Shown in pieces: positions 1-39,539 of a stretch of 39,539 nucleotides of DNA. Below the pieces are notes generated by a model that saw nothing but the letters and a program-made list of their open reading frames with translations, made no database searches and was not told the origin of the DNA. A program made the position numbers and the translations under genes. This DNA comes from Thermithiobacillus tepidarius DSM 3134 (lineage in GTDB: Bacteria > Pseudomonadota > Gammaproteobacteria > Acidithiobacillales > Thermithiobacillaceae), in NCBI RefSeq assembly GCF_000423825.1, contig NZ_AUIS01000026.1, positions 1-39,539 on the forward strand. Reading direction: 5' to 3'. The stretch's first letter is position 1; every line of letters begins with the position of its first letter.

Positions 1-219
1 GTCGCCGCCATGGTCCGTCGCCACCTCGAGGGCATCGTCGCCTGGGCCCAGACCCGCCAGACCAACGGCTTCCTCGAAGCGCTCAACGGCCTGTTTCAGT
101 CCGCCAAGCGCCGCGCTCGCGGCTTCACCCGCTTCACCACTATCAGAACCGTCATCTTCCTGATCGCCGGCAAGCTCGACTTCGCAGTGATCAACCCTCA
201 TGCCCGGCAACCCACTTGA
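1..219 (+). CDS. ISL3-family transposase, C-terminal fragment
   Basis: The reading frame is open from base 1 to a TGA at 217-219, so the gene starts upstream of the window. The visible 72 residues carry the typical ISL3 transposase tail: a TNGFLEALN block, then a basic KRRARGF segment and a short hydrophobic end (FLIAGKLDF). In this family the tail follows the last DDE catalytic residue, so the catalytic centre is not visible. Its function would be transposition of the host insertion sequence. The ATG at 10 is probably an internal Met. Family assignment is from motif recognition; whether the full copy is intact is unknown. Confidence 0.75.
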   Translation, partial: VAAMVRRHLEGIVAWAQTRQTNGFLEALNGLFQSAKRRARGFTRFTTIRTVIFLIAGKLDFAVINPHARQPT

Positions 220-234
220 AATTCAACAGAGCCC
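1..234 (+). mobile_element. Right end of an ISL3-family insertion sequence (partial)
   Basis: The window opens inside a transposase whose last residues look like the ISL3 family. About 14 bases after the stop codon lies AACAGAGCCC, which on the other strand reads GGGCTCTGTT. ISL3 elements commonly have terminal repeats beginning GGCTCT, so the element probably ends near 231-234. The left end, the other terminal repeat and any target duplication lie outside the window, so completeness cannot be judged. The exact right boundary is inferred from the GGCTCT-like end only. Confidence 0.6.
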
Positions 235-313
235 CTCGGTTGCATATGGCATAACGCTTTTCGCTTGATTGAGAACAGACCCTAGCAGGATTCGACCAAC
301 AAGAAGGACGCCC

Positions 314-1132
314 ATGGCTCTCAACACCCAAGCTCCCGTCTTCCGCACCGCGCGCATGCTGCTGCTCATGATCTTCCTGGCCCTGCTGCTGGCCTGGATC
401 GCGCCGTTCACCATCATCCCCGCCGGCCATCGCGGCGTGGTGACCTTTTTCGGCGCGGTGGAGGACCGGGTGCTGGGGGAGGGAGTGCATCTGGTGATGC
501 CGGTGGCGGAGCGGGTGCACAAGATCAACGTGCAGATCCAGAAGGTGGAAGGCACGGGCGAGGCGGCCAGCCGCGATTTGCAGCAAGTGCACAGTACCGT
601 CGCGCTCAATTACCACCTGAACCCGGCGCAGGTGAACCTGGTGTACCGGGACATCGGCGAGGACGTGGACGAACGCATCATCCTGCCCACCCTGCAGGAG
701 GGCGTGAAGGCGGTGATGGCCCGCTATTCGGCGGAGGAGCTGATCACCAAGCGCGACGAGGTGCGCGACCAGATCCGCCGATTGCTGGCCAGCCGCCTGG
801 GGCGGCATGGCGTGGTGGTGGACGAGTTCTCCATCGTCAACTTCCAGTTCTCCAGGTCCTTCAACGAGGCTATCGAGGCCAAGACCACGGCGGAGCAGCT
901 CAAGCTCAAGGCCGAGCGCGACCTGCAGCGCATCCGCATCGAGGCGCAGCAGCGCGTGGCGCGCGCCGAAGCGGAGGCGCGCGCCCTGGAGCTGCAGAAG
1001 GCCCAGGTGAGCGAGGAGCTCATCCGGCTGCGGGAAGTGGAGAACCAGCGCGCGGCAATCGAGAAGTGGGATGGGCGGCTGCCCAACGTCAGCGGCGGGG
1101 CCCTGCCCTTCATCCAGTTGCCGCAAAAATAA
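314..1132 (+). CDS. Prohibitin/SPFH-domain membrane protein (HflC-like)
   Basis: A 272-residue protein with one N-terminal membrane segment (about residues 12-32, LLLMIFLALLLAWIAPF), then an SPFH domain starting IIPAGHRGVVTFFG and a long charged helix rich in Glu, Arg and Ala (about 190-250), likely a coiled coil. Prohibitin-type SPFH proteins form large ring scaffolds in the inner membrane and modulate proteases such as FtsH; that role here is inference. The ATG at 314 was chosen because AAGGA lies at 304-308; an upstream in-frame start at 269 would add 15 polar residues with no good ribosome site. The gene lies directly after the insertion sequence, so its native promoter may have been displaced. 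Confidence 0.85.
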   Translation: MALNTQAPVFRTARMLLLMIFLALLLAWIAPFTIIPAGHRGVVTFFGAVEDRVLGEGVHLVMPVAERVHKINVQIQKVEGTGEAASRDLQQVHSTVALNYHLNPAQVNLVYRDIGEDVDERIILPTLQEGVKAVMARYSAEELITKRDEVRDQIRRLLASRLGRHGVVVDEFSIVNFQFSRSFNEAIEAKTTAEQLKLKAERDLQRIRIEAQQRVARAEAEARALELQKAQVSEELIRLREVENQRAAIEKWDGRLPNVSGGALPFIQLPQK

Positions 1133-1201
1133 TTTGAAAAATTTTTGTGAACTTTTTTTGGGGACGATGCTCAAACGAAGCAGATGACCGCAAGGTTGTC
1201 C

Positions 1202-1303
1202 GGTCCGCTCCTATCCTCCCTGGGCGGGCCGTGAGTCCTACCCACCCAATCAGGACTCATCATTGGGCCCCGGTTTTCCCCTTTTCCGGGGCCTCTTTTT
1301 TAT
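1202..1303 (+). ncRNA. Candidate structured 3'-UTR RNA: three hairpins ending in a terminator
   Basis: Three hairpins stand head to tail after the SPFH gene. The first pairs GGTCCGC (1202-1208) with GCGGGCC (1224-1230), with one G-U pair. The second pairs TGAGTCCT (1232-1239) with AGGACTCA (1252-1259) perfectly. The third is the intrinsic terminator at 1266-1293. The first two loops are pyrimidine-rich and carry CCTCCC and CCCACCC, which could pair with Shine-Dalgarno sequences. An alternative stem, GACCG (1186-1190) with CGGTC (1201-1205), competes with hairpin one. No convincing promoter lies between 1133 and 1200, so a 3'-UTR-derived RNA is likelier than an independent gene. Existence as a stable RNA is inference. 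Confidence 0.35.
1266..1303 (+). terminator. Intrinsic terminator after the SPFH gene
   Basis: GGCCCCGG (1266-1273) pairs perfectly with CCGGGGCC (1286-1293) around a 12-base loop and is followed by TCTTTTTTATT. It reads on the plus strand. The minus-strand engB gene ends 48 bases further on, but there is no U tract in that direction. Confidence 0.85.
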
Positions 1304-1351
1304 TCAAGTATAGATCAGTCCCCGCGTGCTGTTGCCAACCGTCTTGCGCCC

Positions 1352-1972
1352 TTAGTCGGAGGGGATCTCCAGCCACTCTCCCAGTTTGCGGTGCGCCTCG
1401 TCGATGCCCATCTTGTGCGCGGCGGAAAAGAGCTGTATGGAGCACTGCTGGGTCCCATGGTCGCGGCGCAGGCGGGCCAGCACCTGCAGGCCCGCGCCCC
1501 GGCTCAGCTTGTCCGCCTTGTTGAGCAGGACGTGCACCGGCCGCTCGATGGCCGCCGCCCAGTCCAGCATCATCCGATCGAAATCCGTGAACGGGTGGCG
1601 GATGTCCATGACCAGGATGATGCCGCGCAGGCACTGGCGATGCTGCAGATAGCGCTCGATCAGCCCGCTCCATTGGCGGCGGACCGCCTCGGGCGCACGG
1701 GCGTAGCCGTAGCCCGGCAGATCGACCAGGCGACGCTCGGCATCGAGATCGAAGAAGACCAGGTGCTGGGTGCGCCCGGGTTGGCTGCTGGTGCGGGCCA
1801 ATCCCTTCTGATCGACGATGGCGTTGATGGCACTGGATTTGCCCACGTTGGAGCGTCCCGCGAAGGCGACCTCGTAGCCCTCGTCGGGCGGCAGTTGCGC
1901 CGGGCTGGCCACGTTGAGGCGGTAAGCGGCTCGGCGCAGGAGCGGCAGGCGGAAGGACGGGTCTTGGGACAT
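1352..1972 (-). CDS. engB: Ribosome biogenesis GTP-binding protein EngB (YihA/YsxC)
   Basis: A 206-residue TRAFAC GTPase of the EngB family, which binds the large ribosomal subunit precursor and is needed for its maturation. Visible motifs are G1 GRSNVGKSS (about residues 39-47), the switch region SQPGRTQ, G3 DLPGYGYA, G4 NKAD and a G5-like SA in LFSAAHKMG. Length matches the usual 195-215 residues. The ATG at 1972 gives the normal short N-terminal arm ahead of the G1 loop. The gene is transcribed away from the cytochrome c4 gene, the same neighbour pair as in several gamma- and betaproteobacteria. No unusual residues were noticed. Confidence 0.95.
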   Translation of the reverse strand: MSQDPSFRLPLLRRAAYRLNVASPAQLPPDEGYEVAFAGRSNVGKSSAINAIVDQKGLARTSSQPGRTQHLVFFDLDAERRLVDLPGYGYARAPEAVRRQWSGLIERYLQHRQCLRGIILVMDIRHPFTDFDRMMLDWAAAIERPVHVLLNKADKLSRGAGLQVLARLRRDHGTQQCSIQLFSAAHKMGIDEAHRKLGEWLEIPSD

Positions 1973-2006
1973 GGCGGAAGGGGCCTCTGCAATATTAGTA
2001 GATAAT

Positions 2007-2035
2007 TTGACACGAATTATCCGCGTTGGTATAAA
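2007..2035 (+). promoter_or_regulatory. Sigma-70 promoter of the cytochrome c4 gene
   Basis: TTGACA at 2007-2012 and TATAAA at 2030-2035 are separated by exactly 17 bases, an almost perfect housekeeping promoter. Transcription would begin near 2042, giving an untranslated leader of about 140 bases before the ATG at 2181. It sits in the divergent gap with engB and points toward the cytochrome gene. Confidence 0.8.
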
Positions 2036-2180
2036 CCCTTGGCAAGGCTCTTGGCCGGGTGCGGAGCTCTAAGCTCCCAATTAATAAGAATTTTTGGTGC
2101 CATAAGACAGGCTTATCGGTTTGCTTCCTGTGTGCATCGCCCATTCCCTCTGCTTGCAAATCTTTTAAGGAGTGAAGTTC

Positions 2181-2801
2181 ATGAAGAAACGGTTGGTGTT
2201 TGCGGCGGCGGCCGCGATGCTCATGAGTGCTGGCGCGGCTCAAGCGGCCGCTGGGAATGCGGCGGCCGGCCAGGCGGCCTCGGCAGCCTGTGCGGCCTGC
2301 CACGGTGCCGACGGCAACAGCATGGCCCCCACCTTCCCGCGTCTGGCCGGCCAGGTGCCCGAGTACATCCAGAAGCAGCTGCACAATTTCAAGACCCATG
2401 ACCGCAACGATCCCGACGCGGGCATCATGTTCGGCATGGCCGCGCCCTTGGACGAGGCCGCCATCGCCAACCTGGCCGCCTACTTCGCCAGCCAGGCGCC
2501 GACCAAGAACCCCATGCCGGCCGACGCGGCGCTGGTCGCCAAGGGCAAGAACATCTACAATGGCGGCGTCGCCGAGCGCAACATCCCCGCCTGCGCCGCC
2601 TGCCACGGCCCGGCCGGCAAGGGCCTGGCGCCCCTCTTCCCGCGCCTGGCTGGCCAGCATGGCATGTACGTCACGAACCAGCTGAAGTACTTCAAGGCGG
2701 GCCAGCGTGCCAATGATCCGGCCATGATGATGCGCGGCGTGGCCAAGAACATGACCGACGAAGAAATGCAGGCGGTCGCCGCCTACCTGCAGTCCTTGTA
2801 A
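2181..2801 (+). CDS. Diheme cytochrome c4, periplasmic
   Basis: A 206-residue secreted electron carrier. A signal peptide (Lys-Lys-Arg, then an Ala/Val/Leu/Met-rich core, cleaved after AQA near residue 22) precedes two homologous class I cytochrome domains, each opening with a CAACHG heme-attachment site (about residues 37 and 138). Likely axial Met ligands lie in the MFGMAAP and AMMMRG segments. Cytochrome c4 typically carries electrons from the bc1 complex to terminal oxidases. AAGGAG at 2167-2172 places the start at the ATG at 2181; a GTG three codons earlier overlaps that ribosome site. It lies ahead of resB and ccsA, which build c-type cytochromes, but a strong terminator separates them. 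Confidence 0.93.
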   Translation: MKKRLVFAAAAAMLMSAGAAQAAAGNAAAGQAASAACAACHGADGNSMAPTFPRLAGQVPEYIQKQLHNFKTHDRNDPDAGIMFGMAAPLDEAAIANLAAYFASQAPTKNPMPADAALVAKGKNIYNGGVAERNIPACAACHGPAGKGLAPLFPRLAGQHGMYVTNQLKYFKAGQRANDPAMMMRGVAKNMTDEEMQAVAAYLQSL

Positions 2802-2852
2802 GGCGCTGCCACCGCGTCGATCGATGCGGCATGGGCTTTCAGCGCCCGACAG

Positions 2853-2884
2853 GGGGCAGACTGTTCCGGTCTGCCCCTTTGTCT
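2853..2884 (+). terminator. Intrinsic terminator after cytochrome c4
   Basis: GGGGCAGAC (2853-2861) pairs perfectly with GTCTGCCCC (2869-2877) around a 7-base loop, followed by TTTGTCTTTT. It separates the cytochrome transcript from resB. Confidence 0.88.
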
Positions 2885-2972
2885 TTTCCCGCCAGGGAAC
2901 TTTTTATAGCCTAGACAGGGTCTGATTCCGTTGACCCGCTTTTCGGTGAATCGCTTTTCTTGGGAGTCATTG

Positions 2973-4808
2973 TTGTCTAACGCCGCCCCCCTGTCCAATC
3001 CCCCCCGCGTTGAGCGCAGCACGGGGCGTCTGCTGATCCAGTTCCTGGGCTCCATGAGCCTGGCGGTCACGCTGCTGGTGGCGCTGGCCATCGCTTCGGT
3101 GATCGGCACCATTCTCAAGCAGAACCAGCCCTATCAGGATTACATCATCAAGTTCGGCGCCTACTGGTTCGAGGTGTTCAAAGCCCTCAGCCTGTTCGAC
3201 GTCTATCACAGCTGGTGGTTCCTCGGCATCCTCACCTTCCTGGTGGTGTCCACCAGCACCTGCCTGATCCGGCAGACGCCGGGCATGCTGCGCGAGATGC
3301 GCGAGCTGCGCGTGCGCGTGCACGAAAAGGCGCTGCTGGCGTTCAAGGCGCAACGGGCGCTGCACAGCGGACTGCCGGTCGCGGAGACGGCGGCGCGGGC
3401 GGCGCAGGTGCTGCAGGAAGCCGGCTACAAAACCCGCGAGGAAACGGAGGAGGGCGGCATCGCCCGCGTGGCGGGACACAAGGGCGCGCTGAACCGAGTG
3501 GGCTACATTCTCACCCACTTGGCCATCATCATCATCTGCATCGGCGGCCTCATGGACGGCAACCTGCCCATCCAACTGGACATCCTGCGGGGCGAGCTGC
3601 AGCCGGAGAAGGATTTCAGCAAACCGGTTTCCCAGATCCCGGCCAAGAGCTGGCTGAACCCATCCAATCCATCCTTCCGCGGCAACGTTAGCATCCCCGA
3701 GGGGGATTCCTCGGGCGTGATCTTCCTGCAGGTGGGAGATGGTTATCTGGTGCAGGACCTGGGTTTCCGGGTCTACGTGAAGCGCTTCCACATCGAGCAT
3801 TACTCCACCGGCATGCCCAAGACCTTCGCCAGCGATGTGGTGATCTACGACCAGGACAAGCCGGTCAAGGAAGCCACCATCACGGTGAACCACCCGTTGA
3901 TCTACAAGGGCGTGGCCATCTACCAGGCCAGCTTCTCCGATGGCGGTTCGCTGCTGCGCATGCAGGGCCACTTCCTGAACAGTCCCGACGGCCAGCCCGT
4001 GCCCATGCAGGGGCGGGTGGGCGAAGTGCTCAAGTCCCGGGACGGCCAGTACCAGATCGAGCTGAAGAACTTCTCCATGTTCAACATCGTGCCGGCGGAT
4101 GAGGCGAGCGCCCAGGCCAAGGGCCGCGAGCGCAAGATGATGAATCTCGGCCCCAGCTTCGACTACATCGTGCGCGACGCCACCGGCAAGGGTCGCGAGT
4201 TCCAGACCTACATGGTGCCTTTCGTGCGCGAGGGCCACAGTTACTTCGTCCAAGGCGTGCGCTTGGAGCTGGACCAGCCCTTCCGCTATCTCTTCCTGCC
4301 CGTGGGTCCGGATGGTTCGCTGGATCTCTTCACCCGCTATTTCGCCGAAGTGCGCAAGCGCGCGGCCGCCAACAGCAACCTGGCTCCGGAGGATCTCTTC
4401 GTAAGCAGCTTCCAGGAATTGGTCAAGGCGGAGGCGCCCGGGATGAGCCAGGAAGACCAGACCTGGTTTTTCCAGGCGGCCATCGAGGCGATGCTGCAGC
4501 TGCGCGAATATCCGACGCCTTTCATTCTCAGCCTGGACAGCTTCGAGCAACGGCAGGCCACCGGTTTGCAAATGACCCGGTCGCCCGGTAAAAATGTGGT
4601 GTATTTCGGGTCCGTCATGCTGGTGATCGGCATCTTCATCCTCTTTTATCTGCCGCATCGCAAGGTCTGGGTGCGCGTGCGCCGGACGGAGGACGGCGGC
4701 ACCGAGGCCTTGGTGGCCGGCACCTCCAACCGCAATGCCCTGGATTTCGAGAAGGCGTTTGCCAGCCTGGCGGAGCGCATAGCGGGGCGCCTGGAGCGGA
4801 GCTCTTAG
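2973..4808 (+). CDS. resB: Cytochrome c biogenesis protein ResB (System II)
   Basis: A protein of about 611 residues matching ResB/Ccs1. Together with CcsA it exports heme, keeps it reduced and attaches it to CxxCH sites of apocytochromes in the periplasm. Three membrane spans lie in the first 200 residues (SMSLAVTLLVALAI, the WWFLGILTFLVV region, YILTHLAIIIICIGG), then a large periplasmic domain, then a last span near 545-565 (VMLVIGIFILFYLPH). The TTG at 2973 was preferred because GGGAG stands at 2962-2966; the frame also stays open from a TTG at 2931 with no clear ribosome site. ccsA follows 41 bases downstream, so the two form an operon. Confidence 0.9.
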   Translation: MSNAAPLSNPPRVERSTGRLLIQFLGSMSLAVTLLVALAIASVIGTILKQNQPYQDYIIKFGAYWFEVFKALSLFDVYHSWWFLGILTFLVVSTSTCLIRQTPGMLREMRELRVRVHEKALLAFKAQRALHSGLPVAETAARAAQVLQEAGYKTREETEEGGIARVAGHKGALNRVGYILTHLAIIIICIGGLMDGNLPIQLDILRGELQPEKDFSKPVSQIPAKSWLNPSNPSFRGNVSIPEGDSSGVIFLQVGDGYLVQDLGFRVYVKRFHIEHYSTGMPKTFASDVVIYDQDKPVKEATITVNHPLIYKGVAIYQASFSDGGSLLRMQGHFLNSPDGQPVPMQGRVGEVLKSRDGQYQIELKNFSMFNIVPADEASAQAKGRERKMMNLGPSFDYIVRDATGKGREFQTYMVPFVREGHSYFVQGVRLELDQPFRYLFLPVGPDGSLDLFTRYFAEVRKRAAANSNLAPEDLFVSSFQELVKAEAPGMSQEDQTWFFQAAIEAMLQLREYPTPFILSLDSFEQRQATGLQMTRSPGKNVVYFGSVMLVIGIFILFYLPHRKVWVRVRRTEDGGTEALVAGTSNRNALDFEKAFASLAERIAGRLERSS

Positions 4809-4849
4809 CGGTTTTCAAAGGCGTTATCATTCAGCCGGAAGGAGTATTT

Positions 4850-6034
4850 ATGGCGACTTCACAAACGCAGATTTTCCATCAGCCGGGCGCCGACTTCGGG
4901 CAGCCGAAATCCTTCTGGCGCAGCCTGACTTGGCGCGACTGGACCTGGTTCGCGATCCTGACGGTCGGCATCGGCGGCGTCTTCATCAAGTACGGTCCCG
5001 GCTTCGACATCTTCGAGCACGTCATCCTGCTCATCACCTATGTCGGCATGGCGGGCCTGGGACTGCGCTGGCGTCCCATGCAGGCCCTGTCGCTGGTGGT
5101 GGTCGCCGTCACCCTCTTCGCCATCTGGCTCTACGCCCAGGGCGCCACGCCGGAGCAGAACTTCTTTCTCAAGTTCCTGATCTCCAGCCAGTCGGCCATC
5201 ATGTGGATGAGCGCGCTCTTCGTGCTGGCCACCCTTACTTACATGGGCTTCCTGGCGAGCCAGAGCGCTTTCGTCGGCAAGAACGCCACCGCGCTCACCT
5301 GGGCGGCGGTGGCCATGGGCTTCATCGGCCTGGGCGTGCGCTGGCGCGAAACCTATCTGGCCCACCCGGATTGGGGCCACATTCCGGTCAGCAACCTCTA
5401 CGAGGTCTTCATCCTTTTCTGCCTGATCACCGCGCTGCTCTACCTCTATTACGAACGGCGCTACGCAACCCGCAGCCTGGGCGCCTTCGTCATGCTGATC
5501 GTCAGCGCGGCGGTGGGCTTCCTGCTGTGGTACACCTTCGACCGCCAGGCCCAGGAAATCCAGCCGCTGGTGCCGGCGCTGCAAAGCTACTGGATGAAGA
5601 TCCACGTGCCGGCCAACTTCATCGGCTATGGCGCTTTCGCCCTATCCGCCATGGTGGGCGTGGCCTACCTGTTGCGTGATCGCGCCGAGCGCCACGGCGG
5701 CTTCTTCGCCCGCGTGCTGCCGGAGAAGGAAATGCTGGACGACGTGATGTACAAGTCCATCGCCGTCGGCTTCGCCTTCTTCACCATCGCCACCATTCTG
5801 GGCGCCATGTGGGCGGCGGAGGCCTGGGGCGGCTACTGGTCCTGGGACCCCAAGGAGACCTGGGCCCTGATCGTGTGGCTGAACTACGCCGGCTGGCTGC
5901 ACGCGCGCATCAGCAAGGGCTGGCGCGGGGTGCCGCTGGCCTGGTGGTCGCTGATCGGCCTGCTGGTGGTGACCTTCGCCTTCCTGGGAGTGAACATGTT
6001 CCTGTCGGGCTTGCATTCTTACGGGGAGTTGTAA
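4850..6034 (+). CDS. ccsA: Heme-handling cytochrome c biogenesis protein CcsA/ResC (also named CcsB)
   Basis: A 394-residue polytopic inner-membrane protein, partner of ResB in System II cytochrome c maturation. The tryptophan-rich WWD heme-binding signature is seen as WGGYWSWDPKETWALIVW near residues 327-344. Candidate heme-ligand histidines lie in MKIHVPANF (about 251) and WLHARISKG (about 351). The protein is longer than typical 320-residue versions because of extra N-terminal sequence with several membrane spans. GGAAGGAG at 4837-4844 gives a strong ribosome site for the ATG at 4850. A strong terminator follows, closing the resB-ccsA operon. Automatic annotation often calls this family CcsB. 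Confidence 0.93.
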   Translation: MATSQTQIFHQPGADFGQPKSFWRSLTWRDWTWFAILTVGIGGVFIKYGPGFDIFEHVILLITYVGMAGLGLRWRPMQALSLVVVAVTLFAIWLYAQGATPEQNFFLKFLISSQSAIMWMSALFVLATLTYMGFLASQSAFVGKNATALTWAAVAMGFIGLGVRWRETYLAHPDWGHIPVSNLYEVFILFCLITALLYLYYERRYATRSLGAFVMLIVSAAVGFLLWYTFDRQAQEIQPLVPALQSYWMKIHVPANFIGYGAFALSAMVGVAYLLRDRAERHGGFFARVLPEKEMLDDVMYKSIAVGFAFFTIATILGAMWAAEAWGGYWSWDPKETWALIVWLNYAGWLHARISKGWRGVPLAWWSLIGLLVVTFAFLGVNMFLSGLHSYGEL

Positions 6035-6058
6035 GCAGTCCCGGCTTGCTGGTACGAG

Positions 6059-6089
6059 GCCCCCATCCGGCGTTGGATGGGGGCTTTTT
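6059..6089 (+). terminator. Intrinsic terminator after ccsA
   Basis: GCCCCCATCC (6059-6068) pairs perfectly with GGATGGGGGC (6075-6084) around a 6-base loop, followed by five T. It ends the resB-ccsA transcript. Confidence 0.92.
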
Positions 6090-6337
6090 CGTGGTGTGGA
6101 GTTGGGGGTGGAGTGGACTGCGCCCGTGGGTGGCTTAGAGGCCGGGAGCGGCTCGACAGCCGTGCTTTGCCGTTCGCTGCGCTCACTCTCGGCTGCGCAA
6201 GAAGTAAAGAGCCGGGCCCCGTCCCGCCCTGCGGGTGCCCTGCGCGGCCCGCCGCCTCGGCGCGACTCGGCGGGACAACGGAGTGAAAACGGCCAACCTT
6301 TGAAACTCCCGGAAACCCAACCTTGGGTCGTGCTCGC

Positions 6338-6380
6338 CCAGGGCACGTGGGAGCGAGCTGACTCGCGATAACGTGCCTGG
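6338..6380. repeat. REP-like palindrome R1 nested in a longer inverted repeat
   Basis: The REP-type core at 6347-6369 contains GCGAG-CTGA-CTCGC. It is enclosed by an outer near-perfect inverted repeat: CCAGGGCACGT (6338-6348) against ACGTGCCTGG (6371-6380), with one unpaired G. The whole unit could fold as one long cruciform or hairpin. Confidence 0.7.
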
Positions 6381-6391
6381 CTGCACGGCGG

Positions 6392-6454
6392 AACGACTTG
6401 GCGGCCGTGCAGGCCTGCTTCGCCCAATTCGGCTACGACATTGCCGCCATCATC
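6392..6454 (+). pseudogene. Isolated 63-bp fragment of hemL (about 90 percent identical to the intact gene)
   Basis: By hand alignment, 57 of 63 bases match the minus-strand hemL sequence at 10141-10203 of this window. Read in the hemL frame the fragment gives NDLAAVQACFAQ and on to GYDIAAII. Five of the six differences are at third codon positions and only one codon is changed (Glu to Gln). There is no start, stop or further hemL homology on either side. The right end abuts the REP-like palindrome R2. It cannot be functional as an enzyme. Confidence 0.85.
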
Positions 6455-6476
6455 GCGAGCCAGCTCGCTCCTGCAG
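6452..6476 (-). repeat. REP-like palindrome R2
   Basis: On the minus strand it reads GCAGGAGCGAGCTGGCTCGC and then GAT. Compared with R3-R5, both halves of the stem changed together (GCGGG/CCCGC to GCGAG/CTCGC), so pairing is kept. It touches the end of the hemL fragment. Confidence 0.75.
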
Positions 6477-6604
6477 CCCATGGGTAGCGCGGCCCAGCTC
6501 GCTGCCGGGCATCGATGGGCACTGCGCCCGCCCCGGACACATCCTTCCATCGGGAGCGGTCAGGATGAGCGGAAGCGTTAGCTGATGCCCGGGCACTGCT
6601 CCTC

Positions 6605-6665
6605 GGCCATACGGTCGGCACCAGCTGTAGGAGCGGGCTGGCCCGCGATCAACCATCCCGACCGC
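6605..6665 (+). repeat. Imperfect direct repeat, copy 1 (contains REP R3)
   Basis: About 60 bases that recur at 6812-6872 with scattered changes. The shared order is a CCAT-CGG block, ACCAGC, the REP core, then ATCAACC and a diverging tail. The similarity extends about 20 bases upstream of the REP core, so the repeated unit is larger than the REP itself. Confidence 0.65.
6627..6654 (+). repeat. REP-like palindrome R3 (first arm of a REPIN)
   Basis: Reads GTAGGAGCGGGCTGGCCCGC followed by GATCAACC. The stem is GCGGG-CTGG-CCCGC. The GTAGGAGCGGG head is the one known from Pseudomonas-type REP sequences, which are moved by RAYT (TnpA-REP) enzymes. With R4 it forms an inverted pair 17 bases apart. 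Confidence 0.85.
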
Positions 6666-6671
6666 CACCCA

Positions 6672-6695
6672 ATCGCGGGCCAGCCCGCTCCGACA
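6672..6695 (-). repeat. REP-like palindrome R4 (second arm of the REPIN)
   Basis: Inverted relative to R3; on the minus strand it reads GTCGGAGCGGGCTGGCCCGC and then GAT. R3 and R4 together span 6627-6695 and could fold into one long hairpin, the arrangement called a REPIN. Confidence 0.85.
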
Positions 6696-6811
6696 GGCCA
6701 GTGTGCCGGCCCGCCAAGGATTGGCACGGTACCGCACCCGTCCGGAATACCCTGTCTCTGGGCGCGGACAGGGTGAGGGGCCAGCGTGGCTGGCGCCCGG
6801 GTAGCGCCCTT

Positions 6812-6872
6812 GGACCATGCGGCTGGACCAGCCGTAGGAGCGGGCTGGCCCGCGATCAACCGTCGCGGACGC
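6812..6872 (+). repeat. Imperfect direct repeat, copy 2 (contains REP R5)
   Basis: Second copy of the unit at 6605-6665. It carries GGCTGG-A-CCAGCC just before the REP core, a small perfect palindrome that copy 1 lacks. Confidence 0.65.
6834..6861 (+). repeat. REP-like palindrome R5
   Basis: Identical to R3 over the REP core and the following GATCAACC (28 bases). It is a single element with no inverted partner nearby. Confidence 0.85.
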
Positions 6873-7159
6873 CCGTGTATCGCAAGTGCGCTCTTACACG
6901 CTTCCGCCTGCATCCCGCAGAGCCTGCCGCGAATAGCTTCTCCCGCCGGGTGTGGACGGGATGGGTTTGGCGGTGGGGTGATTTTCGGACAGTGCGGCAG
7001 AAAGATTCCGATACGTATCAGGCGACGCGGAGGCGCGTGTTTTGGGTTCGCTGCGGTGGCCGCTCGAGTGCCTACTTGGCCTCACAGAAAACGGGAGACA
7101 GCGGAATGCGTGGGAGGCGAGTCCGGGAAGCGGCGCAGAGAGGCAGGGTTGGCGCGGGG

Positions 7160-7642
7160 CTAAGATTTGACGGCGGTCCGCACCCACTCCAGGATTTCCG
7201 CCAGCCGCGCCGGCAGCAGCGCCCGTGCCTCCGCGAAGCTCGCCCAACGGTATTCGTGATGCTCGGGGCGGCCGAGTCGGGGGTTGATGGACAGTTGCAC
7301 TGCCGCTTGCCGCGTTTCGGCGATGTAGAGGCGCGCCACCTTGCCGTGGCCGTAAGGGGCAGTTTCCCGGCAATCCAGGCCCCAGCGGAAGGAGAGATCG
7401 GTGATGCCGGTTTCTTCGGCCACCTCGCGGACGGCGGCTTGCAGCGGATCCTCGCCGGACTCCACCACCCCCTTGGGAAAGTCCCAGTTGCGGTAGGCGC
7501 GCAGAATGAGGCAACACCAGCCGGCAGGATCACGCCGCAGGACGACGACGCCGGCGGAGCGGACTTTGACTTGTACGGCGGATGCCGGGCCCGGCTCAGG
7601 GCTTGGCGGGCAAGGGCGCGCGCATGGGTCGGCCCTGGGCAT
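7160..7642 (-). CDS. Nudix hydrolase (Ap4A-hydrolase-like)
   Basis: A Nudix-fold pyrophosphatase of up to 160 residues. The Nudix box (GX5EX7REUXEEXGU) is seen as GVVESGEDPLQAAVREVAEE followed by TGI, with the metal-binding Glu residues intact. A WDFPKG motif just before the box is typical of the asymmetric dinucleoside-tetraphosphatase branch, which cleaves diadenosine tetraphosphate; the substrate here is inference. The domain begins near 7570, but no usual start codon lies between there and the ATG at 7642, so that ATG is used. It lies inside the end of the upstream ComEA-like gene (47-base overlap). The first 25 residues are Pro-rich and may be a linker. Confidence 0.82.
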   Translation of the reverse strand: MPRADPCARPCPPSPEPGPASAVQVKVRSAGVVVLRRDPAGWCCLILRAYRNWDFPKGVVESGEDPLQAAVREVAEETGITDLSFRWGLDCRETAPYGHGKVARLYIAETRQAAVQLSINPRLGRPEHHEYRWASFAEARALLPARLAEILEWVRTAVKS

Positions 7643-8018
7643 CGAAGAAGCGGGTCTGGCCCTGCCCCTGGATAATGGCGGCCGGTCGCGCGGGCGTCGG
7701 GCGGGGAGCCGGTGCCTGGGCCACCGTGCGAGGCGCGGGCGCAGTCCTGGCGGCGGGAGCGACGCGAACTTGGTCGCGCAGCTTCTCCATGAGCTTGGGG
7801 CCGATGCCGGGCACGGCATCCAGCGTTTCCACGCTGGCGAAGGATCCGTGCTCCTGGCGATAGGCGATGATGGCCTTGGCCTTGGCCGGGCCGATGCCCG
7901 GCAACTGCTCCAGTGCGCTTTGGTCGGCGGAGTTGATGTCCAGCAGCTCTGCCGCCCATGTCGGGCCACCCAATGTGAACAGGAGCAAGAGTATGCTGCC
8001 CAGCTGGCGCATGCCCAT
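7596..8018 (-). CDS. ComEA-like helix-hairpin-helix DNA-binding protein, exported
   Basis: A 140-residue protein with an N-terminal signal or anchor (SILLLLFTLGG, ending near WAAE), then a ComEA-type double helix-hairpin-helix unit: INSADQSALEQLPGIG and a second hairpin with AVPGIGPKLMEKL. Such proteins bind incoming double-stranded DNA in the periplasm during natural transformation. A Pro/Ala-rich tail of about 50 residues follows, unusual for minimal ComEA. The ATG at 8018 lies 8 bases after the HIT gene stop; an ATG at 8012 is also possible and neither has a strong ribosome site. Other competence genes are not in the window, so a competence role is inference. Confidence 0.8.
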   Translation of the reverse strand: MGMRQLGSILLLLFTLGGPTWAAELLDINSADQSALEQLPGIGPAKAKAIIAYRQEHGSFASVETLDAVPGIGPKLMEKLRDQVRVAPAARTAPAPRTVAQAPAPRPTPARPAAIIQGQGQTRFFDAQGRPMRAPLPAKP

Positions 8019-8026
8019 GCCCTGTC

Positions 8027-8425
8027 TCAGCCTGCAGCCAGAGCGGCGCGGATCTTGTCGCCCATCGCGGCCAGCTCTTCGGAGGAGGCCGGGTGCGCCC
8101 GGGCAAAGTTCAGATCGCTGACTGCGTTCATGGGGATGAGGTGCACGTGGGTGTGCGGCACTTCCAGGCCGGCGACCATGACGCCCACACGCAGGCAACC
8201 GGTGACCCGCTCCAAGGCGGGCACCACGCGCTTGGCGAAGGGCAGGAGGCCGGCCAAGGTTTCATCGTCGAGGGTGAAGATGTAGTCGTGTTCCTTCTTG
8301 GGAATCACGAGGGCGTGGCCTGGCGTGACCGGCCGCACATCCAGAAAGGCCAGATAACGATCATCTTCCATCAGTTTCTGGGCAGGAATCTCGCCTCGGA
8401 CGATGCGGGTAAAGATGGTCGTCAT
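8027..8425 (-). CDS. HIT-family (histidine triad) nucleotide-binding protein
   Basis: A 132-residue Hint-like protein. It begins TTIFTRIVRGEIPAQK, has the LDVRPVTPGHALVIPK core, and ends with the histidine triad HTHVHLIP near residues 91-98, whose middle His would be the nucleophile. The family hydrolyses nucleoside phosphoramidates and adenylated compounds. The ATG at 8425 is preceded by GGGAG on the minus strand; a longer open frame upstream adds residues without similarity. It sits between the 26-residue membrane peptide and the ComEA-like gene, all closely spaced. Confidence 0.92.
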   Translation of the reverse strand: MTTIFTRIVRGEIPAQKLMEDDRYLAFLDVRPVTPGHALVIPKKEHDYIFTLDDETLAGLLPFAKRVVPALERVTGCLRVGVMVAGLEVPHTHVHLIPMNAVSDLNFARAHPASSEELAAMGDKIRAALAAG

Positions 8426-8444
8426 CGCGGGTCTCCCGGATCGG

Positions 8445-8525
8445 TCAATCTTTGTTGCTCCAGAAAAGGAAAGCGCCGGCAACTGCGTAGGTGAGACCGA
8501 AAATCACGAAGGGAAGGTCATGCAT
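8445..8525 (-). CDS. Predicted 26-residue single-span membrane peptide
   Basis: A very short open frame not usually called by gene finders. It begins MHDLPFVIFGL, continues as one hydrophobic span to about residue 22, and ends FWSNKD, so the likely orientation is a short acidic N-end and a charged C-end. A GGAG ribosome site stands 5 bases before the ATG. The stop lies 19 bases before the HIT start, leaving just enough room for the HIT ribosome site, which suggests an operon. Length and layout recall small oxidase or transporter accessory peptides, but no family is recognised. Coding status is inference from ribosome site, spacing and hydrophobicity. Confidence 0.5.
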   Translation of the reverse strand: MHDLPFVIFGLTYAVAGAFLFWSNKD

Positions 8526-8630
8526 ATGCGCTCCAGGCAAGGTCGAGAATGAAAATACTTCGTATTCTGCTCCATCGCGCAACAAAAACGCAACCCTTTC
8601 GGCGCGAAGAGCGACTTGCAAACCGGCGAC

Positions 8631-8657
8631 GTGGCAGGTAGGCAACCCTCCTGCCAC
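8631..8657. other. Perfect inverted repeat after the M48 protease gene
   Basis: GTGGCAGG (8631-8638) and CCTGCCAC (8650-8657) form an 8-bp stem with an 11-base loop, 9 bases past the M48 stop codon. No U tract follows in either direction, so it may slow or protect transcripts rather than end them by the intrinsic route. Confidence 0.5.
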
Positions 8658-8666
8658 GCCATGCGT

Positions 8667-9452
8667 CTAGCGGCTTGCCCGCTTGGCTCTCTCGTATATG
8701 GGCATGAAGCGGGGAATCTCGGCCTGAATGGTGCGGATGCGGCGCTGGTCCGAGGGATGGCTGGACAGCAGCTCCGGCGGCCGGCCCGCGCCGCGGGTGG
8801 CCTGCATCATCTTCTGCCAGAAGCTCAGGGCGGCGCGCGGGTCGTAGCCGGCGCGGGCCATCAGGTCCAGGCCAATGAGATCGGCTTCGGATTCCTGGCG
8901 GCGTTCGAAGGGCAGGCCCACGCCGATGCCGAAAGCGGTGTTGATCAGTTGCGCCGTCTGGGGGCTGACGCGCCCGCCGGCCAGCACCGACAGGGCCAGG
9001 TCGAAGCCCACCTGCTGGGACACGCGCTCGCGGCTGTGCTGGGCGATGGCGTGGCCGACTTCGTGGCCGATGACGGCGGCCAGCTCGTCATCGCTCAAGC
9101 CGAGGTTGAGCAGGCCGGAATAGACCGCCACCTTGCCGCCAGGCAGGGCGAAGGCGTTGATGCTTTGGGGCTCGTCGATGACGTTGAATTCCCACTGGTA
9201 GTCGGGACGATTGGCGACTTGGGCGATGCGCTGGCCCACCCGCCGCACCTGCGCCACCTGCTGGGGATTGCTGTTGAGGCGCGATTGGCTCAGTTCCTGG
9301 CGGTAGGCCAGGGAGCCCATGCGCACCACGTCGGACTCGGAAACGAGCATGAGCTGCTGGCGGCCGGTGACCGGCGCCGTCGCGCAGGCGCTCAGGAGGC
9401 TGGCCCCCAGCATGGCACCAAGCAAAGCCTTGCGCACGTTTGTAGGAATCAT
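8667..9452 (-). CDS. M48-family zinc metalloprotease, lipoprotein
   Basis: A 261-residue peptidase like LoiP/YggG. A lipoprotein signal with lipobox LLSAC (Cys about residue 23, Ala at +2, which favours the outer membrane) precedes the M48 domain. The zinc site is HEVGH (about 130-134) with a downstream Glu in RRQESEADLIG as third ligand. These proteases act in periplasmic and outer-membrane protein quality control. The ATG at 9452 was chosen because GAGG lies 8 bases upstream; an in-frame GTG at 9461 overlaps that site. It follows hemL by 10 bases, so both are probably on one transcript though functionally unrelated. Confidence 0.9.
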   Translation of the reverse strand: MIPTNVRKALLGAMLGASLLSACATAPVTGRQQLMLVSESDVVRMGSLAYRQELSQSRLNSNPQQVAQVRRVGQRIAQVANRPDYQWEFNVIDEPQSINAFALPGGKVAVYSGLLNLGLSDDELAAVIGHEVGHAIAQHSRERVSQQVGFDLALSVLAGGRVSPQTAQLINTAFGIGVGLPFERRQESEADLIGLDLMARAGYDPRAALSFWQKMMQATRGAGRPPELLSSHPSDQRRIRTIQAEIPRFMPIYERAKRASR

Positions 9453-9462
9453 GTGTGGCACC

Positions 9463-10752
9463 TCACTCTAGGTTGGCAAAAACGGCTTCGGCGGCGGCCA
9501 GGGTGGCATCGATGTCCGCCGTGCTGTGGACAGTGGAAACGAAGCCCGCCTCGAAGGCGCTCGGGGCCAGGTAGACGCCGCGCTCCAGCATGCCGTGGAA
9601 GAAGCGCCGGAAGCGGTCCACGTTGCTGGCCATGACCTCTTCGTAGCGGCTGACCTTGGGCTGGTCGGTGAAAAACCAGCCGAACATGCCGGGGACCACG
9701 TTGATGCGGAAGGGAATGCCCGCCGCTTCCGCCAGGGTCTGCATGCCTTCGCTCAGGGCCAGCGTCTTTTCCGCCAAATCCTCGTAGACGCCCCGTTGTT
9801 CCAGCAGGCGCAGGTTGGCGAGGCCGGCGGCCATGGCTACCGGATTGCCGGACAGGGTGCCGGCCTGGTAGACGGGACCGAGGGGGGCGATGTAGTCCAT
9901 GATCTCCGCCCGGCCGCCGAAGGCGCCCACGGGCAGGCCGCCGCCCACCACCTTGCCCAGGGTGGTCAGGTCCGGCGTGACGCCGTAGAGCGCCTGAGCG
10001 CCGCCCAGGGCGACGCGAAAGCCGGTCATCACCTCGTCGAAGATGAGCACGCTTTCGTAGTGGTCGCAGATGGCGCGCAGGCCCTCCAGGAAGCCGCGCT
10101 CGGGCGGCACGCAGTTCATGTTGCCGGCGATGGGCTCGACGATGATGGCGGCGATATCGTAGCCGAACTGGGCGAAGCAGGCTTCCACGGCCGCCAAGTC
10201 ATTGTAGGGCAGGTTGATGGTGTGCTGCGCCAGGTCGGCGGGCACGCCGGGACTGGTGGGCACGCCCAGGGTCAGGGCGCCGGAGCCGGCCTTGACGAGC
10301 AGGCTGTCGGCGTGGCCGTGATAGCAGCCTTCGAACTTGACCAGCTTGTCACGCCCGGTGTAGCCGCGCGCCAGGCGGATGGCGCTCATGGTCGCCTCGG
10401 TGCCGCTGGACACCATGCGCACCTTGTCCATGGACGGCACCAGGCGGCACAGGGTATCGGCCATCTCCACCTCGATGGCGGTGGGGGCGCCGAAGCCCAG
10501 GCTCCTGGCGGCCTGTTCCTGCACCGCCCGCACCACGTCGGGATGATTGTGGCCGTTGATCATCGGCCCCCAGGAGGCCACGTAATCGATGTAGCGGTTG
10601 CCGTCCACGTCCCACAGGTGGGCGCCCTCGCCCCGCTCGAAAAAAACCGGCTCGCCGCCGACGCCCCGGAAGGCGCGCACGGGGGAGTTGACCCCGCCCG
10701 GAATGTGGGCTTGGGCCTGCTGAAAGAGTGCGTGGGACTGCTCATGCCGCAT
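9463..10752 (-). CDS. hemL: Glutamate-1-semialdehyde 2,1-aminomutase
   Basis: A 429-residue PLP enzyme that converts glutamate-1-semialdehyde to 5-aminolevulinate, the second step of the C5 heme pathway. Visible motifs are [11 protein letters not shown] near the start, [17 protein letters not shown] (phosphate binding), FDEVMTGFR (Asp contacts the PLP ring nitrogen) and [12 protein letters not shown], whose Lys forms the Schiff base. Length matches the usual 426-430. The ATG at 10752 has GGAG 7 bases upstream. A 63-base piece of this gene, or of a close homologue, is present at 6392-6454. Upstream lies thiE, 211 bases away, so hemL may have its own promoter. Confidence 0.96.
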
Positions 10753-10963
10753 GGTCGATCTCCGCTGGATTGCAGAATAGGAAACTATTAAACGGGAAGG
10801 CGGCACGCCGGGCCATCCGCTTTCCGTCCGCCGAACGGCGGCATGGACACGCGGACCCGCGCCTTCCGGCAGGCTGTATGATGCCACAAGTTCAGCTGCG
10901 ACCGTCAGGGCACGCCTTTGGGCTTCAACGCGTGCGGGCCGGGATCGTTGACGCCGGGCCTGC

Positions 10964-11608
10964 TCAGCCGAAGAGGCGGGCGTAGCGGCGCGCGGCCGCC
11001 TCCACGTCCGGCGCCGCGAACACGCCGCTGATCACCGCCAAGGCATCCGCCCCGGCGCGCAGCAGGAAGCTGCCGGTCTGCGGCGTGATGCCGCCGATGG
11101 CGACCACCGGCAGCGACAGCTGTTTTTTGGCGGCGCGCAGCAGGTCCGGGGTCGCCAGCACGGTGTCCGGCTTGCTGGGGGAGGGGTGGAAGGCGCCGAA
11201 GGCCACGTAGTCGGCGCCCGCCAACTGCGCGGCGATGGCCAGTTCCAGGCTGTTGTGGCAGGTCACGCCGATGATGATCTCGGGCCCCAGCAATGCGCGG
11301 GCCTCCTGCACGCTCGTGTCGCCTTGACCGATGTGCACCGCCGGCGCGCCGATATTGCGGGCCAGGTGCACGTCGTCGTTGATGACCAGGGTCGCGCCGT
11401 ACTGACGGCAGAGGGACAGCAGACCGACGGCCTCTCGGCCGCGCCGGTCGTGATCGTTGCTCTTGTCCCGGTACTGCAGTACCTGCGCACCGCCGCGCAG
11501 CGCCGCCTCCGCACGTGCCGCGAAGGCCGGAGGCGGCATCAAGGCCGCGTCGGTGATGGCGTAGAGACCGCGAATGAGGGCATGGGCGCGAGCGCGGCGC
11601 TCAGACAT
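10964..11608 (-). CDS. thiE: Thiamine-phosphate synthase
   Basis: A 214-residue TIM-barrel enzyme that joins hydroxymethylpyrimidine diphosphate and thiazole phosphate to give thiamine monophosphate. Family motifs are GLYAITD at the start, VLQYRDK (pyrimidine pyrophosphate site), [34 protein letters not shown] and VVAIGGI near the C-terminus. The start at 11608 leaves the normal short N-terminus, though its ribosome site is weak. It lies 27 bases after thiD, consistent with a thiDE transcript. thiC and thiG are not nearby. Confidence 0.95.
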
Positions 11609-11635
11609 GGGTGCAGCTCGCGCAACCGAGCCGGC

Positions 11636-12460
11636 TCATTGCAGGCCTTCCTCGGCATCGAAGCCTTCCCGTGCCCAGAACAGGCGGTCCGGGACCATCT
11701 GCCCCAGACCCGGACGGTAGGCGAAGCGGATGGCCTGGTGGGTGAAAGCCAGGGCCTCCTCCACCGCATTCAGCACGTCGAGCCCGTGGGCCAGCGCCGC
11801 CGTCGCCGCCGCCGACAAAGTGCAGCCGGAGCCGTGATAATTGCCGGGCAGGCGTTCCTGGCTGAAGCGCTCCAGCAACTGCTGATCGTGGAAGAGCAGG
11901 TTGTCCAGGGTCGGGGTCGCCTCGTGGCCGCCGGTGATCAGCACGTAATCCGCGCCCAGGGACATGAGCTCGTGGCCGCAGGCCTCCAGACTGTCGGCGG
12001 TGGGGGCCAGCAGGCGGGCTTCGATGCCGTTGGGCGTCACCAGGGTGCTGCGGGGCAGGAGCAGATTGAGAATGGCATCCAGCACGCCGTCTTCGGCGAG
12101 ACTGCCGCCGCCGCCCGCGCGCAGCACGGGATCCAGCACCACCGGCAGATTGGGGTAGTCGTTCAGCAGCACGGCGACGGCCTCCACCACGCCCACGCTG
12201 CCCAGCATGCCGAGCTTGATGGCTTGGACCGGGATGTCCTCCAGCACGGAACGTGCCTGCGCGGCCACGTCGTTGGGATCCAGGCTGATGTAGCCCTTGA
12301 CGTTGGCCGTATCCTGCACGGTGACGGCGGTCACTGCCGCGCAGCCGTGGGCACCCATGCTGGCGAAGGTGAGCAGGTCCGCCTGGATGCCGGCGCCTCC
12401 CGAGGGGTCGAAGCCGGCGATGGTGAGAACAGCGGGATAGACGGACGAGGTTTCATTCAT
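11636..12460 (-). CDS. thiD: Hydroxymethylpyrimidine/phosphomethylpyrimidine kinase
   Basis: A 274-residue ribokinase-like enzyme that phosphorylates hydroxymethylpyrimidine twice, feeding ThiE. Visible features are LTIAGFDPSGGAGIQADL at the substrate site, VTAVTVQDT, VLDPVL, LVTPNG and the anion-hole motif GSGCTLSAA with its catalytic Cys/Gly region near residue 213. The ATG at 12460 is preferred because GGAG lies 6 bases upstream; an ATG at 12472 overlaps that ribosome site. The leader was searched by eye for a TPP riboswitch and none of its conserved blocks was seen. Transcription probably continues into thiE. Confidence 0.94.
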   Translation of the reverse strand: MNETSSVYPAVLTIAGFDPSGGAGIQADLLTFASMGAHGCAAVTAVTVQDTANVKGYISLDPNDVAAQARSVLEDIPVQAIKLGMLGSVGVVEAVAVLLNDYPNLPVVLDPVLRAGGGGSLAEDGVLDAILNLLLPRSTLVTPNGIEARLLAPTADSLEACGHELMSLGADYVLITGGHEATPTLDNLLFHDQQLLERFSQERLPGNYHGSGCTLSAAATAALAHGLDVLNAVEEALAFTHQAIRFAYRPGLGQMVPDRLFWAREGFDAEEGLQ

Positions 12461-12627
12461 GGCATGCTCCATCGGCTCGGAGTGCGGGCATCATGGACGG
12501 GAAGGGCGTGCCACCCGCTGGCGCACCAGGCTGCCGGCGGAGCGGTCTGGCGGCAGCCGAAAGGGCTTTGCGAGTCGGCATGTCGGCGCACTCGGTGGTG
12601 GATGGGTTCGGCCTGGCAGTCAAATTT

Positions 12628-12655
12628 ATTTTAGCCGACCGGCGGAACGAAGCAA
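12628..12655 (-). promoter_or_regulatory. Possible thiD promoter
   Basis: On the minus strand TTGCTT (12655-12650) and TAAAAT (12633-12628) are 16 bases apart. The -10 is fair and the -35 weak. The predicted leader to the ATG at 12460 would be about 160 bases. Confidence 0.35.
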
Positions 12656-12682
12656 GAACAGCCGCGCGGCTTCCTCCAATGC

Positions 12683-12703
12683 TGTGGATAAGTTTGTGGG
12701 TAG
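12683..12703 (+). promoter_or_regulatory. DnaA-box-like pair 1
   Basis: TGTGGATAA (12683-12691) is a perfect DnaA box (TTATCCACA on the other strand). TGTGGGTAG (12695-12703) is a weaker second box in the same orientation, 12 bases on. The same layout occurs at 22171 and 22357. Confidence 0.55.
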
Positions 12704-12901
12704 TGTCGGTGGTTTCTGTCAAGTGCATGATGCGGGCAGGCACCAGGTCTTTTGCTTAAATTTTGGGCAAGAGCAATTATGCTTTAAAAGCAATTGGTTG
12801 AGAAATATTTGTGTGCCGGTGAATAAACAAATCTGTCTAGCTCATTGTGCCGTTCTCTAGCCGACGCTTGTGTAAAAGTCTGATCCGGGACACCTGCCTG
12901 T

Positions 12902-13717
12902 TCAGTCGGCCTCCCGCTGAGGAGGGCCGTCGGACAGGCGGCGCGGCTTGCGCGGGGCATGGCGGAACAGGCGATCATACCAAGCCACGGGCAGGAGGCG
13001 CAGGACCCGCCCGACCCAAGCCATGGGGCGCGGCAGGACGAGCAGCGGCCGGCCGTGGTCGATGGCGCGCCGGATGCGCCCGGCGGCATCCTCGGGCTGC
13101 ATCAGCCAAGGCATGGGATAGGGATTGATCCGCGTCATGGGCGTGTCCACGTAGCCCGGGCAGATGGTGCTGACGGTGAGACCGGTGCCGGCCAGCTCCA
13201 GGCGCAGGCTTTCCAGATAGATCTGCGTGGCGGCCTTGGGGGCGGAGTAGGCGCCGGCGCCGGGCAGGCCGCGGAAACCGGCCACGCTGGCGATGCCGGC
13301 CAGCCGGCCTTCGCCGGCGGCCAGCATGGCAGGCAGGAAGGCGCCGAAGGTGTGCACCGTGCCGAGCCAGTTGGTTTCCATGATTTCCCGGAAGACCGTC
13401 AGATCCTCCGGATGCTGGGTCAGGGTGCCGATGCTGATGCCGGCATTGGCGATCAGTACCTGCGGTACTCCGGCCCAAGCCATGAAGTCCTCGGCAGCCA
13501 CGCGCACCGCGGCGGCGTCGCGCACGTCCGCGCTTCGGCGCCAGGCCTGGGCGCCGCGCGCGCGGATCTGCTCGGCAGTGGCCTGCAGGCGCCCGGCGTC
13601 GCGGCCGAGCAGGCCCAGCTGTACGCCCGGCCCGGCGTAGGCCAGCGCCAGGGCCTGGCCGATGCCGCTGCCGGCGCCGGTAATGAAGACTCTCGAACTT
13701 TGGGAAAAGGCTGGCAT
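12902..13717 (-). CDS. Short-chain dehydrogenase/reductase (SDR) of unknown substrate
   Basis: A 271-residue classical SDR. The Rossmann glycine motif is TGAGSGIG (about residues 13-20), followed by the structural NAG (NAGISIG), the catalytic Ser in SVAGFRG and the active-site YSAPK (Tyr and Lys four apart). CPGYVDTPM is the usual post-catalytic loop. A C-terminal extension of about 50 residues is basic and partly hydrophobic (WVGRVLRLLPVAWYDRLF) and may bind membranes, as in some lipid-modifying SDRs. The start at 13717 has a poor ribosome site but good promoter spacing. It is divergent from a diiron protein gene. The substrate cannot be told from sequence. Confidence 0.88.
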   Translation of the reverse strand: MPAFSQSSRVFITGAGSGIGQALALAYAGPGVQLGLLGRDAGRLQATAEQIRARGAQAWRRSADVRDAAAVRVAAEDFMAWAGVPQVLIANAGISIGTLTQHPEDLTVFREIMETNWLGTVHTFGAFLPAMLAAGEGRLAGIASVAGFRGLPGAGAYSAPKAATQIYLESLRLELAGTGLTVSTICPGYVDTPMTRINPYPMPWLMQPEDAAGRIRRAIDHGRPLLVLPRPMAWVGRVLRLLPVAWYDRLFRHAPRKPRRLSDGPPQREAD

Positions 13718-13737
13718 CTATATGGGAACCTGATAAA

Positions 13738-13766
13738 ATTATCGGCTGCTATGCCGGTGTCGGCAA
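13738..13766 (-). promoter_or_regulatory. Sigma-70 promoter of the SDR gene
   Basis: On the minus strand TTGCCG (13766-13761) and GATAAT (13743-13738) are exactly 17 bases apart. The -10 overlaps the perfect inverted repeat GATAA-AA-TTATC at 13732-13743, a possible operator. On the plus strand CTGGCA (13711-13716) and TAAAAT (13734-13739), also 17 apart, could serve the divergent gene, so the two promoters may overlap. Confidence 0.55.
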
Positions 13767-13791
13767 TGATCCGCAGTTTTTGGAGGTTTGC

Positions 13792-14652
13792 ATGTTGTAC
13801 CCGGAGTTGTTCAAGTCTTTGGAAAAAGCCCGCTGGAACATGCAACAGGACATCCCCTGGGATCAGTTCGACCGCAGCAAGGTGACGGCCGAGCAGTTGC
13901 AGACCATCAAGATGAATGCTATCACCGAATGGTCCGCTTTGCCCGCTACCGAGATGTTCCTGCGCGACAACCGCCACGACTCGGATTTTTCCGCCTTCAT
14001 GTCCGTCTGGTTCTACGAGGAGCAGAAGCACGCCCTGGTGCTGATGGAGTACCTGGAGCGCTTCGCCCCCGAGTATGTGCCGACCGAGGAGGAGCTGCAC
14101 AACGTGCGCTTCGACTTCGATCCGGCCCCGGCCCTGGAGACCCTCATGCTTCACTTCTGCGGCGAGGTGCGCCTGACCCAGTGGTACAAGCGCGCTGCCG
14201 AGTGGCACACGGAGCCGGTGATCAAGTTCATTTATGAATTGCTGTCCAAGGACGAGGCGCGGCATGGCGGCGCCTATCTGAAGTACATGCGCCGCGCCAT
14301 CGAGCACTTCGGCGACGAGGCGCGCCTGGCGTTCTCCAAGCTGGGCGTGCTCATGGCCAACACCAAAGTGGCCAAGGCGCTGCATCCGACCAACCTGCAC
14401 GTGAAGGAAGCCGAGTTCCCGCGTGATACCGTGCAGAGCCGCCTGCCCGATCCGGGCTGGCTCGAACGCTGGCTGGACTTGCAGATCAATTTCGACAAGG
14501 AGTGGGAGCAGAAAGTCGTCAACGGCATCATGCGCAACCTCTCCAGCCTCTTCGGCCTGCCGCTGCAGACCGCCAAGGACCTGAGCCGCTACCGCAAGTC
14601 GCTGATGGACAAGCTGGGGCAGCGGGAGCCGACAGAGGGCGCCACGGCCTGA
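13792..14652 (+). CDS. Ferritin-like diiron protein, acyl-ACP-desaturase-like
   Basis: A 286-residue, all-helical soluble protein. Two EXXH motifs are visible: E77-QK-H80 in YEEQKH and E155-AR-H158 in DEARHG. Glu46 (ITEW) and Glu125 (GEVR) lie 31 and 30 residues before them, giving the six-ligand pattern of a diiron carboxylate site. This resembles stearoyl-ACP desaturases and R2-like oxidases, but the sequence between the motifs differs from plant desaturases. The activity is therefore not assigned; an oxygen-dependent acyl modification is a reasonable guess. GGAGG at 13782-13786 fixes the start at the ATG at 13792 rather than the upstream TTG. No signal peptide is seen. Confidence 0.75.
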   Translation: MLYPELFKSLEKARWNMQQDIPWDQFDRSKVTAEQLQTIKMNAITEWSALPATEMFLRDNRHDSDFSAFMSVWFYEEQKHALVLMEYLERFAPEYVPTEEELHNVRFDFDPAPALETLMLHFCGEVRLTQWYKRAAEWHTEPVIKFIYELLSKDEARHGGAYLKYMRRAIEHFGDEARLAFSKLGVLMANTKVAKALHPTNLHVKEAEFPRDTVQSRLPDPGWLERWLDLQINFDKEWEQKVVNGIMRNLSSLFGLPLQTAKDLSRYRKSLMDKLGQREPTEGATA

Positions 14653-14683
14653 GGCACTGCCGCAGCCCGGCTCGATGCATATG

Positions 14684-14716
14684 AAAGGGGGCACCGCTAC
14701 GGTGCCCCCTTTGTTT
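14684..14716. terminator. Bidirectional intrinsic terminator
   Basis: GGGGGCACC (14687-14695) pairs perfectly with GGTGCCCCC (14701-14709) around a 5-base loop. AAA precedes and TTTGTTTT follows, so it can end both the diiron-protein gene (plus) and, more weakly, dsbA (minus). Confidence 0.9.
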
Positions 14717-14749
14717 TGAGGATCCCGCCGGGCGCCCGGCGGGGTTGGG

Positions 14750-15382
14750 TCAGCGGGCGGGGCGCGCGGTGCGGACCAGTTCGTCCACGATGCCCAGCAT
14801 GCGCACGTTGTCGCCATTGGTGTAGGCGGGCGAGGTCCGGTACTGGCCGGCCACGACCATGCTCGGCACGCCGGTGATGCCATAGGCTTCGGTCAGCTGG
14901 CGGGCGCGATTGACGCGGGTCTGCACCGTAAAGGAGTTCATGGTCGCCTCGAACTTCTTGGGATCCAGGCCCACCTTGGCGGCGGCCTTCAGCAAGGTGT
15001 CGGAATTGCGCCAGTCCTGCCCTTCCTTGTGAATGGCGTTGAACAGCGCCTCCCGATAGGGCCATTCCTTGCCCAGCACCTGGGCGGCATAGAAGGCGCG
15101 GGCCAGGGGCTCGGAGTTGGGGCTGGCCACCACCGGCAGGGCTACGAAGTTCACCTTGCCGCGGTTCTTGGCGATCCAGGCCTTCAGCGCCGGCTCCAAC
15201 TCGTAGCAATGGGGGCAGCTGAAGGAAAAGACCTCCACCACTTCCACGCCGCGGCGGCTGTCGGCCGGCACCGGCCGGTCCAGGGGCGCGTAGTCGGTGC
15301 CGGCGGTCAGGGCGCTGGCCAAAAGCGGCGTGCTGAGAAACAGAAGCAGCAGGATGCGGCTGAAAGCTTTGCTCAAAGTCAT
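14750..15382 (-). CDS. dsbA: Thiol:disulfide interchange protein DsbA
   Basis: A 210-residue periplasmic oxidase that donates disulfides to folding secreted proteins. A signal peptide (ILLLLFLSTPLLASALT) is followed by a thioredoxin fold with active site CPHC at Cys56 and Cys59, and the cis-proline loop TGVPSM. Length and the FSCPHCYE context match DsbA of the beta/gamma type. GAGGAAGG just before the ATG at 15382 is a strong ribosome site. In a cell using System II cytochrome c assembly, DsbA oxidation of CxxCH thiols must be balanced by reduction before heme attachment; no such reductase gene is seen in the window. Confidence 0.95.
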   Translation of the reverse strand: MTLSKAFSRILLLLFLSTPLLASALTAGTDYAPLDRPVPADSRRGVEVVEVFSFSCPHCYELEPALKAWIAKNRGKVNFVALPVVASPNSEPLARAFYAAQVLGKEWPYREALFNAIHKEGQDWRNSDTLLKAAAKVGLDPKKFEATMNSFTVQTRVNRARQLTEAYGITGVPSMVVAGQYRTSPAYTNGDNVRMLGIVDELVRTARPAR

Positions 15383-15516
15383 TTGCCTTCCTCAAATCGG
15401 TGCGCCGGGCGGCGGTTGCCGCCGGCGCAGAAACGGGTGAATGCCGAAGCGGGCGTCGGGTGACCCGCTAATCTTAGCAAACGCACCGGCCAGGAAAAGT
15501 GTTGACCCGATGGGCG

Positions 15517-15541
15517 AAAAAAAACCGGGCAGAGCCCGGTT
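15517..15541 (-). terminator. Intrinsic terminator of the RNA helicase gene
   Basis: On the minus strand AACCGGGC (15541-15534) pairs with GCCCGGTT (15530-15523) around a 3-base loop, followed by an uninterrupted T run. It lies just after the helicase stop codon. Confidence 0.9.
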
Positions 15542-15548
15542 TTCGTTT

Positions 15549-16937
15549 TCAGCCGAAACGGCGCCGATAACCGCCTTCGCTGCGCGCGGGGCGGGCATCG
15601 CCGAACTCCCGGCGTTTGCCAGGACCGGCGCCATCGCCGCGCTGCTGCGGGCGGGCGGCGCGCTCGCTCTGGCTGTGGGCCGCATAGCCGCCGTGACGCC
15701 GCTCGCTTTGGCCGCGCGCCGCTTCGCCATGGCGCGGGCGGTTGTTGCCGCTGGGGCGGCGCGGGCCGCCGTCGCTGCGGCCGCCCATGCGCGGTTCCGG
15801 CCGCTTGGGTTCGAGGCCGGGAATGACTGCGCGGGCCAGCTTCTGGCCGGTGAAGCGCTCGATGCGGGTCAGGTGATGCCAGTCCTGCGGGCCGGTGAGC
15901 GACACCGCCACGCCGAAGGCGCCGCCGCGGCCGGTGCGGCCGATGCGGTGCACGTAGTCCTCGGCCACCATGGGCAGGTCGAAGTTGATCACGTGGCTGA
16001 TGCCCTGGATGTCCAGGCCGCGGGCCGCCACGTCGGTGGCGACCAGCACGCGCACGTCGCCGCGGCGCATGCGCTGCACGGTGCGGTTGCGCGCTGACTG
16101 GCGCATGTCGCCGTGCAGGGCGGCCGTGGCGTGGCCCTGGTCGGCCAGGTCCATGGCCAGGTTGTCGGCGGCGGCCTTGGTGGCGGTGAAGATGATCGCC
16201 TGGGTCACGTCCGCCTGGTCCAGCAGGTGCTCCAGCAGGCGGCGCTTGTGCTCGACGTTGTCGGCGATGTGGACGCGCTGCTCGATGTTGTCGTGCTTTT
16301 CCTGCACGCCGGCGACCTGGATGCGCACGGGATCGCGGAGCATGCGCGCGGCCAGGCGGGCAATGCTGCCTTCCAGGGTGGCGGAAAAGAGCAGGGTCTG
16401 GCGGTTGGCCGGCGTGGCGGCGGCGATCTGCTCCACCGGCTCGATGAAGCCCATGTCCAGCATGCGGTCGGCTTCGTCGAGGACCAGCAGCTCCAGGCGC
16501 GAGAAATCCACACGCTTGCGCTGCATGTGGTCGATCAGGCGGCCGGGCGTGGCGACCAGCAGGTCGAGCGGCTGCGCCAGCAGGCGCTCCTGCGCCGGAT
16601 AGGGCACGCCGCCGACGATGGCGCCGACGCGCAGCTTGGTAAAGCGGGCATAACGCTTGATGGCGTCCTGCACCTGGGTGGCCAGCTCGCGGGTCGGCGT
16701 CAGCACCAGCACGCGCGGGCCGCGGCCCTTGACGGGGGCCGGGCTTTGCAGCCGCTGCAGGGCGGGCAGCACAAAGGCGGCCGTCTTGCCGGTGCCGGTC
16801 TGGGCCGAGGCCATCAGGTCACGGCCTTCCAGGGCGACGGGGATGGCCTGGCGCTGGATTTCCGTGGGATTGGTGTAGCCGCTGGCCTCGATGGCGCGCA
16901 GCAGGGGTTCGGCAAGTTGCAATTCTTGAAAAGACAT
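15549..16937 (-). CDS. rhlE: DEAD-box ATP-dependent RNA helicase, RhlE type
   Basis: A 462-residue RNA helicase involved in RNA remodelling, ribosome assembly or RNA decay. Conserved motifs in order: Q motif (YTNPTEIQRQAIP), I (AQTGTGKT), Ia (PTRELA), Ib (TPGR), II (DEAD), III (SAT), IV (IIFTATK), V (ATDVAARGLD) and VI (HRIGRTGR). After about residue 370 comes a low-complexity tail rich in Arg, Gly, Pro and Ser, expected to be disordered and RNA-binding. The ATG at 16937 has GGGAGAG about 9 bases upstream. A leader of some 200 bases precedes it, as is common for autoregulated RNA helicase genes. RhlE versus another branch is judged by motif style. Confidence 0.92.
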   Translation of the reverse strand: MSFQELQLAEPLLRAIEASGYTNPTEIQRQAIPVALEGRDLMASAQTGTGKTAAFVLPALQRLQSPAPVKGRGPRVLVLTPTRELATQVQDAIKRYARFTKLRVGAIVGGVPYPAQERLLAQPLDLLVATPGRLIDHMQRKRVDFSRLELLVLDEADRMLDMGFIEPVEQIAAATPANRQTLLFSATLEGSIARLAARMLRDPVRIQVAGVQEKHDNIEQRVHIADNVEHKRRLLEHLLDQADVTQAIIFTATKAAADNLAMDLADQGHATAALHGDMRQSARNRTVQRMRRGDVRVLVATDVAARGLDIQGISHVINFDLPMVAEDYVHRIGRTGRGGAFGVAVSLTGPQDWHHLTRIERFTGQKLARAVIPGLEPKRPEPRMGGRSDGGPRRPSGNNRPRHGEAARGQSERRHGGYAAHSQSERAARPQQRGDGAGPGKRREFGDARPARSEGGYRRRFG

Positions 16938-17161
16938 AAAAGTACGCTCTCCCGCCTGGCAAGGGTGGGACATGGGGCGGGCATTGCCCGCGCGGGTGGA
17001 CCTGTGGCTAAGCTGTGCTTCGGCTGGAAAGGCCGCAGAGGCCGTGGGACAGCCAGGTTCCTGATCAACGTCACTAACCCAGGAAGCCTGCCTTGCATCG
17101 AGAGAGGGTCGGACGCGCATGTACCTATCTAAGGTGCGGGCACTATACCCGATGCGCCGGG

Positions 17162-17178
17162 AAAAAGCCAGGGCTTTT
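17162..17178 (-). terminator. Weak terminator after the SPOR gene
   Basis: On the minus strand AAAAGC (17178-17173) pairs with GCTTTT around a CCTG loop and continues into a T run. The stem is only 6 bp and mostly A-T, so read-through toward the helicase gene is likely. Confidence 0.4.
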
Positions 17179-17201
17179 GGCCGCGTTGGCGTCGCGGCGC
17201 C

Positions 17202-18074
17202 CTAGCGGGTCTTGATCACCATGATCCGGGCACCGCTGCCCTGTGCCCTGCGCACGGCCCGCTGTGCCTCGTCCGCCTTGTAGTAAGGGCCGCTGCGGAC
17301 CCGGTACCACTTGCCCTGGCCGGGGATGTCCACGGGCTGGATCTTGGTTTCCAGGCCCAGCAGGGCCAGCTTCGCGCTGACGGCTTCGGCTTCCTTGGGG
17401 CTGCGGTAGGCTCCCGCCTGGATGATGAAGTATTCGCCGGGCGCGAGTTGGGCGGTAGGGGTCGGGGCCTTGAGGGGCGCCGCGCCTTCCGCCGCATCGT
17501 TGGTGCCGCCGGCCAGTTCCGGCAGAAGGGGCGGCGGCGGGGGCGCGGTGTCGAGGGCATCGGCGGGTACCTCGACTTCCATGTTCGGCAACAGGTTGTA
17601 GAACTCGTACTGCGGCGTGGCCGGTTCCTGCGCCTCCTTCTTGGCGGCCGGCTTGTCCGCCTTGGGCGAGCGGGCGGCGGCGGTCGGCTGGTCCGGTGCG
17701 CCGGCGCCTGCTTCCGGCTGCTTCAGTGCCGGCGGCGGCAACGGCTGCTCCAGCAGAGCCTGCACGTCCTTGTCCGGGTGCTTGGGCGCTTCCTTCCGGG
17801 GCGCGGGCCGTGCTGCCTTTTCGCTTTGGTCGGACAGTGCGATGGCAGGCGGCTGCTCGGCCACGCGCAGGTCGGGGCCGGGCTCCTCCTCCCGGCCGCC
17901 GAGGTACACCAGGAAGGCAATGAAAAGACCGGCCGTCAGGCCGGCCGCCAGCCAGAGCAGACCGGGCGTACTGCCGCCGCTGCCTTTGCCGCCCTTGCCG
18001 CCGCCGCGCTTGGCCGCGGGTCGGCGCGGCGGGCTGGGACGCGAGCGGCTGGTCTGGCTTTTGTAGTCGCGCAT
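17202..18074 (-). CDS. SPOR-domain protein (FtsN/DedD-like)
   Basis: A 290-residue bitopic membrane protein. A short basic cytoplasmic end (RDYKSQTSRSRP, then a Gly/Lys stretch) leads to one membrane span (LLWLAAGLTAGLFIAFLVYL, about 39-58), a long Pro/Ala/Lys-rich periplasmic linker (about 60-210) and a C-terminal SPOR domain (YFIIQAGAYRSPKEA to RIMVIKTR). SPOR domains bind denuded septal peptidoglycan. Layout and N-terminus resemble FtsN, the late division activator, but assignment between FtsN and other SPOR proteins cannot be made without a search. The gene starts 6 bases after the argS stop, so the pair is co-transcribed, a common arrangement in proteobacteria. Confidence 0.85.
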   Translation of the reverse strand: MRDYKSQTSRSRPSPPRRPAAKRGGGKGGKGSGGSTPGLLWLAAGLTAGLFIAFLVYLGGREEEPGPDLRVAEQPPAIALSDQSEKAARPAPRKEAPKHPDKDVQALLEQPLPPPALKQPEAGAGAPDQPTAAARSPKADKPAAKKEAQEPATPQYEFYNLLPNMEVEVPADALDTAPPPPPLLPELAGGTNDAAEGAAPLKAPTPTAQLAPGEYFIIQAGAYRSPKEAEAVSAKLALLGLETKIQPVDIPGQGKWYRVRSGPYYKADEAQRAVRRAQGSGARIMVIKTR

Positions 18075-18080
18075 GCGGGA

Positions 18081-19826
18081 TTACATCTGTTCGGGTGCGC
18101 TGACGCCCAGCAGGGCCAAACCGCTGGCAAGCACGTAGGCGATGGCGCGGATCAGCGCCAGGCGGGCGGTCCGCAGGGCTTCGTCTTCGAGCAGGAAGCG
18201 GCTGGCGTTGTAATAAGTGTGGAACTCGCTGGCCAGTTCCTTCAGGTAGAAGGCGATCTGGTGCGGTTCGCGCTCCAAGGCGGCCTGGGCCACGGTTTCC
18301 GGAAAGCGCGCCAGGATGTCGGCCAGGTTGATCTCGTAATCGCTGTCCAGCGGCGCGAGATCCGCCTGCGCCCACTGCGGCAGAGCGTAGCCGCGCTCCA
18401 ATGCCTGGCGGAACACGCTGTGGATGCGGGCGTGGGCGTACTGGATGTAGAACACCGGGTTTTCCTCGGACTGGCTCTTGGCCAGCTCCAGGTCGAAGTC
18501 CAGATGCTGGTCGGCGCGGCGCAGCACGTAGAAGAAGCGGGCGGCGTCGTTGCCCACCTCCTGGCGCAGCTCGCGCAGGGTGACGAACTCGCCGGCGCGG
18601 GTGGACATGGACACCTTTTCCTGGCCGCGGTAGAGGATGGCGAACTGCACCAGCAGCACTTCCAGGCGCGCCGGATCCAGGCCGAGGGCCTGCAGGGCCG
18701 CCTTCACCCGCGGCACATAGCCGTGGTGGTCCGCGCCCCACATGTCGATGACATGCTCGATGCCGCGCGCGAACTTGTCGGCGTGGTAGGCGATGTCGGA
18801 GGCGAAGTAGGTGTAGGCGCCGTTCTCGCGCCGCACCACGCGGTCCTTGTCGTCGCCGAAGGCGGTGGAGCGGAACCACAGGGCACCCTCCTTTTCGTAC
18901 AGGTGCCCCGCCGCCTGCAACTGATCGATGGTCTCCTGCACCAGCCCGCGCTCCATCAGGCTGCGCTCCGAGAACCAGGTGTCGTAGGTGACGCCGAACT
19001 CGGCCAGATCGTCGCGGATGTCGTCGAGGATGTCGTCGAGGCCGGCGGCGTGAACGATGGCGAAGTTCTCGGCGCCGAGCAGCTCGCGGGCGCGCGCGAT
19101 CAAGGCGTCCAGGTATTCCTCCGGCTGCGCCGCCGGATCGGGCAGGCCGGCCAGGGCGGCGGCATCCGCCCGGAAGCGCTCGCCGTGCGCCGCCTGCAGA
19201 TCGGCTGCGATGGCGCGCACGTAGTCGCCCTGATAGGCATTGGGCGGGAAGGGGTAGGCCACGCCCAGGGCTTCCAGGTAGCGCAGCCACACGCTCACGG
19301 CCAGGATGTCCATCTGCCGGCCGGCATCGTTGACGTAGTACTCGCGGTGCACGCGGAAGCCGGCGAAATCCAGGAGGTTGGCCAGGCTGGCGCCGTAGGC
19401 GGCGCCGCGGCCATGGCCCACGTGCAGGGGGCCGGTGGGGTTGGCGGAGACGAACTCCAGCTGTACGTGGCGACCGGCGCCGATGTCGCTGCGGCCGAAG
19501 CCGGCGGGATCGCGCAGCGCCTGGCGCACTACCTCCTGGAAGGCGGCCGGGGTCAGGAAGAAGTTGATGAAGCCGGGTCCGGCGATCTCCACCTTGTCCA
19601 CCCAGGGCGAGGCCGGCAGGGCGGCGGCGAGGGCCTCGGCCAGCTCGCGCGGCTTGCGCCCGGCGGCCTTGGCCAAGACCAGGGCGAGGTTGCTGGCGAA
19701 GTGGCCGTGCGACCGCTGCTTGGGACGATCCAGCTGGATCCTGGCGGACAGGCCCTCGTCGAGGAGGCCTTGGGTCTGGAGCTGACGGACGGCGGTCTGG
19801 AGTAGTTCGCTGAGCAGGGTCTTCAC
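18081..19826 (-). CDS. argS: Arginyl-tRNA synthetase
   Basis: A 581-residue class I synthetase that charges tRNA-Arg. The N-terminal Add1 domain is followed by the HIGH-type motif, here [11 protein letters not shown] (about residue 127), then the catalytic core and the KMSKS equivalent ([10 protein letters not shown]), degenerate as is normal for ArgRS. The C-terminal DALR anticodon-binding domain ends [11 protein letters not shown]. Length matches the family (about 577). The start is a GTG at 19826 with a weak ribosome site. It lies 75 bases after priA on the same strand, and the SPOR gene follows directly. Confidence 0.96.
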
Positions 19827-19901
19827 TGGGGTTCTCGCAAGTCGGTTTTAGGGTGGAAGTTTAATGCAATCCGCGGGCAGGGGGAATGCGGCCGGCCGGC
19901 T

Positions 19902-22109
19902 TTACAGCAGGTCGAGCGGATCCACGTCCAGCGACCAGCGCACCCGCCTGGCGGCAGGCAGCTTCTCCACCTCGGGCATCCAGGGGCCGAGGGCGTGGGC
20001 CATGAGCTCGCGGCGCGGTGCCTGCAGCCAGAGCTGCGCCCGGTAGCGGCCGGCACGGCGCTCCACCGGCGCGGGGAAGGGGCCGTGCACGCTCAGGGCC
20101 GGGTGGTGCAGGCAGGCGGCGGCTTCCTGCAGGAAGTGCAGGGCCAGCCCGGGCTGGTGGGCTTCGGCGTGGAGCAGGGCCAGGCAGGTGTAGGGCGGCA
20201 GGCCGGCGGCGCGGCGCTCCTCCAGCAGGATCGTGGCGTAGCCGCCGTAGTCCAGGCGGCGCAGGGCCTGCATGAGCGGATGCTCCGGGTGGTGGGTCTG
20301 GATCAGCACCCGGCCCGGCTTTTCCGCCCGGCCGGCGCGTCCGGCCACCTGGACGACCATGGCCAGGAGCCGCTCCTGGCCGCGGAAGTCGTTGCTGAAA
20401 AGGCCCTGGTCGGCGTTGACGATGCCCACCAGGGTGACATCCGGAAAATGGTGGCCCTTGGCCAGCATCTGCGTGCCCACCAGAATCTGCGGCGTGCCGC
20501 GCTGCACCGTCGCCAGGGCTGCCTCCAACGCGCCCTTGCGCCGCACCGCGTCGCGATCGATGCGCTGCACCGGGAAGTTCGCCAGCTCCGGCTGCGCGCG
20601 CAGGGCGCTTTCCACCTGCTCGGTGCCCTGGCCGACGGGGATGAGCTGCGGACTGCCGCACAGGGCGTTGCCGCACTGCTCGGGGATGCGCTGTTCGGCG
20701 CCGCAGTGATGGCAGCGCAGCCGGCGGGCGCCTTGGTGCAGGGTCAGCGGCACGCTGCAGCGCCTGCAGTAGGCCACCCAGCCGCATTCGTGGCAGAGGA
20801 TGGCGGGAGCGAAGCCGCGGCGATTGATGAAGAGCAGCACCTGCTCGCCGCGTGCCAGGGTGTCGTGCACGGCCTGCAGCAGGGGTGCGGACAGGCCGCC
20901 CTGCAGCGGCTGGCGGCGCAGATCGACGAGCTCCACCGTCGGCAGAGCGGCGCCGCCGGCGCGCTGCGGCAGAGTCAGGTGACGATAGCGGCCCTGCTGC
21001 ACGTTGTGGAGGCTTTCCAGGGACGGCGTGGCCGAGCCGAGCACCACCGGAATGTCCTCGAAGCGCGCCCGCGCCACGGCCAGATCGCGCGCGGAGTAGC
21101 GGAAGCCTTCCTGCTGCTTGAGGGAGGCATCGTGTTCCTCGTCCACGATCAGGATGCCCGGGCGCGCCAGCGGGGTGAAGAGCGCCGAGCGCGTGCCCAC
21201 CAGGACGGCGATCTCGCCGCGCCGGGCCTGGCTCCAGACGGCCAGCCGCTGAGCGTCGGTCAGGCCCGAGTGCAGGGCCGCCACCCGCGCCGCCCCGAAG
21301 CGGTCGGCGAAGCGCTGCAAGAGCTGCGGCGTCAGGCTGATGTCGGGCACCAGCACTAAGGCCTGCTTGCCGGCCGCCAGCAGCGGTGCGATGGCTTCCA
21401 GATAGACCGCGGTCTTGCCGCTGCCGGTGATGCCGTCCAGGAGGTGCGCCGTGAAGCCGGGGACCGCGCCGATGGCCGCCACGGCGGCCGCCTGCGCCGA
21501 ATTCAGGGTCATGGGCGGCGGCGGGACCGGTGCCGTCGACGGCTGGCGGGGCGCGGTGCGGATCCAGCCGCGCTCGGCGCAGTGGGCCAGAAGGCTGCGC
21601 CAGCTCCGGCCCCAGGCCTGGGCCAAGTGTTCTTCCGCCACCGGCGCGGCGTGTTCGCGCAGGTAGGCGAGGGCCTGGCGCTGCTTGGGGGCGCGCTTGA
21701 GCCCGGTCGCGAGCTGTTCCTGGCCGGCCGCGCTCAGGGTCCAGGCCAGGGTCTCCGGCACCGGCGCGCCGCCCTTGCGCAGCAGGGTGGGCAGGGCGGT
21801 GGCCCAGACCTCGCCGACAGGATGGTGATAGTACTGGGCGGCGAAGGTCAGCAGCGCATGCAGGCTGTCGGGCAGCAGCGGCGCTTCGTCGAGCACTTCG
21901 CCGATGGGCTTCAGGCCGGCCTGCGGCGATGCCGGCCGATCCAGGCCGAGCACGATGCCGTAGCGTTGTCCCTTGCCGAAAGGCACGCGCACGCGCAGGC
22001 CTGTCCGCACCTGCTCTGCCGCCATGCCGGGTGCGGGCAGGTAGTGGAAAAATCGGCGCAGGGGCGCGAAGACCGCCACTCGGATCAGAAAGGGCTCAGA
22101 GGCGGGCAT
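19902..22109 (-). CDS. priA: Primosomal protein N' (replication restart helicase PriA)
   Basis: A 735-residue superfamily 2 helicase that recognises stalled forks and loads the replisome. An N-terminal 3'-end DNA-binding domain precedes the helicase core with Walker A GITGSGKTAVY, the DEEHD Walker B box, and VLGSATPS. Between the helicase lobes sits the zinc-binding insert with paired cysteines (CHECGWVAYCRRC, then CHHCG). Length matches E. coli PriA (732). The ATG at 22109 gives the family N-terminus; its ribosome site is weak, and the frame also stays open to an ATG at 22157. The region just upstream carries two DnaA boxes, which may matter for regulation. Confidence 0.95.
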   Translation of the reverse strand: MPASEPFLIRVAVFAPLRRFFHYLPAPGMAAEQVRTGLRVRVPFGKGQRYGIVLGLDRPASPQAGLKPIGEVLDEAPLLPDSLHALLTFAAQYYHHPVGEVWATALPTLLRKGGAPVPETLAWTLSAAGQEQLATGLKRAPKQRQALAYLREHAAPVAEEHLAQAWGRSWRSLLAHCAERGWIRTAPRQPSTAPVPPPPMTLNSAQAAAVAAIGAVPGFTAHLLDGITGSGKTAVYLEAIAPLLAAGKQALVLVPDISLTPQLLQRFADRFGAARVAALHSGLTDAQRLAVWSQARRGEIAVLVGTRSALFTPLARPGILIVDEEHDASLKQQEGFRYSARDLAVARARFEDIPVVLGSATPSLESLHNVQQGRYRHLTLPQRAGGAALPTVELVDLRRQPLQGGLSAPLLQAVHDTLARGEQVLLFINRRGFAPAILCHECGWVAYCRRCSVPLTLHQGARRLRCHHCGAEQRIPEQCGNALCGSPQLIPVGQGTEQVESALRAQPELANFPVQRIDRDAVRRKGALEAALATVQRGTPQILVGTQMLAKGHHFPDVTLVGIVNADQGLFSNDFRGQERLLAMVVQVAGRAGRAEKPGRVLIQTHHPEHPLMQALRRLDYGGYATILLEERRAAGLPPYTCLALLHAEAHQPGLALHFLQEAAACLHHPALSVHGPFPAPVERRAGRYRAQLWLQAPRRELMAHALGPWMPEVEKLPAARRVRWSLDVDPLDLL

Positions 22110-22170
22110 GCGGGATCCCGATGAAATAATTTCGTGCTGACAGGAACTTAATCCCATTGTTCACAAAATG

Positions 22171-22191
22171 TGTGGATAACTTTGTGGATAG
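22171..22191 (+). promoter_or_regulatory. DnaA-box pair 2, upstream of priA
   Basis: TGTGGATAA (22171-22179) is a perfect DnaA box. TGTGGATAG (22183-22191) differs at one position. Both have the same orientation and start 12 bases apart. Confidence 0.65.
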
Positions 22192-22356
22192 CAAAATCCG
22201 ACTCAGCCTAAAGTCTGATTCAGCAAAGCCTTGAGCTGCGTGCCAAAAAAGTAGGCGAAATTAAATTATTTTAAAAACAAAATCTTAAGTTTTTTCTTAT
22301 ATAGTGCTTGGACGAGTCGGTGCTCGGCCGGATAGTGTCAAAAAAATGACCAATGC

Positions 22357-22377
22357 TGTGCATAATTTTGTGGAGCA
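22357..22377 (+). promoter_or_regulatory. DnaA-box-like pair 3
   Basis: TGTGCATAA (22357-22365) fits the TTATNCACA consensus on the other strand. A degenerate second box, TGTGGAGCA, starts 12 bases later. The connecting TTTTG is as in the other two pairs. Confidence 0.5.
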
Positions 22378-22406
22378 CCGGAAAAAATCCAGTGCCGTCC
22401 GCCCCC

Positions 22407-23261
22407 TTAGGGCATGTGGAGCGCCGCCAGCATCCCCGCGAATACCGTCAAGCCGAACCAGTTGTTGTGCAGGAAAGCGCAGAAGCTCAGGGCTGGGTCG
22501 CGCGCGCGGATGAGCCATTGCTCGTAGCCGGCCAGCAGCGCGGCGAGCAGCAGACCCAGGTAAAAGGGCCAGGCAAGCTGAGCCAGATAGCCGGCCCAGG
22601 CCAAAAAAGCAAGGCTCAGGCCATGGAAAAGGGCGATCATGAGCCGGTCGAAGCGGCCGAAGAGGATGGCCGTCGATTTGACGCCGATCTTCACGTCGTC
22701 CGCCCGGTCGGCCATGGCGTAGGCGGTGTCGTAGGCCAGCACCCAACAGACGTTGGCGGCCAGCAGCACCCAGGCCAGCAGGGGCACCTGGCCGGTCTGG
22801 GCGGCGAAGGCCATGGGAATGCCCCAGCTGAAGGCCAGGCCGAGATAGGCTTGCGGCAGGTGAGTGAAGCGCTTGAACAGCGGGTAGGTGGCGGCCAGCA
22901 GCAGGGCGACCACCGCCAGACCGATGGTCAGCGGATCGAGGAAGAAGAGCAGCGTGGCCGACAGCCCGACCAGCACGGCAAAGAGGCCGAGCGCCTCGCG
23001 GGGCGTCACCCTGCCGCTGGCGAGCGGCCGGTCGCGGGTGCGGGCGACGTGGGCGTCGAAGCGGCGGTCCGAGTAATCGTTGATGACGCAGCCGGCCGAG
23101 CGCATCAAAAAGACGCCCAGGGTGAAGACCACGAGGAGATCCAGGCGCGGCCGGCCCTGGCCGGCCAGGAACAGCGCCCAATAGGTCGGCCACAGCAGGA
23201 GCAGGGTGCCGATGGGCCGGTGCGCCCGCATGAGCTGGAGGTAATCGCGCAGCTTGCTCAT
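22407..23261 (-). CDS. ubiA: 4-hydroxybenzoate octaprenyltransferase
   Basis: A 284-residue polytopic membrane enzyme that attaches the polyprenyl tail to 4-hydroxybenzoate in ubiquinone synthesis. The two Asp-rich magnesium/diphosphate-binding motifs are visible: NDYSDRRFD (about residues 61-69) and a second around DTAYAMADRADD (about 180-191). Several Leu-rich membrane spans and the AHRPIGTLLLLWPT N-terminal motif are typical of UbiA. Its ATG overlaps the ubiC stop codon (ATGA), so translation is coupled to the gene that makes its substrate. Length matches the family (about 290). Confidence 0.95.
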   Translation of the reverse strand: MSKLRDYLQLMRAHRPIGTLLLLWPTYWALFLAGQGRPRLDLLVVFTLGVFLMRSAGCVINDYSDRRFDAHVARTRDRPLASGRVTPREALGLFAVLVGLSATLLFFLDPLTIGLAVVALLLAATYPLFKRFTHLPQAYLGLAFSWGIPMAFAAQTGQVPLLAWVLLAANVCWVLAYDTAYAMADRADDVKIGVKSTAILFGRFDRLMIALFHGLSLAFLAWAGYLAQLAWPFYLGLLLAALLAGYEQWLIRARDPALSFCAFLHNNWFGLTVFAGMLAALHMP

Positions 23262-23812
23262 CGGCCTTTCCAGGCGGGCTGCCGCGGCTGTGGCAGATCC
23301 GGCAGCAGGACTTCGGTGATGAGCAGGCGATGGCCGTTCTGCCGCAGCACGGAACGGCGCGCCCACAGCTCCGGCCGCGCCGTCGTGTGGGGCAGGATGC
23401 AGTGCTCCAGACGGGCGACCGTGATTACGCCACGCCGGAGCTGGTGGCCGGGGCGGAACAACAGGTCGCCGATGGGCCGCTCGCCGCGGCGGAGCAGCGA
23501 ACGCAAGCCGCTGTGCAGGTGCTTCAGAGGGATCAGGGTCTGGGCATAGACCCAGGGCGCCTGCGTCCCGCAGCGCAGCAGGGTTTCGCGCAGCAGCACG
23601 CCCTCGCCGGTCCGCAGGCCGAGCAGGCGGCGCTCCTGGGGGCCCGGTTGGGTGCGGCGGTGGCGGATCACCTGGGCACGTACCGTTCCGCGGCAATGGC
23701 GGCGCAGGGCCGCGGTAAAGGAGCCGCGCTGCGCCAGCCAGCCGCGCAGCCGGCGGGGCGGGCGGGCGCGCTGCAGCGGCTTCCAGCGCGGGACGGGCGA
23801 GCCGAGGGACAT
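23258..23812 (-). CDS. ubiC: Chorismate lyase
   Basis: A 184-residue soluble enzyme that splits chorismate into 4-hydroxybenzoate and pyruvate, the first committed step of ubiquinone synthesis. The UbiC fold is recognised from WVYAQTLIPL (with the active-site Arg region upstream), the GERPIGDLLF motif and the ITEVLLPDLP end. An Arg-rich N-terminal 50 residues is less conserved. The ATG at 23812 lies 5 bases after the CopD-like gene stop and has no clear ribosome site, so it probably depends on coupled translation. The stop overlaps the ubiA start. Product and next enzyme are thus encoded in order. Confidence 0.9.
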   Translation of the reverse strand: MSLGSPVPRWKPLQRARPPRRLRGWLAQRGSFTAALRRHCRGTVRAQVIRHRRTQPGPQERRLLGLRTGEGVLLRETLLRCGTQAPWVYAQTLIPLKHLHSGLRSLLRRGERPIGDLLFRPGHQLRRGVITVARLEHCILPHTTARPELWARRSVLRQNGHRLLITEVLLPDLPQPRQPAWKGR

Positions 23813-23817
23813 GCGTT

Positions 23818-24270
23818 CTAGAAGAGCTTGGTGGCGGCGAAGAAGGTCACGATGAAGCCCAGGGTGGTGTTGAGCGCCACCAGCTTGCGGATCTGCGCCA
23901 GCGCCTTGCCGGCTTCCTCCCAGCGCTGGGCGGCCACGTGGGTGCGCAGGCGCTTGTAGGGCGCGAAGAAGACGTGCGCGAAGATCAGCATCATGAGCAG
24001 GCCGAGACCGAACATGACGTGCACATAGAGGGGCACCGCACCCATGCCGCCGCTCAGGAAGATCATGCCAAGCCCGGTGGCCAGGATGATGGCGACCGCC
24101 GCCCATACGCCCGGAAAGAAGCGTCCGAAGGTGCGCACCCACAGGCTCAGGCGCTCGGGAGCGGTCATGGGCCCGGCGGCCGGGCGCAGCACCATGTAGG
24201 CGAAGAACATGCCGCCGACCCAGGTGATCACGGAGGCGACGTGCAGAAACTTGGACAGTCCGTACAGCAT
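23818..24270 (-). CDS. CopD/HemJ-like integral membrane protein
   Basis: A 150-residue protein with four predicted membrane spans. It opens with a conserved His (His10 in FLHVASVITWVGGMFF), further His residues lie in YVHVMFG and FAHVFF, and it ends LGFIVTFFAATKLF. The fold resembles the CopD domain and the small HemJ protoporphyrinogen oxidase, whose N-terminal His binds heme. The lysine that HemJ proteins carry in the third span was not seen, so HemJ activity is not claimed. GGAGAGGAG before the ATG at 24270 is a strong ribosome site. It heads the ubiC-ubiA gene string. Confidence 0.7.
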   Translation of the reverse strand: MLYGLSKFLHVASVITWVGGMFFAYMVLRPAAGPMTAPERLSLWVRTFGRFFPGVWAAVAIILATGLGMIFLSGGMGAVPLYVHVMFGLGLLMMLIFAHVFFAPYKRLRTHVAAQRWEEAGKALAQIRKLVALNTTLGFIVTFFAATKLF

Positions 24271-24294
24271 GGGTGCTCCTCTCCTTCTTGTGGA

Positions 24295-25239
24295 TTATGT
24301 GCGCTCCGGGCCATGCGTCCTGCCGAGCAGGGCCCGCAAGGCCGGCAGAGCGGCCTGCATGGCCTCGTAGCCCGCCGTCATGGCCGGCACGCCCTTGTGG
24401 AACTCCAGGGCAAGGATATTCCCCAGTTTGGGCCGCAAGGTCAAATCCGGCGGCGTCTGCTGCAGCTGCAGCTCGACCAGGCGGTTCTGCATGATTTCCA
24501 CCGAGCGGCGGCCCACCTGGATCAGGGAGGGATCCGCCTCGCCGTTGCCCACGTTGCGGCGCAGCCATTGGCTCAGCCAGGGCAGGTTGCGCTCCACCGC
24601 CTCTACGTCCAGCATCTCCTGCATGCCCGCCAGCCAGGCGGGCGTGGCCTTGGGCGGCGGCCAGGACTCCCGCGGGCGGCTGCCCTCGTGCACCAGCACG
24701 GCGAGCAGCGTTCCCGGGAAGAGGGCGCGCGCCACCGCCACCGGCACCGGGTCCACCAGCCCGCCGTCGGCGAAGACGCGAGTGCCGATGCGGTGCGGCC
24801 GGATGGCGAGCGGCAGGGCGATGCTGGCGCGCACGGCATCCAGCGCCGGGCCGCGGGCGAAGACCTCCTCGCGGCCGCTCTCCAGGTCGGTGGCCACGCA
24901 GGCGAAGGGGATGGCGAAATCCTCGATGTCCCGGGGACCGAGATGCTGGGCCAGGAAGGCATGGATGCGGTCGCCGCGGGTCAGGGCGCCGGTGGTGAAG
25001 TCGGGACGGAACAGGCGGAAGGTCTCCTTCCAGTCCATGCGCAGCACCAGCGCCTCCAGGTCCGCCGCGCTGACGCCGGCGCAGAAGAAGGCGCCGATCT
25101 CCGCGCCGATGGAGCAGCCCACCACCGCGCCCACCGGGATTCCCGCCTCCGCCAACGCCTTGAGCACGCCCACGTGGGCCAGTCCCCGCGCGCCGCCGGC
25201 GCCGAGGACGAGGGTGAGGGGAGCGGGTGGCCGGGACAT
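24295..25239 (-). CDS. Patatin-like phospholipase (RssA type)
   Basis: A 314-residue lipid acyl hydrolase. The oxyanion-hole motif is GAGGARG (about 13-19), the nucleophile elbow is GCSIG (Ser43, with Cys in the GXSXG second position) and the catalytic Asp is in ADGGLVDPVPV near residue 175. This Ser-Asp dyad and layout match the bacterial patatin/RssA group. Substrate and role are unknown; membrane phospholipid turnover is inference. No signal peptide is seen, so it is probably cytoplasmic or membrane-associated. The ribosome site at 25239 is weak. It lies 24 bases before the CopD-like gene and may share its transcript. Confidence 0.88.
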   Translation of the reverse strand: MSRPPAPLTLVLGAGGARGLAHVGVLKALAEAGIPVGAVVGCSIGAEIGAFFCAGVSAADLEALVLRMDWKETFRLFRPDFTTGALTRGDRIHAFLAQHLGPRDIEDFAIPFACVATDLESGREEVFARGPALDAVRASIALPLAIRPHRIGTRVFADGGLVDPVPVAVARALFPGTLLAVLVHEGSRPRESWPPPKATPAWLAGMQEMLDVEAVERNLPWLSQWLRRNVGNGEADPSLIQVGRRSVEIMQNRLVELQLQQTPPDLTLRPKLGNILALEFHKGVPAMTAGYEAMQAALPALRALLGRTHGPERT

Positions 25240-25341
25240 GAGGGGATTATGCCTGTCCGCGCGGCACGCGCCAACACGGTGGGCGCACCCGTCTCGGTCC
25301 TGTCCCCGGGACAGGTCCCGGTGCTGCGAAAGCGGGTGCTT

Positions 25342-25947
25342 TCAGTGCTTTTGCAAGAGGATGCCGTAGTGGTAGGGCGGCAGCTCCACCAGGCTCGCCA
25401 GCCGCAGCCCGGCCGGCTCCGCCACGGCTTGCACCTGGGCCGGGGCCAGGCGCAGTTCGGTGCGCGGGCCGCGCGGCTGGCCCAGCACCGGCGTCTGCTC
25501 GCGCGGCAGGGGGTGCCAGTTGACGACGGCGAAGCGTCCGCCCGGCTTGAGGACGGCGGCCACCTCGCGCACCAGGGCGGCCTTGTCCGGCACGCCGTGA
25601 AAGGTGTTGGCCATCAGCACGTAGTCCACCGCCTCCGGCAGCAGGCGGCTAAGTGCCATGGCGTCGCCCAGGATCCAATGGCAGTGCGGGCAGACGGCCT
25701 GCGCCTGGGCCAGCAGGGCAGGATCGAGATCGAGGCCGGTGACCCGGCCAGGCGCCGCCAATTGCGCCAAGGCGGCGGTGAAGTGGCCATCGCCGCAGCC
25801 CAGATCCACCACGCTCAGCCCGGCGCCGACGCCCAGCGCCTGCAGCACCTCGGCGGGATTGGGCCACAAGGCCTGCCACCAGTCCCGATCCGGCATGACC
25901 GTGGCCGGGAACAGCCGGGCCTCCAGGTTTGCGCTGCGCTCTGCCAC
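25342..25947 (-). CDS. Class I SAM-dependent methyltransferase
   Basis: A 201-residue methyltransferase. Motif I, VVDLGCGDGHFTAAL (about 46-60), binds S-adenosylmethionine; the acidic GLDLDP follows at the end of strand 2, and ANTFHGVPD with LKPGGRFAVVNWHP are the later Rossmann motifs. It is similar in layout to UbiE/Methyltransf-11 enzymes, but too short and divergent to name a substrate. A cluster of His and Cys (CPHCHW) lies mid-protein. The start is a GTG at 25947 with a strong AGGAGG ribosome site. It stands alone, about 100 bases from the patatin gene on the same strand. Confidence 0.85.
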   Translation of the reverse strand: MAERSANLEARLFPATVMPDRDWWQALWPNPAEVLQALGVGAGLSVVDLGCGDGHFTAALAQLAAPGRVTGLDLDPALLAQAQAVCPHCHWILGDAMALSRLLPEAVDYVLMANTFHGVPDKAALVREVAAVLKPGGRFAVVNWHPLPREQTPVLGQPRGPRTELRLAPAQVQAVAEPAGLRLASLVELPPYHYGILLQKH

Positions 25948-26054
25948 GTCCGTCCTCCTGTCGTGTCCGGCAAGCTTGGCGCAACGGGCGTCGGGAGGGT
26001 ACAGGCGGGCGCTGCGGAGGCGATTGGAACAGCCGCCATGTCCCGGGAGCCGTA

Positions 26055-26390
26055 TCAGTGGGCCGGGAGCGCCAGCGGCGTCTGCAGCCGGATGATCTGG
26101 TGATTGCCGTCCGGATCGACGATCTCCACGTTGTGCAGCCCCTCGACGTCCTCCTCCACGTAGATCTCGCGCGGCTGGCGGACGAGGTGATCAACCTCCT
26201 CGGTGGCGATCTCGATCAGATTGTCCTTGGGATCGTAGGACAGACCGGTGAGCGAGAGTGCATCGGCCTCGATCTGGTCGCCCAGTGCCAGTCCGGTGAC
26301 TTCGATGCTCACCTGCCGGCCGCCGAGGCCGCGGGATACCCGGTCGAAGTAAGTCTGCCATTGGCTGTGGTCCAGTTTGTGCGTGGCCAT
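26055..26390 (-). CDS. DUF5335-family protein
   Basis: A 111-residue acidic cytoplasmic protein. It opens with a WQTYFDRVSRGL helix, followed by beta-rich sequence containing VSIEVTGLALGDQIEA and LSYDPKDNLIEIA and ending VEIVDPDGNHQIIRLQ. This pattern is recognised as DUF5335, a family of unknown function. A near-ideal AAGGAGG ribosome site precedes the ATG at 26390, suggesting strong expression. It is divergent from msrA with 190 bases between, which contain two palindromes. No function can be assigned. Confidence 0.75.
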   Translation of the reverse strand: MATHKLDHSQWQTYFDRVSRGLGGRQVSIEVTGLALGDQIEADALSLTGLSYDPKDNLIEIATEEVDHLVRQPREIYVEEDVEGLHNVEIVDPDGNHQIIRLQTPLALPAH

Positions 26391-26444
26391 GGGAAATCCT
26401 CCTTGGCTTTGGTGAGTGATAAGCCTATCTTGGGGGCGGCGGAT

Positions 26445-26460
26445 GGCCCTATAAAGGGCC
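26445..26460. promoter_or_regulatory. Palindrome GGCCCT-ATAA-AGGGCC
   Basis: Perfect 6-bp arms around ATAA, between the divergent DUF5335 and msrA genes. It contains TATAAA on the plus strand and TTTATA on the minus strand but no well-placed -35, so it may be an operator. This is inference. Confidence 0.4.
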
Positions 26461-26462
26461 GT

Positions 26463-26487
26463 CCGACGATGGTCCTATGTTCGTCGG
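26463..26487. promoter_or_regulatory. Inverted repeat CCGACGA / TCGTCGG
   Basis: Perfect 7-bp arms (26463-26469 and 26481-26487) with an 11-base centre, immediately after the preceding palindrome. The spacing of about 18 bases between arm centres suits a dimeric regulator. Confidence 0.4.
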
Positions 26488-26580
26488 CACCCGCGGCGTC
26501 GCCGGAACGTTCGTCCCGCCGGCGGGTCACTGATCATATGGAAGAGCGCTTGGCATCACGGGCATCGAGGAGGGCAGGCA

Positions 26581-27051
26581 ATGGACAAGGCGACTTTCGG
26601 CGCGGGATGCTTCTGGGGCGTGGAGGCGGCTTTCCGGCAGGTGCCGGGGGTGGTGGACGCGGCGGTGGGCTACATGGGCGGTACCCTGGCGAATCCGCGC
26701 TATGAGGACGTGTGCACGGACCGCACTGGGCACGCGGAGGTGGTGCAGGTGACCTATGATCCGGCGCGGGTGAGCTACGAGGAGCTGCTGCGTGTGTTCT
26801 GGCAGATCCACGACCCGACCACCCGCAACCGGCAGGGGCCGGACGTCGGCAGCCAGTACCGCTCGGTCATCTTCCATCACGATCCGGCGCAGGAGGCGGC
26901 GGCGCGGGCCGCCAAGGCGGCCTTGCAGCAGTCCGGCCGCTACGCGCGCGAGATCGTCACCGAGATCGTGCCCGCCGCTACCTTCTACCGCGCCGAGGAG
27001 TACCACCAGCGCTATCTGGAAAAGCGCGGTCTGGCCCACTGCCATCTCTGA
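26581..27051 (+). CDS. msrA: Peptide-methionine (S)-S-oxide reductase
   Basis: A 156-residue enzyme that repairs oxidised methionine in proteins. The catalytic Cys is in GAGCFWGVEAAF (about residue 10), with GYMGG, TGHAEVVQV and DVGSQYRS as further family motifs. A second Cys near the C-terminus (LAHCHL) may be the resolving residue. There is no MsrB fusion and no signal peptide, so it is cytoplasmic. GGAGGG lies about 6 bases before the ATG. It is divergent from the DUF5335 gene, and its stop lies 9 bases from the end of recG on the other strand. Confidence 0.95.
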   Translation: MDKATFGAGCFWGVEAAFRQVPGVVDAAVGYMGGTLANPRYEDVCTDRTGHAEVVQVTYDPARVSYEELLRVFWQIHDPTTRNRQGPDVGSQYRSVIFHHDPAQEAAARAAKAALQQSGRYAREIVTEIVPAATFYRAEEYHQRYLEKRGLAHCHL

Positions 27052-27060
27052 GCCGCGGCT

Positions 27061-29103
27061 TCAGGCGATCTCCCCGTAGTCCAGGCGCCCGCTGAGCCAG
27101 CGCTGCACCAGCGCCTGGCAGCGCTGCGGGTCCGTCTGGCGCAGGCGCACCGAAGTCTCGGCCACCCGTTCCAGGAGGTCCTCGTCGCGGTTCAGGTCGG
27201 CGATGCGCAGGTTGGCGAGCCCGGTCTGCCGCACCCCCAGAAACTCGCCGGGGCCGCGGATTTCCAGGTCCTTGCGGGCGATGACGAAGCCGTCCTGGCT
27301 CTCGCGCATCACCTGCAGGCGCTCGCGCGCCTTGAGCGACAGGGGCGGGTGGTACATGAGCACGCAGGCGCTCTTGGCCGCGCCGCGGCCGACGCGCCCG
27401 CGTAGCTGGTGCAGCTGGGCCAGGCCCAGACGCTCGGCGTGCTCGATGATCATGAGGCTGGCGTTGGGCACGTCCACGCCCACCTCGATGACGGTGGTGG
27501 CCACCAGGAGCTGGATCTCGCCGGCCTTGAAAGCACTCATCACCGCACTCTTTTCCGCGCCCTTCATGCGCCCGTGCACCAGCCCGATCCTGAGTTCCGG
27601 CAAGGCTTCACCGAGCTCGGCGTAGGTCTGCTCGGCGGCCTGCAGCTGCAGGGCCTCGGACTCTTCGATCAGCGGGCAGACCCAGTACACCTGCCGCCCG
27701 CCCAGGGCGGCACTGCGCACCCGCTCCACCACCTCCTCGCGGCGCTGGTCGCTGATGACCACCGTGTCCACCGGGCTGCGGCCGGGCGGCAGCTCGTCCA
27801 GCACCGACAGATCCAGATCGGCGTGCACGGTCATGGCTAGGGTGCGCGGGATGGGGGTGGCGGTCATCACCAGCAGGTGCGGGTCGTCGCCCTTGGCCCT
27901 GAGCTGCAGGCGCTGATGCACGCCGAAGCGGTGCTGCTCGTCGATGATGACGAGGCCCAGGCGCGCGAACTGCACGCCCTCCTGGAAGAGGGCATGGGTG
28001 CCGACCGCCAGCTGCAGCTCCTGCCGGGCCAGAGCGTCCAGCACCGCGCGGCGCTCGGCAGTACCCTGCTTCTGCGCCAGCCAGCCGCTTTTGACGCCCA
28101 GTGGATCGAGCCAGCGCGCCATGTTGTCGCGGTGCTGCTCGGCCAGAATCTCGGTCGGCGCCATGAGCGCCACCTGATAGCCCGCCTCGATGGCGTGCAG
28201 GGCGGCGGCCACCGCCACCAGGGTCTTGCCGGCGCCCACGTCGCCCTGCAACAGGCGCTGCATGGGCGTCGGGCGGGCCAGATCGGCGCCGATCTCGGCG
28301 ATCACCCGGCGCTGGGCGGCCGTGGGCTCGAAGGGCAGTTGCGCCAGCAGCTGCTGCCACAGGCGGCCTTCCGCCTGCAGCGTCGGCGCATGCTCGTTGC
28401 GCTTGCGCCCGCGCAGCAGTTGCAGCGCCAGCCGGTGGGCCAGCAGCTCCTCGAAGGCCAGGCGGCGGTGGGCCGGATGCGCGGGGCCGGGCGGTTCGCC
28501 GACGGGTTGGTGCACGGCGCGCAGGGCGCTGTGCAGATCCGGCAGGCCCAAGGCGCCGAGCTCCGGCAGGAGGTCGGGGAGTTGCGGCAGCGCCTCCAGC
28601 GCCTGCGCCATCCAGCGGCGCAGGGACTGCTGGGTGATGCCCTCGGTGGCAGGGTAGAAGGGCGTGAGGTGGTCGGGCGTGTGCAGCGCCTCCTCGCTGG
28701 CCGCCACCTGCCACTCGGGGTGAACCATTTCCAGGCCGATGAGGCCGGCGCGGGTTTCGCCGAAGCACCAGATGGCCAGCCCCCGGCGCAGCTGGGCGCG
28801 CATGCCGGGGTGGAAGTGGAAGAAACGCAGCGACAGGAAACCGGTGCCGTCGCTGATGCGCACGATCAAGGTCGGGCGCTTGCCCGGCGCCACCTCGGCC
28901 AGCTCGATGCGGCCGCGCACCGCCACTTCCTGCTCCGGGCGCAGGCCGCCGATGGGCCAGATGCGGCGGCGGTCCTGGTAGCGCATGGGCAGGTGAAAAA
29001 GGAGATCCTGCACCCGCTCGATGCCGAGATTGGCCAGGCGCGCGGCGGCGCCGGGGCCGACGCCCTTGAACGCGGTGACGGGTGCTTGGGGGTCGAGGCT
29101 CAA
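27061..29103 (-). CDS. recG: ATP-dependent DNA helicase RecG
   Basis: A 680-residue branch-migration helicase that remodels stalled forks and recombination intermediates. The N-terminal wedge domain (FKGVGPGAAARLANLGI, then an OB fold) precedes the helicase core with Walker A GDVGAGKT (about residue 287), the DEQHRFG Walker B box, TATPIPRT, and the C-terminal lobe with HGRMKGAEK and QLRGRVGRG. Length matches E. coli RecG (693). The start is a TTG at 29103 that overlaps the stop codon of the small CxxC-protein gene (TTGA), so translation is coupled. No other start lies close by. Confidence 0.95.
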   Translation of the reverse strand: MSLDPQAPVTAFKGVGPGAAARLANLGIERVQDLLFHLPMRYQDRRRIWPIGGLRPEQEVAVRGRIELAEVAPGKRPTLIVRISDGTGFLSLRFFHFHPGMRAQLRRGLAIWCFGETRAGLIGLEMVHPEWQVAASEEALHTPDHLTPFYPATEGITQQSLRRWMAQALEALPQLPDLLPELGALGLPDLHSALRAVHQPVGEPPGPAHPAHRRLAFEELLAHRLALQLLRGRKRNEHAPTLQAEGRLWQQLLAQLPFEPTAAQRRVIAEIGADLARPTPMQRLLQGDVGAGKTLVAVAAALHAIEAGYQVALMAPTEILAEQHRDNMARWLDPLGVKSGWLAQKQGTAERRAVLDALARQELQLAVGTHALFQEGVQFARLGLVIIDEQHRFGVHQRLQLRAKGDDPHLLVMTATPIPRTLAMTVHADLDLSVLDELPPGRSPVDTVVISDQRREEVVERVRSAALGGRQVYWVCPLIEESEALQLQAAEQTYAELGEALPELRIGLVHGRMKGAEKSAVMSAFKAGEIQLLVATTVIEVGVDVPNASLMIIEHAERLGLAQLHQLRGRVGRGAAKSACVLMYHPPLSLKARERLQVMRESQDGFVIARKDLEIRGPGEFLGVRQTGLANLRIADLNRDEDLLERVAETSVRLRQTDPQRCQALVQRWLSGRLDYGEIA

Positions 29104-29330
29104 CGGCGCGGCTGTTTGGACTGGGCCGCCTGCAGCTCGGCCAGCAATTGCGCCAGATCGATGCCGTGCATCTGCGCCACTTCTTTCAGAGTGTCATGGT
29201 TGGCGGCGATGCACTCGTCGCAGAACACGCCATGGCGGTGCAGCACCTCCCCCAAGGCCGGGTAGCGGTTGATGAGTTCCATCATCCGCAGGCTGATGTC
29301 CAGTTGCTGCTTTTCGTCGTTGTCGACCAT
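29100..29330 (-). CDS. Small CxxC protein, DUF1858-like
   Basis: A 76-residue cytoplasmic protein. It has a helix with LINRYPALGEVLHRHGVF, then CDEC, then NHDTLKEVAQMHGIDLAQLL, which matches the DUF1858/hybrid-cluster-associated layout: a YP-x-L helix, a CxxC turn and a C-terminal helix. The two Cys may bind metal or an Fe-S cluster or act as a thiol switch; this is inference. GGAGG stands 6 bases before the ATG at 29330; a GTG directly upstream is unlikely. Its stop overlaps the recG TTG start, so it is the first gene of a recG operon. Confidence 0.75.
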   Translation of the reverse strand: MVDNDEKQQLDISLRMMELINRYPALGEVLHRHGVFCDECIAANHDTLKEVAQMHGIDLAQLLAELQAAQSKQPRR

Positions 29331-29345
29331 CACGCACCTCCGCGT

Positions 29346-29732
29346 TCAGTCGCCCAGGGCGACTACGCCGTCGATTTCCACCTGCGCGCCGCGCGGCAGG
29401 GCGGCCACCTGCACGGCCGCGCGAGCGGGGTAGGGGGCCTGCAGATACTCGCTCATGATGCGGTTGACGGTGGCGAAGTGGCCTAAGTCCGTCAGGTAGA
29501 CGTTCAATTTGACCGCCCGGCTCAGGTCCGTGCCGGCCGCCCGGCAGACCGCCTGCAGGCTGTCCAGCACCTGCTTCAGCTGGGCGGCGAAATCGCCCTC
29601 CACCAGCTGGCCGTTGCGCGGATCCAGGGGGATCTGGCCGGACAGCCAGAGCAGGCCATTGTGGCTCACCGCCTGGCTGTAAGTGCCGATGGCGGCGGGC
29701 GCAAATTCGCTTTGGATGATTTGTTTGGACAT
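29346..29732 (-). CDS. ridA: RidA family reactive-enamine deaminase
   Basis: A 128-residue YjgF/YER057c/UK114 protein that hydrolyses reactive 2-aminoacrylate and similar imines. The IGTYSQAV start, LWLSGQIPLDP, VKLNVYLTDLGHF and the PARAAVQVAALPRGAQVEID end are family hallmarks; the substrate-binding Arg is in YPARAAVQV. It protects PLP enzymes from intermediates released by serine/threonine dehydratases such as IlvA, which is also in this window. The ATG at 29732 has CGGAAG upstream. It lies 15 bases before the CxxC protein gene, so it may be in the same operon as recG. Confidence 0.94.
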   Translation of the reverse strand: MSKQIIQSEFAPAAIGTYSQAVSHNGLLWLSGQIPLDPRNGQLVEGDFAAQLKQVLDSLQAVCRAAGTDLSRAVKLNVYLTDLGHFATVNRIMSEYLQAPYPARAAVQVAALPRGAQVEIDGVVALGD

Positions 29733-29766
29733 GGATTGCTTCCGTTTTGCTGCGTGGATGGACGAT

Positions 29767-30756
29767 TCAGTTGGATGACGGCGCCAAGCGCGCCGGCCGG
29801 GGAGCGGGCTCCGCATTTTCCGCCGTGCGCGGGGCGCGCTGGACGGCGAGCACGCCGGAGCGCAGGTGCAGGTCCCGTTGCGGGAACGGGATTTCGATGC
29901 CGTGCGCGTCCAGCGCCTCGGCGATGGCCCAGGTGTAAGCCGCGTGGGTGGCGCCGGGACTGATCAGCCCTTTGCGGTCCACCCACACCACCAGCTCGAA
30001 GTCGAGGCTGCTGTCGCCGAAGCCCGTCAGCCAGACCTGCGGCTCCCGGCCCTCGCCGGTGGCGGTGCGCGGCACGCCGCGGGCGGCCTCGATCACCGCC
30101 CGGCGCACCAGTTCCCGGTCGCTGCCGTAGGCGACGCCGAAGGGCACGTGGATGCGGCGGATCGACTCGTCGAAGCTCCAGTTGACCACCTGGCCGTTGA
30201 TGAAATCGGAATTGGGCACCAGCACATCCACGTCGTCATTGGTGGTGATGCGGGTGAAGCGCACGTTGATCTCCTTGACCATGCCGCGGATGCCGCTCGG
30301 CAGCTCGATGAAGTCGCCCACCTTCAGCGTCTTCTCGAAAAGCAGGATGATGCCGGAGATGAAGTTGCTGAAGATGTTGCGCAGACCGAAGCCGAGGCCG
30401 ACGCCGAGGCCGACGCCGACCGCGCCGCCGAGGAAGGCCAGGTTGCTCAGGTTGACGCCCATGCTGGACAGGGCGAGCACTACGGCGATGCCGAGGATGG
30501 CGTAATGCAGGATGCGCGACAGGGTGTAGGCGGCGCCGGGATCGAAGCGCACGCCGCCGGCGGACAGGCGGGTGACGGCGTGGCGCACCGCCTTGGACAA
30601 CCACCAGCCAAGGGCGAGGATCAGCAGGAACTGCAGGACGCCCACGGGGCGGATCACGCTGGTGCCGACATGGAAGAGGGGGTAGTTCAGCACCTCGTCG
30701 ACACCGACGAGCAGGAGGCGGTCCAGGTTCGGACCGGCGGATAGATTTGGACTCAC
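29767..30756 (-). CDS. Small-conductance mechanosensitive channel (MscS family)
   Basis: A 329-residue inner-membrane channel that opens under hypo-osmotic stress. Three hydrophobic spans (about 35-55, 78-100, 103-125) are followed by the pore helix with its Gly/Ala-rich packing, GGAVGVGLGVGLGFGLRNIFSN, then the beta domain (KTLKVGDFIEL, IRGMVKEINVRFTRI) and the cytoplasmic cage. The family signature VPNSDFINGQVVNWSF is present. A disordered Pro/Ala/Arg-rich tail ends the protein. The start is a GTG at 30756; its ribosome site AAGGGG lies inside the end of spoT. Confidence 0.93.
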   Translation of the reverse strand: MSPNLSAGPNLDRLLLVGVDEVLNYPLFHVGTSVIRPVGVLQFLLILALGWWLSKAVRHAVTRLSAGGVRFDPGAAYTLSRILHYAILGIAVVLALSSMGVNLSNLAFLGGAVGVGLGVGLGFGLRNIFSNFISGIILLFEKTLKVGDFIELPSGIRGMVKEINVRFTRITTNDDVDVLVPNSDFINGQVVNWSFDESIRRIHVPFGVAYGSDRELVRRAVIEAARGVPRTATGEGREPQVWLTGFGDSSLDFELVVWVDRKGLISPGATHAAYTWAIAEALDAHGIEIPFPQRDLHLRSGVLAVQRAPRTAENAEPAPRPARLAPSSN

Positions 30757-30763
30757 CGGCGTG

Positions 30764-33004
30764 CTACCCCTTCAGGCGTTGGATGCGGGATACCACGGGC
30801 AGGGAGCGCAGCGCACGCATGATGCGGGCCAGGTGATCCCGGTTGGCTACGTCGATGGTGAAGGTGATTCCCGTGTAGAGGCCGTCCTTCTCCTCGATGT
30901 CCACGTGGTTGATGTTGGAGCCTTCCTCGGCAATGAGGGTGGCCAGCTTGGCCAGCACGCCGCGGGCGTGCTCGACCACGGCACGGATGGTGACCGGGTA
31001 TTCGCCCCTGGCTTCCGGGTCCCACTGCACGTCCACCCATTTGTCGCGGCGCTTGCGCCACTCGCCGATATTGGGGCAGTCCGGAGTGTGCACGACGATG
31101 CCGCGCCCGGCGGTGACGAAGCCGACGATGGGATCACCCGGGATGGGCCGGCAACAGCGTGCCAGCGTCAGCGGCATGCCCTCGGTGCCGCGGATGCTGA
31201 GCGAGAAATTCTTGCTCCGCTCGGCCAGGGCGTCCGTTTCCTCAAGAGGGCCCAGCGGCTCCGGCAACAGGCTGTGGGCGACCACCAGCGGGAAGACCTC
31301 GCCCATGCCGACGGCTTCGAACAGGGCCGTGGGCGTGTCCATCCGGAAGGTGGGCAGGATGCGCTGCCAGTCCTCGATCAGCACGTCGTCCAGCTTGCCG
31401 CCCAGCGAGTTGAGCGCCTTGTCCAGCAGACGCCGGCCCATGGCCTCGGCCTCGGTGCGCTGCATGTTCTTGAGATGGGCGCGGATGTTGGTGCGCGCCT
31501 TGCCGGTGACCACGAAATCCAGCCAGCCCGGATTGGGCGCGGCCGACGGCGCGGTGATGATCTCCACGTGATCGCCATTGGCGAGCGGCGTGCGCAACGG
31601 CACGAACTGGTCGTTGACCTTGGCGGCGATGCAGTGATTGCCGATGTCGGTGTGCACCGCATAGGCGAAGTCCACCGTGGTGGAGCCGTGCGGCAGGCTC
31701 ATGATCTTGCCCTTGGGGGTGAAGACGTAGACCTGGTCGGGGAAGAGGTCCATCTTCACGTTTTCCAGGAACTCGCGCGAGTCGCCGCCCTGCTGCTGCA
31801 GTTCCAGCAGCTGTTGCAGCCAGGCGCGCGCCTGCTGCTGGGCGCTGCTGGTGGACTGCTCGCCGGTCTTGTAGAGCCAATGGGCGGCCACCCCCGCTTC
31901 GGCCACCCGGTGCATGTCCTCGGTACGGACCTGCACCTCGATGGGATGGCCGAAGGGGCCGAAGACCACCGTGTGCAGGGACTGGTAGCCGTTGGCCTTG
32001 GGGATGGCGATGTAGTCCTTGAAGCGGCCCGGAATGGGCTTGTACAGATTGTGCACCAGGCCCAGCACCCGGTAGCAGGTGTCCACCGTGTCCACGATGA
32101 TGCGGAAGGCGTAGATGTCGTTGACGGCGTTGAAGGACAGGCACTTCTTCTGCATCTTCTGGTAGATGCTGTAGATATGCTTCTCGCGGCCCACCACCCG
32201 GCCCTCGATGCCTTCCTGGCGCAGGCGTTCCTCGATGGCGGCGCGGATCTTGGTCACCACTTCCTTGCGGTTGCCGCGCGCGGCCCGGACCGCCTCGGAC
32301 AGGGCATGCCAGCGCTTGGGATAGAGGTGGGCGAAGGCCAGCTCTTCGAGCTCGATGCGGATCGGATTGATGCCCAGGCGCTGAGCGATGGGCGCGTAGA
32401 TCTCCAGCGTCTCGCGCGAGATGCGCCGGCGCTTTTCCGAGGCCATGACGCCCATGGTGCGCATGTTGTGCAGCCGGTCGGCCAACTTGATGAGCACCAC
32501 GCGGATGTCCTTGGACATGGCCAACAGCATCTTGCGGAAATTCTCCGCCTGCGCTTCCTCGGAGGTTTCGAACTGCACCTTGCCCAACTTGGTGACGCCG
32601 TCGACCAGGTCGGCCACGGTCTCGCCGAAGTACTGGCTCAGCTCCTCCTTGCTGACGCCCGTGTCCTCGATGACGTCGTGCAGGATCGCTCCCTGGATGG
32701 AGGGCAGGTCCAGGCGCAGCTCGGCGAGGATGCCGGCCACCGCCAGCGGGTGCAGGATGTAGGGCTCGCCGCTGCGGCGGGCCTGGCCATGATGGGCGTG
32801 GGCGGCATACACGAAGGCGGCATGGGCGCCGGCGATTTCCTCCGGCTCCATGTACTGGCGCAACGCCTCCTGCAGGGGGGCGAAGGCCTGCTCCCCTGGC
32901 GGTTCCGGGACGGCCAGGGCGTCAGGCACGAAGCGGGACAGCGCCGCCGGCGCGTCACCCTGGTGCCTGGCGGTCTCGCTGGCGGCGGGAGTGGGGAGCG
33001 TCAT
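30764..33004 (-). CDS. spoT: Bifunctional (p)ppGpp synthetase/hydrolase SpoT
   Basis: A 746-residue stringent-response enzyme. The N-terminal hydrolase domain has the HD motif HDVIEDT (about residues 110-116) and further metal ligands in RLHNMRT. The synthetase domain follows with GREKHIYSIYQKM and YAFRIIVDT. TGS (VYVFTPKGKI), helical and zinc-finger regions and a C-terminal ACT domain (TIRAVVEHARGVLAKLATLI) complete the protein. The intact HD motif argues for SpoT rather than RelA. AAGGAAG precedes the ATG at 33004, which lies 16 bases after rpoZ. The order gmk-rpoZ-spoT is the classic one. Confidence 0.95.
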   Translation of the reverse strand: MTLPTPAASETARHQGDAPAALSRFVPDALAVPEPPGEQAFAPLQEALRQYMEPEEIAGAHAAFVYAAHAHHGQARRSGEPYILHPLAVAGILAELRLDLPSIQGAILHDVIEDTGVSKEELSQYFGETVADLVDGVTKLGKVQFETSEEAQAENFRKMLLAMSKDIRVVLIKLADRLHNMRTMGVMASEKRRRISRETLEIYAPIAQRLGINPIRIELEELAFAHLYPKRWHALSEAVRAARGNRKEVVTKIRAAIEERLRQEGIEGRVVGREKHIYSIYQKMQKKCLSFNAVNDIYAFRIIVDTVDTCYRVLGLVHNLYKPIPGRFKDYIAIPKANGYQSLHTVVFGPFGHPIEVQVRTEDMHRVAEAGVAAHWLYKTGEQSTSSAQQQARAWLQQLLELQQQGGDSREFLENVKMDLFPDQVYVFTPKGKIMSLPHGSTTVDFAYAVHTDIGNHCIAAKVNDQFVPLRTPLANGDHVEIITAPSAAPNPGWLDFVVTGKARTNIRAHLKNMQRTEAEAMGRRLLDKALNSLGGKLDDVLIEDWQRILPTFRMDTPTALFEAVGMGEVFPLVVAHSLLPEPLGPLEETDALAERSKNFSLSIRGTEGMPLTLARCCRPIPGDPIVGFVTAGRGIVVHTPDCPNIGEWRKRRDKWVDVQWDPEARGEYPVTIRAVVEHARGVLAKLATLIAEEGSNINHVDIEEKDGLYTGITFTIDVANRDHLARIMRALRSLPVVSRIQRLKG

Positions 33005-33020
33005 ACGCTTCCTTCAGGCG

Positions 33021-33275
33021 TCAGGCCTCGTCCTCGTGCCGGTAGGGCGGCGGCGAGAACTCCCGCGGCGGGGACACGGGCTCGTCCAGCACTTCGAGGC
33101 CGACCTTGCCGGCGGCGATTTCGCGCAGGGCGATCACCGTGGGCTTGTCCTTGTCGTCGTTGATCCTGGGCGCCGAGCCCATGGCGATCTGGCGGGCCCG
33201 GCGGGCGGCGACCAGGGTCAGTTGAAAGCGGTTGCTGACGTGTTCCAGGCAGTCTTCTACGGTGATGCGAGCCAT
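33021..33275 (-). CDS. rpoZ: RNA polymerase omega subunit
   Basis: An 84-residue subunit that helps assemble RNA polymerase and forms part of a ppGpp-binding site. It begins [28 protein letters not shown], the conserved helical core that wraps the beta' C-terminus, followed by [16 protein letters not shown]. The acidic Pro-rich tail is variable, as usual. AAGGA lies about 8 bases before the ATG at 33275. It is between gmk and spoT, so the polymerase subunit that senses ppGpp is co-expressed with the enzyme that makes it. Confidence 0.96.
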
Positions 33276-33408
33276 TGGGGTGTCCTTGCCGATCCAAAAA
33301 GGGGGTTAATCAAAACAACATCTTACGTCATTTGGCGTACGGATGCCAGTCGGTGCGGACCGGGTGCCGATCCGCGCAGCAGGCGGCAGGTGCCTGTTTT
33401 GGATAGCG

Positions 33409-34041
33409 CTACAGCCGCAGGAGTTCCCGCGTGCGCTGGCGCATTTCCTCGGTGTGCCGGCTGAGGCGCAGCCGCTCGGCATTGACGATGCAGCGCAATT
33501 GGGCCAAGGCGACGTCGAGCTGGTCGTTGACCACCACGTAATCGTACTCGTCGTAGTGCATCATCTCCCGCTGCGCTTCGCGGGTGCGCAGGGCGATGAC
33601 CTCCTCGCTGTCCTGGCCGCGGTCGCGCAGCCGCGCCTCGAGCACATCGGCGGACGGCGGCAGAATGAAGATGCTGACCGTCTGCTTGGGCAGGCGCTCG
33701 CGCACCTGGCGCGCCCCCTGCCAGTCGATTTCCAGCAGCACGTCAGTGCCGATCAGCAGCTGGCGCTTCACCCAGTCCTCGCCGGTGCCGTAGTGATTGC
33801 CGAAGACGTGCGCGTGCTCCAGGAAGGCGCCCTCTTCCACCATGTGCTCGAAGGTGGCGGTATCCACGAAATGGTAGTGCTCGCCATCCCGCTCGCCGGG
33901 GCGGGGTGGACGCGTGGTGTAGGATACCGAGTGGCGCAGATCGGGCGTCTGTTCGATCAGCGCCCGGCTCAAAGTCGTCTTCCCGGCCCCGCTGGGCGCG
34001 GAAATGATCCACAGAATGCCTGCGTGGGATGGCGTTTGCAC
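33409..34041 (-). CDS. gmk: Guanylate kinase
   Basis: A 210-residue enzyme that makes GDP from GMP. The P-loop is APSGAGKTTLS (about residues 15-25); GMP-binding residues lie in SVSYTTRPPRPGERDGEHYHF, split by the usual Arg and Tyr/Glu contacts, and LEIDWQGA is the Walker B region. The start is a GTG at 34041 with AAAGGA 7 bases upstream; an upstream in-frame extension would overlap the gap to yicC and has no family similarity. Gmk is a target of ppGpp in many bacteria, which fits the nearby spoT. Confidence 0.95.
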   Translation of the reverse strand: MQTPSHAGILWIISAPSGAGKTTLSRALIEQTPDLRHSVSYTTRPPRPGERDGEHYHFVDTATFEHMVEEGAFLEHAHVFGNHYGTGEDWVKRQLLIGTDVLLEIDWQGARQVRERLPKQTVSIFILPPSADVLEARLRDRGQDSEEVIALRTREAQREMMHYDEYDYVVVNDQLDVALAQLRCIVNAERLRLSRHTEEMRQRTRELLRL

Positions 34042-34142
34042 GGTTATTCCTTTCTTTTTGGCTTGCTGAACGCGGAGGCGGGACGACGCCCGGCCGGGAG
34101 CGGCGACAGGCCGTTGTCTCGGCACTCGGCCCTCATGGTTCG

Positions 34143-35012
34143 TCACTCGATGTTTTGCACCTGTTCGCGCATCTGCTCGATCAGTACTTTCAGGGTCACG
34201 GCGGCCTGGGTGGTTTGCGCGTCTGCGGATTTGGAGCCGAGCGTATTCGCTTCGCGGTTCAGCTCCTGCATCATGAAGTCCAGGCGCCGGCCGACGGCCT
34301 CGTCGCTGCCGAGGATGCGGCGCACCTCGCCGACGTGGGTGTCCAGGCGATCCAGTTCCTCGGCCACGTCGATGCGCGTGGCAAAGAGCACGATCTCCTG
34401 TTCCAGGCGCGCCGGGTCGACCTTGTCGCGCAGCTCGCCCAGGCGTTCTTCCAGGCGGCTGCGGTAATCGGCCAGCAGGGCGGGGACGCGGGCGCGCACC
34501 TCGGCCACCGTGGCCTCGATGGCGTCCAGGCGCTCGCGCAGCAGTGCCGCCAGCTTCTCGCCCTCGCGCGCCCGGCTGTCCACCAGTTCGCGCAAGGCAT
34601 CGCGCAGCAGCGCCAGCGCCGCCTCGTGCAGCTGCTCGAGATCCACGCTCGGGCTCTGCAGCACGCCCGGCCACTTGAGGAAGTCGAGCGCCGACAGCGG
34701 CGCCTGCGCTTCCACGCGAAAGCCCACCTGCGCGGCCAGACGCGCCAGATCGTTGAGCAGCGCCTCGTTGACCGCCAGCGCGCCGTTCTCGCCGGCCACG
34801 GGCGGCGTCCAGCGCAGGGTGGCATCCACCTTGCCGCGTCGGATGCGCTTTTGGATCTGTTCCCGTACCCGCATTTCCAGGCCGCGCAGATCCTCCGGCA
34901 GGCGCGGGCTGATCTCGAGATAACGGTGGTTCACCGTGCGCAGTTCCCAGGACAGGGAGCCCAGGGCGCTGTGCGTCTCGCGCCGGGCAAAGGCGGTCAT
35001 GCTGAGGATCAT
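34143..35012 (-). CDS. yicC: YicC-family endoribonuclease
   Basis: A 289-residue protein of the YicC/YloC family, shown elsewhere to be endoribonucleases that act on small RNAs. It starts ILSMTAFARRE, has the ELRTVNHRYLEISPRLPEDLR segment and a long helical middle (Ala/Arg/Leu/Glu-rich, likely coiled coil), and ends in the conserved block QELNREANTLGSKSADAQ. Length matches the family (about 287). TAGGA stands about 8 bases before the ATG at 35012. yicC followed by gmk on one strand is a widespread gene pair. Confidence 0.94.
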   Translation of the reverse strand: MILSMTAFARRETHSALGSLSWELRTVNHRYLEISPRLPEDLRGLEMRVREQIQKRIRRGKVDATLRWTPPVAGENGALAVNEALLNDLARLAAQVGFRVEAQAPLSALDFLKWPGVLQSPSVDLEQLHEAALALLRDALRELVDSRAREGEKLAALLRERLDAIEATVAEVRARVPALLADYRSRLEERLGELRDKVDPARLEQEIVLFATRIDVAEELDRLDTHVGEVRRILGSDEAVGRRLDFMMQELNREANTLGSKSADAQTTQAAVTLKVLIEQMREQVQNIE

Positions 35013-35100
35013 GGACGATTCCTAAGAGATGAAAACCTGCATTGTAAATCAGGAGCGGTCGGGGTTATAGCCTGGCCGACCTTGTAGCCCCGCTCATAAC

Positions 35101-35126
35101 CACAATGGCCCGTGGGGGCCATTGTG
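35101..35126. other. Hairpin between yicC and the host-attachment-like gene
   Basis: CACAATGGCC (35101-35110) pairs perfectly with GGCCATTGTG (35117-35126) around a 6-base loop. No U tract follows on either strand. It lies 30 bases past the stop of the minus-strand host-attachment-like gene and may be a Rho-type or processing end. Confidence 0.5.
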
Positions 35127-35155
35127 TCTGTACAGCAGCAAGCGGACGGGCGTCT

Positions 35156-35602
35156 CTAGGGGCACATGATCTTGCTGAGATGCGTCACCAGCTCCCGCTC
35201 GTCGCTTTTGGTGTAGTCCTTGTTCAGAGTATCCAGGATCAGGCCCGCCGTCGGGCCGTCCAGGCTGTCGCGCAGCAGGCCGAGGAAGCTCGGCGGCGCC
35301 ACCAGGACGAGGCGGTCATACTGATTGCCCGTGCGCCCGCTTTGCAGCTGCTGGGCCAGCTCCTGGGCAAAACGCTGGGCTTCGACTTCCTTGGGCTGGG
35401 TGGCCGGTTCCATGGCGGGACGTGCGCCCGGCGAGAAGCTCTGCTGCATCCGGCCCGGGGCATCCGCCACCAGATCCACCCCCTTTTTGCGACTGTCGGG
35501 ATGGTGCATCTCCTTTACCAGTTCCAGCCCCTTGTTGCAGCCGCGATTCAAGAAAAGTCGTGCCTCGCTGGCATTGGCCACCAACACCCATATCATTGTC
35601 AT
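35156..35602 (-). CDS. Host-attachment-family protein (PF10116-like)
   Basis: A 148-residue protein starting TMIWVLVANASEARLF, the usual opening of the 'required for attachment to host cells' family. It continues with a charged middle (HHPDSRKKG, then PKEVEAQRFAQELAQQL), the strand YDRLVLVAPPSFLGLLRD, and a Lys/Asp-rich end (NKDYTKSDERELVTHL). Despite the family name, homologues are common in free-living bacteria and the fold resembles archaeal release-factor/Rossmann-like proteins; no function is claimed. GAGG lies 6 bases before the ATG at 35602, preferred over the ATG at 35596 and the TTG at 35617. It is divergent from the ferredoxin gene. Confidence 0.8.
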   Translation of the reverse strand: MTMIWVLVANASEARLFLNRGCNKGLELVKEMHHPDSRKKGVDLVADAPGRMQQSFSPGARPAMEPATQPKEVEAQRFAQELAQQLQSGRTGNQYDRLVLVAPPSFLGLLRDSLDGPTAGLILDTLNKDYTKSDERELVTHLSKIMCP

Positions 35603-35676
35603 AAGCAACCTCGTCAATGTCCGTTGAACGATGCCGCATCTTGTTCGGCGGGATTTCCTTCTGCTGCGATCTAGGG

Positions 35677-35862
35677 GATAATGGCATCCTCTGATCTAGA
35701 GGGTGCGCTGGGAAAGCATGGCCGTGTCAGCCCGTAGCCCGGCAGGGGCGCAAAGCGCCAAGCGTTCCTTGGCTCCAGGCCCGGAACTCAATATCATAAG
35801 CCACGAAACTCTTGCGCTGTCCTCTGTCTAAGCATAGGCCAATTTTCTGTAGTGGAGTTCCC
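35677..35862 (+). promoter_or_regulatory. Possible structured leader of the BFD-like gene
   Basis: A GATAAT -10-like box lies at 35677-35682 with only a weak TTTCCT 17 bases upstream. Downstream, two hairpins share bases and exclude each other: GGCGC (35747-35751) with GCGCC (35755-35759), and GCCAAG (35757-35762) with CTTGGC (35768-35773). The implied leader is about 170 bases. Whether it is transcribed is not known. Confidence 0.3.
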
Positions 35863-36090
35863 ATGTCCGCCCAAGCCAAGAACCAAGACAAGTCCGCCGA
35901 AGTGGACTTGAGCCCCTACTGCTGCTGCTCCGAGGCCAGCTTCAACGAGATCCTGGCCCGGCAGCGCGCCGAGCCGCTGCCTTTCATGGACCTGACCATG
36001 GTCCACGCCGCCTGCGGCTCCGGCTGCGGCAGCTGCCTGGAAGAGCTGGAGAACTTCCTCAAGGAGCATGGCGCTTACATCGAGGATTGA
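35863..36090 (+). CDS. BFD-like [2Fe-2S] ferredoxin-type protein
   Basis: A 75-residue protein. The N-terminal CCC cluster (a CxC, about residues 20-22) and the C-terminal CGSGCGSCLEELENFL (CxxC as CGSC) give the four-cysteine arrangement of bacterioferritin-associated-ferredoxin-like domains, which hold a [2Fe-2S] cluster. In between is a short helix (FNEILARQR). An extra Cys beside each motif is unusual. Bfd proteins reduce iron stores in bacterioferritin; no bacterioferritin gene is in the window, so the partner is unknown. TGGAG lies 5 bases before the ATG at 35863. The hydrolase gene follows 18 bases after the stop. Confidence 0.75.
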   Translation: MSAQAKNQDKSAEVDLSPYCCCSEASFNEILARQRAEPLPFMDLTMVHAACGSGCGSCLEELENFLKEHGAYIED

Positions 36091-36108
36091 GACGCCCGGG
36101 GCGCGCGC

Positions 36109-37119
36109 TTGACGCCGCCTCGCTGCGCGCTTGTCCGCCCGGTGCGGGCGGGCGATCCTCTGACGCCTTTTCAGCCGCCCGCCTGGCTGCGCGGCGGCCA
36201 TGCCCAAACCATCTACGCCGCGCTGCTCGCCCCGCGGCCGCCGGTGGCGTATCGGCGCGAACGCTGGGCCACCCCGGATGGCGATTTCCTGGATCTGGAC
36301 TGGATCGACGGGCCGGCGGATGCGCCGTTGCTGGTGCTCTTCCATGGCCTGGAGAGCAATTCCGGCGGGCACTACGCCCGCGCCCTGATGGCCGCCCTGC
36401 GGGCGCGTGGCTGGCGCGGCGTGGTGCCGCACTTTCGCGGCTGCAGCGGCGAGCTGAACTGTCTGCCGCGCGCCTACCACGCGGGCGATAGCGCGGAGAT
36501 CGGCTGGATCCTGGAGCGCCTGGGGCGGCAGCGCGATGCGCCTTGCCTTGGCGTCGGCGTCTCCCTGGGCGGCAACATGCTGCTCAAGTATCTGGGCGAA
36601 GCCGGGGCGGCGGCCGGCCGCTGGCTGGATGCCGCCGCCGCGGTCTGCGCGCCGATGGATCTGGCGGCGGCGGGCGCGGCCCTGGATGCCGGCTTCAACC
36701 GCCTCTACACCTGGCATTTCCTGCGCAGCCTCAAGCCCAATGCAGCCGCCCGCCTGCGTCGCTTTCCCGAGCTCTTCGACGCCCGGGCCCTGCGCCGTGC
36801 GCGTACCCTGCGCGCCTTCGACGATACCGTGACCGCGCCCCTGCACGGCTTTCTCGGGGTGGACGACTATTGGCGCCGCGCATCCAGCAAGCCCCACCTG
36901 CCGCACATTCGAGTGCCGACCCTGCTGCTCAACGCCCTGGACGATCCCTTCTGCCCCGCCGACGCCCTGCCCGGGTCGGCTGACGTATCCGAGCAGGTGC
37001 GCTTGGACTACCAATCTGCCGGGGGGCACGTGGGGTTCGTGGCGGGGGCGTTTCCGGGGCATTTGCAGTGGCTGCCAGCGCATTTGCTGGGGTATTTCGA
37101 GGGGGTGCTCGGGAGCTGA
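36109..37119 (+). CDS. Alpha/beta hydrolase, YheT family
   Basis: A 336-residue cytoplasmic hydrolase. It begins FQPPAWLRGGHAQTIYA, the characteristic YheT N-terminal motif, and shows LVLFHGLESNSGGHY (oxyanion region), the nucleophile elbow GVSLGGN (Ser about residue 151), an acid in NALDDPFCP and the catalytic His in AGGHVGF. YheT proteins are predicted esterases of unknown natural substrate. The start is uncertain: TTG at 36109 gives the full N-terminus, GTG at 36142 is the next choice, and neither has a clear ribosome site. It lies 18 bases behind the ferredoxin gene and is probably translationally coupled. Confidence 0.88.
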   Translation: MTPPRCALVRPVRAGDPLTPFQPPAWLRGGHAQTIYAALLAPRPPVAYRRERWATPDGDFLDLDWIDGPADAPLLVLFHGLESNSGGHYARALMAALRARGWRGVVPHFRGCSGELNCLPRAYHAGDSAEIGWILERLGRQRDAPCLGVGVSLGGNMLLKYLGEAGAAAGRWLDAAAAVCAPMDLAAAGAALDAGFNRLYTWHFLRSLKPNAAARLRRFPELFDARALRRARTLRAFDDTVTAPLHGFLGVDDYWRRASSKPHLPHIRVPTLLLNALDDPFCPADALPGSADVSEQVRLDYQSAGGHVGFVAGAFPGHLQWLPAHLLGYFEGVLGS

Positions 37120-37207
37120 GCGGGACGCCTCGTCCGTTCACAGCCTCCGATTCAGCACGCACCTCCCGCTTGTGCTATGTTATGGTTTTTGCACACCCCG
37201 AGCCCCC

Positions 37208-38719
37208 ATGCTGAATACCCTGATCCGACAAATCCTTACCAGCCGCGTCTACGACGTGGCCCGGGAGACGCCGCTGGAGGCGGCCGCTAATCTGTCGCGC
37301 CGGCTGCACAACGCGGTGTCGTTCAAACGCGAGGACCTGCAGCCCGTGTTCAGCTTCAAGCTGCGCGGCGCCTACAACATGATCGCCCACTTGCGCGAGG
37401 CGGAGCGGACGCGGGGGGTGATCACGGCGAGCGCCGGCAATCACGCCCAGGGGGTGGCCTTCTCGGCCCAGCGGCTGGGCATCCGGGCCGTCATCGTCAT
37501 GCCGCAGACCACCCCGGAGATCAAGGTGGACGCCGTGCGCGCCTATGGCGCCGAGGTGGTGCTGGCGGGCGACAGCTATTCGGACGCCAAGGCGCATTGC
37601 GACCGGCTGGTGGCGGAAACGGGGCTGACCTTCATCCCTCCTTTCGACGATCCGCTGGTGATCGCCGGCCAGGGCACCATCGGCGACGAGATCCTGCGCC
37701 AGAGCCACGGCCATCTGGACGCCGTCTTTGTGCCCGTAGGAGGGGGCGGGCTGATTGCCGGGGTGGCCGGCTTTCTCAAGGTGCTGATGCCGCAGGTGCG
37801 CATCATCGGCGTGGAGCCCTTCGAGGCCGACGCCATGTACCAGTCCCTGCAGGCTGGCCGGCGCATCGCCCTGGATCAGGTGGGCATCTTCGCCGACGGT
37901 GTGGCAGTGCGCGAGGTGGGCGAGCACACCTTCGCTATCGTCAAGGATACTGTGGACGAGATCATCCGCGTCAGCAACGATGAGATCTGTGCCGCCATCA
38001 AGGACGTCTTCGACGACACTCGCGCGGTGATGGAGCCCGCCGGTGCCCTGTCGGTGGCGGGGCTGAAGGCCTATGTGGCGCGCGAAGGCGTCAGCGGCCA
38101 GCGCCTCGTGGCCGTCCTGTCCGGCGCCAACATGAACTTCGACCGCCTGCGCTTCGTGGCCGAGCGGGCGGAGCTGGGCGAGCAGCGCGAGGCGCTCTTT
38201 GCCGTGACCATTCCCGAGCGGCCCGGAGCCTTCCGCGCCTTCTGCAAGGCCATCGGCCGACGGGTGATCACCGAATTCAACTACCGGCTGAGCGGTCGCG
38301 ACAGCGCCCATATCTTCGTGGGCATCAGCACTCAGTCGCGCAAGGACGCCCGAATCCTGACCGAGACGCTGAGCCGGCAAGGCTATGCCACCACCGATCT
38401 GTCCGACGACGAAATGGCCAAGCTGCACATTCGCCATCTGGTCGGCGGCCATTCGCCCGAGGTGCGCAACGAGCTGGTATACCGCTTCGAGTTTCCCGAG
38501 CGGCCCGGCGCGCTGATGGAATTCCTCGACAAGCTGGGCGGGCATTGGAACATCAGCCTGTTCCACTACCGCAACCACGGCGCCGATTTCGGCCGGGTGC
38601 TGGCCGGCATCGAGGTGCCGCCGGCGGAGCTGCCCGAATTTCAACGTTTTCTGGAGCAGTTGGGATACCCGTACGCGGAGGAGGGGGGCAACCCCGCCTA
38701 TCAGCTTTTCCTCGGTTGA
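37208..38719 (+). CDS. ilvA: Threonine ammonia-lyase, biosynthetic
   Basis: A 503-residue PLP enzyme that converts threonine to 2-oxobutanoate, the first step of isoleucine synthesis. The PLP Lys is in SFKLRGAYN (about residue 52); SAGNHAQG and PVGGGGLIAG bind the phosphate. Two ACT-like regulatory domains follow (about 325-400 and 420-500), each opening with ERPGA, the usual length for the isoleucine-inhibited enzyme. The ATG at 37208 matches family N-termini; its ribosome site is weak. An extended -10-like TGC-TATGTT stands at 37173-37181. RidA, which removes the enamine by-product of this enzyme, is encoded at 29346-29732. Confidence 0.95.
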   Translation: MLNTLIRQILTSRVYDVARETPLEAAANLSRRLHNAVSFKREDLQPVFSFKLRGAYNMIAHLREAERTRGVITASAGNHAQGVAFSAQRLGIRAVIVMPQTTPEIKVDAVRAYGAEVVLAGDSYSDAKAHCDRLVAETGLTFIPPFDDPLVIAGQGTIGDEILRQSHGHLDAVFVPVGGGGLIAGVAGFLKVLMPQVRIIGVEPFEADAMYQSLQAGRRIALDQVGIFADGVAVREVGEHTFAIVKDTVDEIIRVSNDEICAAIKDVFDDTRAVMEPAGALSVAGLKAYVAREGVSGQRLVAVLSGANMNFDRLRFVAERAELGEQREALFAVTIPERPGAFRAFCKAIGRRVITEFNYRLSGRDSAHIFVGISTQSRKDARILTETLSRQGYATTDLSDDEMAKLHIRHLVGGHSPEVRNELVYRFEFPERPGALMEFLDKLGGHWNISLFHYRNHGADFGRVLAGIEVPPAELPEFQRFLEQLGYPYAEEGGNPAYQLFLG

Positions 38720-38738
38720 AGGATGGATCCGGGACAAG

Positions 38739-38767
38739 AAAAAAGCGCGCCAATCGGCGCGCTTTTT
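38739..38767. terminator. Bidirectional intrinsic terminator after ilvA
   Basis: GCGCGCC (38745-38751) pairs with GGCGCGC (38756-38762) around AATC, with A and T runs on either side (38739-38744 and 38763-38767). It can end transcripts from both strands. Confidence 0.92.
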
Positions 38768-38774
38768 CGTGGAC

Positions 38775-38809
38775 AAAAAACCCCGGATGGCGTTGTTGCC
38801 GCCATCCGG
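38775..38809 (-). terminator. Intrinsic terminator of the beta-helix gene
   Basis: On the minus strand CCGGATGGC (38809-38801) pairs perfectly with GCCATCCGG (38791-38783) around a 9-base loop, followed by GG and six T. It lies just after the stop of the minus-strand gene, back to back with the ilvA terminator. Confidence 0.8.
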
Positions 38810-38828
38810 ACAGTCGAGGCAGGCCCCT

Positions 38829-39539
38829 TTACAGCAGGGCCTTGCCGAAGAGCAGCTGCGGCATCGGGCTGGGCGTGCCGGGCACCAGCGCGTAGGTCGC
38901 GCCGTTCTGCACCAGTACCGCCTGCTGGCTCAGCGAGCCATTGGCCGAGAAGCTGTTGTTGATCAGCAGCCCGGAACTCAGGTTGCCCAAGGGCATGTTG
39001 GCGGTGCTGTTGTAGAAGTAGCCCTTGCCCGAACCGGCCAGGATGGTCGCCTTGGTCGATGAGCCGCGGTCGAAGCTGCTGCCTTCGACGCCCGAGTCCG
39101 GACCGATCATGGCCACGCCCCGGTCATCGGCGCGGAAGTAGCAGCCGACGTAGCTGATCGGCTTGTTGTTCTGCACGCTGGGGTTGCCGCCGTTGTTGAT
39201 GAAGTCCGTGTTGACGAACAACGTGGAGTCGTTGTTGGCCATGTAGGCCGCATACTCGCGGTTGTCCTGGAACAGGGAGTTGACGAAGGCGTTCAGGTTG
39301 TTCTGGCGTTTGGCGGGCCAGTCCAGGCCGCGGCCGTTCTGGACGAACTGGCAGTTGTAGAACACGTTCTTGTCCAGGTAGGCCATGCCGGGGTTGTCGC
39401 CGCCGCTCCAGTTCGGGTCCACCTGTTGCTTGATGCCCACGCCGTTGCGGAAGAAGTTCACATGATCGATGAAGTTGTTGTCCCACGCCATGATGCGGTC
39501 GATGAAGATGCCGGCCTCGCGCATGTCGCGGATGGTCAC
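38829..39539 (-). CDS. Asn-rich right-handed beta-helix-like protein, C-terminal part
   Basis: The gene is cut by the window edge; at least 236 residues are visible, ending PMPQLLFGKALL. The sequence is rich in Asn, Gly, Ser and Phe and shows recurring strand-turn units such as NNFIDHVNFFRNG, NVFYNCQFVQNG and STLFVNTDFINNGG, spaced about 22-30 residues apart, typical of parallel beta-helix (pectate-lyase-like) proteins. Aromatic residues and a single Trp-Ser-Gly-Gly region recall surface carbohydrate-active proteins. Catalytic residues are not recognised and the N-terminus, where a signal peptide would be, lies outside the window. An enzyme, surface adhesin or scaffold are all possible. Confidence 0.65.
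   Translation of the reverse strand: MTIRDMREAGIFIDRIMAWDNNFIDHVNFFRNGVGIKQQVDPNWSGGDNPGMAYLDKNVFYNCQFVQNGRGLDWPAKRQNNLNAFVNSLFQDNREYAAYMANNDSTLFVNTDFINNGGNPSVQNNKPISYVGCYFRADDRGVAMIGPDSGVEGSSFDRGSSTKATILAGSGKGYFYNSTANMPLGNLSSGLLINNSFSANGSLSQQAVLVQNGATYALVPGTPSPMPQLLFGKALL

Follow-up and report, generated by a model that had tools for sequence, protein, structure and literature searches.

Inserted into a REPIN in an intergenic region of Thermithiobacillus tepidarius DSM 3134 is a scrap of hemL coding sequence, 60 bases long, which sits between the loop and the right arm of the element. The window, that is, the whole stretch of 39,539 nucleotides analysed, forms contig 24 of a genome assembly that has 43 contigs and a total of 2,958,498 bases; this assembly is given, in the available part of its description, as Illumina only at 116-fold coverage (PMC5037610). 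We consider that the insert probably arose by microhomology-mediated templated insertion of DNA from a hemL allele into the REPIN, that its Gln codon was probably rewritten in place later, and that nothing points to a function for it. The features of the window on which the argument turns are the following.

6350-6369, plus strand: left REP arm of the REPIN, GGAGCGAGCTGACTCGCGAT (pattern search and local scan)
6370-6391, no strand: loop of the REPIN, 22 bases as usual, with a final ggcgg that several other REPIN loops in this genome also have
6381-6389, plus strand: part of the loop (loop offsets 11-19), CTGCACGGC, which pairs with the insert as the left half of a 9-base inverted repeat
6392-6451, plus strand: 60-base insert from hemL codons 184-203, with the hemL sense on the plus strand (from the match and the excess over a 22-base loop)
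6404-6412, plus strand: part of the insert, GCCGTGCAG, right half of the inverted repeat, containing both Gln-codon changes
6452-6471, minus strand: right REP arm, starting with ATCG, which is also the next hemL bases (junction microhomology)
6630-6691, no strand: ordinary REPIN with a 22-base loop, in the same cluster as the filled REPIN
6837-6856, plus strand: single REP, in the same cluster as the filled REPIN (local scan)
9463-10752, minus strand: hemL, the donor gene or the donor's orthologue (Pfam Aminotran_3)
10141-10203, minus strand: hemL segment homologous to the insert (blastn match)

The gene at 9463-10752 (minus strand), which has the Pfam domain Aminotran_3, is one that we take to be hemL, encoding glutamate-1-semialdehyde aminomutase. 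The fragment matches this gene far above chance: positions 6392-6454 (plus) and 10203-10141 (minus) are identical at 57 of 63 bases, as an earlier preliminary description had counted, and blastn of 6201-6700 against the window gave the pair an E-value of 1.6e-21. Shuffled versions of the fragment reached at most 36/63 (200 shuffles). Control 63-mers taken from that intergenic region (n = 42) did not exceed 48/63, and the top four of them fall within the REP cluster's internal repeat. The matched stretch corresponds to hemL codons 184 to 204 (numbered from the start at 10752), and the six differences are distributed as had been claimed, with five at third codon positions, one at position 1, and a single altered codon, Glu to Gln. 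In a whole-genome search with 6388-6454, hemL was the sole other strong match (E 7.4e-19), followed by a weaker one of 24 bases (23/24, E 1.7e-4) to an aminotransferase paralog on contig C5. The fragment lies 3.7 kb from hemL; this nearness is not independent evidence, because the preliminary description could notice only donors inside the window.

In the preliminary description the fragment abutted a REP-like palindrome. Contact with a REP was confirmed, but the position is inside a REPIN, delimited by two inverted REPs of the same family (6350-6369, plus; 6452-6471, minus), and not beside a REP. REPINs have been characterized as hairpin-forming inverted REP doublets in which spacer length is seemingly critical (Bertels and Rainey, 2011, PMC3116915, in the part available). 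The arms of the element at 6350-6471 are separated by 82 bases, 22 of them loop-like and 60 from hemL, compared with a standard loop of about 22, and without the 60-base insert the loop has the standard length. The final bases of the 63-base match (ATC, then G) are also part of the right REP arm, and the inserted segment proper is the 60 bases at 6392-6451; the right arm begins flush after the hemL bases, with no base lost. The filled REPIN folds with its stem kept (z-score -4.62; none of 200 shuffles as good), and the flanks joined without the insert also yield a long hairpin stem.

The REP family GGAGCGNGCTNRCYCGCGAT has 351 matches in the genome at up to two mismatches (169 forward and 182 reverse), and the reversed control pattern has none. 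Loci read for REP pairs came from the first 100 of these 351 matches and from a separate genome search; 37 of the 42 distinct inverted pairs have loops of 20-25 bases. A survey of exact matches to the family pattern, at loop lengths of 18-116 bases, returned 55 pairs genome-wide: 51, of which 50 were listed, with loops of 18-25 bases, none of 26-54, four of 55-85 and none of 86-116. Gene donors were sought for the long loops only, and the present case is the only gene-derived loop insert among the 55 exact-family pairs surveyed by loop length. Three other long-loop pairs were rejected as gene scraps: the loop at C1:126469 holds a nested ordinary REPIN, and the pairs at C1:95932 and C1:98143 have a common loop of 77-78 bases with no gene donor. 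Queried with its C1:95932 copy, this loop was found in three copies, all on contig C1 within 8 kb, with no other match. A further long pair, whose REPs carry changes, has a loop of 132 bases (L015:11565-11736).

The surroundings of the filled REPIN hold additional repeats. A decayed REP (three mismatches) at 6486-6505 lies 14 bases past the right arm in the same orientation, and a non-coding unit of about 115 bases, running into a REP, occurs twice in the same intergenic region (6552-6666 and 6760-6873, 78% identity). The 309 bases preceding the REPIN have 18 dispersed genome matches, none in hemL; the recurring pieces come from 6097-6298, 15 of the 18 other places are within about 230 bases of a listed REP, and a second set of dispersed non-coding repeats seems to be common to REP clusters. 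Dense REP clusters are present at C1:88763-103049 (L015), which holds the thrice-occurring 77-78-base loop, and at C1:122573-126575 (L016), which holds a 160-aa RAYT-like ORF. The genome has two Y1_Tnp matches.

C1:124675-124986: Y1_Tnp in the 160-aa RAYT-like ORF, between REPs at 124567 and 125094
C31:4624-4947: Y1_Tnp in a 288-aa ORF

The ORF on contig C1, RAYT-like by its Y1 domain, is thus a candidate RAYT gene beside REPs.

At the right junction the hemL match continues into the REP arm, where hemL reads ATCGTCGAGCC and the REP reads ATCGCGAGCC; ATCG is common to both, and the shared stretch extends, with a gap, to ATCG(T)CGAGCC. By a post hoc test, 0.9% of window positions (both strands) align equally well to the arm and 0.4% start with ATCG. 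The left junction has one shared base at most. Since ATCG and the longer gapped match are common to hemL and the REP, microhomology-mediated copying is suggested. A short hemL stretch would have been copied or joined into an already existing REPIN, entering exactly between the loop and the right arm, at ATCG and the longer gapped match. By the likely route, the polymerase would have switched templates at the REPIN hairpin, or a short single strand would have been integrated at a replication fork; a donor 3.7 kb away would suit a switch near one fork.

The same junction bears on the proposal, made in the preliminary description, that the fragment was captured by REP mobilisation, which found no support in the analysis; the homology points rather to template switching or short single-strand integration. 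Such capture would be RAYT-mediated, a transposition intermediate of a REPIN having picked up hemL DNA and brought it to 6350-6471, and this is improbable in our estimation. In its favour, REPINs are abundant, a REP cluster on C1 contains the 160-aa ORF with a Y1-transposase domain, and the hairpin stem is preserved in the filled element; however, no REP stands beside hemL (REPs in the window are confined to 6350-6856 at up to three mismatches), and the donor and target share homology at the right junction. A search for copies of the fragment beside REPs elsewhere in the genome, which had been put forward as a check, likewise disclosed no second filled REPIN (40 of 143 candidates scored).

The fragment was searched for in 57 genomes including its own, and was matched in its own genome only and in none of the 56 relatives. 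The exact pattern of its first 51 bases found 0 stretches in a contig collection that may omit near records. The hemL protein matched at least 591 stretches of that collection; the best 80 loci were combined with 29 from the relatives, the genome's own locus being left out of the 30 named, into a comparison set of 109 hemL-bearing loci, examined over the positions that passed a simple letter filter. Within this set, the fragment is the nearer of the two for 51 loci and the local gene for 31, with 27 ties; the best locus (47/63) is equally far from both. A hemL closer to the fragment than the local one, as the preliminary description had anticipated in a relative, was therefore found neither in the 56 relatives nor among the 109 loci, in a test of little power, since none of the relatives belongs to this genus and near records may be missing from the contig collection.

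The weaker match on C5 brings in a possible chimaeric donor, with the first 24 bases of the insert taken from the C5 aminotransferase paralog and the rest from hemL. These bases agree with C5:70897-70874 at 23 of 24 positions, compared with 21 of 24 for local hemL; however, hemL and the paralog themselves agree at 22 of 24, so that two bases carry the case, and an extra event is needed; we regard this origin as very improbable. Independently of the insert, hemL 10180-10209 (minus) and the class-III aminotransferase paralog at C5:70874-70903 (minus, L014) share 28 of 30 bases around a YNDLAAVEA motif, in a stretch that includes a TTG leucine codon, and the two proteins are 39% identical; judged from this stretch, micro-conversion between the two genes is possible.

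The two changes in the Gln codon extend the inverted match of the insert with the loop from 6 bases, as in local hemL, to 9 (GCCGTGCAG versus CTGCACGGC). In a post hoc test, a 9-base inverted match appeared in 0.0008 of six-change mutants with random changes and in 0.0018 of those with third-position-biased changes (5000 simulated each); 15 of 1067 window 63-mers also reached 9 bases against the loop. As the Gln-codon changes make the 9-base inverted repeat, they may have arisen in place, and a reasonable reading is that one quasipalindrome template switch, using the neighbouring loop, rewrote both bases of the codon after insertion. If the Gln-codon changes arose in place, the remaining four differences are all silent. 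Quasipalindrome-associated template-switch mutation similarly produces changes at imperfect inverted repeats in the available part of its description (PMC7202029); the present instance differs in that the switch would be read from a single pair of changes.

Among the genomes searched, the only other member of the family belongs to a sister genus. It keeps the gene order of the window, with homologues of genes that we take to be resB, ccsA, comEA, HIT, M48, hemL, thiE and thiD (the Pfam check covered hemL and a NUDIX gene). Its syntenic 16 kb yielded no REP, and over the whole length of this genome there is one REP match with two mismatches, versus three for the reversed-pattern control. It follows that either REPs expanded in the lineage of T. 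tepidarius or the other lineage lost them; if they expanded, the insert would be younger than that expansion. The NUDIX-domain gene (Pfam) at 7160-7570, which adjoins the REP cluster, has no match in the same syntenic 16 kb. At the six sites that distinguish the fragment from local hemL, the sister genome agrees twice with the fragment, twice with the local gene and twice with neither, so that the differences are not polarised by it.

The preliminary description had reasoned that a dead copy drifting from the local gene would not favour silent sites. Under drift of the scrap alone, the probability of at least five of six differences at third positions is 0.018 (exactly five, 0.016), and that of exactly five is about 0.05 if both copies change, with an assumed third-position share of 0.435. 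In hemL relatives, 99 of 130 differences are at third positions (19 non-independent segment pairs with 5-8 differences over the same 63 bases, counted under a letter filter similar to that above), which gives a probability of 0.37 for exactly five of six; the whole-gene comparison of hemL with the sister genome has a third-position share of 0.64, which gives 0.23. On six sites, these values are suggestive of a hemL allele as template, which they favour roughly 7- to 22-fold. The part of the argument that stands is therefore the likeness of the pattern to that among hemL relatives, and it is tempered by the lack of a closer donor in the search above and by Gln-codon changes that possibly arose in place.

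A local copy that then drifted, with both copies mutating, the gene mostly silently and the scrap anywhere, is a rival origin that we judge possible but doubtful. Its donor would be the closest hemL, which lies 3.7 kb off in a region of conserved synteny; the even agreement of the sister genome with each copy would let changes lie on both branches, and a Gln codon altered in one in-place event would leave four differences to explain. The exact five-of-six probabilities under drift of the scrap or of both copies nonetheless fall well short of the 0.37 obtained for hemL relatives. With templated insertion as the preferred reading, the template would be a hemL allele that differs from today's local gene, coming from another strain or from an allele that was here before hemL changed or was replaced.

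We see hardly any prospect that the insert was selected, because a REPIN transcript would base-pair with hemL mRNA or act on hemL in some other way. The match is 90%, and a minus-strand transcript would run antisense to hemL mRNA; however, within 6000-7200 nothing reached the gathering score of an Rfam family, there is no promoter-like site of the sigma-70 type, the only type sought, and the insert is absent from all 56 relatives.

Several known systems resemble parts of this arrangement. The inverted doublet, the hairpin and a RAYT-like gene in a REP cluster are shared with REPINs and RAYTs as described in the available part of PMC3116915, where DNA insertion into REPINs is named as one way to REP singlets (Bertels and Rainey, 2011); here, a 60-base coding scrap is inserted and both arms are kept. 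REP elements are likewise insertion sites for DNA in the case of REP-targeting insertion sequences (Tobes and Pareja, 2006, PMC1525189, in part), but an insert of 60 bases is too small for a transposase gene. Gene scraps in REPINs are not described among the literature matches listed, and the illegitimate-recombination passages of PMC13344027, PMC8116780, PMC7997844 and PMC6321871 contain no close description of the insertion mechanism. Taken together, the insert looks like the molecular fossil of a one-off copying accident, well resolved but ordinary, of a known kind and with no sign of function.

Short-patch integration, in which Harms et al. (PNAS, 2016) reportedly observed short genomic or foreign segments being integrated at microhomologies, offers a likeness in the short segment and, at the right junction, in the microhomology, and what would be seen here is one old insertion read from a genome. 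The T. tepidarius case is an unusually readable instance of short templated insertion in bacteria: the template (hemL, 57/63) and the target can be named, as can the components of the empty site and the homology at the junction. A single such event is seen, and a single case is a curiosity. It is a long shot that REPIN hairpins are recurrent traps for short gene copies, with replication stalled at the loop-arm junction switching to nearby genes; if they were, REPIN loops would archive former alleles of neighbouring genes, and this insert would be a relic of a hemL allele that is extinct or foreign. Were such inserts common in REPINs across strains, they would mark sites of template switching during replication and keep the sequence of lost alleles.
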